Source of the DNA: Pontiellaceae bacterium B1224
Lineage (GTDB): Bacteria > Verrucomicrobiota > Kiritimatiellia > Kiritimatiellales > Pontiellaceae
Direction of reading: 5' to 3'
NCBI GenBank assembly: GCA_029432815.1
Contig: JAROBA010000043.1
Coordinates: 1-44,077, forward strand
Length of the DNA: 44,077 nt
In this document: positions 1 to 44,077 of the stretch, one piece after another
How the letters are laid out: the number at the start of each line of letters is the position of its first letter
Position numbering within the stretch: position 1 is the stretch's first letter
The notes under the pieces: model-generated
What the model was told of the DNA's origin: nothing
The model's database searches: none
The model's input: the letters and a program-made list of their open reading frames with translations, nothing else
Program-made: the position numbers and the translations under genes

Positions 1-83
1 GTTGTTTTATTAAACGAGCTGCACATCCTTGTGCCACTCATCCGCATCCCCGGACCATCCGGGATTTCATACGGATACTCTGC
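1..83 (-). promoter_or_regulatory. 5' leader of a third flagellin gene lying beyond the left edge
   Basis: Read on the minus strand, this stretch is nearly the same as the leaders of the two flagellin genes inside the window. It has a GC-rich hairpin (CCCGGA-TGG-TCCGGG, about 50-65), then the hairpin GCACAAGGATGTGC (21-34), then the shared tail that runs towards the Shine-Dalgarno. The start codon would lie just outside the window. Because the whole leader is copied, I infer a third tandem flagellin to the left. The coding part cannot be seen. Confidence 0.75.
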
Positions 84-110
84 TAATCGGCACTCGAACC
101 ATCCCTCTTA
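84..110 (-). promoter_or_regulatory. Sigma-28 (FliA)-type promoter of the off-edge flagellin
   Basis: On the minus strand TAAG (107-110) and GCCGATTA (84-91) are exactly 15 bases apart. The known FliA consensus is TAAA-N15-GCCGATAA. The same arrangement with the same spacing stands before both other flagellin genes. Confidence 0.75.
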
Positions 111-128
111 AGTCGCCGTATGGCTGAC

Positions 129-143
129 CGGCAATTTTTGCCG
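129..143. promoter_or_regulatory. Palindrome CGGCAA-N3-TTGCCG upstream of a flagellin promoter
   Basis: A perfect 6-base inverted repeat with a 3-base T spacer lies about 19 bases upstream of the -35 element. An identical copy (2321-2335) and a one-mismatch copy (1213-1227) stand at similar places before the other two flagellin promoters. It may be an activator site or an UP-like element; the binding protein is unknown. Confidence 0.45.
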
Positions 144-161
144 ATGTCTCAAAAGCCCAAA

Positions 162-190
162 TAAAAAACGGGCCCCGTAACCGGAACCCG
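162..190 (-). terminator. Rho-independent terminator after the first flagellin gene
   Basis: On the minus strand a 9-bp stem (CGGGTTCCG with CGGGGCCCG, two G-U pairs) and a 4-base loop are followed by a T run. It lies 24 bases after the stop codon at 215. Confidence 0.8.
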
Positions 191-194
191 CCTT

Positions 195-209
195 TTCCAA
201 ACCTTGGAA
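195..209. repeat. TTCCAA-N3-TTGGAA palindrome (intergenic)
   Basis: Exact copy with spacer ACC, between the flagellin stop codon and its terminator. A one-mismatch copy sits at the same place after the second flagellin (1274-1288). Confidence 0.85.
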
Positions 210-214
210 GTCAT

Positions 215-1069
215 TTAGCCGAGCAGCTGAAGCACGCCCTGCGGCAGCTGGTTGGCCTGGGCCAACATAGCCGTTCCAACCTGCTGCAGAATGTTATACT
301 TGGACATCTCAGCCGTTTCCTTGGCCACATCCACATCACGGATCCGGCTTTCAGTGGCGCTGATGTTTTCTTCATAGGAGCGCAGTCCGTCGAGGGTCTG
401 GTCCATACGCTTCATTTCCGCACCCACGTCAGCACGCTGACTGCTAATGAAATCAATTCCTGCATTAACCGCAGTCACCGCGGCGCTCGCGTTAGTCTGA
501 TCCGAGATTTCAATCGTACCATCAACCAAATCCGCCCAGGTAGCACCCCCGACCACACCATCCAAATCGGTGGCCGTGTCAGACTGCAAGTCGATCATGA
601 CGCCATCAAAGACCTGTCCGCCATCAGCCCCAACTTGCTGACTGATCTGCGCACCATCAAACAGAGCAATACCGTTAAACTTGCCGGCGTCATCCGTGAT
701 CCGTACAATTTCTTCCTGCATCTGACCGAATTCCTTTTGAAGGATATCGCGATCGGTCTGCGATTTAGTACCGTCGTTGGCCATCACGGCCAGCTCGCCC
801 ATGCGCCCCAGCATGTCGTGCATTTTCTGCATCCATGAATCTGCGGTCTGAAGGTAGTTGAGCTTATTTTCAACGTTACCCGCTGCAGCAGCCGTATTAC
901 GGGTCTGCGTGCGCAGACGTTCGCTCATCGCCAGACCTGAGGGATCGTCGCCTGCATCGTTAATGCGACTGCCCGATGAAAGCTTCGACATGGAATCGCG
1001 AAGACTACTTACGTTACTGTTATAATTTTTCCAAACGTTGAATGATGAAATATTGTTGCTGACCTGCAT
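215..1069 (-). CDS. fliC: Flagellin (first complete copy)
   Basis: This is flagellin, the subunit of the flagellar filament, exported through the flagellar type III system. The protein of 284 residues has the conserved helical ends. The N-terminal D0/D1 part (about 1-140) carries the LSSGxRIN-type motif and the GLAMSERLR stretch. The C-terminal D1/D0 part (about 200-284) ends in NILQQVGTAMLAQANQLPQ. The central domain is very small, so this is a short flagellin. I chose the ATG at 1069 because AAGGAGG stands 7 bases before it and the protein then starts MQVSNNIS, as flagellins do; the frame is open further upstream from a GTG, but that part is the non-coding leader. The neighbour at 1294 is a paralogue. 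Expression is probably driven by a sigma-28 promoter, with CsrA-like control in the leader. The family assignment is certain; the symbol is generic. Confidence 0.97.
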   Translation of the reverse strand: MQVSNNISSFNVWKNYNSNVSSLRDSMSKLSSGSRINDAGDDPSGLAMSERLRTQTRNTAAAAGNVENKLNYLQTADSWMQKMHDMLGRMGELAVMANDGTKSQTDRDILQKEFGQMQEEIVRITDDAGKFNGIALFDGAQISQQVGADGGQVFDGVMIDLQSDTATDLDGVVGGATWADLVDGTIEISDQTNASAAVTAVNAGIDFISSQRADVGAEMKRMDQTLDGLRSYEENISATESRIRDVDVAKETAEMSKYNILQQVGTAMLAQANQLPQGVLQLLG

Positions 1070-1169
1070 TTGACGCCTCCTTGGCTGTTGTTTGATTAAA
1101 CGAGCTGCACATCCTTGTGCCACTCAACCGCCACCCCGATTATTCCAGGATTTCCTGCGGATGTCTTCT
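1070..1169 (-). promoter_or_regulatory. Structured flagellin leader with two CsrA-like sites
   Basis: The transcribed leader contains GCACAAGGATGTGC (1107-1120), a 5-bp stem with AGGA in the loop. It matches 11 of 12 positions of the known CsrA consensus RUACARGGAUGU. A second small hairpin, GCC-AAGGA-GGC (1075-1085), places GGA in its loop and contains the Shine-Dalgarno. A known parallel is the Bacillus subtilis hag leader, where CsrA binds two such sites and blocks translation until FliW relieves it. Function here is inferred. Confidence 0.65.
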
Positions 1170-1196
1170 TCTTCGGCCTGTCAGACCAAAAACTTA
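1170..1196 (-). promoter_or_regulatory. Sigma-28-type promoter of the first flagellin
   Basis: On the minus strand TAAG (1193-1196), 15 bases, then GCCGAAGA (1170-1177). It is the weakest -10 of the three flagellin promoters, but the spacing is identical. Transcription would start near 1160 and give a leader of roughly 90 bases. Confidence 0.7.
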
Positions 1197-1212
1197 AATC
1201 CCATGCCCCAAT

Positions 1213-1227
1213 CGGAAATTTTTGCCG
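1213..1227. promoter_or_regulatory. Palindrome CGGAAA-N3-TTGCCG upstream of the flagellin promoter
   Basis: One-mismatch copy of the element at 129-143, 17 bases upstream of the -35 element. It also lies between the terminator of the upstream flagellin gene and the promoter of this one. Confidence 0.4.
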
Positions 1228-1241
1228 ATGACTCAAAAGCC

Positions 1242-1270
1242 AAAAAAAACGGGCCCGAAACGGGACCCGC
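1242..1270 (-). terminator. Rho-independent terminator after the second flagellin gene
   Basis: On the minus strand GCGGGTCCCG, a short T loop and CGGGCCCG form a stem with one bulged base, followed by a run of eight T. It separates the two flagellin transcription units. Confidence 0.8.
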
Positions 1271-1293
1271 TTTTTCCAAACCCTGGAAGTAAT

Positions 1294-2166
1294 TTAGCCG
1301 AGCAGCTGAAGTACGCCCTGCGGCAACTGATTGGCCTGGGCCAACATGGCCGTTCCAACCTGCTGCAGAATGTTGTATTTGGACATTTCTGCAGTTTCCT
1401 TAGCCACATCCACATCGCGGATCCGGCTTTCAGTGGCACTGATGTTTTCTTCGTAGGAGCGCAATCCGTCGAGGGTCTGGTCCATACGCTTTATTTCAGC
1501 GCCGACATCCGCACGTTGACTGCTGATGAAATCCACCCCTGCGTTAACAGCCGTTACGGCCGCAGCTGCACTGGTCTCATCAGCGATAGAGATGGCTGCA
1601 GTCGCGCCGGTGCCATTGACCAGATCCCGCCATGTTGCGGTTCCCGCACCCGTCCCATCCAAATCGGTCGCCGTAGTGGACAGCAAGTCGATCTGCACTC
1701 CATCAAAGACCTGACCACCATCAGCACCAACCTGCTGGCTGATCTGTGTTCCATCAAACAGAGCAATACCGTTAAACTTGCCGGCGTCGTCCGTGATCCG
1801 TACAATTTCTTCCTGCATCTGCGCGAATTCCTTCTGCAGAATGGCTTTATCGGTATCCGACTTGGTACCGTCGTTGGCCATCACGGCCAGCTCGCCCATA
1901 CGACCGAGCATGTCATGCATTTTCTGCATCCATGAATCTGCGGTCTGCAGGTAGTTGAGCTTATTTTCAACATTGCCCGCTGCCGCAGCCGTATTACGGG
2001 ACTGTGTGCGCAGACGTTCGCTCATGGCCAATCCGGACGGATCGTCGCCGGCGTCATTAATGCGGCTGCCCGATGAAAGCTTCGACATGGAATCGCGAAG
2101 ACTACTTACGTTACTGGTATAGTTTTTCCAGACATTGAATGCCGAAACATTATTACTGACTTGCAT
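1294..2166 (-). CDS. fliC: Flagellin (second complete copy)
   Basis: A paralogue of the flagellin at 215, 290 residues long. The N-terminal 165 or so residues and the last 75 are almost the same in the two proteins. Nearly all differences fall in the short central part (about 170-215), where this copy has a few extra Ala/Gly/Thr residues. This fits the surface-exposed part of the filament varying while the D0/D1 helices stay fixed. The ATG at 2166 has AAGGAGG 6 bases upstream and again gives MQVSNN at the start. It has its own promoter, leader and terminator, so each flagellin is a separate unit. The duplication includes promoter and leader, which suggests tandem gene amplification. Flagellin identity is certain; whether each copy has a distinct role cannot be told. 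Confidence 0.97.
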   Translation of the reverse strand: MQVSNNVSAFNVWKNYTSNVSSLRDSMSKLSSGSRINDAGDDPSGLAMSERLRTQSRNTAAAAGNVENKLNYLQTADSWMQKMHDMLGRMGELAVMANDGTKSDTDKAILQKEFAQMQEEIVRITDDAGKFNGIALFDGTQISQQVGADGGQVFDGVQIDLLSTTATDLDGTGAGTATWRDLVNGTGATAAISIADETSAAAAVTAVNAGVDFISSQRADVGAEIKRMDQTLDGLRSYEENISATESRIRDVDVAKETAEMSKYNILQQVGTAMLAQANQLPQGVLQLLG

Positions 2167-2266
2167 TGTGTGCCTCCTTGGCAGTTGTTTGATTAAACGA
2201 GCTTCACATCCTTGTGCCACTCACCGCCTCCCCGGACCATCCGGGATTTTACTGCGGATACACCTC
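2167..2266 (-). promoter_or_regulatory. Structured flagellin leader with two CsrA-like sites
   Basis: It has the same layout as the leader at 1070-1169. The core ACAAGGATGT is unchanged (within 2204-2217), but the outermost base pair of its stem is lost, leaving a 4-bp CACA/TGTG stem. GCC-AAGGA-GGC at 2172-2182 again covers the Shine-Dalgarno. An upstream hairpin CCCGGA-TGG-TCCGGG is also present. Confidence 0.65.
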
Positions 2267-2293
2267 TATTCGGCCCGGAGATGAAAGTACTTA
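2267..2293 (-). promoter_or_regulatory. Sigma-28-type promoter of the second flagellin
   Basis: On the minus strand TAAG (2290-2293), 15 bases, then GCCGAATA (2267-2274), close to the FliA consensus GCCGATAA. Confidence 0.75.
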
Positions 2294-2320
2294 AACAGAC
2301 TGCTGATAAATATTCCGAAC

Positions 2321-2335
2321 CGGCAATTTTTGCCG
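2321..2335. promoter_or_regulatory. Palindrome CGGCAA-N3-TTGCCG upstream of the flagellin promoter
   Basis: Perfect copy, identical in sequence to 129-143, here 28 bases upstream of the -35 element. It lies in the divergent region shared with the plus-strand cluster that starts at 2405. Confidence 0.45.
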
Positions 2336-2376
2336 AAATGGGAACTACCCTCCCTTTCGCTCTGAATAGCAGACTG

Positions 2377-2392
2377 TGGCATCGGACATGCT
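2377..2392 (+). promoter_or_regulatory. Possible sigma-54 (-24/-12) promoter
   Basis: TGGCATCGGACATGCT keeps GG and GC exactly 10 bases apart, as RpoN promoters need (consensus TGGCAC-N5-TTGCW). It precedes the plus-strand cluster. The predicted transcription start falls only a few bases before the ATG at 2405, so either that gene is leaderless or this match is accidental. Confidence 0.4.
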
Positions 2393-2404
2393 AACGTTAC
2401 GGGC

Positions 2405-2692
2405 ATGAATACATCTGAGAAACAGTGGGAAAAAAGCACCTATGTCAGTCGGTCACATGTCGCGCAGAAACCGCGCGTCCACCGCGGCCCCTCGAAGCGC
2501 CTGACTGGTATCCTGAGATCTGAGAAGGTGAAACTCAATCCGGAGCCGATCGAAATCGGGGTGAAACGGGAAAAAATCCAGGTGACGCCCGTCATGAAAG
2601 AGGGCCAGATAAAGGCATTGCACGTTGTCTGCCCTTGCGGTTGCGAATCCACGTTTGATATCCAATATGCAGCAGGAGGAAAAACCACATGA
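2405..2692 (+). CDS. Small conserved-looking protein with a C-terminal CPCGC motif
   Basis: I do not recognise this 95-residue protein. It is basic in its first 60 residues (many Lys and Arg, no membrane segment or signal peptide). Near residues 76-80 it has Cys-Pro-Cys-Gly-Cys followed by hydrophobic and aromatic residues, which could bind a metal such as zinc. No clear Shine-Dalgarno precedes the ATG. Its stop overlaps the start of the next gene by 4 bases (ATGA), so the two are likely translationally coupled. It is divergent from the flagellin genes, and a flagellar link is inferred from position only. That it is a real gene is supported by the tight coupling and by the lack of a better frame. 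Confidence 0.7.
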   Translation: MNTSEKQWEKSTYVSRSHVAQKPRVHRGPSKRLTGILRSEKVKLNPEPIEIGVKREKIQVTPVMKEGQIKALHVVCPCGCESTFDIQYAAGGKTT

Positions 2693-3387
2693 CCCCCAAA
2701 CCTCTGGCCTTATTCTCCATACTGGTCTTATTGACCGGCGGGTGCACTCACGTCCCGAAAAATGAACCGATCAAGATTAATATCGATCAGAACTCCCCTG
2801 TGCGCATGCATGTCTACGACTGGACCACAGAACCTGAAAAAGAAAACAAAAACACAATCGTTGTTAATAAACAGATTCTGATCCTGCCCCCTCTGGGTAT
2901 CGATGATACCAAACAACAGGACGCGTTCTACCGCCAACTTTACGGGGGTGCTCAGCGCCGTTTTGCCACACCTTTCAAAGTTATCCGTCCGGACAGCGCA
3001 TACGCGCCTTATATTGCGGACAACAACCTTATGCGCAACGACGGATCGCTTGATATTGGAGAGATCGCCTTTCTCGGTGCCCTAATGAACTGCACCCATG
3101 TCATCTGCCCGAATGTCCGCGAACTTAATCCCTATCATCCGCAGCGCATTGATCTCAGCCTGATTATTATCAATTCAGGAAGCAGTAAGGTCTGCGCAGA
3201 GCTCACCGCAGTCTTCGATGCCAAAGAAAGTGATGTGTTCGATTATTTCATACAATACAGCACAAATCATAAACAGGAAAATGAAAGCAAGGACGACCTT
3301 GGATTTAAAATCAAGTCGCCGGTCGCCTTTCAGGGGTTTGTTGCTGACATGTGCACGACTGTGATTGCAGACAAACTTTCGCTATAA
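2689..3387 (+). CDS. Outer-membrane-type lipoprotein, flagellar neighbourhood
   Basis: A protein of 232 residues with a lipoprotein signal: a short basic start, a hydrophobic stretch at about 5-15, and the lipobox Leu-Thr-Gly-Gly-Cys with the lipidated Cys at about 19. The mature part has a stretch (about 65-70) of the type ILILPPLG followed by a mixed alpha/beta segment. This loosely recalls the CsgG / LpoB / FlgO-FlgT group of periplasm-facing lipoproteins, some of which support flagellar rings. That resemblance is my reading by eye, not a search. It overlaps the upstream gene by 4 bases and is 15 bases before the next, so it sits in a three-gene operon beside the flagellins. Lipoprotein is well supported; function is unknown. 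Confidence 0.8.
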   Translation: MTPKPLALFSILVLLTGGCTHVPKNEPIKINIDQNSPVRMHVYDWTTEPEKENKNTIVVNKQILILPPLGIDDTKQQDAFYRQLYGGAQRRFATPFKVIRPDSAYAPYIADNNLMRNDGSLDIGEIAFLGALMNCTHVICPNVRELNPYHPQRIDLSLIIINSGSSKVCAELTAVFDAKESDVFDYFIQYSTNHKQENESKDDLGFKIKSPVAFQGFVADMCTTVIADKLSL

Positions 3388-3402
3388 AACGAGGCCTCGA
3401 TA

Positions 3403-3672
3403 ATGGAAATCGGATTTACCACCAGTTCTGCATCTGCAGTAAAATACGACATAGAGCCATCCAGCCGAATCCAAAACGGCCAGCAAAATGCCGAGTGCGA
3501 CACCGTTTGCACATCCAAACAAGCACTTCTTCTTTCTCGCAGCCTGACCGGCCTGAAAGAACAACTCGCTCCCAGAAATGAACTGATTCAACAGTTTGCC
3601 GGAAAACTTGATGATCCGGTCGAGCTGGACGACTCCTCGTTGGACCGTATTTTCGACGGTCTTTTGCATTAG
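3403..3672 (+). CDS. Small protein, possibly FlgM-like anti-sigma-28 factor
   Basis: The 89-residue protein has a Ser/Thr/Gln-rich, probably disordered first half and a helical C-terminal half. The last 35 or so residues follow the pattern R-x-E-L-I ... D-x-S-x-L-x-x-I-x-x-x-L-L, resembling the helices by which FlgM holds sigma-28. FlgM proteins are about 90-100 residues with just this layout. Its place beside genes with sigma-28-type promoters fits. However, the match is by eye and the family is poorly conserved. It begins 15 bases after the lipoprotein stop with only a weak GAGG-type ribosome site. If not FlgM, it is an unrecognised small protein. Confidence 0.55.
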   Translation: MEIGFTTSSASAVKYDIEPSSRIQNGQQNAECDTVCTSKQALLLSRSLTGLKEQLAPRNELIQQFAGKLDDPVELDDSSLDRIFDGLLH

Positions 3673-3939
3673 CAACGACACGCATTTTTACGCAAACAGG
3701 ATCCAGCAGAACAGTACTCTTTCTGTAACTTCAGGTCGTCGCTTCATCAAACTCGAACTTCAAGCAGGCCTTGTCGGCAAATGCCATGCTCTCCGCCCCA
3801 AGGACTCTGCAAGAAATTTCCCTGCTTTACATAGAAAGCTTAGGTAGTTGGCATAAGGCTCGGTCCCAAAAAATTTTGTATCGAGCTACACGTTTTGTCT
3901 TTCCGGCGCCGTGTAAACGATCCCCGAAACAAGCGATCC

Positions 3940-5943
3940 TTACGAAGCGACAGGTCCGATGTATTTTTCCAGAATATCGAGAAGCTGCTGTTTGCGGATG
4001 GGCTTTGCAACATAGTCATTCATGCCGGCTTCCACAAAGGTTTCCCTATCGCCCTGCATGGCATGGGCGGTAAAGGCAATGATCGGCACGCGGCGGTCCG
4101 GATCCTCGCGCTCCCGAATCAGCTTCGTGGCCTCCAGGCCATCGAGAACAGGCATTTGAATATCCATCACAATAACGTCAAATGTGTGGCCGGAATCGGA
4201 CGGGCCGTTTTCCAATCCTAGCGCCTCCAATGCCTTCTGCCCGTCCTCTGCTTCCTCCACCTCGCAGCCTGCGCGCTTCAAAAAAGTTTTCGCCATCAGA
4301 CGGTTGACTTTGTTGTCCTCTACAATCAGCACTCTGGCACCGGAAAATGGATCCGGTTTTTCAAGGCTCTCCTCGCTCGAAGCCGTATCCTCGTTGCCAT
4401 CTCGCGGCAGGGCATCGAGATAGATGAAGGGAAGTTCAAAAATAAAGGTGGATCCCTTGCCCTCTTCACTCTGCACCGTCAGGTTACCGCACATTTGGGA
4501 AACAAACTGGCTTGAAATCGTCAGGCCAAGTCCGGTTCCTCCATATCGACGGGTACTGGAGCCATCGGCCTGAGTAAAGGCCTCAAAGATTTTGGACCGG
4601 GCATGCTCGGGAATTCCGATACCAGTGTCTTCAACGCTGAAATGAATCTGGCAACGATGCTGTTCCTCATCCACAGCCACCAACCTGGCTTGCACACAAA
4701 TCCTGCCCTTGCGAGTGAACTTGAATGCGTTGGTGATCAGGTTGCTGAAGATCTGGCGTAACGGCCCGTGGGCGGCCTGCACAAACCGGGGAATTTCTGG
4801 ATCAATTACCACCTCGAGCGGAATGCCGCAGCTCATAGTCGAGGGCACAAATGCCTTCTCTAAATCAGCAAAGAACTGGTGCAGATCAAGCGGCTCAAGC
4901 AGAATTTCCACATGACCGCTCTCCACACAGGAAAGATCCAGAATGTTGTTTATGGTTCCCAACAGGTTTTCGCCCAGATTCAGGATGGTACCCACCTGCT
5001 CCTCCTGCTGCTGGTTGAGTGATGAGTCGAGGAGAATCTCGGACATACCCAAAATACCATTCAGCGGGGTCCTGATTTCGTGCGATGTATTAGCAAGGAA
5101 CTCGCTTTTAGCAGCACTGGCGCGCTCGGCCACCGTGCGGGCATCCTCGGCCGCCTCTTTGGCCTGTTCCATTTGACGGGTCGCCTCCTCCATTGCAGAG
5201 GTGCGAAACTCAATTTCGCTGGCCATGGTGTTCACGCTACCTTCCAACACCCCGATTTCATCACCCGAACTATCGGTCTGGATCCGGGCGGAGAGATTTC
5301 CGTTCTGCACAGCATGCAGACAGCGCACAGTGCGCAGAATGCGGGGAACCACCAAACGGTTTACGATAAGCGCCTGAGCAAACCCCCCGACCAGGATGCA
5401 CGCAAGCGTACCCAGAAAAAAGATGACTGTAAGCTGCCGCTTAAAGTGCATATCGTTTTCAGTGTTCACCGCAATCCACAGATAGCCGACCAGAGTCCCC
5501 TGCGTATGAAGCGGCACGATTACATTGCGACAGAATTCTGTTCGGTAAACATTTTTCCGAATGCGCAACTCTCCATCAACATCCATCAACTGTTCAAATA
5601 TTGCACTTTCAGGATCAATTTCGCGCAATCTAAGCCCTTCTTCGCCAGCCGTCGAACTATAGAGCACGCGGCCGCTCGCCCGCACCACCATTGCTTTATC
5701 AACCCCCCGCCCAATCAGCCGGCCCAGCACCTCGGTATTGCGGGCCATGGAATAATTAAGCGAGCTTTCGGCCATGAGTACACCGGGAATTTGAGACTGC
5801 ACAGCCAACTGGCTTTCTATATATTGCCCGAAGCGGCGCGAATAGTAGACCCCCAAGGCGGATAGAACCACCGTATTGATCAATAGAATGAATATCGTCA
5901 GCTTGACCGCCAGCGACTTAAACCCAATCGGCATTTGTTTCAT
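3940..5943 (-). CDS. Hybrid sensor histidine kinase with C-terminal receiver domain
   Basis: This 667-residue inner-membrane sensor phosphorylates itself on His and passes the phosphate to an Asp. In order it has a membrane helix (about 10-32), a periplasmic sensor part (33-168), a second helix (172-196), a HAMP linker (about 198-250), a coiled segment, and HisKA with the phospho-His near 288 ([10 protein letters not shown]). Then come the ATPase domain with N box (near 401-405), DTGIGIP (near 439) and GGTGLGL (near 468), and a receiver with phospho-Asp near 594 ([10 protein letters not shown]) and Lys in VAKPI. It lacks an Hpt domain, so a phosphotransfer partner or direct relay would be needed. 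It lies 43 bases after flgL and 1 kb from the response regulator, suggesting a flagellar or chemotaxis-related signal. The signal it senses is unknown. Confidence 0.95.
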
Positions 5944-5986
5944 GAATACCCGTTTTTCCAGTACCCGATGAGGAGCACCGCCACCG

Positions 5987-6904
5987 CTAAATGTAATTCA
6001 ACAATGACATGTTGACCGTTTTAGTGGCCATCGCCAGCGCCGCTTGATAGGCCGTCTGTTTCTCGGTAAGCTCGCTTACCGCCTGTGCAATATCGATGCC
6101 CTCAATCGTGGAAATATCCTCCATCAGCAATACTTCACGACTGTCGCGAATTTCATTCACAAACGAAAGGTGCTCGATATATGCCCCGACAGAAGCCCGA
6201 CCGACAATCACTTTCTCCGCCGCCGCATCAACCTGAGTCTGCAACGCGGTGTCTGCCAGATTTTCACCTGCCAACAGTTGATCGCGCATTTCTATCAGCG
6301 GCGCAAAGGCATCACTGGAATTCGAGATCAGAACCCCATCGTCCTGATCTCCGCCCACCAGCTGGCTCGGAAGCGCATCACCGGCGGCCACCTCAACCAT
6401 GGCTGCGGTATTTCCCCCCGTGTACGTTACCGAATCAATTCTGCCATCGGCATTGCGGGTCACCGAAAAAGGTTCAGATTCAGCAAGAACCCCTCCAAAC
6501 ATGTAACCGCCACTATCTGACGGACTGTTTGCACGACTTAAAAGCTCCTCAAGCAATTCATCTACCTGACCGGCCAGCACATCGCGGTCGACCGAATTCA
6601 GCGTACCGTCAGAACCCTGAACAGCAAGCTCGGAAGCATTTTGCAGCAGATCTCCAATGGACCCTAGCACCTGATCTACAGCAAGCAATCGGGATTCAAC
6701 CAGCTCAGCATTCCGGGCGTATTGTGTAAGCCCATCCTGTTGTTCCTGCAGTCTTGAAAGGCGCGCCCAGGCAACCGGATCGTCAGAAGCTTTCTCGATG
6801 CGCTTACCCGAGGCTATCTGTTGCTCTTTGCGGTATACGGCCGACTGATTGTCCATAATGTTGTTCGACAACATTTGACCCGACATCTGATTAGAAATTC
6901 GCAT
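5987..6904 (-). CDS. flgL: Flagellar hook-filament junction protein FlgL
   Basis: FlgL (HAP3) joins hook to filament. The 305-residue protein has a flagellin-like N-terminus ([11 protein letters not shown], then a coiled stretch with [13 protein letters not shown] at about 33-45). Its C-terminus is a helix that ends [19 protein letters not shown], typical of FlgL. The length fits the family (about 300-320). The start at 6904 has GAGGAG 8 bases upstream; the frame is open 29 codons further, but no ribosome site is seen there and FlgL begins MRIS. A good sigma-54 promoter lies directly upstream (6938-6953), so it may be expressed independently of the response regulator gene. No flgK is adjacent, although flgK usually precedes flgL. 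Confidence 0.93.
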
Positions 6905-6937
6905 TATACTGCTCCTCGTGTGTGCTTTAGATAAGTG

Positions 6938-6953
6938 AGCAGGACAGATGCCA
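6938..6953 (-). promoter_or_regulatory. Sigma-54 (-24/-12) promoter of flgL
   Basis: On the minus strand TGGCATCTGTCCTGCT matches the RpoN consensus TGGCAC-N5-TTGCW, with GG and GC 10 bases apart. The expected start near 6927 leaves about 23 bases of leader with the GAGGAG ribosome site. The rpoN gene itself is at 7477-8952. Confidence 0.65.
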
Positions 6954-6974
6954 CGCCGGTTAAAAAAATATCCC

Positions 6975-7358
6975 CTAGGCAAAACAGCCAAGTGTTTTCC
7001 TGACCACCTCGCAAAGAAGTTCCGGGGAAAAAGGCTTGGTGAGCACAGTCGTATCGGATACCCGGTGGGCTACATCTGCGGGAGAATAAGCCGTCATAAG
7101 AATCACTTTCGAAAGCGGGAAATAATTCCTGAATTCCTTTGCGAAGGCCACGCCATCCATATTCGGCATGCGCATATCTGTCAGCAGAATATCGATCATA
7201 CCGGTATGAGACTCGACAATCTGCAAAGCCTCTTCAGCCGATTCGGCACTTAGTACCATATATCCTTCCTGCACTAAAATAATGCGGGTGAGGTTCAGCA
7301 GGCACTCCTCATCGTCCACCACCAAAACGGTTGCATTCCCTCCCCCTAATTCAGACAT
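6975..7358 (-). CDS. Single-domain response regulator (CheY-like receiver)
   Basis: The 127-residue protein is a lone receiver domain without an output domain. The acidic pocket is Asp15-Asp16-Glu17, the phosphorylated residue is Asp61 (LLTDMRMPNMDG), Thr89 lies in MTAYS and Lys108 in LTKPF; all key residues are present. Such proteins either act by protein contact (as CheY does at the motor) or relay phosphate. It lies 70 bases before flgL and is followed by a hybrid kinase, a likely partner. The start has AAGG about 6 bases upstream. It lacks an AAA+ domain, so it is not itself the sigma-54 activator. Whether it is a true CheY or a relay protein cannot be settled. Confidence 0.9.
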   Translation of the reverse strand: MSELGGGNATVLVVDDEECLLNLTRIILVQEGYMVLSAESAEEALQIVESHTGMIDILLTDMRMPNMDGVAFAKEFRNYFPLSKVILMTAYSPADVAHRVSDTTVLTKPFSPELLCEVVRKTLGCFA

Positions 7359-7383
7359 CTCGACCTTTTCGTTTCGCTGCTAA

Positions 7384-7389
7384 ATTATA
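7384..7389 (-). promoter_or_regulatory. Possible sigma-70 -10 box for the response regulator gene
   Basis: TATAAT stands on the minus strand 26 bases before the start codon at 7358, in an AT-rich spacer after rpoN. No convincing -35 hexamer is found at the right distance. Confidence 0.3.
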
Positions 7390-7476
7390 AAATAGTATTG
7401 GAAATACGCCTTCACTCAAGGAAATACGAAAACATATGCATAAAGCCCTGATAAGAGTGGAATACCCTCTACTCAC

Positions 7477-8952
7477 TTAAACAGCAATCGCCAGTTCCGC
7501 CCTGCGTCGTGCTCGGATCAGCCGCTCTTTCGAAGATGAAATACCCAGCTCCTCGCGATATTTCGCCACAGTCCGGCGCGCCACCTTCAGGCCCTGCTTC
7601 TTGAACCGCTCCGAGATATGCGCATCTGTCAGTGGCTTGAGCGCGTCTTCAGATAGAATAAAGGCCTCCAGCTGTGTTTTGACTCGCTCGGGAGTAACCG
7701 ACGAACCGTCAGAACATCGGTAACCCACTTTGAAGAAAGAACGCATCTCAAACAGCCCGCGCTCGGTGCGGATGTATTTGTTGGCAATCGCGCGGCTCAC
7801 GGTGGTTTCATGCACTCCGATCATGGCAGCAACCTTATTCATGGTGAGAGGCTGAAGGGCACCAGTTTCGGAGGAAAGAAACTCGCCCTGCACACGCATA
7901 ATCTGGTGCGCCACCTTTAACATTGTATCCTGGCGCTGAGAAATTCCCTGAATCAGAAAACTCGCTTCACGTACCTTACCCCGAATGTAGTCCAAATCGG
8001 CCTTGCTCCCCTGACGGGCGTCCAGCAGGCGCTTGCAGTAGCTGCTCAACTGAAGCTTCGGCAGGCGTTCGTCCAGTAACTCAACATGCAGCTCGCCATT
8101 CTTATTGCGGATTTCCAGATCGGCCTCAACGTATTCGACCTGCACAGACTCATAACTCCGACCCGGCTCCGGATCGAGCGTCCGGATCAGCTGAAACGCC
8201 GCCTCCACATCTTCGGAATCCACTCCCAGATGTTCAGCCACCATAACCGCCCGGCCTGCCGCCAAATGATCCAGCCAGTTGCCCACCAGCATCTGGGCCA
8301 GCTCGGTATCGCTATCCTGCGCCATAAGCTGCAGCACAAGACATTCGCGCAAATCGCGTGCCCCGATACCTGCAGGAGCCATTGCCTGGAATTTTTCCAA
8401 CACCATCCGTGTCTCCAAAACGTTCAACCCGGTTTCCTCGGCAATATCTTCGAGCGAGGCATCAAGATATCCGCGTCCGTCGATTGAGCCAGCAATAACC
8501 CGTGCCGCCTTGGCATGTAGTTCGCTGAGGTCTGAAAAAAGAATGGCCTGCTCCAGCTCATCCTGCAGGCCGGAAGCTGTGGCAATATGATCCATCATGA
8601 AATCGTGTTTTTCCTGCAATACATGGCTACTGGAAAGCTGGGGTTCATCGGCCTGGCGCCACTCGTCATCAATATCGGCCAGTACGCCAAGCCGTTCACC
8701 AACTTCGGAACCGGAAAGATAGATTTCGTCCGCAGGCGAAGGCAATGCTTCCGATGCGAAGTCCTCGGCCGCGACGGAATCTTCGGGTTGCACAGTTTCC
8801 AGCGCCGGGTTGGAAACCAGCTCATGATCAACCAACTCCGAAAGCTCAACTGAAGAAACCTGCAGAATCTTCAACCAGTTCAACAGCTGGGGTGCCAGAT
8901 TGAGTTGCTGCGACTGGTTCGAACTGTGATACATCTTAATGTTGGTATTCAT
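7477..8952 (-). CDS. rpoN: RNA polymerase sigma-54 factor RpoN
   Basis: RpoN directs RNA polymerase to -24/-12 promoters and needs an AAA+ activator. The 491-residue protein has a Gln/Leu-rich region I (about 5-50), an acidic region II (about 60-110), a core-binding region (about 115-290), a helix-turn-helix near 355-400, and the signature RpoN box ARRTVAKYRE near 460-470. The start at 8952 has GGAG 8 bases upstream; the frame runs 23 codons further but without a ribosome site. Two sigma-54-like promoters lie in the window (flgL and the 2405 cluster), so flagellar genes are probable targets. No cognate activator gene is visible here. Confidence 0.97.
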   Translation of the reverse strand: MNTNIKMYHSSNQSQQLNLAPQLLNWLKILQVSSVELSELVDHELVSNPALETVQPEDSVAAEDFASEALPSPADEIYLSGSEVGERLGVLADIDDEWRQADEPQLSSSHVLQEKHDFMMDHIATASGLQDELEQAILFSDLSELHAKAARVIAGSIDGRGYLDASLEDIAEETGLNVLETRMVLEKFQAMAPAGIGARDLRECLVLQLMAQDSDTELAQMLVGNWLDHLAAGRAVMVAEHLGVDSEDVEAAFQLIRTLDPEPGRSYESVQVEYVEADLEIRNKNGELHVELLDERLPKLQLSSYCKRLLDARQGSKADLDYIRGKVREASFLIQGISQRQDTMLKVAHQIMRVQGEFLSSETGALQPLTMNKVAAMIGVHETTVSRAIANKYIRTERGLFEMRSFFKVGYRCSDGSSVTPERVKTQLEAFILSEDALKPLTDAHISERFKKQGLKVARRTVAKYREELGISSSKERLIRARRRAELAIAV

Positions 8953-9297
8953 AATCAATCTCCAATGGTTGCATTGAAACCCTTTAAGCACAGAGTGAGC
9001 CAACGTCTGCATCCGGCCCACAGGAAGAACAGAACCACCTCTAATTTACCCTTGTTTACATAGGCTTATATTTTTTATATATTTTTCTCCACCACAGGAA
9101 GCCGAATGCGCTTCAAGGTCGGTATGTTGCAATATCCAACTTTTTGCGTGCAATATCCGACACTATGTTACAGCGCTGAATGTTATTGTTTTCACAGGTT
9201 ATCGATTAAGAGTGATAGTACTCTGTGGCTAAACAAAAACCGCCCGCGCCCCCTTATTTGGAGGAGAGCCGAGAGCCTTCCAATGCCGCGTAGACAC

Positions 9298-9329
9298 AAA
9301 AAAACCCCTAACTCGAAAAGAATTAGAGG
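9298..9329 (-). terminator. Rho-independent terminator after tRNA-Phe
   Basis: On the minus strand CCTCTAATTC pairs with GAGTTAGGGG (some G-U pairs) around a TTTTC loop and is followed by TTTTTTT. It lies 8 bases after the tRNA CCA end. Confidence 0.8.
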
Positions 9330-9336
9330 TTAAAAT

Positions 9337-9412
9337 TGGTGGCGAGTCCCAGAATTGAACTGGGGACACGCGGATTTTCAATCCGCTGCTCTACCGACTG
9401 AGCTAACTCGCC
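9337..9412 (-). tRNA. tRNA-Phe (GAA), CCA end encoded
   Basis: The minus strand folds as a full cloverleaf: acceptor GGCGAGT/ACTCGCC, D stem GCTC/GAGC, anticodon stem GCGGA/TCCGC with loop TTGAAAA (anticodon GAA), and T stem CCCAG/CTGGG with loop TTCAATT. The gene encodes discriminator A plus CCA. Confidence 0.97.
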
Positions 9413-9515
9413 TAAAAAAACAAGACCGCGGAGTATAAGCAACCGCCGGATCGCGTCAATGGAAATCAGCCGTATAATTCATTCATCAACTAAATATGCG
9501 CTTAATTCCCGGTTC

Positions 9516-9556
9516 TTGACGCGCATCAAGGATTGAATACAAAGCTCATGCATAAT
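9516..9556 (+). promoter_or_regulatory. FNR/CRP-type site and -10 box of hcp
   Basis: TTGAC-N4-ATCAA (9516-9529) differs by one base from the FNR consensus TTGAT-N4-ATCAA. The -10 box CATAAT is at 9551-9556, so transcription would start near 9563-9564. The site would then be centred at about -41.5, the known class II activator position. Regulation by an oxygen- or nitrosative-stress-sensing FNR-family protein is inferred. Confidence 0.6.
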
Positions 9557-9565
9557 GGTTTGCAT
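9548..9565 (+). promoter_or_regulatory. Inverted repeat ATGCA-N8-TGCAT over the hcp -10 box
   Basis: The dyad overlaps the -10 box and the expected start point, a usual repressor position. The ATGCA half-sites faintly recall NsrR sites, which control hcp in enteric bacteria, but spacing differs. Confidence 0.3.
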
Positions 9566-9620
9566 CATTTACACCAATTGTGATTCTATTTAAACTGTTA
9601 ATTAACCAAGGAGAAATATC

Positions 9621-11213
9621 ATGAGCATGTTCTGTTACCAGTGCGAACAAACCAGCCAATCCACCGGATGCACCGCATTCGGAGTATGTGGAAAAGACCC
9701 GGAAACCGCAGCCCTGCAGGATCTGCTGGTTGAACTCTGCAAACACATTTCCGTAAAGGCGCTCGAAGATCGCGCCGCTGGCAAAACCACCCGCGAAGCC
9801 GACCTTTTTGTGATGGAAGGTCTTTTCACCACCGTTACCAACGTCAACTTTGATCCGAAAGATCTAGCCGGCATTATTTCCCGCGGCGCACAGCTGCTGG
9901 AAGAAATGGGCGGCTCGTTCGAAATCGGCGACGATATTGATGCACTGATTTCCCAGGGAGAAAAAGTCGGCATCGAAAGCCGCATGAATACACTGGGACC
10001 GGATGTGACCGGTCTGCAGGAACTGATCACCTACGGACTGAAAGGCACGGCCGCCTATGCAGACCACGCGTTCGTTCTTGAAAAAGAAGATGATTCCGTA
10101 TTCGCCTTCTTCCACGAAGCCATGGCCTTCCTGCTGAATCCAGCGCCGACCGTTGACGAGCTCGTTGCGCTGACCCTCAAAGTGGGAGAAATCAACCTGA
10201 CCGTAATGGCCCTGCTCGATTCCGCTAATACCGGCACCTATGGCCACCCGGTTCCGACTCCAGTCCGCATCACCCCGGTTAAAGGCAAAGCCATTCTCGT
10301 TTCCGGCCACGACCTGAAAGACCTCGAACTGTTGCTCAAGCAGACCGAAGGCAAAGGCATCAACATTTACACCCATGGTGAAATGCTGCCGTGTCACGGA
10401 TATCCGGAACTGAAAAAATACAAACACCTCGTTGGCAACTACGGCGGTGCCTGGCAGGACCAGCGCTCCGAGTTCGAAGCATTCCCGGGTGCGATTCTGA
10501 TGACCACCAACTGCATCCAGAAGCCGAAGGAAAACTATAAAGCGCGTATCTTCACCTGCGGCCTCGTTCAGTGGCCGGGCGTGCAACACATCGATAACGG
10601 CGACTTTACACCGGTCATCGATGCAGCTCTGGAAGCTAAAGGTTTTGCTGAAACCGAAGAAGAAAAAACCATCCTGACCGGCTTCGGCCACAACGCCGTT
10701 CTCGGTGTTGCTCCACAGGTGATTGATGCCGTCAAGAGCGGTGCGCTGAAGCACTTCTTCCTGATCGGTGGTTGCGACGGTGCCAAGCCGGGCCGTAACT
10801 ACTTCACCGAATTCGCAGAACAGGTTCCGGATGACTGCGCAATCCTGACACTGGCCTGCGGCAAATTCCGTTTCAACAAGCTCGACTTCGGCGATATCGG
10901 CGGCATTCCGCGCCTGCTCGACATGGGCCAGTGCAACGACAGCTACTCCGCCATTCAGGTGGCCGTGGCCCTCGCTGGCGCTTTCGAGTGCGATGTGAAT
11001 GATCTGCCGCTTTCCATGATTCTGTCGTGGTACGAGCAGAAAGCCATCTGCGTGCTACTGACGCTGCTGCATCTCGGCATCAAAGACATCAAGGTAGGCC
11101 CGACCCTTCCGGCCTTCATCACCCCGACCGTACTGAAAGTACTGGTTGATACCTTCGGCATTGCTCCGGTAACCACCGTTGAAGCCGACATGAAGGAATG
11201 CCTCGGTGCATAA
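9621..11213 (+). CDS. hcp: Hybrid-cluster protein Hcp (hydroxylamine/NO reductase)
   Basis: Hcp is a cytoplasmic iron-sulfur enzyme of anaerobes that reduces hydroxylamine in vitro and is thought to remove nitric oxide. The 530-residue protein starts with four Cys as Cx2Cx8Cx5C (Cys5, 8, 17, 23), the class I/III spacing that binds the cubane cluster; the E. coli class II spacing is longer. Ligands of the hybrid Fe-S-O cluster are seen downstream in HGEMLPCHG (near 250), the Cys-containing TTNC and FTCG stretches (near 300-315), and IGGCDGAKPG and TLACGKFRFNK (near 385-420). AAGGAG precedes the ATG at 9621. It is monocistronic with its own terminator. No hcr reductase gene is beside it. Confidence 0.97.
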   Translation: MSMFCYQCEQTSQSTGCTAFGVCGKDPETAALQDLLVELCKHISVKALEDRAAGKTTREADLFVMEGLFTTVTNVNFDPKDLAGIISRGAQLLEEMGGSFEIGDDIDALISQGEKVGIESRMNTLGPDVTGLQELITYGLKGTAAYADHAFVLEKEDDSVFAFFHEAMAFLLNPAPTVDELVALTLKVGEINLTVMALLDSANTGTYGHPVPTPVRITPVKGKAILVSGHDLKDLELLLKQTEGKGINIYTHGEMLPCHGYPELKKYKHLVGNYGGAWQDQRSEFEAFPGAILMTTNCIQKPKENYKARIFTCGLVQWPGVQHIDNGDFTPVIDAALEAKGFAETEEEKTILTGFGHNAVLGVAPQVIDAVKSGALKHFFLIGGCDGAKPGRNYFTEFAEQVPDDCAILTLACGKFRFNKLDFGDIGGIPRLLDMGQCNDSYSAIQVAVALAGAFECDVNDLPLSMILSWYEQKAICVLLTLLHLGIKDIKVGPTLPAFITPTVLKVLVDTFGIAPVTTVEADMKECLGA

Positions 11214-11222
11214 GTAAAAAAC

Positions 11223-11237
11223 TTCCAATCATTGGAA
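11223..11237. repeat. TTCCAA-N3-TTGGAA palindrome (intergenic)
   Basis: Exact copy with spacer TCA, 9 bases after the hcp stop codon and directly before the hcp terminator. Confidence 0.85.
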
Positions 11238-11242
11238 AACAG

Positions 11243-11274
11243 AAAAGGCGCTCCTCGCGGGGCGCCTTTTTTTT
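11243..11274 (+). terminator. Rho-independent terminator of hcp
   Basis: AAAAGGCGC pairs with GCGCCTTTT and is followed by more T (eight T in all). Confidence 0.9.
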
Positions 11275-11332
11275 CGGTTACAACTGCAGTTCCAAGAACC
11301 GCCTAGTGGTGCTTCTTAGAAGCACTTTCTTC

Positions 11333-12739
11333 CTAATCCAGAATCACTTCCTGTTCATAGTCCGGAACCACACAGTGCCAGCCGGTCTTTTCGGTCAGGA
11401 ATTCCTTAAAGGCATTCGCCTGGTCTTCTTCACCGTGCGTAACGAAAACCCGACGTGGCGGCTGCTTGAGGGAGGAGATCCATTTGAACAGCTCATTGCG
11501 GTCCGCATGCGCCGAGAAACCGGAGATCCGTTCGATGCGGGCTCTAACCGGATACTCCTCGCCGAAGATTCGTACGGTTTCGGGCTTTTCCAGAATCCGG
11601 CGACCCAGCGTCCCGAAGGCCTGATAGCCAACAAACAGAATGGTACTCTCCGGACGATCGATATTGGCTTTCAGATGGTGCTTAACGCGGCCTCCCGTGC
11701 ACATGCCGGATCCCGCAATGATGATCGAAGTTCCTTTGGCCTTGGCAATCCCTTTCGATTCATCCACCGACCGCGTCATGCTTAGGCCCGGGAAGTCGCA
11801 CGGTTTATCGCCGGCCCTCACCTGCTCCATGGTCTCGTCATCGAAGAGTTCCGGATGCTTCTTAAATACTTCGGTGACCTTAATGGCCATCGGGCTGTCA
11901 ACAAATGCCTTCAGCATGGGGATACGGTCTTCACTGAGCAGGCCGCTCAAGTGATAAAGCAGCTCCTGCGTCCGTTCGAGTGCAAAACTCGGAATAATAA
12001 TATTTCCACCGGCTTCCACGGTTTCATTAATAATACGTTCGAGTTCGCCGGGTATGTCGGCCACTTCGCCATGGATGCGGTCGCCATAGGTGGATTCAAT
12101 CAGAACATAGTCGGCCTGTTCATACTGATGCGGATCGCGCATAATCGGCAAATCCCACCGTCCGACATCGCCGGAGAAAAGAATGGTGCGCGTTTCATCG
12201 CCCTGCGTCACCGAAATACGAATCGAAGAGGAGCCGAACACGTGACCGGCTTCGCGAAATTCGGCGGTAATCCCGGCTCCAATTTCCACCTTGGAATTAT
12301 AACTCGTCTTCTCAAACAAACTGTTGGCCTTTTCGGCATCTTCTTTTACATAGAGCGGTTCATAAGGAAACGGACTTTTCTTTCCGGCTTTTTCATGACG
12401 CCGTTGCTTATGCTTGATGTCCTCTTCCTGAATATGCGCGGAATCGAGCATGATAATATTGGCAATCTCCGCCGTAGCCGAGGTTGCATAAATCTTTCCA
12501 CTGAACCCCTCCTTCACCAACTTCGGCAAACGGCCGCAATGATCCAGGTGGGCATGCGTCAGCAGCACGGCATCAATTGTATTTGCGGGAACAGGGAAGT
12601 CGGCCCAGTTGCGCGGCTTGAGATCGCGTTCCTGATAAAGCCCGCAATCCACCAACAGACGAACGCCATTGGCTTCCAGAAAATAGCAGGAACCGGTTAC
12701 GTTTTTTGCTGCGCCGAAAAAATTAAGTTTAATTTCCAT
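11333..12739 (-). CDS. Beta-CASP metallo-beta-lactamase fold protein (RNA nuclease-like)
   Basis: The 468-residue protein belongs to the beta-CASP group of the metallo-beta-lactamase fold, whose members (CPSF73/YSH1-like, YhfI/RNase J relatives) mostly cut RNA. The zinc motif HxHxDH is His62, His64, Asp66, His67 (THAHLDHCG). Further ligands are in EAGHVFGSSS (near 172) and Asp in FSGDVG (near 197). The beta-CASP part (about 210-400) contains the DSPMA and GSGMCTGGR stretches, and the C-terminal zinc His lies in GFSAHADR (near 415). The length fits the bacterial family of about 450-470 residues. AAGGAGC stands 8 bases before the ATG at 12739. Substrate is unknown. Confidence 0.93.
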   Translation of the reverse strand: MEIKLNFFGAAKNVTGSCYFLEANGVRLLVDCGLYQERDLKPRNWADFPVPANTIDAVLLTHAHLDHCGRLPKLVKEGFSGKIYATSATAEIANIIMLDSAHIQEEDIKHKQRRHEKAGKKSPFPYEPLYVKEDAEKANSLFEKTSYNSKVEIGAGITAEFREAGHVFGSSSIRISVTQGDETRTILFSGDVGRWDLPIMRDPHQYEQADYVLIESTYGDRIHGEVADIPGELERIINETVEAGGNIIIPSFALERTQELLYHLSGLLSEDRIPMLKAFVDSPMAIKVTEVFKKHPELFDDETMEQVRAGDKPCDFPGLSMTRSVDESKGIAKAKGTSIIIAGSGMCTGGRVKHHLKANIDRPESTILFVGYQAFGTLGRRILEKPETVRIFGEEYPVRARIERISGFSAHADRNELFKWISSLKQPPRRVFVTHGEEDQANAFKEFLTEKTGWHCVVPDYEQEVILD

Positions 12740-12760
12740 ATTCTGCTCCTTCTATTGATA

Positions 12761-12848
12761 CGTGACGGTTGAAACGTGACGATTGAAGAGCGCTGATTGA
12801 AGCTTGATGTTTCCTGTAAACAGGCATACCTCACGACTCAATCGTCAC
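12761..12848. repeat. Short tandem and inverted repeats of CGTGACGATTGAA
   Basis: CGTGACGGTTGAA (12761-12773) and CGTGACGATTGAA (12775-12787) are adjacent direct copies, followed by a partial GATTGAAG. An inverted copy, TCAATCGTCAC, lies at 12838-12848. Between them is a small hairpin CCTGT-AA-ACAGG (12813-12824). The set fills the gap between the nuclease and RNase-like genes and could fold as a long stem-loop in the transcript. Origin is unknown. Confidence 0.7.
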
Positions 12849-12852
12849 TTTT

Positions 12853-15800
12853 CTACTCTACGTCACCCCGGTCCACTGCTTCGGTACGGCAGACCGACAT
12901 ATAGTCAGTATACGTTTCAATTAAAGGATCAACAGCGAAATCGGCATTTTTCAGCTTATCCAGATTTGAGAACAACGTGGCCATAAATCCGGCCGTCAGA
13001 TTCGGCTCATCCATCGCCACCAGACTCTTTTTCAACGAGCTTCCAATCCTTGGAAAATCACGCTCGTAGAACAGATATCCGGCATCGGTCCTGACATTGA
13101 CCGCTTCGTTATTAAACGTCTCGAAGAAATACTGCTGTGCCGCGAACGCATAGACCGGAAGCTGGCAGTCGAGATTTCGAATAATCTCTTCCACATATTC
13201 CTCGGTCTTGCTGCGCGAACGCGACGAACCTTTATAGTCCAGCACCCGCACCTTTGCCAGATCGCCGGTGTCGGCAAAAATAAGATCCACGCGATCAATC
13301 ACGCCATGCAGCTTCACCTGCTCAAGATCGACTGCGGTTTCTCCGCCGAACTTTAATTCGAACAACGCCGGATATCTTTTTTCCGCCGCACAGGTTTCGG
13401 CATCGTAGCGAACAAAGTTCAGCACCATCTCCAGAATCTTTTCACGCTCCGCCGCCCAGACGCCCGGGTGGCCCAGCGCCGCGCTATTCAACCGCCGGTT
13501 GGCAATCCTGCGCGCAAAGGCTTCGTATTCACTTCCAAACTCTGGAACAAATGTAGCCAACGGAATAGCCTCGACACCCTCCTCCGTGCGGAGCTTCCAA
13601 CCATTGGAACTTTTTACCGCCCAGTAGCGCGGGGCATCAATGCCGCTGTGCCCAAGAGCAATCGCAGTATAGATTTCATGGAGGATGGAATGGATTAAAC
13701 CGCCGCGCTCCATCGGGTCCGGTGTATCATCCGCGACGCGCGGATCGCGAATACCAAAGATGCGTTCGATCAGAAAAATATAACGACACTGCGCCAGCGC
13801 CTCCAGCGCGGTCGGGCTCATTTCTTCCTTCTCTTCAAACCAGACGGCAATTTTTTCTTTCAACGCCGGAACGTGGCCGCAATAAATCGAAGGCTCGCGT
13901 TCGTCGATTGGTGTATCCAGATAAGCCTCCCGCTCCGCTTCGATTTTGAGCATTTTAATTAGATGAACCACCGGATGAGCAGATTGGAAAGTCTGCTCCA
14001 CATGTGGGGTAGATTTTCTGGTCTGTCCCCCCTTCACAGCAGCCTGCAGGGCTTCATCTTTTGCGCGGCAGAGCGGCAACGGAATAATCGGAAGAAACGA
14101 TTCGCCCGGCATTGGAAGCCGATCTTCTGGAGCCGTGCTTTGCTGCGACTTCCAATGATTGGAAAAAATGGAATCGGTTTCCAAGGTCTGGATGCGCCAT
14201 TGATCGTATGGACTCAACTGCATCTCTTCCTGCGCGCACCATCCGGCCAGGTTCCAGAGCTTGCGGTAAAATTCGCCCTCGCCCTTATCATTGCCTTCCT
14301 GATCGACCGACTGATAGGAAAAGACCAGTTGCTCGCGTGCCATACCGAGTGCCGTTAAAAAGAGCACCGACTCCTGTTCAAATAAAACATCTGCTTCCGG
14401 CAAAGCCATTTTCGGCAAATGCCTGCCCTGCTCTTCCAGATGAAGCTTCAGAAAGTGGCGCTCATGATCGCTAAGCAGCGCATCCTGCTGCGGGACGCCC
14501 GGGAATGCCCCCTCGTTCAGACCGGCAAACAGAACGACATCAAAATCCAGGCCCACGGCATCGTGCGGATTTAAGATCCAGACGCCCTGCTCATGACTTT
14601 CGCGAGGCCGGACCGTTTCATTTTCCAACAGCTCTTCGAGCAGGTCAATCAGATCACTGAGCGGTAACGAATGATTCCCGATTTGCTCGAGCACCGTTGC
14701 GACCACTTTTAATGCTGCATCATTAAAATGATCCTCCGGCTTAACGATCCGTTCCGTCAGGATTTCCAATGCCTGGAAACCTGATAAATCGGATGCATCC
14801 GCTTCGAGGCGCGGCGGTTGTTTCATTAAGCGTTCAATCTCCTGTTCACGGTGTTCGAACCGGATGGCCGGATTTCGGACAAGGTCAATCAACGTGTCGC
14901 GCTCTGGACGCAGCGGAAAGGCGAGCCACGCAAAAAAAGCCTTCACGCAGGGGGAAGACAGAACGGGACGACCGCGCCGGAAAAAATAGGGAATTTGGAA
15001 ACGGGAAAAGACGTGTGGAATAATGTCCTGCACATTTCCAATGTTTGGAACAATCAGCGCAACCCGGTTAGCCGAAACATTCAGCGTCTGAAGATTCCAG
15101 CAAATGCGACGCGCCAGATCTTCAATCTCGCCATAAGCCCCGGCAGAGCGGGAAAAGTTAATGCGGTTTACATCTGAAAGCTGCAGCACATCGGCGCTGT
15201 CGACCGCCAATGCATCGCCGAGGTCTTCGGCCCAGACGGCCCAGGGTTTGTCCATTATTTCCGAGCGGATCTGCTGGCCCATCCGGTCGGCGGACACTTC
15301 AGCATGCGCCTGCGGCAATGCCGATTCCACCCGGACCTTCAGCTTTTTATTCAGTGCGGAAACGCATCGTTCTTCAAACGGATTAAACCAACGCACGGAA
15401 CGAAAGGTAACACGACTGCAGTCGCGCAGCTGCGGGGGCCATTGGTCGCGCGGGCCATTCAGCAGTTTGAGCAGAGCCGTATTTACATCAATAGCATCCG
15501 CGAATCCATCCTGCTTAATCGTGGCCCGCCAAACACTGAACAGCATGCCGAGCTGATACAGTTTATGCTTTCGATGATGGTCGAGCAGCCAGTCGACCAC
15601 ACGGGCCGTTTCTCCGGGCAGAGAAGCCAATTCAGTGATGAGCTGATCCAGCACATCGGCCAGCGCATTGGGAGAGAGTTCGCCCAGCGCCCCTTCTCCA
15701 TGAAAATGTCCCATAGCCACTTCCACCACTTGTCGGCGAATAAGCAGCTGTTGCGCGGCATTCATTCGTAGCCCTTTAACGGAAGCATACGTCAGGCACA

Positions 15801-15939
15801 GCTTCCGAAGCCGGGGGAACGTGGTATGTCCGGAAGCATCGACCCAGCCGTGCTTCAGCGCTTCTTCCTGCTGAAAACGCCGCAGCGCCAGCTCGGTCGG
15901 AAAGACAATCAACTCGTGCTGGGCTCTGGTTTCAGACAT
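12853..15939 (-). CDS. AddB/RecB-family exonuclease-like protein (PD-(D/E)XK nuclease)
   Basis: The 1028-residue protein has an AddB/RexB-like layout: a helicase-like fold in the first 700 residues and a PD-(D/E)XK nuclease at the end. Nuclease motifs are SPTALEAL-AQCRYIF (near 710), the His in RGGLIHSILHE (near 748), Asp in GVIDRVDLIF (near 885), LDYKG with the catalytic Asp-x-Lys (near 900), and QLPVYAFAA (near 925). It begins at the strand after the usual Walker A loop, so ATP binding is probably lost. AddB's iron-sulfur Cys set is incomplete: the upstream Cys is present, but only one Cys lies in the C-terminal tail. No addA is adjacent. It overlaps the aminotransferase stop by one base. 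The gene carries four exact palindromes and at least two near copies. DNA repair is the likely role; its partner is unknown. Confidence 0.85.
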   Translation of the reverse strand: MSETRAQHELIVFPTELALRRFQQEEALKHGWVDASGHTTFPRLRKLCLTYASVKGLRMNAAQQLLIRRQVVEVAMGHFHGEGALGELSPNALADVLDQLITELASLPGETARVVDWLLDHHRKHKLYQLGMLFSVWRATIKQDGFADAIDVNTALLKLLNGPRDQWPPQLRDCSRVTFRSVRWFNPFEERCVSALNKKLKVRVESALPQAHAEVSADRMGQQIRSEIMDKPWAVWAEDLGDALAVDSADVLQLSDVNRINFSRSAGAYGEIEDLARRICWNLQTLNVSANRVALIVPNIGNVQDIIPHVFSRFQIPYFFRRGRPVLSSPCVKAFFAWLAFPLRPERDTLIDLVRNPAIRFEHREQEIERLMKQPPRLEADASDLSGFQALEILTERIVKPEDHFNDAALKVVATVLEQIGNHSLPLSDLIDLLEELLENETVRPRESHEQGVWILNPHDAVGLDFDVVLFAGLNEGAFPGVPQQDALLSDHERHFLKLHLEEQGRHLPKMALPEADVLFEQESVLFLTALGMAREQLVFSYQSVDQEGNDKGEGEFYRKLWNLAGWCAQEEMQLSPYDQWRIQTLETDSIFSNHWKSQQSTAPEDRLPMPGESFLPIIPLPLCRAKDEALQAAVKGGQTRKSTPHVEQTFQSAHPVVHLIKMLKIEAEREAYLDTPIDEREPSIYCGHVPALKEKIAVWFEEKEEMSPTALEALAQCRYIFLIERIFGIRDPRVADDTPDPMERGGLIHSILHEIYTAIALGHSGIDAPRYWAVKSSNGWKLRTEEGVEAIPLATFVPEFGSEYEAFARRIANRRLNSAALGHPGVWAAEREKILEMVLNFVRYDAETCAAEKRYPALFELKFGGETAVDLEQVKLHGVIDRVDLIFADTGDLAKVRVLDYKGSSRSRSKTEEYVEEIIRNLDCQLPVYAFAAQQYFFETFNNEAVNVRTDAGYLFYERDFPRIGSSLKKSLVAMDEPNLTAGFMATLFSNLDKLKNADFAVDPLIETYTDYMSVCRTEAVDRGDVE
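13041..13055. repeat. TTCCAA-N3-TTGGAA palindrome inside the nuclease gene
   Basis: Exact copy with spacer TCC, read in frame near the 3' end of the AddB-like gene. Confidence 0.85.
13595..13609. repeat. TTCCAA-N3-TTGGAA palindrome inside the nuclease gene
   Basis: Exact copy with spacer CCA, read as Ser-Asn-Gly-Trp-Lys. A one-mismatch copy lies 62 bases away (13533-13547). Confidence 0.85.
14150..14164. repeat. TTCCAA-N3-TTGGAA palindrome inside the nuclease gene
   Basis: Exact copy with spacer TGA, read as Ser-Asn-His-Trp-Lys, the same reading frame as the copy at 13595. A one-mismatch copy lies at 14764-14778. Confidence 0.85.
15036..15050. repeat. TTCCAA-N3-TTGGAA palindrome inside the nuclease gene
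   Basis: Exact copy with spacer TGT, read as Pro-Asn-Ile-Gly-Asn. Confidence 0.85.
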
Positions 15940-17114
15940 TAGAGTGTTTCGATGAAGCGGGCGATACGAACCATGGCCTCTTTAATATCGTCGAACGAGG
16001 TGGCGTAGGAGCAACGAATAAAGCCTTCGCCACATTTGCCGAAAGCCGTACCGGGCACGCAGGCCACGTTCTCTTCGTCGAGCAGTTTGAGCGCAAATTC
16101 TTTTGCCGTCATGCCAAATTTGGAAATGTCGGCAAAGGCATAGAATGCCCCTTCCGGACGAATGCTGGGTATGCCCATTTCCTCGAAAGAAGCATGAATA
16201 TAGTTACGCCGTTTTTTGTATTCGGCTTTCATGTAGGCTATATCAGTATCGGCCTGTTTAAGCGCTTCCAGCGAAGCTTCCTGACTGAGAATAGGCGCAC
16301 AGAGCATTGTGTACTGATGAATCTTCATCATGGCTTCGGTCAGTTCGGGCGGAGCACAGGTGAAGCCCATGCGCCAGCCGGTCATAGCCCAGGCTTTGGA
16401 AAAGCCGTGCAGATAAATGGTCCGTTCCCGCATACCGGGCACAGAAATAATACTGAAATGTTCCTGATCGTAGGTCAACTCGTCGTAGATCTCGTCGGTC
16501 AGCACGATTAAATCGTGCTCAATCGCAAAGGCGGCGATATCCTCCACATCCTCTTTCGACAGGATGGCGCCGGTCGGATTATTCGGATAGTTCAGCAACA
16601 GCACCTTGGTCTTGTCGGAAATATTTTCCTCCAGATCCTGCCGGGTTAAACGGAAGCCGTTTTCCTTTTTCGTCTGGATTGCAACCGGAACGCCGTAGGC
16701 AAACTGGATCAGCGGATTATAGGAAACATAACTCGGCTCATGATAGAGCACTTCATCACCGGGCTCAACAAGCGCACGGATGGCCAGATCCAGCCCTTCT
16801 GAAACGCCGACCGTGACCAGCACTTCATCTTCCGGCCGGTACTGAATGTTCGTTTTCTTTGCGACATATTGAGATATTCCACGACGCAGCGAGAGCAACC
16901 CCATGTTGGAGGTATAACTCGTCATACCGCGATCCAGAGCCAATGACGCCGCCTCGCGAATATGCCAGGGCGTAACAAAGTCGGGCTCACCGATCCCCAG
17001 CGAGATAACCCCTTCGCGTGAACTGACGATTTCAAAAAAGTCGCGTATTCCGGAACGGGGAATATCGCGAACGGTTTTTGCAATCTTACTATGGAGAGAC
17101 TTTGAGTCGTTCAT
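15939..17114 (-). CDS. Class I/II PLP-dependent aminotransferase
   Basis: A cytosolic pyridoxal-phosphate enzyme that moves an amino group between an amino acid and a 2-oxo acid. The 391-residue protein has the family signatures: GIGEPDF (near 40), NYPNNPTG (near 175), TDEIYDELTY (near 206), the PLP Lys in HGFSKAWAMTGWRMG (near 235), and the Arg in FIRCSYA near the end that binds the substrate carboxylate. It resembles the AspC/PatA-like group; the exact substrate (aspartate, alanine or aromatic) cannot be told. Its start lies inside the end of the upstream Lrp-type regulator gene, and its stop TAA overlaps the nuclease start, so all three are one operon. Confidence 0.93.
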   Translation of the reverse strand: MNDSKSLHSKIAKTVRDIPRSGIRDFFEIVSSREGVISLGIGEPDFVTPWHIREAASLALDRGMTSYTSNMGLLSLRRGISQYVAKKTNIQYRPEDEVLVTVGVSEGLDLAIRALVEPGDEVLYHEPSYVSYNPLIQFAYGVPVAIQTKKENGFRLTRQDLEENISDKTKVLLLNYPNNPTGAILSKEDVEDIAAFAIEHDLIVLTDEIYDELTYDQEHFSIISVPGMRERTIYLHGFSKAWAMTGWRMGFTCAPPELTEAMMKIHQYTMLCAPILSQEASLEALKQADTDIAYMKAEYKKRRNYIHASFEEMGIPSIRPEGAFYAFADISKFGMTAKEFALKLLDEENVACVPGTAFGKCGEGFIRCSYATSFDDIKEAMVRIARFIETL

Positions 17115-17568
17115 CGTCGTCCCCCGTGTGCATCACAATGCCGTTTTGTTTATAGGTCTTCATCATGAAATGAGTTGCCGTTGAGGTTACACCGGGCATG
17201 ATGGAAAGTTTATCGCTCACAAAACTGAACGACTCGTGCATGGTGCGTCCTTTAATAAACAGGAGCAGATCGAAACCGCCGGACATGAGGAAGACCGAAT
17301 CCACTTCCGGGAAGCGGCTGATGCGATCCGCAATACGGTCGAACCCCCCTTCACTTTCGGGTGTCACTTTAACTTCAATGACCGTTGTGACCAGCGAGGA
17401 ATCGAGTTTCTCTTCGTTCACCACGGCCTGGTAAGCACGAATGACTCCGGATTTTTCAAATTCAGTAATCTGCTGTTTCACATCCTCTGCGGAAGTTCCC
17501 AACATTTTGGCCAGGTTTTCCGGCGATTCGAGTGCATTCTGTTTGAGCAGGTTCAGCAGTTCATTCAT
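17089..17568 (-). CDS. Lrp/AsnC-family transcriptional regulator
   Basis: The 159-residue protein has an N-terminal helix-turn-helix (about 5-50, NLAKMLGTSAEDVKQQI) and a C-terminal RAM/AsnC ligand domain (about 65-140) with the conserved Gly-Gly-Phe-Asp-Leu turn. Family members bind amino acids and tune amino-acid genes. The start at 17568 has GAGGAG 8 bases upstream and gives a full helix-turn-helix; the longer frame has no ribosome site. It overlaps the aminotransferase start by 26 bases, so it probably controls that gene and its own operon in response to an amino acid. Confidence 0.9.
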   Translation of the reverse strand: MNELLNLLKQNALESPENLAKMLGTSAEDVKQQITEFEKSGVIRAYQAVVNEEKLDSSLVTTVIEVKVTPESEGGFDRIADRISRFPEVDSVFLMSGGFDLLLFIKGRTMHESFSFVSDKLSIMPGVTSTATHFMMKTYKQNGIVMHTGDDDERLKVSP

Positions 17569-17635
17569 GGCTTGCTCCTCATTAGGTTGATTAAAAAGTT
17601 TTAAGATATTACCGTCTTGACCGCGCACGACCAAA

Positions 17636-17668
17636 CCAAAAAAAACGCCCCGGGATGCGGGACGTTTT
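17636..17668 (-). terminator. Rho-independent terminator of the beta-barrel gene
   Basis: On the minus strand ACGTCCCG pairs with CGGGGCGT around a 5-base loop and is followed by eight T. It ends the gene at 17689-18531. Confidence 0.85.
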
Positions 17669-17688
17669 TCATCGGGCCTGAGACTTGG

Positions 17689-18531
17689 TTAGAAGTCGTA
17701 TGAGATATTAACGCCACCCCAGAATTTTTCGCCGCCTTCGTAGACCCGCTTGGCGCTGTCTTTAATCTGACCGCCATAAAGACCGGTGTAGGTGAGGTTC
17801 AAGGAAGCAGTCACACCATCGAGCAACTCATAGTAAACGGTTCCGAAGAAATTATAGTCGTTAAACCCTTTTTCTGCATTTGCCGACGGGAAATAGAAGG
17901 CGTTGTAGTGCTGGTCACCATAACCGGTGGATGCACCCGCTTCAACGTAGAGGTATTCACTGATCTGATAAGGAACAACAAAATCAAACAACACATAGAT
18001 GCCGTCAACTTCTTTCACATCTCCGAAGAGCGTAACGGAAGGAAGAATATAATCACGGAAGGTCAACCAGTGCGCCGCAGCGAAAAGTTCTGTGGTGGAC
18101 TCACTGTTAATACCCACACCACTAGGAGTCGGAATGGAAGCATTGCTTCCGTTAGCCGGGAACTGATAGTTGATTACACCAATATCGAAAGAGACATCGT
18201 TCAGATCAATCGGAAGTGTGTACGCCAACGACAGATCGATTTCACCGATGTCGTTATTTACTCCTGCATAGTTTTCGCTGAAATCGTAGTTGGCCCAAAC
18301 GTTAAAGCTGACGCCATACTGCGCAATGGTGAACTGAGGCTGGAAAACAATATCTTCGTTACGAACCTGACCACGCCAGACATCAGCAGAAACCAAGGCT
18401 GCATCAACGGTTGCTTCCGGCTCATCCGAACTCACCACATCGACCTGTTCGACCATAACAATACCACTCTGGGCATTTACAAACCCTGCAGCAAAAACAG
18501 CTGCTAAACCAACAGTTACCAAATTTTTCAT
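17689..18531 (-). CDS. Outer-membrane beta-barrel protein
   Basis: The 280-residue protein has an N-terminal signal peptide (about 1-20, MKNLVTVGLAAVFAAGFVNA, cut after Ala). The rest is made of alternating aromatic and polar strands with Gly- and Tyr-rich turns, ending in Ser-Tyr-Asp-Phe; a C-terminal Phe is typical of barrels inserted by BamA. The start of the mature part (SADVWRGQV-like) resembles the TorF/Gcw_chp family of outer-membrane proteins, by eye. GGAGG stands 9 bases before the ATG at 18531; a longer frame upstream lacks a signal peptide at its start. It has its own terminator. It may be a porin; the solute is unknown. Confidence 0.85.
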   Translation of the reverse strand: MKNLVTVGLAAVFAAGFVNAQSGIVMVEQVDVVSSDEPEATVDAALVSADVWRGQVRNEDIVFQPQFTIAQYGVSFNVWANYDFSENYAGVNNDIGEIDLSLAYTLPIDLNDVSFDIGVINYQFPANGSNASIPTPSGVGINSESTTELFAAAHWLTFRDYILPSVTLFGDVKEVDGIYVLFDFVVPYQISEYLYVEAGASTGYGDQHYNAFYFPSANAEKGFNDYNFFGTVYYELLDGVTASLNLTYTGLYGGQIKDSAKRVYEGGEKFWGGVNISYDF

Positions 18532-18701
18532 CGAAGCATACCTCCAGTTAATTCGCCAAAAAAAAGATCCATACCACGCCCATCGCGATACTTTGCGAAA
18601 ACTTCCGATTAACATCGCAGTTGCCCCTATTTGTTGCAACCCATTTTTGAAGCAATATTATCAACAGGCGGCATCAAGCCGATGCCTGTTAATAAAGGCT
18701 T

Positions 18702-18716
18702 TTCCAACCCTTGGAA
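18702..18716. repeat. TTCCAA-N3-TTGGAA palindrome (intergenic)
   Basis: Exact copy with spacer CCC, only 3 bases after the metG stop codon. A short inverted repeat (CAGGC-GGCATC with GATGCCTG, 18665-18688) lies next to it and may be part of a terminator. Confidence 0.85.
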
Positions 18717-18719
18717 CGA

Positions 18720-20681
18720 TTATTTCACCGCCGCACCCGGCCCGATTTCGCCTTCAACAGTCACCAGCTTCAGCTTGTCGCCAACAGATGCTGCCAACAA
18801 CATCCCTTCCGATTTTACACCCCGCAGTTTTGCCGGTTTCAGATTGGCCACCACAACGATTGTTTTTCCAACCAGCTCTGCCGGCTGATAGTGCAGAGCA
18901 ATACCGGCCACCAGCTGGCGCCGCTCCCCGCCTAGATCGATCTGCAGTTTAAGCAGTTTATCTGCGCCCTCAATCTTTTCGGCTTCCAGCACAACCGCCG
19001 TTTTCAAATTTACAGCCATCACCTGATCGAACGTGATCAGGCCATCTTTGGAAGGGTCTTCCTTTTTCTTCGGCTGCTGTTTTTGTTTCTGCTTTTTCGG
19101 ATTTTCAGTCGTTTTTTTCTCTTCCTCCTCCAACTCAATACGCGGAAAAAGCGCTCCGGGTTGAGAAATTAAGGAACCAGGAACCAGCACACCAAATTCA
19201 GTCAATTTATCCAATTGGGGTTTCGCATCAGCCATACCAAGGGCATTGCGCAGCGCGAGCATTTTTTCCGGCATAACCGGATAAAGAAGTGCCGCACAAA
19301 CCCGCAGGCATTCTGCTGCAGTGTAAAGACAATGCGCCACTTCCGCTTCGGTTCCCTCCTGTTTGGCCAGACTCCAGGGAGCGCGCTCCTGCAGGAAGAC
19401 GTTGATTTTTCGAACGGCAGTCATCACTAGAGCAATCGATGCATCCAGCTTCATATTTCCAACCATTGGACCCATCTCATCGGCCGCCAGGACGGTTTCC
19501 TTCCAGAGCGCATCTTCGAGCGCGGTATCAAAACCGCCCGCCGAGGCCGCCGGAATTTTATTATCGCAATAACGGCTGATCATGTTGAGAACGCGATTGG
19601 TCACATTGCCGAGGTCGTTGGCGAGATCAGCATTATAGCGTTTCACAAAAGCCTCTTCCGTGAAGGATGCATCCTGCCCGAGGGTCATTTCCGCCACCAG
19701 GAAGTAGCGAAAAGCATCGACGCCATAGGAATCGATCATGTCCATTGGATTGACAACATTTCCGAGCGACTTGCTCATTTTTGTGCGCCCCGTCAGCCAC
19801 CAGCCATGAGCAAAGATGGATTCCGGCATCGCCACATTCATGGCCTTGAGCATCGTTGGCCAATAGACCGTATGCGTCGTCAGAATGTCTTTACCAATCA
19901 GGTGCGTGGAGCATGGCCACCACTTTTTAAACTGCTCTTCATCCGATTTGTAACCGACGGCGGAAATATAGTTGATCAGCGCATCGAACCAGACATAGGT
20001 CACGAACTCGGTATCGAACGGAAGCTCGATGCCCCAGGCCAACCGCGACTTCGGCCGGGAAATACAGAGGTCCTGCAATTCTTTGTTTTTCAGGAAGCCG
20101 AGGGTTTCGTTGGCCCGGAAGGATGGCTGAATGAAGCCCGGATTGTCTTCGATATATTTGATGAGCCAATCCTGATATTTGCTCATACGGAAGAAATAGT
20201 TGGATTCAATAATCTTATCCACCGGGCGGCCGCACTCGGGGCAATTTCCATCAACGAGATCCTTTTCCGTAAAGAAGCGTTCACAGCCGACGCAATACCA
20301 GCCTTCGTATTCAGCCTTATAGATTTCGTCGCGCTCAAACAGCTCCTGCAGAGTCTGCTGCACAACCGTTTTATGCCGCTCTTCGGTGGTACGGATAAAA
20401 TCGTCGTTCTGGATTTCCAGCCGTTTCCAAAGCTCCTGAAAGCGAACTACAGTCTGGTCGCACTGTTCCTGCGGGGTAATCCCGTTGGCATCAGCGGCCT
20501 GCTGCACCTTCTGACCATGCTCATCGGTACCGGTCAGGAAATGAGTTGGAATTCCGAGCAGGCGGTGATAGCTCGCGAGCACATCGGCCAGAATGGTCGT
20601 ATAGGAATGACCAATATGCGGTTTATCGTTCACATAATAAATCGGTGTGGTTACGTAATATTTAGATGGTTTTTCGCTCAT
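18720..20681 (-). CDS. metG: Methionyl-tRNA synthetase
   Basis: It charges tRNA-Met with methionine in the cytosol. The 653-residue protein has the HIGH box as PHIGHSY (near 22), a zinc knuckle with Cx2C and Cx2C (near 120-145), and the KMSKS loop in TKMSKSLGNVV (near 295). After the anticodon-binding domain comes a Lys/Gln-rich linker (about 515-545) and a C-terminal tRNA-binding (EMAPII-like) domain (about 550-653). The ATG at 20681 gives MSEKPSKYYV; a TTG six codons upstream is possible but unlikely. A near copy of the dispersed palindrome (19457-19471) lies inside the gene. Confidence 0.97.
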   Translation of the reverse strand: MSEKPSKYYVTTPIYYVNDKPHIGHSYTTILADVLASYHRLLGIPTHFLTGTDEHGQKVQQAADANGITPQEQCDQTVVRFQELWKRLEIQNDDFIRTTEERHKTVVQQTLQELFERDEIYKAEYEGWYCVGCERFFTEKDLVDGNCPECGRPVDKIIESNYFFRMSKYQDWLIKYIEDNPGFIQPSFRANETLGFLKNKELQDLCISRPKSRLAWGIELPFDTEFVTYVWFDALINYISAVGYKSDEEQFKKWWPCSTHLIGKDILTTHTVYWPTMLKAMNVAMPESIFAHGWWLTGRTKMSKSLGNVVNPMDMIDSYGVDAFRYFLVAEMTLGQDASFTEEAFVKRYNADLANDLGNVTNRVLNMISRYCDNKIPAASAGGFDTALEDALWKETVLAADEMGPMVGNMKLDASIALVMTAVRKINVFLQERAPWSLAKQEGTEAEVAHCLYTAAECLRVCAALLYPVMPEKMLALRNALGMADAKPQLDKLTEFGVLVPGSLISQPGALFPRIELEEEEKKTTENPKKQKQKQQPKKKEDPSKDGLITFDQVMAVNLKTAVVLEAEKIEGADKLLKLQIDLGGERRQLVAGIALHYQPAELVGKTIVVVANLKPAKLRGVKSEGMLLAASVGDKLKLVTVEGEIGPGAAVK

Positions 20682-20789
20682 AGCACGTCTCTTATTCAAG
20701 GTTTAAAATCGAATCGGCGATGATAGGGAGAACGCGGCAAGATACAAGCGTTGAATTGCCCGCCTATCCTGTGTCAAAGTCTGTTCATT

Positions 20790-21545
20790 ATGAAATTCAG
20801 ACCCTGCATAGACCTGCACAATGGAAAAGTGAAACAGATTGTCGGCGGTTCACTGGCCGACGGTTCCGAACCTGAAACCAACTTTGTCTCCGAAAAGTCT
20901 CCCGCTTGGTATGCCAAACGCTACAAAGCAGACTGGCTGACAGGCGGCCATGTGATCAAGCTGGGAACCGGCAACGACGATGCCGCGCGCGAAGCCCTGG
21001 CCGCCTGGCCAAACGGCCTGCAAGTGGGTGGCGGCATCACCGCTGATAACGCGTTCCAATGGTTGGAAGCTGGAGCAGCGCAGGTGATTGTGACCTCGTA
21101 TATTTTCAAAGACGGGCAGATTGATACCGACCGCCTGCGTAAGCTCGTGGCGGAAACCGGGCGCGACCGGCTGGTGCTCGACCTGAGTTGCCGCAAAAAA
21201 GACGGCCAATACCATGTGGTGACCGACCGCTGGCAAACTTTTACTGAAACCGTGGTAAACCGGGAATCGCTTCAGCAACTTTCAGACAGCTGTTGCGAAT
21301 TCCTCGTACACGGCGTTGATGTGGAAGGCAAGCAACAGGGCGTGGACCTGGAATTGATCGAGCTGCTGGCCGAACACGCCCCGATTCCCTGCGTCTATGC
21401 CGGCGGCGTCCGAAACTTCCAGGATCTGGAAAAACTGAACCGGGCCAGTGACGGTAAGATTGACGTCACCATCGGCTCCGCACTGGATCTATTTGGCGGC
21501 ATTATGCCCTATCAGGATGTCGTTGAGTACTGCAAGAAGTGCTGA
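20790..21545 (+). CDS. hisA: HisA isomerase of the eukaryote-like (HIS6) type
   Basis: This enzyme isomerises ProFAR to PRFAR in histidine synthesis. The 251-residue TIM barrel begins MKFRPCIDLHNGKVKQIVGG, the signature of the yeast HIS6-like branch, while usual bacterial HisA starts with a shorter AIDL-x-x-G-x-x-V motif. Typical phosphate-binding glycines are in LQVGGGI (near 78) and YAGGV (near 210). Insertions such as KSPAWYAKRYKADWLTGGHV also follow the eukaryotic form. No other his gene is adjacent. The start at 20790 has no clear ribosome site; the frame is open 13 codons upstream. It is divergent from metG. Confidence 0.93.
   Translation: MKFRPCIDLHNGKVKQIVGGSLADGSEPETNFVSEKSPAWYAKRYKADWLTGGHVIKLGTGNDDAAREALAAWPNGLQVGGGITADNAFQWLEAGAAQVIVTSYIFKDGQIDTDRLRKLVAETGRDRLVLDLSCRKKDGQYHVVTDRWQTFTETVVNRESLQQLSDSCCEFLVHGVDVEGKQQGVDLELIELLAEHAPIPCVYAGGVRNFQDLEKLNRASDGKIDVTIGSALDLFGGIMPYQDVVEYCKKC
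21054..21068. repeat. TTCCAA-N3-TTGGAA palindrome inside hisA
   Basis: Exact copy with spacer TGG, read in frame as Phe-Gln-Trp-Leu-Glu. Confidence 0.85.
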
Positions 21546-21550
21546 TTATA

Positions 21551-21580
21551 AAAGAGGACGGGCGATTCCCCGTCCTCTTT
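21551..21580. terminator. Bidirectional terminator between hisA and ackA
   Basis: AAAGAGGACGGG and CCCGTCCTCTTT form a perfect 12-bp stem around a 6-base loop, with A and T runs on either side. It serves the two converging genes. Confidence 0.92.
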
Positions 21581-21601
21581 CGATCCAACCTGTCAACTCG
21601 T

Positions 21602-22798
21602 CTACTTAATCAGGTTGTAGGTATCGAGCGCGATCACGAGCTCTTCGTTGGTATGAATCTTCAGTGCAGTTACTTTTGAATCCGCGGTGGTCAACAATGT
21701 TCCGTTGGCATCGTTTTTAGCCGCATCAACTTCCAATCCCAGGAACGTGAAGTTCTCGAGGATCTTCGCACGCAGCATTGAATTATTTTCACCGACACCG
21801 GCCGTGAAGACAATACAGTCAACCCCGTTCATCGCCGCAGCATACGAACCGATAAATTTCTGAATACTGTAACAGAACATTTCGATGGCCATTTGACAGT
21901 CTTTGTCGCCCGTAGCTGCCGCCTCAACGTTGTCGCGCATATCGCTCTTACCAGAAATCGCCAGCAGTCCACCCTGCTTATTCATCATGGTGCTGACCTG
22001 CGACGGTTTGAGCTCCTGCGATTCCATGATGTGCAGCGGAACGTAAGGATCCAAGGTGCCCGAGCGGGTTCCCATAATAATGCCGTCGAGCGGCGTGAAG
22101 CCCATCGAAGTATCCACAGAAACACCGTCCATGAAGGCCGCCAGCGAACCGCCGTTGCCCAGATGGCAGGTGATGATTTTGAGATCCTTCAGATCTTTGC
22201 CCATTTCATCTGCGGCTTTCTTTGCAACATAGCCATGCGAGGTTCCGTGGAATCCGTATTTACGGATTTTGTAGTTGGTATACTGCGCACGTGGCAACGC
22301 ATACATATAGGCCTTTTTCGGCATGGACTGATGCACAGCCGTGTCGAACACAGCCACCTGCGGCATATCCGGCAGCAACGAAGCCATTGCCTTAATGCCC
22401 ATCAAATTCGGAGGATTGTGCAACGGGGCCAGCATCGAATTGCGCTCAATGGCTTTGATAACTTCGCGGTCAATGACAACAGAGGCAGTGAAGTCTTCAC
22501 CCCCATGTACAACGCGATGACCGACGCCGCCAAGCTCTTCAAGACTGCCGAGAACGCCGGTTTCGGCATCCGTCAACTGCTTCAGAATTGCATCGATGGC
22601 CACCTTATGGTCAGCCAGATCGATGAACGTTTTTTCCTTTCCTTCATCATTGCGCTCGTACGCCAGCGTGGAGCCGTCAATACCAATGCGATCCGCCTGC
22701 CCTTCGCACAGTGCATGAAACTGATCATCGCCTTCTTTGGCGTGGTAGAGTTTAAATTTGATGGAGGAGGAACCGGAGTTGAGTACCAGAATCTTCAT
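21602..22798 (-). CDS. ackA: Acetate kinase
   Basis: It makes acetate and ATP from acetyl phosphate and ADP, the final energy-yielding step of acetate fermentation. The 398-residue protein has the ASKHA-fold start MKILVLNSGSSSIKFKLY, the second signature GYGHRVVHGGE-like (near 115), FDTAVH (near 150), the HLGNGGS phosphate loop (near 210) with GTRSGTLDP after it, and the adenosine motif FTAGVGEN near 330. The length is usual (about 400). It lies 25 bases after pta, so the two are one operon. Confidence 0.97.
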   Translation of the reverse strand: MKILVLNSGSSSIKFKLYHAKEGDDQFHALCEGQADRIGIDGSTLAYERNDEGKEKTFIDLADHKVAIDAILKQLTDAETGVLGSLEELGGVGHRVVHGGEDFTASVVIDREVIKAIERNSMLAPLHNPPNLMGIKAMASLLPDMPQVAVFDTAVHQSMPKKAYMYALPRAQYTNYKIRKYGFHGTSHGYVAKKAADEMGKDLKDLKIITCHLGNGGSLAAFMDGVSVDTSMGFTPLDGIIMGTRSGTLDPYVPLHIMESQELKPSQVSTMMNKQGGLLAISGKSDMRDNVEAAATGDKDCQMAIEMFCYSIQKFIGSYAAAMNGVDCIVFTAGVGENNSMLRAKILENFTFLGLEVDAAKNDANGTLLTTADSKVTALKIHTNEELVIALDTYNLIK

Positions 22799-22823
22799 TA
22801 TTTTATATTCCTGAAATTAGTAG

Positions 22824-23822
22824 TTAATCTGCCTGAAGCACGGTGATGGCAGCGACGCCGACAATATCCTCAACAGAGCATCCGCGAGACAGATCGTTGA
22901 CCGGTTTATTCAAGCCCTGAAGCAGCGGACCAAAGGCTTCTGCTCCTGCCATGCGCTCTACAATTTTATAGGAAATATTACCGGCGTTGAGATCCGGAAA
23001 AATCAACACACGGGCTTCGCCGCCCAACGGACTCTCCGGTGCTTTCTTGGCTGCAACAGAAGGAACAATGGCGGCATCGAGTTGAAGCTCGCCATCAATC
23101 ACAATGCCTTTATCCGGGCATTCATCAATAACGCGCTGCTTGGCCAGCTTCGTTGCCTCCTGAACCTTTTCAACCAGCGGACTCGATGCAGAACCATATG
23201 TCGAATAAGAGAGCATCGCCGTCATTGGCGGAATATCGAATTGAATGGCGGAATTAGCACTCTGCACAGCAATTTGGGAAAGCTGATCCGCATCAGGATT
23301 TTCAACCAGACCACAGTCAGAAAAGACGTAAGGGACGCCATTCACGCACTCAAGGAAAAAGCTCGAAACCGTTCCGCCGCGCTTAGCGGCTTTAATCACC
23401 TGGAGTGCCGGGCGGACCGTATCCGCTGTGGAGTGTGCCGCTCCGGAAACCATTCCGTCCGCATCGCCGGACTGCATGATCATTGTTGCAAAATAACTTA
23501 CTTTCTTCACAGTTGCCAACGCCTGCTCAGGCGTGATGCCCTTTGCCTTGCGCATTTCAAAAAAGCTATCGGCATATTCCTGAAGCTTCTCGGAAGTTTC
23601 GGGATTTATGACGGTGATTCCGTCCAGGTTCCAACCCTTGGAAGCAAAAGCCTCGTTTATGACCTGCTCATCTCCAAGTAAGGTGACCGAGGCAATACCC
23701 TCTGCATTGATAATGCTTGCTGCCTCACGAACGCGCTCATCACTGCCTTCCGGCAATACAATATTCCGCCGCTTAAGCTTAGCAGCATCAATAATTTCCT
23801 GAATAAAAACACTTCTTCCCAT
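22824..23822 (-). CDS. pta: Phosphate acetyltransferase
   Basis: It converts acetyl-CoA and phosphate to acetyl phosphate, which feeds the acetate kinase encoded next. The 332-residue protein is the short form, made of the catalytic PTA_PTB domain only, without the DRTGG and CobQ-like N-terminal parts of the enteric enzyme. Recognisable stretches are VLPEGSDERV (near 22), the GDADGMVSGAAHST loop (near 125), SYSTYGSA (near 210) and the C-terminal PVNDLSRGCSVEDI motif. It is the first gene of the pta-ackA operon. One exact palindrome lies near its start codon. Confidence 0.96.
   Translation of the reverse strand: MGRSVFIQEIIDAAKLKRRNIVLPEGSDERVREAASIINAEGIASVTLLGDEQVINEAFASKGWNLDGITVINPETSEKLQEYADSFFEMRKAKGITPEQALATVKKVSYFATMIMQSGDADGMVSGAAHSTADTVRPALQVIKAAKRGGTVSSFFLECVNGVPYVFSDCGLVENPDADQLSQIAVQSANSAIQFDIPPMTAMLSYSTYGSASSPLVEKVQEATKLAKQRVIDECPDKGIVIDGELQLDAAIVPSVAAKKAPESPLGGEARVLIFPDLNAGNISYKIVERMAGAEAFGPLLQGLNKPVNDLSRGCSVEDIVGVAAITVLQAD
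23629..23643. repeat. TTCCAA-N3-TTGGAA palindrome inside pta
   Basis: Exact copy with spacer CCC, read as Ser-Lys-Gly-Trp-Asn, similar to the in-frame copies in the nuclease gene. Confidence 0.85.
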
Positions 23823-24135
23823 GGCCCTAATTCCTGTTTTGTTTAGTTAGTACTTCCCCTATTTTGCAAAAATCTCCGCAAAACGTACCACTTCGGATTT
23901 TTGACGCAACTAAATTCCACAGGATTCGAAGCCGTTTGGCTTATTGGTATTCGTTCCGAATTCCAACACTAGGCACTTTGCTGTTATATTCGATAAATAT
24001 CGCAATTAGTAACCGACAAAACGCCCGCCTTTGTCCCAAATCAAGAAATCAAACAGATCTGATCCAACAAAGCCGGACTGCGAAAAAAATCATGTTGGCC
24101 TTCACAAACTAATCCGGAAACATTATTACGCACCA
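23823..24135. other. Intergenic region upstream of pta
   Basis: 313 bases, AT-richer than the neighbouring genes, with no convincing reading frame. It must hold the pta promoter. Several TAT-rich stretches exist (for example near 23985-24000), but none has a -35 box at a proper distance. The short palindrome ATTTTGCAAAAT lies at about 23860-23871. Confidence 0.5.
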
Positions 24136-25158
24136 TTAACCTTGGAGAGAGTAACTGCAGCCGTTCTTAAAATACAGGTATATGTCTCCGGCCGATAATG
24201 TTGACCATCCAAAGGAAATGTCAGATACCTGAATGATCTGATCAGACTTATCCTGAACAAGACTATATGATGTAGAACCATCGTTTATTTGCACTTGCTC
24301 CAGCTGTCGCTGTTCATCGCTCCCTGTAGTTATTTCCCCGTTATTGTTCAGTGTGTATGTGTATTTCAGGGTTATCGTGCGAAGGCTGTCTTCAGTTACC
24401 ACGCTAAAGTCACTGATTTTCAGCGTCAGTTCTTTGGCCCATTTTCGTATCACAATCGTTTTATCAACCGAGGTCCATGTGCGCTCCGACCCGCTAACTG
24501 AGCGAAACTTAAAAATATCCGGTTCGTAATGTTTTATATCGCATCCATTCAGGAGAATGTAAAAATTATACACACCGTGCTGGCTAACTGCAGTGAGACT
24601 TTTTTCATTGTCATGTATATTACCCCAATCTCCCAGGACGCTTAAATAATCCCCTCTTTTTAAAGACCTCAATTCATCATTAGGTTCCAAAATAGTCAGG
24701 ACAGCGTAATTCACATGCCGAGGCGAAGTTATGCGGCTTGGAAATAAAGAATCAAAGCTACCCAGTTTATAAGGTTTAGCGTGTCTGGTTATAAAATCAG
24801 AACAATCCTTTTTCCCATATAGCAGATAAACCTTAAGAGCGTGGATCCCAAATATCTCCGACTCTCTAACCGCTGCGACACGGCCGGAGAGGGCTAATGT
24901 TCCAGACTGATCCATACGGATCGTGTCATTGAGGCGTATCTGTTTTATCCGTATTGCTGAGACTGACGACAGATCTTCTGACTCGCTTTTCTGGTAATTA
25001 ACCTGGGCGGGGAAGTGCATCCTTATTGTATCATCCAATTCATCAGCGCCCGCTTTTTTGAGGTATACTTTTCCTGAAGAGTTCGCTGAATATAAAGCGA
25101 ATAGCAGGATACCTGTAACTGTAACCGCGATTCCTGTAATTATTTTTTTTATTCTCAT
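24136..25158 (-). CDS. Membrane-anchored protein of unknown function
   Basis: I do not recognise this 340-residue protein. It starts with a basic segment and one membrane helix (about 5-25) and then runs as a hydrophilic, beta-rich extracytoplasmic part with many Ser, Thr and Asp. The sequence DDTIRMHFPAQ near 42 and NDTIRMDQSG near 77 share the DTIRM string, perhaps a small internal repeat. GAGGGAAG stands directly before the ATG at 25158. Its base composition is clearly more AT-rich than the ribosomal and metabolic genes around it, so it may be a newer acquisition. It is a single gene between pta-ackA and the ribosomal operon. Confidence 0.75.
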   Translation of the reverse strand: MRIKKIITGIAVTVTGILLFALYSANSSGKVYLKKAGADELDDTIRMHFPAQVNYQKSESEDLSSVSAIRIKQIRLNDTIRMDQSGTLALSGRVAAVRESEIFGIHALKVYLLYGKKDCSDFITRHAKPYKLGSFDSLFPSRITSPRHVNYAVLTILEPNDELRSLKRGDYLSVLGDWGNIHDNEKSLTAVSQHGVYNFYILLNGCDIKHYEPDIFKFRSVSGSERTWTSVDKTIVIRKWAKELTLKISDFSVVTEDSLRTITLKYTYTLNNNGEITTGSDEQRQLEQVQINDGSTSYSLVQDKSDQIIQVSDISFGWSTLSAGDIYLYFKNGCSYSLQG

Positions 25159-25396
25159 TCTTCCCTCTGAAATTCCACTCTCCCAGCTGGATCACGCCCC
25201 GGCCCCGCAGACGTCAACATACAGGCTCACGCAGTAAATACCACACATACTTTCGCAACAGCAATTCTCATTACCTTCATAACATTTCTTTTGTCCTTCG
25301 GCTTTTCTATCCATTTTAAGGATATGGCTTCCTCTTAAGCAAGTGGTCCTAAAATCGGGGTTAAGTACCCAGCCGTTCCTTTAAAACATGGAAAAT

Positions 25397-25430
25397 AAAA
25401 AACCCCGCAGCCTTTCGGCAACGGGGTTTT
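25397..25430 (-). terminator. Terminator at the end of the ribosomal super-operon
   Basis: On the minus strand AAAACCCCG-TTGCC pairs with GGCTGCGGGGTTTT around a GAAA loop, followed by T. It lies just after rplQ. The next 230 bases up to 25158 show no gene. Confidence 0.9.
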
Positions 25431-25451
25431 GCAATGCGCTGTAAGCGAGAT

Positions 25452-25871
25452 TTACTCAGCAGCAGCTTCAACGACTTCTTCAGCAGGCTCTACCACTTCA
25501 GCTGCCGGAGCAACAATGGAATCAGTCCACTCAAGCAATACCATTTCTGAGCTGTCGGAAATGCGACGGCCCAGCTTGATAATGCGGGTGTAGCCGCCGG
25601 CGCGCTCTGCAAATGCAGGGGCAACCACATCGAACAGCTCCTTAACGGCCTTTTCGTTTTTCAGCGTGGAGATCGCCTGACGGCGAGCTGCCAAGGTGCC
25701 CTTCTTACCGAGAGTAACCATTTTGTCAGCCAAGGTGCGGGCAGCTTTAGCTTTAGGAGCCGTGGTCTTAATACGTTTGTTATCAATCAGGGCGCAGACC
25801 AGATTAGCAAGCAACTCATTACGATGAGCGCTGGTGCGTCCGAGTTTTACAGTTTTTTTACGATGTCTCAT
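25452..25871 (-). CDS. rplQ: Ribosomal protein bL17
   Basis: Large-subunit protein L17, last gene of the super-operon. The 139-residue protein begins MRHRKKTVKLGRTSAHR, the family signature. The core is followed by an acidic, Ala/Glu/Val-rich tail of about 20 residues (EPAEEVVEAAAE at the end) that usual L17 proteins (about 115-130) lack. The start at 25871 has AGAGG upstream and is 28 bases after rpoA; a longer frame overlapping rpoA is not supported. Confidence 0.97.
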   Translation of the reverse strand: MRHRKKTVKLGRTSAHRNELLANLVCALIDNKRIKTTAPKAKAARTLADKMVTLGKKGTLAARRQAISTLKNEKAVKELFDVVAPAFAERAGGYTRIIKLGRRISDSSEMVLLEWTDSIVAPAAEVVEPAEEVVEAAAE

Positions 25872-25899
25872 TGTTCCAACCTCTGGATAGTTTTTAAAA

Positions 25900-26904
25900 C
25901 TAGTCTTCGATGGACGAACCTTTAAGCAGGTCCGCATCAAAAGTCATACCGAGCGACAGTCCCATTTCCTGGATCTTCGCTTTAATTTCGTTCAGTGATT
26001 TCTTACCGAAGTTACGGTACTTCAGCATTTCGGCTTCTGTTTTCTGAGCAAGCTCACCCACCGTGGTGATGTTGGCGTTGTTCAGGCAGTTCGCAGCACG
26101 AACACTGAGTTCGATTTCGTTAACACTGATGTTCAGTTTCTTGCGCAGCTCTTCCTTTTCAAGGTCGATCTGTTTTTCGCTTTCTTCGAACTCGATCAGA
26201 TCTTTGTCGTAGGAAACGAATACATCAAGGTGGTGGCGCAAAATGGCAGCCGACATCGTCAGTGCATCGTCCGGGCTTACGCGGCCATCGGTCCAGATCT
26301 CAATGATGAGTTTGTCATAGTCCGTACGACGACCAACACGGGTGTTTTCCGTTTCGTACTTCACACGGCGCACCGGAGAGAAAAGACAATCGATCGGAAT
26401 CACACCGATTTCCTGGTTTTCTTTTTTGTTCAGGTCAGCCGGACAGTAGCCGCGTCCGACACGAACTTCCATTTCGGCTTCAAAAACGCCGCCTTCAGCA
26501 AGCGTACAGATCACAAAATCGGGATTCAGGACTTCAATGGACTCAGGCGTAATGATGTCGCCGGCCGTTACTTCGCAGGGACCTTCAACCTTGATCTTAA
26601 CCGTCTGTGTGTCGCGGGTGAACCCTTTGAAGAGAAGCTGTTTAATGTTCAGAATGATATCAGTTACATCTTCAGTCACACCTTCAAGGCTGCAGAATTC
26701 GTGAGGAGCACCCTTAATTTTGACAGAAGAAACCGCAGCACCTTCGAGCGAGGAAAGCAACACGCGGCGCAGGGAGTTACCCATAGTCCGCCCATAACCG
26801 CCTTCAAATGGCTCAGCGTAAAATTTTCCGTAGTTTTCTGTGGAAACAGCGTCGTCTTTCACAACCTGTTTCGGCATTTCGAATCGAGCGAGTCGTGTAG
26901 CCAT
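25900..26904 (-). CDS. rpoA: RNA polymerase alpha subunit
   Basis: It nucleates RNA polymerase assembly and contacts promoters and activators. The 334-residue protein has the alpha N-terminal dimerisation domain with GRTMGNSLRRVLLSS (near 38-52) and the C-terminal domain with ELSVRAANCLNNANI and the KKSLNEIKAKI helix (near 265-315). GGGAG stands upstream of the ATG. It is preceded by a 114-base gap with two hairpins where rpsD often lies in other bacteria. Confidence 0.98.
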   Translation of the reverse strand: MATRLARFEMPKQVVKDDAVSTENYGKFYAEPFEGGYGRTMGNSLRRVLLSSLEGAAVSSVKIKGAPHEFCSLEGVTEDVTDIILNIKQLLFKGFTRDTQTVKIKVEGPCEVTAGDIITPESIEVLNPDFVICTLAEGGVFEAEMEVRVGRGYCPADLNKKENQEIGVIPIDCLFSPVRRVKYETENTRVGRRTDYDKLIIEIWTDGRVSPDDALTMSAAILRHHLDVFVSYDKDLIEFEESEKQIDLEKEELRKKLNISVNEIELSVRAANCLNNANITTVGELAQKTEAEMLKYRNFGKKSLNEIKAKIQEMGLSLGMTFDADLLKGSSIED

Positions 26905-26948
26905 AATTATAGTCTCCCAGAGCCGGGCATTAACCGGTTCGTATGGTG

Positions 26949-27003
26949 TTTAAAACATCTTCGATGTTATACAAAAACAATGCTTCCACAGACTGGAAGC
27001 ATT
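26949..27003 (-). promoter_or_regulatory. Two hairpins between rpsK and rpoA
   Basis: On the minus strand AATGCTTCCA/TGGAAGCATT forms a perfect 10-bp stem (26979-27003) followed by GTTTTTG. Then AACATC/GATGTT (26954-26968) forms a second stem followed by TTTAAA. Both look like weak terminators or processing sites. The gap is far longer than the 1-25 bases usual in this operon. Confidence 0.6.
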
Positions 27004-27018
27004 GAGCAAAACAAAACC

Positions 27019-27570
27019 TTAAACGCGACGGCGTTTCGGCGGGCGGCAACCGTTGTGCGGAATGGCAGTGGTATCCTTAATGCAAGATACGGCCAGACCA
27101 GCAGACTGAATTGCGCGTACCGCAGATTCGCGACCGGCACCCGGTCCCTGAACACGGATTTCAACTTCCGACATACCGTGACTGATTGCTGTACGGGCAG
27201 CATCCTGAGCAACCGTAGTGGCTGCGAAAGCAGTGCTCTTGCGGGATCCTTTGAAGTTACAGCGACCTGCGCTACTCCAAGACACCACGTTACCGCGCAT
27301 ATCCGTGATGGATACAATCGTGTTGTTAAAAGTGGTTTTAATGAAAGCGATGCCGACGGGAACATTCTTAGAACCCTTCTTGCGCTTGATCGGCTCGATG
27401 ACATCGTCAGCAAGCAAATCCGCTGCGGTAGGCAGGCGGGACTTCTTTTCTTCCGCCGGAGCTTCCGGTGCAGCCGCTGCCGGAGCTTGAGCCACTTCCG
27501 CTTTTTCCTCGGCAACAGGTGCTGGTGCAGCTGCTTCCGCTTTCACTTCTTCTTTCTTTTCTTCTGCCAT
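27019..27570 (-). CDS. rpsK: Ribosomal protein uS11 with long N-terminal extension
   Basis: Small-subunit platform protein S11. From about residue 65 it is a normal S11 ([23 protein letters not shown], later [14 protein letters not shown], ending CRPPKRRRV). The first 55 or so residues are a low-complexity chain of Ala, Glu, Lys and Pro, making 183 residues instead of about 130. The extended frame keeps the genome's codon style, and a usable start lies only 11 bases after rpsM, so I take the long form as real. Confidence 0.95.
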
Positions 27571-27581
27571 GAGAATAATCC

Positions 27582-27983
27582 TTATTTACCGGCCTTGGCG
27601 GCTGAACGGGCTTCTTTACCACGCACAACACCAACCGTACGTTTTGCGCCCTTGCGGGTACGTGCGTTGGTTTTCGTACGCTGACCACGAACCGGAAGTC
27701 CGGCGCGATGACGACGTCCGCGATAGGAACCGATTGAAATGAGGCGACGAATGTTGGCCGAAACTTCCCGGCGCAGGTCACCCTCAATGCGGTAATCGTT
27801 CTGCAAAACGGAAACCAAACGCTGAATATCTTCATCGTTCATGTCGTCTGCTTTTTTGGAGGGATCGAGATTCGCCTTCTCGCAAACTTCTTTTGCGATG
27901 GACGGACCGATTCCGTAAATGTAGCGAAGCGAATATTCCAACTTCTTTCTACCGGGGATGTCTATACCGAGTACACGTGGCAT
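27582..27983 (-). CDS. rpsM: Ribosomal protein uS13
   Basis: Small-subunit head protein S13, which contacts the large subunit and the tRNAs. The 133-residue protein starts [19 protein letters not shown] and has the [12 protein letters not shown] helix-two-turn-helix, the LRREV stretch and the basic tail [13 protein letters not shown]. The start at 27983 has AAGGAG 9 bases upstream; a longer frame into rpmJ is not supported. Confidence 0.97.
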
Positions 27984-27997
27984 TAAAAAACTCCTTC

Positions 27998-28111
27998 TTA
28001 TCCTTGGCGCTGCTTGTGGCGCGGGTTCGTGCAAATAATACGGACCACGCCCTGACGACGGATCACCTTACACTGTTCACACATTCTTTTTACTGAAGCT
28101 CGTACTTTCAT
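27998..28111 (-). CDS. rpmJ: Ribosomal protein bL36
   Basis: A 37-residue zinc-ribbon protein of the large subunit. The reading starts [19 protein letters not shown] and has the C-C-C-H zinc set: Cys11, Cys14, Cys27 and His32. AGGAG stands 8 bases before the ATG at 28111. It lies between infA and rpsM as in most bacteria. Confidence 0.96.
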
Positions 28112-28115
28112 TATA

Positions 28116-28331
28116 TCACTCCTGGTCTATCACCAGACGCCCTTGCGACATATCGTAGGGCGACATTTCTACAGGTACCGTTTCACCCGCCTGCGGGTGC
28201 TGACAACCGAAATCTTTGCGCCTTAAAAACGCTACGAAACGATGTCCGTTACTTAGTTCTGCGTCAAAAGCGTGTTTGTCTATCACGGACAACAAGCACG
28301 CGTCTAGTAAATTTGTCTCTTTTTTATCCAT
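28116..28331 (-). CDS. infA: Translation initiation factor IF-1, divergent
   Basis: IF-1 sits in the A site of the 30S subunit during initiation. The 71-residue protein fits IF-1 in length and OB fold: [11 protein letters not shown] matches the NGH stretch, and [18 protein letters not shown] matches the end. The middle, normally HISGKMR with basic residues that touch 16S rRNA, is replaced by [13 protein letters not shown], and the tail is acidic. The ATG at 28331 shares its A with the map stop (TGATG); a GTG one codon upstream is possible. Confidence 0.88.
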
Positions 28332-29089
28332 CACGAGTCCAAATCTGGAATCGTCAAAATTTCTGCCTTTTCTTTGCCGACGGCAATCGTGTGCTCAAAA
28401 TGGGCTGAAGGAAGCCGATCCTTCGTTACAACCGTCCACCCATCGTTCAAGGTTTCCGTCTGATGAACCCCCAGATTGATCATCGGTTCAATGGCAAAGG
28501 TCATCCCTGCCTTGAGCACCGGACCGCGTCCTGGAGGGCCGTAATTCGGTATCTGCGGATCTTCATGCATTTCGCGACCGATGCCGTGACCGACAAAATC
28601 GCGCACGACAGAAAAACCGCCCGCTTCTGCAACGACCTGAACCGCATTGGAGATATCGGAGAGCCGATTCCCTTCAACAGCCTTTTCAATGGCCGCCGCG
28701 AGACACTCCTGCGTATTATCAAGCAGGCGTTTCCATTCGGGATCAATCTCCCCCGCTGGAACTGTTACCGCGGTATCGCCGACAAAACCTCCGTAAACCA
28801 GACCGAAATCTATACTGACCACATCGCCGTCTTTAATCACCCGACGTCCCGGCACCCCGTGCACGACTTCTTCATTCACTGAAGAGCAGATATGCCCTGA
28901 AAAACCGTGGTAGCCATAGAAGGCGCAACGGCCTTCCGCTTTTTTTGCCAACTCAGATGCATACTCATCCAATTCTTTGGTCGTGACACCCGGTGCCACT
29001 TTTGCGGCTACCTTATGAAGGATGGTGGCAGTCTTTTTTGCAGCAATTCGCATGGCCGCAAGCTCAGCAGGTTTTTTAATTATGATCAT
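28331..29089 (-). CDS. map: Methionine aminopeptidase, type I
   Basis: It removes the initiator Met from new proteins. The 252-residue enzyme has the pita-bread metal ligands: Asp in SIDFGLVYGGF (near 95), Asp in VGDTAVT (near 105), His in GHGIGREMHE (near 168-175), Glu in FAIEPM (near 202) and the Glu in SAHFEHT (near 233). No N-terminal zinc region is present, so it is the short Ia form. It sits between adk and infA as in Bacillus-like spc operons. Confidence 0.96.
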   Translation of the reverse strand: MIIIKKPAELAAMRIAAKKTATILHKVAAKVAPGVTTKELDEYASELAKKAEGRCAFYGYHGFSGHICSSVNEEVVHGVPGRRVIKDGDVVSIDFGLVYGGFVGDTAVTVPAGEIDPEWKRLLDNTQECLAAAIEKAVEGNRLSDISNAVQVVAEAGGFSVVRDFVGHGIGREMHEDPQIPNYGPPGRGPVLKAGMTFAIEPMINLGVHQTETLNDGWTVVTKDRLPSAHFEHTIAVGKEKAEILTIPDLDS

Positions 29090-29098
29090 GACGTTGTC

Positions 29099-29740
29099 TT
29101 ATCCCAGAACTTTGATTACATCGGCACGAACATCGTTGATCGGCTGATCTGCATTAATCGGCTGAATAAGGCCTTCCGCCTCGTAATAGGAAATCAGGGG
29201 CGCCGTCTGCTCCGTATACACTTTCAGCCGTTTGCGCACGGTTTCCTCGGTATCGTCAGCCCGTTGAGTCAGCTCACAGCCTTCAACATCGCAGGTTTCA
29301 GCCTTCGATGGAGGATTAAAAGTAACGTGATAAACTGAGCCGCACTTTCCGCATGTTCTGCGCCCAATCAAACGTTCAACAATTGTTTCCACCGGACATT
29401 CGAGCAGAACCACTTTTTCGAGCGTGCCATTCAACGTTTGGAGAAGTTCGGCCAGTTTTTCCGCCTGCACCAATGTGCGGGGAAAACCATCGAACAGATA
29501 ACTGGTTCCAAATGCGGAATCTTTGAGCAGATCACGAATCATTCCAACCACAACGTCGTCAGGAACAAATTGCCCGCCATCCATCAGCTTTTTTGCTTTA
29601 ATACCCAGCGGAGTTTCAAGGCGGATCTGCTCACGGAGCAGATCACCAGTGGAGACATGTATATATCCCTTACCCACTAGGACTTCAGCGACGGTACCCT
29701 TGCCCGCACCGGGGGGTCCTAATAGTACAACTACATTCAT
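29099..29740 (-). CDS. adk: Adenylate kinase, zinc-type LID
   Basis: It interconverts AMP, ADP and ATP. The 213-residue protein has the P-loop GPPGAGKGT (8-16), the FDGFPRT motif (near 84), and a LID domain with four Cys (RTCGKCGS and TCDVEGCEL, near 130-155) that would bind zinc. This is the form of many non-enteric bacteria. The ATG overlaps the secY stop (ATGA), so translation is coupled. Confidence 0.97.
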   Translation of the reverse strand: MNVVVLLGPPGAGKGTVAEVLVGKGYIHVSTGDLLREQIRLETPLGIKAKKLMDGGQFVPDDVVVGMIRDLLKDSAFGTSYLFDGFPRTLVQAEKLAELLQTLNGTLEKVVLLECPVETIVERLIGRRTCGKCGSVYHVTFNPPSKAETCDVEGCELTQRADDTEETVRKRLKVYTEQTAPLISYYEAEGLIQPINADQPINDVRADVIKVLG

Positions 29741-31077
29741 CGTCCGCTGCGCATTTTACCTTTTTTCAGGAAACCGTCGTAGTGCCGCATTAGCAGGTGC
29801 GATTCAATCTGACGCATCGTATCCAGCATAACACCCACGATAATAAGCAGACTGGTACCACCGAAGAACGAGGCCACAATCCACGGCACGTTGAACTGAG
29901 CGGTCATGATGTTCGGCATAACAGCAATGGCTGTCAGGAATACAGCACCGGCCAGAGTCAGGCGTGTCATTGTTCTGTCGAGATACTCAGCAGTGGGACG
30001 TCCGGGACGAATGCCAGGAATATAGCCGCCACGCTTCTTGAGATCATCGGCAATCTGAATCGGGTTAAACTGTGTTGCCACCCAGAAATAGGAGAAAAAG
30101 AGAATACACATGCCGAACCAGAACATATACCAGCCGGACATCGGGAAGTTATTCGCCCACTCTTTTGCCCAATCGAAAGGTAGGTAACTTCCAATCTTTG
30201 GAAAAATGGCCATGATCGCAGAAGCGAAGATGATCGGCATTACGCCGGAATAGTTGACGCGCAGCGGCAGGTGCGATGTGCCTCCCTGCATCATTTTGCG
30301 GCCGACCATACGTTTTGCAAACTGTACCGGAATCTTCTGCTGTGCCTGCGAAACGGCAACCACAACAATGATAACCACGAAGATCAGCGCAATTAGAAGC
30401 GCCAGATGGAAGATGCCGATTTCAGCAACACCATCAACGGGAGTCAGCTTATCAATCAGCGTTTTTACCGCCATCGGCATGCTGCTGATAATATTAACCG
30501 TAATGATGATCGAGATACCGTTGCCGATACCACGATCTGTCATTTGCTCACCAATCCACATCAGCAGCAAAGAACCGGTTACCAGACTGAGCAAGGTCAG
30601 CAGGACAAATCCAATGCCTGGAATCCGAACCACTTCAGCCGGTAGCCCGAAATAGCCGCCCGACTGAAGGGCAATCGCCATTGCAACGGCCTGAACGGCG
30701 CAGATGATGACGGTGAGATAACGGGTGTATTGCGTAATTTTCTGACGACCCACATCGCCTTCCCGCGCCAGCTTTTCGAGATGCGGGATTACCGCAGTCA
30801 TCAGCTGGATAATGATCGAGGCACTGATGTATGGCATAATGCCTAACGTGCCGATCGAACATTGCAGGAGCGCGCCCCCGCTGAACAGGTTCATGATACC
30901 GAACAAACCACCTTCCGCCCCACCCTGTGCTTCGATGAAGTTACGGATCTCAAGCGCATCAACGCCCGGAAGCGGCACTGCGGCAATGAGTCGGCAGATA
31001 AATATCAGACCAAACGTGAATAGAATACGTTGTCTGAGTTCGGGAATCTTGAATGTGTTTACAAAAGCGGAAAGCAT
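29737..31077 (-). CDS. secY: Preprotein translocase subunit SecY
   Basis: The channel subunit of the Sec machinery in the inner membrane. The 446-residue protein has ten hydrophobic helices. Signature stretches are LPGVDA (near 36), the plug region FNLFSGGALLQCSIGTLGIMPYI-like segment (near 62-85), GNGISI near 185, and the C-terminal GGTSLLIIVGVMLDT. It lies between rplO and adk. One exact palindrome falls in the gene. Confidence 0.98.
   Translation of the reverse strand: MLSAFVNTFKIPELRQRILFTFGLIFICRLIAAVPLPGVDALEIRNFIEAQGGAEGGLFGIMNLFSGGALLQCSIGTLGIMPYISASIIIQLMTAVIPHLEKLAREGDVGRQKITQYTRYLTVIICAVQAVAMAIALQSGGYFGLPAEVVRIPGIGFVLLTLLSLVTGSLLLMWIGEQMTDRGIGNGISIIITVNIISSMPMAVKTLIDKLTPVDGVAEIGIFHLALLIALIFVVIIVVVAVSQAQQKIPVQFAKRMVGRKMMQGGTSHLPLRVNYSGVMPIIFASAIMAIFPKIGSYLPFDWAKEWANNFPMSGWYMFWFGMCILFFSYFWVATQFNPIQIADDLKKRGGYIPGIRPGRPTAEYLDRTMTRLTLAGAVFLTAIAVMPNIMTAQFNVPWIVASFFGGTSLLIIVGVMLDTMRQIESHLLMRHYDGFLKKGKMRSGR
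30189..30203. repeat. TTCCAA-N3-TTGGAA palindrome inside secY
   Basis: Exact copy with spacer TCT, read as Pro-Lys-Ile-Gly-Ser in a periplasmic or cytoplasmic loop of this essential protein. Confidence 0.85.
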
Positions 31078-31098
31078 GGCAATGTGGCCTTTCGTAGA

Positions 31099-31539
31099 TT
31101 ATACGACTTCGCAGGAACCGCCGGCAGCTTCAATAGCTTCTTTTGCCGATGCGGAAAATGCATTAACCTTAACAGTCAGCTTCTTTTCGATGCTGCCGTT
31201 CCCAAGAATTTTAACGCCGTCAAAACGTCCGTTAACCAGGCCCTTCTCTTGGAGAAGCTCGATGGTTACTTCAGTTCCGTCCTCAAACACGTTCAGTGCA
31301 TCGAGGTTAACGGGAAGAATTTCCTTGCGGTTAAAGTTGTTGAAACCACGTTTAGGCAGTTTACGCACAAATGGCATCTGGCCACCTTCAAACAAAGGTT
31401 TGTGAGTTCCGCCCGCACGGGACATCTGCCCCTTGTGGCCGCGACCCGCGGTTTTACCTTTGCCTGAAGCACGTCCACGTCCCACGCGGATTCTACGATG
31501 TTTGGAACCTTCTGCAGGTTTGAGTGAATGTAAATCCAT
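31099..31539 (-). CDS. rplO: Ribosomal protein uL15
   Basis: Large-subunit protein L15, 146 residues. It has the Gly/Arg-rich N-terminal arm ([24 protein letters not shown]-type pattern) and the C-terminal domain with [10 protein letters not shown] and [18 protein letters not shown]. It follows rpsE by only 20 bases, so the usual rpmD (L30) between them is missing. Confidence 0.97.
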
Positions 31540-31559
31540 GACTTAATCCTCTACCTTAA

Positions 31560-32108
31560 TTAGCCCTTGCGAATGGCGAGAGCTTCTTCTTTCGAACGAA
31601 GCGAGCCAAGCGCTTTAATGGTGGCTTTGGTTACATTGAGGTGGTTGTTGGAACCGAGCGATTTGGCCAATACGTCGCGAACTCCTGCGAGTTCGAGTAC
31701 GGCACGGCACGGACCGCCAGCGATAATTCCGGTACCTTCAGAAGCAGGGCGAATCAAAACCTGTGCCCCACTGAATTTTCCGATTGCTTCATGCGGAAGC
31801 GTGGTGCCGCGCATGGTCACACTGGATAGATTCCGCTTAGCAACATCGCCCGCCTTACGGATGGCTTCTGCAACTTCAGCGGCCTTACCCAGACCATATC
31901 CAACACGACCTTTACGATCGCCTACCACTACCAGAGCACCGAAGCTGAAACGACGACCGCCCTTTACAACTTTGGAGTTACGGCTGATGTGGACTACACG
32001 TTCTTCGAATTCCGGCTTTTCGCGGACCTCGTTTTTGTCGTCACGCTTACGACGACCTCGTCCACCACCATCACGGCGTCCTCTACGTTCATTACGTTCT
32101 TCTGCCAT
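31560..32108 (-). CDS. rpsE: Ribosomal protein uS5
   Basis: Small-subunit protein S5, important for decoding accuracy. The 182-residue protein has a double-stranded-RNA-binding domain with [18 protein letters not shown] (near 48-65) and the C-terminal [15 protein letters not shown] and [12 protein letters not shown] stretches. The first 30 or so residues are extra rich in Arg, Gly, Asp and Glu, longer than in most S5 proteins. Confidence 0.97.
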
Positions 32109-32117
32109 TGGAATCTC

Positions 32118-32453
32118 CTAGAATTTCAGGCCCGCTTCGCGAGCGCTGTCAGCCAGTGTTTTAAGGTTGCTGCCGAAAGCGAATCCGCCCCGATCGAAAA
32201 CCACAGTATCAATGCCTTTACCTTTGGCAGCTTCCGCTGCTTTGGCACCAAGTTCCTTGGCGGCTTCTGCGTTTTTTCCATCGATGGAAACACCGGCGAG
32301 AGTCAGGCGAGCATCGTCATCGATGAATTGAACTTCCATCCGTTTGTTAGAGCGGAAAAAAGCCATGCGCGGGCGGGCCGCTGTTCCGGCCACTTTGTTA
32401 CGCACACGGAGGTGACGACGTATTCTCAGATCTTTTTTGCTTTTAGTAGCCAT
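32118..32453 (-). CDS. rplR: Ribosomal protein uL18
   Basis: Large-subunit protein L18, which binds 5S rRNA. The 111-residue protein has the N-terminal basic arm RIRRHLRVRNKVAGTAARPRM and the C-terminal FDRGGFAFGSNLKTLADSAREAGLKF pattern. The start shares one base with the rplF stop (TAATG), showing coupling. Confidence 0.97.
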   Translation of the reverse strand: MATKSKKDLRIRRHLRVRNKVAGTAARPRMAFFRSNKRMEVQFIDDDARLTLAGVSIDGKNAEAAKELGAKAAEAAKGKGIDTVVFDRGGFAFGSNLKTLADSAREAGLKF

Positions 32454-32995
32454 TATGCAACCGCCTTACCTTCTTTACGACGAACATGCTCACCATTGTA
32501 GCGAACGCCTTTGCCTTTGTACGGCTCAACCGGAGAGTAGTCGCGGATGCGTGCTGCAACCTGACCGACCAGTTGTTTGTCGATGCCTTCAACTGAAACG
32601 GCCGTGCCGCTTCCGCCTACTTCAACTTTAATCCCTTCCGGAATGTCATAGTTGATGTCGTGCGAGAAACCCAGGGACAGAATAATCTTATTTGCTCCCT
32701 GCATAACCGCTTTATAACCCACACCTTCAATGATAAGATCCTTACGGTACCCTTGGCTTACACCAACGACCATGTTGCTCACGAGGCTTCGGACGGTACC
32801 GAACATCGCTTTGCCGAATTTGGATTCGTCGGTGCGGGAAACTACGACACTGTTGTCTTCAACAGCCACTGCAATACATGCCGGAGCGGTGTAAGAGCAT
32901 TCGCCCTTATCGCCTTTGACAGTGATTACCTGACCGCTGACTTCGGCGGAAACTCCGCCGGGAATCAATACTGGTTGTTTACCTATTCTTGACAT
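32453..32995 (-). CDS. rplF: Ribosomal protein uL6
   Basis: Large-subunit protein L6, near the sarcin-ricin loop. The 180-residue protein starts [15 protein letters not shown] and has the two repeated domains; the second carries [27 protein letters not shown]-type residues (near 140-165), the family signature. Length is usual. Confidence 0.97.
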   Translation of the reverse strand: [180 protein letters not shown]

Positions 32996-33013
32996 AACTA
33001 AACCCGGTCCTTT

Positions 33014-33412
33014 CTACCAAACGTAGCAGAGGACTTCGCCTCCGATCTTCTTTTCACGAGCTTCGTTATCGGTCATGACACCCGAAGACGTGCTGAGGAT
33101 CGCCATTCCGATTCCACCCAAAACGCGCGGAACTTCTTCAGAATTGACGTACTTACGGCAGCTGGGCTTGCTGATACGGCGGAGCCCCTGAATGACCGGC
33201 TCGCGGTCAATTGTGTATTTAACGAAAATATTGAGAACGGGTTTCCCGTTTTCGTTTTCCATTGTGTAATCTTTGATAAACCCTTCAGCCTTAAGGATGC
33301 GTGCCACTTCACTCTTCATTTTAGAGTGCGGCATTCCGACAACCTTTTTTTCAGCCATGTTCGCGTTGCGAATACGGGTCAACATGTCAGCGATTGGATC
33401 TGATAATACCAT
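33014..33412 (-). CDS. rpsH: Ribosomal protein uS8
   Basis: Small-subunit protein S8, a primary 16S binder; in E. coli it also represses the spc operon. The 132-residue protein starts MVLSDPIADMLTRIRNA and ends with the signature GIGMAILSTSSGVMTDNEAR and EVLCYVW. The gap to rplE is only 14 bases, so rpsN (S14), normally between them, is absent. Confidence 0.97.
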   Translation of the reverse strand: MVLSDPIADMLTRIRNANMAEKKVVGMPHSKMKSEVARILKAEGFIKDYTMENENGKPVLNIFVKYTIDREPVIQGLRRISKPSCRKYVNSEEVPRVLGGIGMAILSTSSGVMTDNEAREKKIGGEVLCYVW

Positions 33413-33426
33413 TTCTAAACCTCTTC

Positions 33427-33975
33427 CTATTCGTTGCCCGTTTTGAACGGCATACCCATCAGGGTGAGCAGCTCTTTGGCTTCGCTGTCTTCCGTTGCGG
33501 AAGTCACGAAAGTGATGTCCATACCATGGGTTTTCTTGACGCGGTCAGGATCGATTTCCGGAAAAACCGTCTGTTCCTGCAGGCCCATGGAATAGTTACC
33601 GGATCCATCGAACGAGTTACCCGGAATACCGCGGAAGTCGCGGATACGCGGCAACGTGGCGTTAACGAAACGATCCATGAATTCATACATGCGGTCACCG
33701 CGCAGCGTAACACGTGCGCCGATGTCCATACCTTCTCGCAACTTAAAGTTCGAAACACTCTTCTTGGCTTTAGTAATAACAGCCTTCTGACCGGTAATCT
33801 TGCCGAGGTCTTCGGCGAGCGCGGTCAGTGTGTCGCGGTCGTTATTAACCGAAACGCACAGATTGAGTACGATCTTTTTAAGTGCGGGAACCTGCATTTT
33901 GCTTGAGTAGCCCTGACTCTTCATGAGCTCCGGAGCTACTGCATCTTTATACTTAGTTTTCAGTGTTGGGGTCAT
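33427..33975 (-). CDS. rplE: Ribosomal protein uL5
   Basis: Large-subunit protein L5, in the central protuberance with 5S rRNA and P-site tRNA. The 182-residue protein has the VPALKKIVLNLCV signature (near 29-41), GQKAVITKAKKSVSNFKLREG (near 72-92) and GNYSMGLQEQTVFPEID (near 130). Length is usual. Confidence 0.97.
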   Translation of the reverse strand: MTPTLKTKYKDAVAPELMKSQGYSSKMQVPALKKIVLNLCVSVNNDRDTLTALAEDLGKITGQKAVITKAKKSVSNFKLREGMDIGARVTLRGDRMYEFMDRFVNATLPRIRDFRGIPGNSFDGSGNYSMGLQEQTVFPEIDPDRVKKTHGMDITFVTSATEDSEAKELLTLMGMPFKTGNE

Positions 33976-33999
33976 AGTGCCCTTCCTCCAAAATTACGG

Positions 34000-34014
34000 T
34001 TCCAATGCTTGGAA
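34000..34014. repeat. TTCCAA-N3-TTGGAA palindrome between rplX and rplE
   Basis: Exact copy with spacer TGC, extended to GGTTCC/GGAACC. It lies 25 bases before the rplE start codon, in one of the few gaps of this operon above 40 bases. Confidence 0.85.
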
Positions 34015-34017
34015 CGG

Positions 34018-34245
34018 TTATGCGGAAACCTTCACATTGGAAATTGCCATCGCGGCTTCGCGGTCAACAATTCCACCCTGCGGGTTTTCCTCGCTCTTCT
34101 GCATATGTTTCTTCACAAGGTTAACTCCTTCAATGAGGACGCGACCGGATTCCGGAAGGACCTGGAGAACTTTGCCCGATTTGCCTTTTTCATCACCGGC
34201 GATAACCTGAACGGTATCACCCTTTTTGATTTTGGCTTTACTCAT
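34018..34245 (-). CDS. rplX: Ribosomal protein uL24
   Basis: Large-subunit assembly-initiator protein L24. The 75-residue protein has the KOW motif [22 protein letters not shown] (5-26) and the [10 protein letters not shown] stretch. It is shorter than the usual 100-105 residues, ending soon after the conserved [13 protein letters not shown] part. Confidence 0.95.
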
Positions 34246-34265
34246 ATTAAACTCCTCACCTACGC

Positions 34266-34631
34266 TTACAGCACTTCCGGAGCAAGAGAGACCACTTTCA
34301 TAAAGTCGTTCTCACGAAGCTCACGGGCAACCGGCCCGAAGATACGGGTACCGCGCGGGTTTTTATTGTCATCAATGATTACAGCAGCGTTTCCATCGAA
34401 ACGAAGGCATGAACCATCGGAACGACGTATGGTGCTTTTGGTACGAACAACAACCGCTTTACATAGGTCGCCTTTCTTTACCACACCGTTCGGCTGAGCT
34501 TCTTTGACACTACAGCGGATGACATCGCCAACGCGGGCGACTTTACTTTTTGTGCCTAGCACACGGATGCACATTACTGAACGTGCACCTGAGTTATCTG
34601 CAACTTTTAAACGTGTATTCTCTTGAATCAT
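34266..34631 (-). CDS. rplN: Ribosomal protein uL14
   Basis: Large-subunit protein L14, at the subunit interface. The 121-residue protein begins [16 protein letters not shown] and carries the family signature [13 protein letters not shown] (near 53-65), then [28 protein letters not shown]. Complete and of usual length. Confidence 0.98.
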
Positions 34632-34645
34632 TGTTCAGCCCTACC

Positions 34646-34912
34646 TTATTTCGCAGCTTCAGAAACAATGTCCACCAGACGCCAGCGCTTCAGCTTGCTC
34701 AACGGACGAGTTTCCATGACGCGAACCACATCACCGACACCGGCTTTGTTTTCTTCGTCGTGAACGTGAACTTTTTTGGAAATACGAATTTCCTTACCGT
34801 ACAGCGGGTGGCGAACACGGCGCTCTATCAGAATGACGATGGTTTTATCACCGCTCTTACTGATCACACGACCTTCGCGCTTCTTCCGCAGATTTCTTTC
34901 AGTCTTTTCCAT
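34646..34912 (-). CDS. rpsQ: Ribosomal protein uS17
   Basis: Small-subunit protein S17. The 88-residue protein has the OB-fold core with [19 protein letters not shown] (14-32), [19 protein letters not shown], and [20 protein letters not shown]. Length is usual. Confidence 0.97.
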
Positions 34913-34916
34913 GACC

Positions 34917-35111
34917 TTATCCTTCTACTTTTTTTGCGGTTTGGATGGTCTTGATGCGGGCCACCGTACGACGCAGTTCTTTCATGCGTGACGGATTTTC
35001 CAGCTGACCGGATACCTGCTGAAGTTTCAGGTTGAACTGTTCCTTCTTGATATCCACGAGCTGCTGCTCAAGCTCTCCGCTCGTCATTTCTTTTAATTCG
35101 TTAACCTTCAT
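34917..35111 (-). CDS. rpmC: Ribosomal protein uL29
   Basis: Large-subunit protein L29, at the peptide exit. The 64-residue protein is two long helices with the [19 protein letters not shown] stretch and [11 protein letters not shown] near the end. I chose the ATG at 35111 because GGAG stands 8 bases before it; an ATG four codons upstream has its ribosome site too close. Confidence 0.93.
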
Positions 35112-35126
35112 GGTCTGCTCCATCCT

Positions 35127-35546
35127 TTAGTCGTGAGCATGCCGCTGAACGAACCGGACGCGAAGCGGCAATTTCGTTGCTGCAAGACGCAGACATTCTT
35201 TTGCCAGCGTTTCCGGAACGCCATCGAGTTCGAATAACATGGTTCCTGGTTTCACCACTGCAACCCATTGGTCCACAGCACCTTTACCTTTACCCATACG
35301 AACTTCCAACGGCTTCTTGGTGATTGGTTTGTCGGGAAAAATGCGAATCCACAATTTCCCTTTACGTTTCATGGCACGGTTTGCAGCCACACGGCACGCT
35401 TCAATCTGAATCGCAGTGATCCATCCACGTTCCAACGACTGGAGACCATACTCTCCGTAGGCCAGCGAATTTCCCTTTTGGGCAAGACCGCCGCGGGAAC
35501 CGCGCTGTACCTTTCTGTATTTAACTCTCTTTGGCATCAAAGGCAT
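35127..35546 (-). CDS. rplP: Ribosomal protein uL16
   Basis: Large-subunit protein L16, near the A site. The 139-residue protein has KYRKVQRG-x-GGLAQKGN (8-26), the signature [24 protein letters not shown] (near 66-89), and [18 protein letters not shown] precedes the first ATG (35546); a second ATG three codons later is possible. Confidence 0.97.
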
Positions 35547-35559
35547 TGGTCAATCTCCT

Positions 35560-36192
35560 CTAGGCTTTTGTTTCGGATTCCTTGCAGATCCAGACTTTAA
35601 TGCCGATGATACCGGCAACGGTGTTGGCTTCTGCAGTGCCATAGTCAATGTTAGCACGCAACGTGTGCAGCGGAATCTTGCCTTCTTTATAGCTTTCCGA
35701 ACGCGCGATTTCCGCACCGTTCAAGCGCCCGCCTGCCAGGATTTTAATGCCAAGAGCACCATTATCCATAGCCATCTGTATCGCACGCTTCATGGCGCGA
35801 CGATGAGATACCCGGCGCTCCAGCTGCATGGCAACATTAGCGGCAACCAGGGTGGCATCCAGATCCGGCTTCTTGATTTCCGCGATTTCCACATACACCT
35901 CTTTGCCGGTGATTTTGGAAAGCACTTCACGAAGCTTATCGATGTCTTCACCCTTACGACCGATCACCAGACCAGGACGAGCCGTCTTGATGGTTACACG
36001 GATGCGATTGGCATAACGCTCAATATAGATATCAGACACCGAAGCGTCTTTCAGTTGCCGAGAAACGAGTTCGCGGATATCAACGTCTTCCTTGAGCATG
36101 GTTCCGAAGTTGCGCTTATCTGCATACCAGCGTGAACGCCAGTCTTTCGTGAGCGCGAGCCTCATTCCAATAGGATTTACTTTCTGTCCCAA
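35560..36192 (-). CDS. rpsC: Ribosomal protein uS3
   Basis: Small-subunit protein S3 at the mRNA entry channel. The 210-residue protein starts MGQKVNPIGMRLALTKDW, has a KH domain with the VIGRKGEDIDKLR loop (near 76-88), and ends with the GALGIKILAGGRLNGAEIARSE domain. Slightly short at the C-terminus relative to E. coli (233), as in many bacteria. Confidence 0.97.
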   Translation of the reverse strand: MGQKVNPIGMRLALTKDWRSRWYADKRNFGTMLKEDVDIRELVSRQLKDASVSDIYIERYANRIRVTIKTARPGLVIGRKGEDIDKLREVLSKITGKEVYVEIAEIKKPDLDATLVAANVAMQLERRVSHRRAMKRAIQMAMDNGALGIKILAGGRLNGAEIARSESYKEGKIPLHTLRANIDYGTAEANTVAGIIGIKVWICKESETKA

Positions 36193-36209
36193 AACAGTCT
36201 CCTTCTCGA

Positions 36210-36545
36210 CTAAGCGTGATCGCTTAGAATAATGGTTACGTGGCTAGTCTTCTTCTGGATCGGACTGGCCATACCCCGGGCACGCGGACGAAAACGTTTC
36301 ATCATTGGTCCGCCATCCACGATGGCATTCTTCACAAACAGGCTGTCTGCTGACAGACCTTCGTTGTTTTCGGCATTTGCAATCGCCGATTTGAGGGTCT
36401 TGCCGATTTGTACGGCAGCCTTGCGAGCATTAAACTCGGTAACACGTAATGCATCGGCAACCTTCATACCTTTGATCTCATTAGCAAGATCGCGGGCCTT
36501 GGTAGGCGACATACGAATATATTTAGTTGTAGCTGACACTTCCAT
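36210..36545 (-). CDS. rplV: Ribosomal protein uL22
   Basis: Large-subunit protein L22, lining the exit tunnel. The 111-residue protein begins MEVSATTKYIRMSPTKARDLANEI and has the tunnel hairpin PMMKRFRPRARGMASPIQKKTSHV. The ATG at 36545 gives the normal length; the frame stays open 33 codons upstream, but that stretch holds a strong hairpin and has no L22-like residues. The ribosome site is weak. Confidence 0.93.
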   Translation of the reverse strand: MEVSATTKYIRMSPTKARDLANEIKGMKVADALRVTEFNARKAAVQIGKTLKSAIANAENNEGLSADSLFVKNAIVDGGPMMKRFRPRARGMASPIQKKTSHVTIILSDHA

Positions 36546-36608
36546 TGTGCTTTCACTCTCGATTTTGTCCACGGGATATATAAAGGGCGGACAGTGTATG
36601 GATTTGAG

Positions 36609-36632
36609 AAGCGAAATCCAGCGATTTCGCTT
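36609..36632 (-). promoter_or_regulatory. Hairpin in the rpsS-rplV gap
   Basis: AAGCGAAATC and GATTTCGCTT form a perfect 10-bp stem with a 4-base loop. It lies in a gap of about 100 bases between rpsS and rplV, long for this operon. On the minus strand GACT-N7-AGTC just upstream may make a second small stem. It may be an RNA-processing or regulatory element. Confidence 0.55.
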
Positions 36633-36647
36633 AAAAAATCCCACCGA

Positions 36648-36917
36648 CTATTTTTCAGTCGCCATCCCGTGAGTTCTGAACGCTCGGGTAGGTGAAAACT
36701 CACCCAGTTTGTGCCCGACCATATTCTCCGTAACAAACACCGGAACGAAAACTTTACCGTTATGGACATTGAAGGTTTGGCCAACAAATTCCGGAACGAT
36801 CATTGAGGCACGAGCCCACGTTTTGATCGGCGCTTTACGCCCGGATTCCTGCTGTTTACGAACCTTCTTAACCAGCTTCAGGTCAACGTATGGACCTTTT
36901 TTCAGTGAACGAGCCAT
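36648..36917 (-). CDS. rpsS: Ribosomal protein uS19
   Basis: Small-subunit head protein S19. The 89-residue protein starts [18 protein letters not shown] and carries [22 protein letters not shown] and [16 protein letters not shown], the family signature. The start overlaps the rplB stop by one base. Confidence 0.97.
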
Positions 36918-37744
36918 TATTTCTTCCTCCGCTCAACAATATATTTATTGGTCTGTTTGTGCTTATCGCGGGTACGTTTACCCTTCGCCAGCAGACCCCA
37001 AGGAGATTTCGGATGTCCACCACCAGAAGTACGACCTTCACCACCACCCATCGGGTGATCAACCGGGTTCATGGCAACACCACGAACCGTCGGGCGAATA
37101 CCAAGCCAGCGTTTACGGCCGGCTTTACCCATTACAATGCTGCTGTGCTCAACATTACCAACGCGACCGATTGTTGCCAGGCAGTTGGTGCGCACCAGAC
37201 GAATTTCGCCGGACGGCATTTTAATGTGTGCGAACTCAGCCTCGCGCGACATCAGCTGCGCTGAAGTTCCGGCGGAACGAACCACCTGTCCACCGCGGCC
37301 CGAAACCAGCTCGATGTTATGAACAGACATGCCCACCGGAATTTTACTCAACGGCAATGCGTTGCCCACCGAAGGCTCGGCATCAGGACCGGACATCAGC
37401 GTGGCACCGACTTTCAGATTCTGCGGAGCAATGATGTACCGCTTTTCACCGTCTGCATAGTTCAGCAGTGCGATGCGTGCGGAGCGGTTAGGATCGTACT
37501 CAATCGAGGCAACATTGGCAGGAATGCCGAACTTGTCGCGTTTGAAATCAATCACACGGTAGCGGCGCTTATGTCCACCCCCACGGTGACGTACCGAAAT
37601 ACGACCCGCGCTATTACGTCCGGCTTTGCTTTTCTTCGCTTTAACCAAAGAGCGCTCAGGGCTGCTCTTGGTGATATCAGCGAAATCGGACAACACCATG
37701 TGCCGGCGGCTTGGTGTGTACGGTTTGTGTGCTTTTAAAGGCAT
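36917..37744 (-). CDS. rplB: Ribosomal protein uL2
   Basis: Large-subunit protein L2, needed for peptidyl-transferase assembly. The 275-residue protein has the [12 protein letters not shown] stretch (near 53-64) and the C-terminal signature [18 protein letters not shown] with the key His (near 225-240). Length is usual. Confidence 0.98.
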
Positions 37745-37757
37745 TACAACAAACTCC

Positions 37758-38042
37758 TTAGATCAGGTTAATGCTGTCTTCTGCATGTAATGTAACCACG
37801 GCACGTTTCGATGCTGCAGTCATTCCGAATTGAGCGGTGCGTTGACGTCTCTTCTTGCCTTTTCGGCGCATCGTATTGACGGCCATAACACGGACATCGA
37901 AGAGCTCTTCCACAGCTCGTTTGATTTCTACCTTGTTGGCGTCAATCGCAACCTTGAACAAAAACTTGTTCTGCTCATCGGAGAGCATGGTTCCTTTTTC
38001 GGTCAACAAAACTTGTTTAATGATATCAGCTGAATTTTTCAT
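37758..38042 (-). CDS. rplW: Ribosomal protein uL23
   Basis: Large-subunit protein L23, docking site for trigger factor and SRP at the exit tunnel. The 94-residue protein has [10 protein letters not shown] (11-20), [24 protein letters not shown] (near 28-51) and [11 protein letters not shown]. Length is usual. Confidence 0.97.
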
Positions 38043-38056
38043 CGTTGATCTCCTGA

Positions 38057-38680
38057 TTAGCCGATGCGCGCTTCAAGCGCAGCCATGGCATCCTTGGTGA
38101 TGATAACGTTCTTGTGACGAAGGATCTGGTATGTATTCACCAGATTGGCCGTAACAAGCTCTGCGCGCTGAATATTGCGCGACGCCAGCAGCAGGTTGTC
38201 GTTGGTTTCAGCAACGATGAACAGCGCACCACGGTCGAGACCGAGGTTTTTCAGCACTGCAGCGAATTCTTTCGTTTTCGGAGAAGCAACGCTAAGCGAT
38301 TCGATTACGGTAATATCACCCTGATCGATCTTGGCACTGAAAGCGCGGGCAAATGCCAGCTTGGTAACTTTCTTAGAGAGCTTCTTCTTATACTTGCGGG
38401 GAAGCGGTCCATGGGCAGCATGACCGCCGCGCCAAACGTTGGACTGCTTATAACCGGCACGTGCACGACCGAGGCCTTTCTGCTTCCAGGGCTTCTTGCC
38501 GCTGCCGTGTACTTCACCCTTGTTCAGAGTGGAAGCGGTTCCGGCACGCTGGTGCGCATTATATGCAACAACTGCTTCGTGAACAGCCTGATCGCCCTTA
38601 TCGAGAACGAGGAGATTATCTGCAACTTCGTAGTCGCCGACGCTTTCTCCCTTTACATTTATTAAAGGTATTTTACTCAT
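38057..38680 (-). CDS. rplD: Ribosomal protein uL4
   Basis: Large-subunit protein L4; in E. coli it also represses the S10 operon. The 207-residue protein has the VVAYNAHQRAGTAS segment, the tunnel loop GSGKKPWKQKGLGRARAG (near 60-77) and the GGHAAHGP turn (near 85). Length is usual. Confidence 0.97.
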   Translation of the reverse strand: MSKIPLINVKGESVGDYEVADNLLVLDKGDQAVHEAVVAYNAHQRAGTASTLNKGEVHGSGKKPWKQKGLGRARAGYKQSNVWRGGHAAHGPLPRKYKKKLSKKVTKLAFARAFSAKIDQGDITVIESLSVASPKTKEFAAVLKNLGLDRGALFIVAETNDNLLLASRNIQRAELVTANLVNTYQILRHKNVIITKDAMAALEARIG

Positions 38681-38692
38681 GATAATCCCCGA

Positions 38693-39319
38693 TTATTTCT
38701 TTTTGAGGGCTTCTTTGATCGTAACGATTCCGCCTTTAGCGCCCGGTACGGATCCTTTAATCAGAATTAGATTTTCTTCAGGACGAACCTGAACAATCTT
38801 TAGATTCTGCGTGGTCACGCGCTTGTCGCCCATCTGGCCAGGCATTTTTTTGCCTTTGAAAACACGACCGGGAAATTCGCACATACCGATGGAACCGGTA
38901 CGACGCACCCAACCGCCTCCATGGGAGGCACGGCCGCCGCCGAAGTCATAACGTTTTACAACGCCCTGAAAACCACGACCCTTGCCGGTGGCAACGATAT
39001 CGACATAATTCACTTCAGCGAAGGCACTGGCATCAACAACATCACCAAGGTTCACTTCAGTTTCTTCCACGCGGAATTCACGAAGAACACTCTTCGCGGC
39101 AGCACCGGCTTTTTTCAGGTGACCCAGAGCAGGCTTCGTCATGCGCTGTTCTTTCTGGTCGCCAAAACCGAGCTGTACGGCTTTATAGCCGTCTTTATCA
39201 GCATCCTTAAGCTGCGTAACAACGCAGGGACCTGCTTCAATTACTGTAACCGGAACTGCAACACCGTTTTCATCATAGACGGAGGTCATTCCGAGTTTTT
39301 TTCCAATCAAACCTTTCAT
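38693..39319 (-). CDS. rplC: Ribosomal protein uL3
   Basis: Large-subunit protein L3. The 208-residue protein starts MKGLIGKKLGMTSVYDE and has the signature GKGRGFQGVVKRYDFGGGRASHGGG-type loop (near 112-137), followed by FPGRVFKGKKMPGQMG. The Gln of GFQG is the one methylated in E. coli. Length is usual. Confidence 0.97.
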   Translation of the reverse strand: MKGLIGKKLGMTSVYDENGVAVPVTVIEAGPCVVTQLKDADKDGYKAVQLGFGDQKEQRMTKPALGHLKKAGAAAKSVLREFRVEETEVNLGDVVDASAFAEVNYVDIVATGKGRGFQGVVKRYDFGGGRASHGGGWVRRTGSIGMCEFPGRVFKGKKMPGQMGDKRVTTQNLKIVQVRPEENLILIKGSVPGAKGGIVTIKEALKKK

Positions 39320-39328
39320 GATAACCTC

Positions 39329-39637
39329 CTAGATCTTAATGGTGATATCCACACCCGCCGGCAGGTTAAGCTTTTTCAGCTCGTCTACGGTTTTGATGGT
39401 GGGATCAATGATATCGAGCAGACGCTTGTGCGTGCGGATCTCAAACTGTTCCATCGCTTTTTTGTTCACGTGCGGACTTTTGTTCACAGTGAAACGTTCG
39501 ATACGGGTCGGCAACGGAATCGGGCCTGCAACGCGGGCGCCGGTACGACGTGCCGTTTCGACAATTTCAGTGGCGGAAACGTCGAGCACACGGTGATCGA
39601 ACGACTTCAGCCGAATTCTGATTCTTTGATTTGTCAT
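39329..39637 (-). CDS. rpsJ: Ribosomal protein uS10
   Basis: Small-subunit protein S10, also NusE of transcription antitermination. The 102-residue protein starts [19 protein letters not shown] and has the signature [36 protein letters not shown]. It follows fusA by 13 bases; tuf, often between them, is absent. Confidence 0.97.
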
Positions 39638-39650
39638 TATTATTCTCTCT

Positions 39651-41786
39651 CTAACGGTTAAGGATAGCGTCTGTCATATTCGGAGGAACCGGGTCAAACG
39701 CTTGCGGTTCCATCGAGTAGCTCGCCCTACCCTTTGTTAAGGATCGCAAACTCGTTGCGTATCCGAAAACTTCGGCAAGCGGAACATCCGCCTGCACGAC
39801 CTGCAGATCATTAGTAGCCTTAATTTCGCGGATTTTTCCGCGTCGGCTGTTGAGGTCACCCATCACATCGCCCAGATGCTCTTCGGGTGCTTCAATTTCC
39901 AGCAGCATAATCGGTTCAAGCAGAACCGGGCTGGCATTGGATACCGCATCGCGAAGTGCCATCACCGCTGCGGAGCGGAATGCAACTTCACTGGAATCCG
40001 TATCGTGGGTCTGACCGCCGATCACCGTTACTTTCGTGTCGATGATGGCAAAATTACCCAGCACGCCGGTCATCAGCGCATCGGCAATACCCTCTTCAAT
40101 TCCTTTACGGAAGGCATCGGGTATAATTTTATTGGATACATCAAAAGCAATCACATTACCGGCGCCGGCGGTATTCGGCTGCACCGCAAGGGTCAGAGCC
40201 GCAAAGTGGGTGTCTCCGCCGATTTCGCGTTCGAACGTGAAAGAACCCTGGCCCTTGGCGGAAACAGATTCGCGGTAGGCAACCATCGGCTTACCGGCGT
40301 TTGCCTGCACTTTATATTCGCGAAGAATACGGTCTTTAATAATTTCAAGATGCAGTTCGCCCATACCGGCAATAATGGTCTGTCCGGTTTCTTCGTGAAT
40401 GGCGGTATGGAACGTCGGATCTTCGTCGGCCATATCCTTCAGCGCATCCACCAGCGCATCTTTGTCGCCGGTCGTTTTCGGCTCAATGGCCATGGAAATT
40501 ACAGGCTCAGGAAACTCGATATTTTCCAAGATAATCGGATCGTTTTCAGCACAGACTGTATCACCGGTCGTGAACAGTTTCTGGCCGACCATGCCGCCGA
40601 TTTCACCGGCATACAGCACATCAATATCTTCGCGGGCGTTGGCATGAAGGCGCAGGAGGCGGCCGATGCGTTCGCGTTTTTTGGTGCGCGGATTGTAGAT
40701 GTTCATGCCTTTTTTCAGCTGGCCGGCATAGACGCGGACAAAGGCCAGTTTACCCACAAACTTATCGGTTGCCATTTTAAAGACGAGACCGGTCAGCGGA
40801 TCAAAATCGGAGGTTTCGCGTTCGAGCGTCTCCTCGGTCTTCGGAGAAATTCCTGAAACAGCTGGAACATCCAACGGAGAAGGAAGCAGATCAACCACGG
40901 CATCAAGCAATGGCTGAACGCCTTTATTCTTCAGCGATGAACCCACCAGCACCGGAACAAGTTCGTTTGCGATGGTTGCGCGACGTATGGCTGCCAGCAG
41001 TGCCTCGCCAGAGACATCGGCATCTTCCATATAGGCTTCCAGCAACTCCTCGTCCAACTCGGCAACCTTTTCAATCAGGTCTGCGCGATAGGCCTCTGCA
41101 TCTGAAGCGAGGTCTGCAGGAATATCAATATATTCAACCTGCGCACCCATATTATCTTCAGAGAATGTGATCGCGCGCATTTTGACGAGATCAACCACAC
41201 CGGAAAACGTATCGGCGGCACCGATCGGCAACTGAATGGCCACGGCCGGAGCTTTCAGCTTTTGCTGAAGCTCGTCCACCACTTTATAGAAGTCGGCACC
41301 CATGCGGTCCATTTTGTTTACGAAAGCAACACGCGGCACCTTGTACTTCGTGGCCTGACGCCAAACTGTTTCGGACTGGGGCTGTACACCGCCGACCGCA
41401 CAAAAAACACCCACTGCGCCATCAAGGACTCGGAGTGAGCGTTCAACTTCCACGGTGAAGTCTACGTGGCCGGGGGTATCGATAATATTAATTTGATGGT
41501 CATTCCAAAAACAGGTGGTCGCGGCCGATGTAATCGTAATCCCACGTTCCTGCTCCTGAATCATCCAATCCATGGTAGCAGTGCCGTCATGAACTTCGCC
41601 GATTTTATGAACCTTGCCTGAATAATACAGAATACGCTCGGAGGTCGTTGTTTTTCCCGCATCAATGTGAGCAACGATTCCGATATTGCGAACCGAAGAC
41701 AGCGCATATGGACGGCCTTCGGCTTCCCTGGAGGAATCCGAGCCCTTACCTGCTTTGCTGTTTTTCTGGTTCACAGTATTATTCAT
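39651..41786 (-). CDS. fusA: Elongation factor G
   Basis: GTPase that drives translocation. The protein of about 711 residues has the G1 loop [14 protein letters not shown] (near 39-52), switch/G2 RGITITSA, G3 DTPGHVDF (near 107) and G4 NKMDRMG (near 163), then domains II-V complete to the C-terminus. The N-terminus has about 30 extra residues, rich in Asn, Lys, Ser and Glu, before the G domain. I use the ATG at 41786; a TTG four codons upstream and internal starts are possible. A strong hairpin lies 18 bases before the start. Confidence 0.97.
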
Positions 41787-41803
41787 TTCTTTCTTCAATA
41801 ACC

Positions 41804-41830
41804 GGAAGGTTCCAATGATTGGAACCTTCC
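41804..41830. repeat. Extended palindrome directly upstream of fusA
   Basis: The dispersed palindrome core (41810-41824, spacer TGA) is extended here to two perfect 12-base arms, GGAAGGTTCCAA and its complement. As RNA it forms a 12-bp stem with a 3-base loop, 18 bases before the fusA start codon and after rpsG. It could affect readthrough, processing or translation. Confidence 0.85.
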
Positions 41831-41891
41831 TTTCAATCGGCGACCCCCATCCGTTGGGGATTTCCTATAGTACCGACACAAGACCGAAGTC

Positions 41892-42365
41892 TTACCAGCG
41901 GTAGTGAGCGAAAGCCTTATTGGCCTGTGCCATCTTATGCGTGTCGTCACGCTTCTTAATGGCAGCGCCCTGACCTTTGAAGGCATCAATCACTTCATTC
42001 GCCAGTGCTTTACGCATGGGAACGCCCTTCCGCTTTGCAGCGAAGGAGATCAGCCAACGGGTCGCAAGGGCAACCTGACGCTTCGGTTTTACTTCCAGCG
42101 GAACCTGATACGTTGCACCACCGACACGACGGGATTTAACTTCCAGTCGCGGAGAGACGTTTTCAACAGCGGTCGTAAACACCTGCACCGGATCTTCGTC
42201 TTTCAGCTGTGCCTGAATATCTTCCAGGGCTCCATAAACAATTTTAGCGGCAACTGATTTCTTACCGCGTTCCATCACGCAGTTGATCATATACGCAACC
42301 GTCTGGTTGTTGTACCGGGGATCCGGGATCAATTCGCGTCGTTCTGCTCTACGTCTTCTAGCCAT
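41892..42365 (-). CDS. rpsG: Ribosomal protein uS7
   Basis: Small-subunit head protein S7. The 157-residue protein has the signature DPRYNNQTVAYMINCVMERGKK (near 15-36), RRVGGATYQVPLEVKPKR (near 79-96) and the C-terminal HRMAQANKAFAHYRW-like end. Length is usual. Confidence 0.97.
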   Translation of the reverse strand: MARRRRAERRELIPDPRYNNQTVAYMINCVMERGKKSVAAKIVYGALEDIQAQLKDEDPVQVFTTAVENVSPRLEVKSRRVGGATYQVPLEVKPKRQVALATRWLISFAAKRKGVPMRKALANEVIDAFKGQGAAIKKRDDTHKMAQANKAFAHYRW

Positions 42366-42378
42366 AGTTCAAATTTCC

Positions 42379-42750
42379 TTATTTAGGGCGCTTCGCACCA
42401 TATTTCGAACGACCACGCTTACGTCCGTCTACTCCGAGACAGTCCAGCGCACCACGAACGATGTGATAACGAACACCCGGCAAGTCTTTCACTCGACCGC
42501 CGCGCACGAGAACCATGCTATGTTCCTGCAGGTTGTGACCTTCACCACCGATATAGGCGTTCACTTCACGACCATTAGTCAAACGAACACGGGCCACTTT
42601 ACGAAGGGCCGAGTTCGGCTTCTTCGGAGTCTGCGTTTTAACGAGCAGACAAACTCCGCGACGCTGCGGGCAGGTCGCCAGTGCAGGCGACTTACTCTTT
42701 TTCTTCTGAAGCACACGCGGCTTTCTTACTAACTGATTGATTGTAGGCAT
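42379..42750 (-). CDS. rpsL: Ribosomal protein uS12
   Basis: Small-subunit decoding-centre protein S12. The 123-residue protein starts [12 protein letters not shown], has [17 protein letters not shown] with the Lys linked to streptomycin resistance in its sensitive form, and [28 protein letters not shown]. It is the first gene of the super-operon, with AGGAAGGG before the ATG. Confidence 0.98.
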
Positions 42751-43433
42751 AAATATCCCTTCCTATAAAAAAGACAAGCGCAGGACAGTAGTCACCTACT
42801 CCCTGCACCGCAAGCGAAACATTCAACAAATTTCGCTAAATTCAATAGGCCTTCCAAACCCAGGAAAACCCCTAAACTACAAACTGCCTCTCACTTAACT
42901 GCTGGCCCTAAAGAGACGCGCTCTTATCAGACTGCATTTCAGATCGAAACCTAATCCGGATCGGAGACCGATTGCCGATGCATTCATAGCTTCACTTCTT
43001 TCGTCCGCCGGAAACCGCCAGCCACTTCGATATGAGAAAGGTGCGAAAGCATCTGTAGATGAATCAGTTGCACAACTCAGCACCCTCCCGCAATCCCCAA
43101 AACAACGCGAAAGGACGAGCAACATAGCGAAACTGACGGCAGATGCCAGCGAAAAGTTCTACTATTTTGCATACAACCGACCGCTTTTACTCACGCCTTG
43201 CGCAACCGGAAACGGTTGCCAGCAGACAACTGAAAGGGAATACAGGCAAATTTAACTGCTGGATGCACCGTATTCCTCTTACCCGGGTCACAGGAAATAC
43301 CTCAGCGAAAATCAAGCCACACCACCCTCTGATCAAACCGCGCGGCGAAATGGAAGAGATTGAGCACCGCGGCAAATACAACACAAAAGCGGCTTAACAG
43401 GACCGCCCATTTCCCATTCCCTTTATTTCGTTA
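42751..43433. other. Non-coding region upstream of the ribosomal super-operon
   Basis: About 680 bases with no frame that looks coding; two short frames (42895-43125 and 43143-43397) lack ribosome sites and family-like residues. The part next to rpsL must hold the operon promoter. On the minus strand TTGCGG-N17-TACTGT (about 42794-42822) is a weak sigma-70 candidate, and AGCGAAA-N11-TTTCGCT (about 42814-42838) forms a small hairpin. Confidence 0.5.
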
Positions 43434-43757
43434 TTACACCCCCTCAATGAGCTGCTGTTCTTCTATGAATAGCGGCCTCCATAGAATAATCCCACCATCC
43501 TGTGCCAAGAGAACGGTAAAACCAAGAAACCCATTACTAGCAATGTCGAAATCCTCGTCACAATATATGTACTTTGTGTTTACTTTTTCTACACTTTTTA
43601 CAATAGCCCCAGGAGCCCCAAACTCCTTCACCAATTCCGAGCGGGTATATATACTTTCCAGCGTCGTCTTCACCTCATCGAAAGTAAGTCCAGTTTTCTC
43701 CTTGCCACATGCTACGAGAATAACCACTACGAATAATAAAATTGCACATGATTTCAT
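43434..43757 (-). CDS. Small lipoprotein of unknown function
   Basis: The 107-residue protein has a lipoprotein signal: MKSCAILLFVVVILVACGK, with a lipobox Leu-Val-Ala-Cys (Cys at about 17). The mature part begins GLTFDEVKTTLESIYTRSELVKEFGAP, a layout (hydrophobic helix, then Phe-Gly-x-Pro) that loosely recalls BamE/SmpA-like small lipoproteins. This is a by-eye impression only. AAGG stands 7 bases before the ATG at 43757; a GTG one codon upstream is possible. No operon partner is visible. Confidence 0.75.
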   Translation of the reverse strand: MKSCAILLFVVVILVACGKEKTGLTFDEVKTTLESIYTRSELVKEFGAPGAIVKSVEKVNTKYIYCDEDFDIASNGFLGFTVLLAQDGGIILWRPLFIEEQQLIEGV

Positions 43758-44077
43758 CACATCGCCTTATTCATATCACAATACTCCAACCAGTGCTTGG
43801 GAATCTGAAATCTGGCTCCTTCAAAAGCGGCTTAAGTCAGCGCCATTCAGGTTAACCCCGTAATACAGCATTCACTAGTGAAATCTAATTAACACACCTA
43901 TTACAACCATCATGTACCACGCAATTGATGACACAATATACATGCCTCCAACGCAGAAACCAAATGTCTGCGCCTACCCCCAATCTTAGACCACGAATCG
44001 GCGAATTTAAGTGCCGAAGGTGTCGATCCTTTAGCATCGTAATCTTTGCATTCTCTCCCCCACTTGCGTCTAGTCGA
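43758..44077. other. Right-edge region without a recognisable gene
   Basis: About 320 AT-rich bases. I find no RNA gene, repeat copy or credible reading frame; the lipoprotein promoter should lie at the left end of this stretch. Confidence 0.5.

Follow-up and report, generated by a model that had tools for sequence, protein, structure and literature searches.

A probable AddB subunit without an ATP loop, encoded away from addA in a Pontiellaceae bacterium, and a putative chromosome-wide palindromic site in its gene

The DNA analyzed here (the window) is the whole 44,077-nucleotide stretch of contig JAROBA010000043.1 of Pontiellaceae bacterium B1224. Its minus strand carries an addB-like gene in the following arrangement:

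11333..12739, minus strand: metallo-beta-lactamase/beta-CASP/RMMBL protein, downstream of addB, a common neighbour in the genus (Pfam, loci comparison)
12853..15939, minus strand: addB-like gene, 1028 aa (ORF list, Pfam, NCBIfam, alignments, AlphaFold model, structure matches)
12889..12891, minus strand: C1017, the sole C-terminal Cys, where outgroups have three (alignments)
12925..13821, minus strand: PD-(D/E)XK nuclease domain, aa 707-1005 (Pfam, invariant residues in alignments A1 and A2)
13786..13788, minus strand: C718, at the place of the first cluster Cys, ahead of the nuclease domain; candidate ligand; Asn in several relatives (alignment)
14110..15939, minus strand: UvrD-like helicase domain, inactive, approximately aa 1-610, with its start immediately past the Walker A place (structure alignment)
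15939..17114, minus strand: class I/II aminotransferase (ORF list, Pfam)
17089..17634, minus strand: Lrp/AsnC-type regulator, overlapping the aminotransferase gene (ORF list, Pfam)

The addB-like reading frame is full length, with 1028 codons, and its ATG shares the sequence TAATG with the stop codon of the aminotransferase gene. Only 14 further codons are open 5' of this ATG (1042 versus 1028), which leaves no room for a hidden ATP loop. In the Pfam search, the protein matched PDDEXK_1 (E = 5.7e-23, residues 707-1005) and UvrD_C (E = 6.2e-7, residues 415-542). Among the NCBIfam models, those of AddB were the best, at scores far below the cut-offs (64.4 versus 903.7 bits for TIGR02773); the AddB equivalog cut-off was not reached, a shortfall that we count against the assignment proposed below. 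The residues H750, D882, D901, K903, Q926 and Y930 are invariant in all 15 rows of alignment A1 and all 32 rows of alignment A2, from which L126, L127, L129, L130, L131 and L133 are absent. A profile-free scan of the genome contigs with the single 1028-aa protein found no relative, and the repeat scan with alignment A1 as the query yielded 37 loci. The closest named AddB relatives belong to Pontiellaceae bacteria B12227 and B12219, and in the main part of the genus, the relatives are long frames without stops, at 62-78% identity.

An AlphaFold model was built on an alignment of 32 sequences (mean pLDDT 82.7, pTM 0.57). The top matches of this model were five chains of Bacillus subtilis AddB, both in Foldseek (E = 1.9e-26 to 5.4e-25) and in VIA-align (Z = 22.6-23.0, 831-839 residues, spanning model residues 2-1012, with an rmsd of 14.6-14.8 over the whole multidomain chain). 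When the sequence profile was compared with the PDB, AddB was likewise the best match (3u44_B, E = 2.7e-16). UvrD (2is4_A) could be aligned across model residues 3-601, the RecC chains gave Z scores of 14.0-16.6, and for the nuclease domain of the model, similarity to Cas4-family ACE1 and to Dna2 was also seen (Z about 12). Thus, the protein has the domain order of an AddB, a UvrD-like helicase fold followed by a PD-(D/E)XK domain, as seen in both Pfam and the model. A preliminary description of this DNA had called the protein AddB-like, with the PD-(D/E)XK residues kept, and had proposed structure prediction as a check; the fold, the Pfam matches and the invariant residues all agree with that assessment.

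B. subtilis AddB contains a Walker A loop, which we take to lie N-terminal to the point where the model begins to pair with it: model residue 3 corresponds to residue 27 of 4cei_B, and the pairing starts at AddB residues 27-28 (35 in 4cej_B). No Walker A motif was found in the 1028-aa protein, and the genus relatives whose start is within the available sequence begin at the same place, with “ELIVFPTELALRR...” and variants thereof. Given that AddB-type inactive helicase domains miss most or all helicase motifs, according to the available part of the source (PMC4824097), Walker A is not a strict criterion for AddB. A four-cysteine iron-sulfur staple is described for AddB and Cas4, and zinc is reported instead in a related nuclease (PMC3466216, available text); the Cas4 family is treated in PMC5704561 (likewise in the part available). 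Two of these four cysteines, C718 and C1017, are present here. Most genus relatives also have a single Cys at the C-terminus (“S-I/V/L-C-R”); this Cys is missing from the deepest rows (L021, L022, L024 and L025), and in L117, the Cys is found further upstream instead of at the aligned position. The model pairing and the alignments therefore agree with the earlier observations that Walker A is missing and that the C-terminal tail has one Cys instead of three.

The genome of B1224 (5,377,058 bases, 204 contigs, 96.7% complete) has two ORFs that match UvrD helicases, one of 687 aa and one, on another contig (G000:C144:28117-31284), of 1067 codons. The latter has a Walker A motif, NASAGTGKT, and a C-terminal DYK nuclease motif, and from its sequence, we read it as addA. 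The preliminary description had considered the nuclease an orphan without addA and had suggested a search of the genome. The absence of addA holds for the window's contig but not for the genome, and the gene can no longer be regarded as an orphan: addA is present, on a different contig rather than adjacent to addB.

AddA and AddB are reported to be found together in most genomes (PMC1193525, available text). In our set, AddB was matched in 40 of the 58 genomes, and the AddA query matched all 58, many of these matches being plain UvrD helicases, so that “clear AddA” denotes our judgement of score and length. Within the genus (28 genomes), 24 had an AddB match, 26 had a clear AddA and 23 had both, some of these being fragments at contig ends. 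Both genes were present in all 14 genomes of the sister group (f2), with AddA only partial in G035 and G036. In five of the 28 genus genomes, no clear match was found to addA (G005), to addB (G009, G013 and G014, the last 94% complete) or to both (G017), which we count against the AddAB assignment, as we do the addA of G024, which is broken over frames. In single-contig genomes, the two genes are far apart (about 383 kb in G024; at 7 kb versus 2.28 Mb in G032), and in G042, they share a contig at a distance of about 28 kb. In the outgroups, addB is directly upstream of addA in 11 of the 12 distinct loci that encode a three-Cys AddB (L131, L132, L134-L139, G104, G060 and G179); for the three-Cys AddB of G158, no addA was found within the 19 kb examined, which was also counted against the assignment. 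In eight genus loci examined for the flank of addA, a glycosyltransferase gene is next to it in 8/8 and ksgA-like and pdxA-like genes in 5/8, all named by us from a look at the sequence.

The surroundings of addB were compared in 17 genus-type loci (L103-L117, L130 and L133). The aminotransferase gene is upstream of addB in 16 of the 17, the contig start in L109 being too near to tell, and the Lrp gene precedes it in 15 of 16 (it is absent in L113). The metallo-beta-lactamase gene follows addB in 10 of the 12 loci whose sequence extends 1.3 kb or more past it; it is absent in the deep rows L116 and L117, and none was found within 1.5 kb of addB in L014. The earlier reading from the window, in which addB shares an operon with aminotransferase and Lrp genes, holds. 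None of the window's neighbour genes was found alongside the addB loci of f2.

The outgroups provide information on the order of these changes. The three-Cys tail is present in all 12 distinct outgroup AddB loci (L138 = L083, L137 = L174 and L136 = L145 are the same DNA and were counted once), and residues 1-400 of these proteins contain neither GKT nor GKS (L131, with its start cut, is not judgeable). In a tree of 34 proteins (truncated L112 and L113 left out; N-terminal trimming of L155 crude), 11 three-Cys rows fall on one side of a branch with 93/93 support, which is recovered in 90% of the bootstrap trees. The AddB of G104, which has the full Cys set, no ATP loop and an adjoining addA, groups with the cluster-poor rows (100/97). 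The tree was rooted at the midpoint, for drawing, and includes three long rows; it is therefore parsimony, together with the presence of the Cys set in canonical AddB, that gives the direction of change. Because the outgroup AddBs lack the ATP loop but have three Cys and an adjacent addA, the simplest order by parsimony is that the loop was lost first, and the cluster Cys and the addBA operon were lost later. This relative order, and the existence of outgroups that lack the ATP loop only, permit one to ask what purpose the iron-sulfur staple serves and by what means a cluster-poor AddB remains stable. Cluster-free AddB-like proteins are probably not limited to this clade: among weak AddB-like ORFs elsewhere in the phylum (E = 1.2e-9 to 4.5e-7), 10 of the 11 usable ones (L157-L167, of which L159 has the motif; the helicase L168 and the wrong-strand ORF L169 were excluded) have no C-x2-C...C. 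In G056, an addA-like gene comes after a 954-aa AddB-like ORF that lacks both the loop and the Cys set, and for the weak ORF of G053, no AddA-query match was found in the available region.

Taken together, the modeled fold, the conserved nuclease residues, the addA gene in the genome and the adjacency of addB and addA in the outgroups make it highly probable that the product of this gene is the AddB subunit of a helicase-nuclease of the AddAB type, with addA now located elsewhere in the chromosome. AddB would form a complex with the separately encoded AddA, the latter being the ATP-driven motor and carrying one nuclease. The N-terminal half of AddB, a predicted dead helicase fold, would need no ATP loop; by analogy with B. 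subtilis AddB and RecC, it might track single-stranded DNA and read a Chi-type signal. The C-terminal PD-(D/E)XK domain would degrade the 5' strand and so expose a 3' tail to RecA. Decay appears to have left the iron-sulfur staple with two of four Cys, ordinary protein packing presumably taking its place. Such a cluster-poor, loop-less AddB with addA elsewhere is new in detail but ordinary in kind.

Alternatively, the protein could be a stand-alone nuclease that was freed from AddA and acts on single-stranded ends in the manner of Cas4 or of Dna2's nuclease part. The separation of the gene from addA, its coupling to the aminotransferase/Lrp operon and the resemblance of its nuclease domain to ACE1 and Dna2 would fit, but we consider this improbable: the helicase-like half is kept, addA co-occurs in most of the genus and in all of the sister group, and Cas4 and Dna2 have, in the sources as available, the iron-sulfur Cys set that was lost here.

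The addB-like gene also contains several copies of the dispersed palindrome TTCCAANNNTTGGAA (strand not applicable):

13041..13055: exact; no other alignment row has a copy there (site search, codon alignment)
13533..13547: near copy, one mismatch (site search)
13595..13609: exact; codon column 1053, common to the sister-group row L029 (site search, codon alignment)
14150..14164: exact; same codons in L004, L005, L013 and L016 (site search, codon alignment)
14764..14778: near copy, one mismatch (site search)
15036..15050: exact; V-P-N-I-G codons; same codons in L005, L006, L008, L010, L014 and L016 (site search, codon alignment)

A further near copy, at 14179, has two mismatches, so the four exact and at least two near copies reported earlier are all accounted for. 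The entire window contains 12 exact copies and, at two mismatches or fewer, 26 sites versus 3.07 expected from shuffles. The gene is, as previously described, the densest spot of the window, but genome-wide its density is not extreme: at least four exact copies occur in 88 of 3400 sliding 3087-bp segments (2.6%) over 400 kb of the same genome. The four exact copies in the gene compare with 0.68 expected (Poisson 0.005), and the 21 addB copies of the genus contain 14 exact sites versus 2.99 expected from the density of each genome. However, 12 of these 14 sites are at two codon columns and hence represent few events.

Two of the four sites have palindromes in the same column in 7/21 and 5/22 alignable genus rows, the window included (the row of L023, a wrong-strand ORF that is not AddB, is meaningless in this alignment, and L024 is partial). 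At column 482, with the palindrome in 7/21 rows, V-P-N is present in 19/21, and several other rows differ by synonymous changes alone. L029 and some other f2 rows each carry additional palindromes of their own. The preliminary description had asked whether relatives carry the palindromes in the same codons and whether these match conserved residues. Three of the four columns are common to some relative, with one palindrome over the conserved V-P-N and two in genus-common columns; the copy at 13041 has no counterpart in any other row. Judged from the alignment, the copies look substituted rather than inserted. Insertion of a mobile palindrome was rejected on the basis of the four sites in this one gene: at three of them, the alignment of the full-length genus rows is free of gaps; the 13595 site is at an alignment gap common to nearly all rows and is therefore uninformative on insertion.

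Overall, the B1224 genome contains 1177 exact copies of TTCCAANNNTTGGAA and none of the reversed pattern. In a 444-kb sample, there were 127 copies with the spacer of 3 and none with spacers of 0-2 or 4-8, and the flanks were near background except for position -1 (T 46%, A scarce at 7%). The chief tolerated change was A to G beside the centre (73 versus 127 exact). Of the 127 copies, 79 are in predicted genes, 46 between genes and 2 at edges (genes being predicted with a codon score of our own instead of a standard gene caller), which, at a coding fraction of about 0.855, makes the palindromes about 3 times denser between genes. An RNA hairpin was considered and rejected: variants that keep G-U pairing on the sense strand were not commoner than those that break it beside the centre (30 versus 28) and were rarer at the neighbouring position (4 versus 14), so that a DNA-level site is favoured.

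Among the 58 genomes, the number of copies ranges from 0 to 1339 and does not track the presence of AddB. In G057, G048 and G032, copies are spaced at 30-32 bp, and in the B1224 genome, close pairs have no single spacing. We also looked for another palindrome that might replace TTCCAANNNTTGGAA in the poor genomes and found no enrichment of the TTCCAA type in samples of G003 (120 kb) and G018 (52 kb); CAGGCGNNNCGCCTG, with 9 copies, was the most frequent 6+3+6 palindrome in the G003 sample (the 19-kb sample of G014 says little). Tentatively, and with somewhat less than even confidence, we propose that TTCCAANNNTTGGAA is bound, as double-stranded DNA, by a chromosome-wide protein and that it is written into coding sequence by base choice, with hundreds to more than 1000 copies in some genomes of the class, near absence in relatives of the same genus, and intergenic arrays of a period of about 31/32 bp (three helical turns) in other families. 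The contrast between abundance and near absence within one genus would make a search for the binding protein tractable.

That the addB palindromes matter to AddAB itself, as a Chi-like signal or in addB autoregulation, is a very unlikely explanation of their excess in the genus addB copies. The whole genomes of G003 and G018 contain only 3 and 4 palindromes, respectively, although both encode AddB and AddA; G049, G052 and G057 have 75-111 palindromes without a match to the 1028-aa AddB; and known Chi sites are directional and non-palindromic. The copies in addB are incidental members of the genome-wide set, and the palindrome is more novel than the AddB variant. Less likely still is a decaying AddB remnant, a pseudogene in the making. 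The missing ATP loop and the loss of most cluster Cys might point to it, but the long stop-free frames of the relatives, the invariant catalytic residues and the shared neighbours speak against it.

Among the matches listed in our literature searches, none on AddB concerned a form without the ATP loop or the cluster, and none on palindromes in Kiritimatiellota, on TTCCAA/TTGGAA palindromes or on verrucomicrobial intergenic palindromic repeats concerned TTCCAANNNTTGGAA; this does not prove that these are unpublished. The main texts of two Pontiella species papers (PMC10880615 and PMC7356697), as available, do not mention palindromes. REP elements (GTAG/CGTC families), which are also high-copy palindromes and have been reported for the PVC superphylum (PMC3733652, available text; TTCCAA/TTGGAA is absent from its main text), are extragenic and 20-40 bp long, whereas TTCCAANNNTTGGAA has 15 bp, no flank conservation other than the T at -1, and most of its sampled copies in predicted genes. 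It is perhaps a HIP-like DNA site: like HIP1 (GCGATCGC), the cyanobacterial palindrome with very many copies that is nearly absent from some relatives (PMC4390886, available text), it has a high copy number, also in coding sequence, and is close to absent in some related genomes. Unlike HIP1, it has 12 fixed bases around a free 3-base centre and is denser between genes. As for the protein, RecC of RecBCD shares the dead helicase fold, but its nuclease-like domain is inactivated, according to the available text of PMC1185551, whereas the nuclease residues are kept here. The closest known system is B. subtilis AddB (PDB 3u4q/4cei), with which the protein shares the fold across model residues 2-1012, the dead UvrD-like half, the PD-(D/E)XK nuclease and an addA in the genome; it differs in beginning past the ATP loop, in having two of the four cluster Cys, in its score far under the NCBIfam equivalog cut-off and in being encoded away from addA.

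Even the final C-terminal Cys of AddB is lost, judging from the aligned sequences, in deep-branching relatives within the genus (loci L021, L022, L025 and L024, the last of these a partial sequence). The gene of the partner subunit, addA, has broken reading frames and an internal TGA in the single-contig relative G024 (G024:C1:2489769-2492867), which could reflect a frameshift, a pseudogene or a sequencing error.

The 15-bp palindrome TTCCAANNNTTGGAA occurs in 1177 copies across the whole genome of B1224, sites in the window included, and is almost missing from the congeneric genomes G003, G013, G014 and G018, with 3-6 copies in each. Related families contain arrays of TTCCAANNNTTGGAA with a 31/32-bp period, at the following loci from relatives:

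L102:6273-6476, array in a related family
L194, around 2199, array in a related family
L196, around 13824, array in a related family

Another repeated palindrome, CAGGCGNNNCGCCTG, is present in 9 copies in 120 kb of G003 (loci L177-L182) and in 6 copies in a 444-kb sample of the B1224 genome. At the start of the window (1-2300), units of about 1.09 kb are repeated, and two of these encompass flagellin genes identified by Pfam matches.
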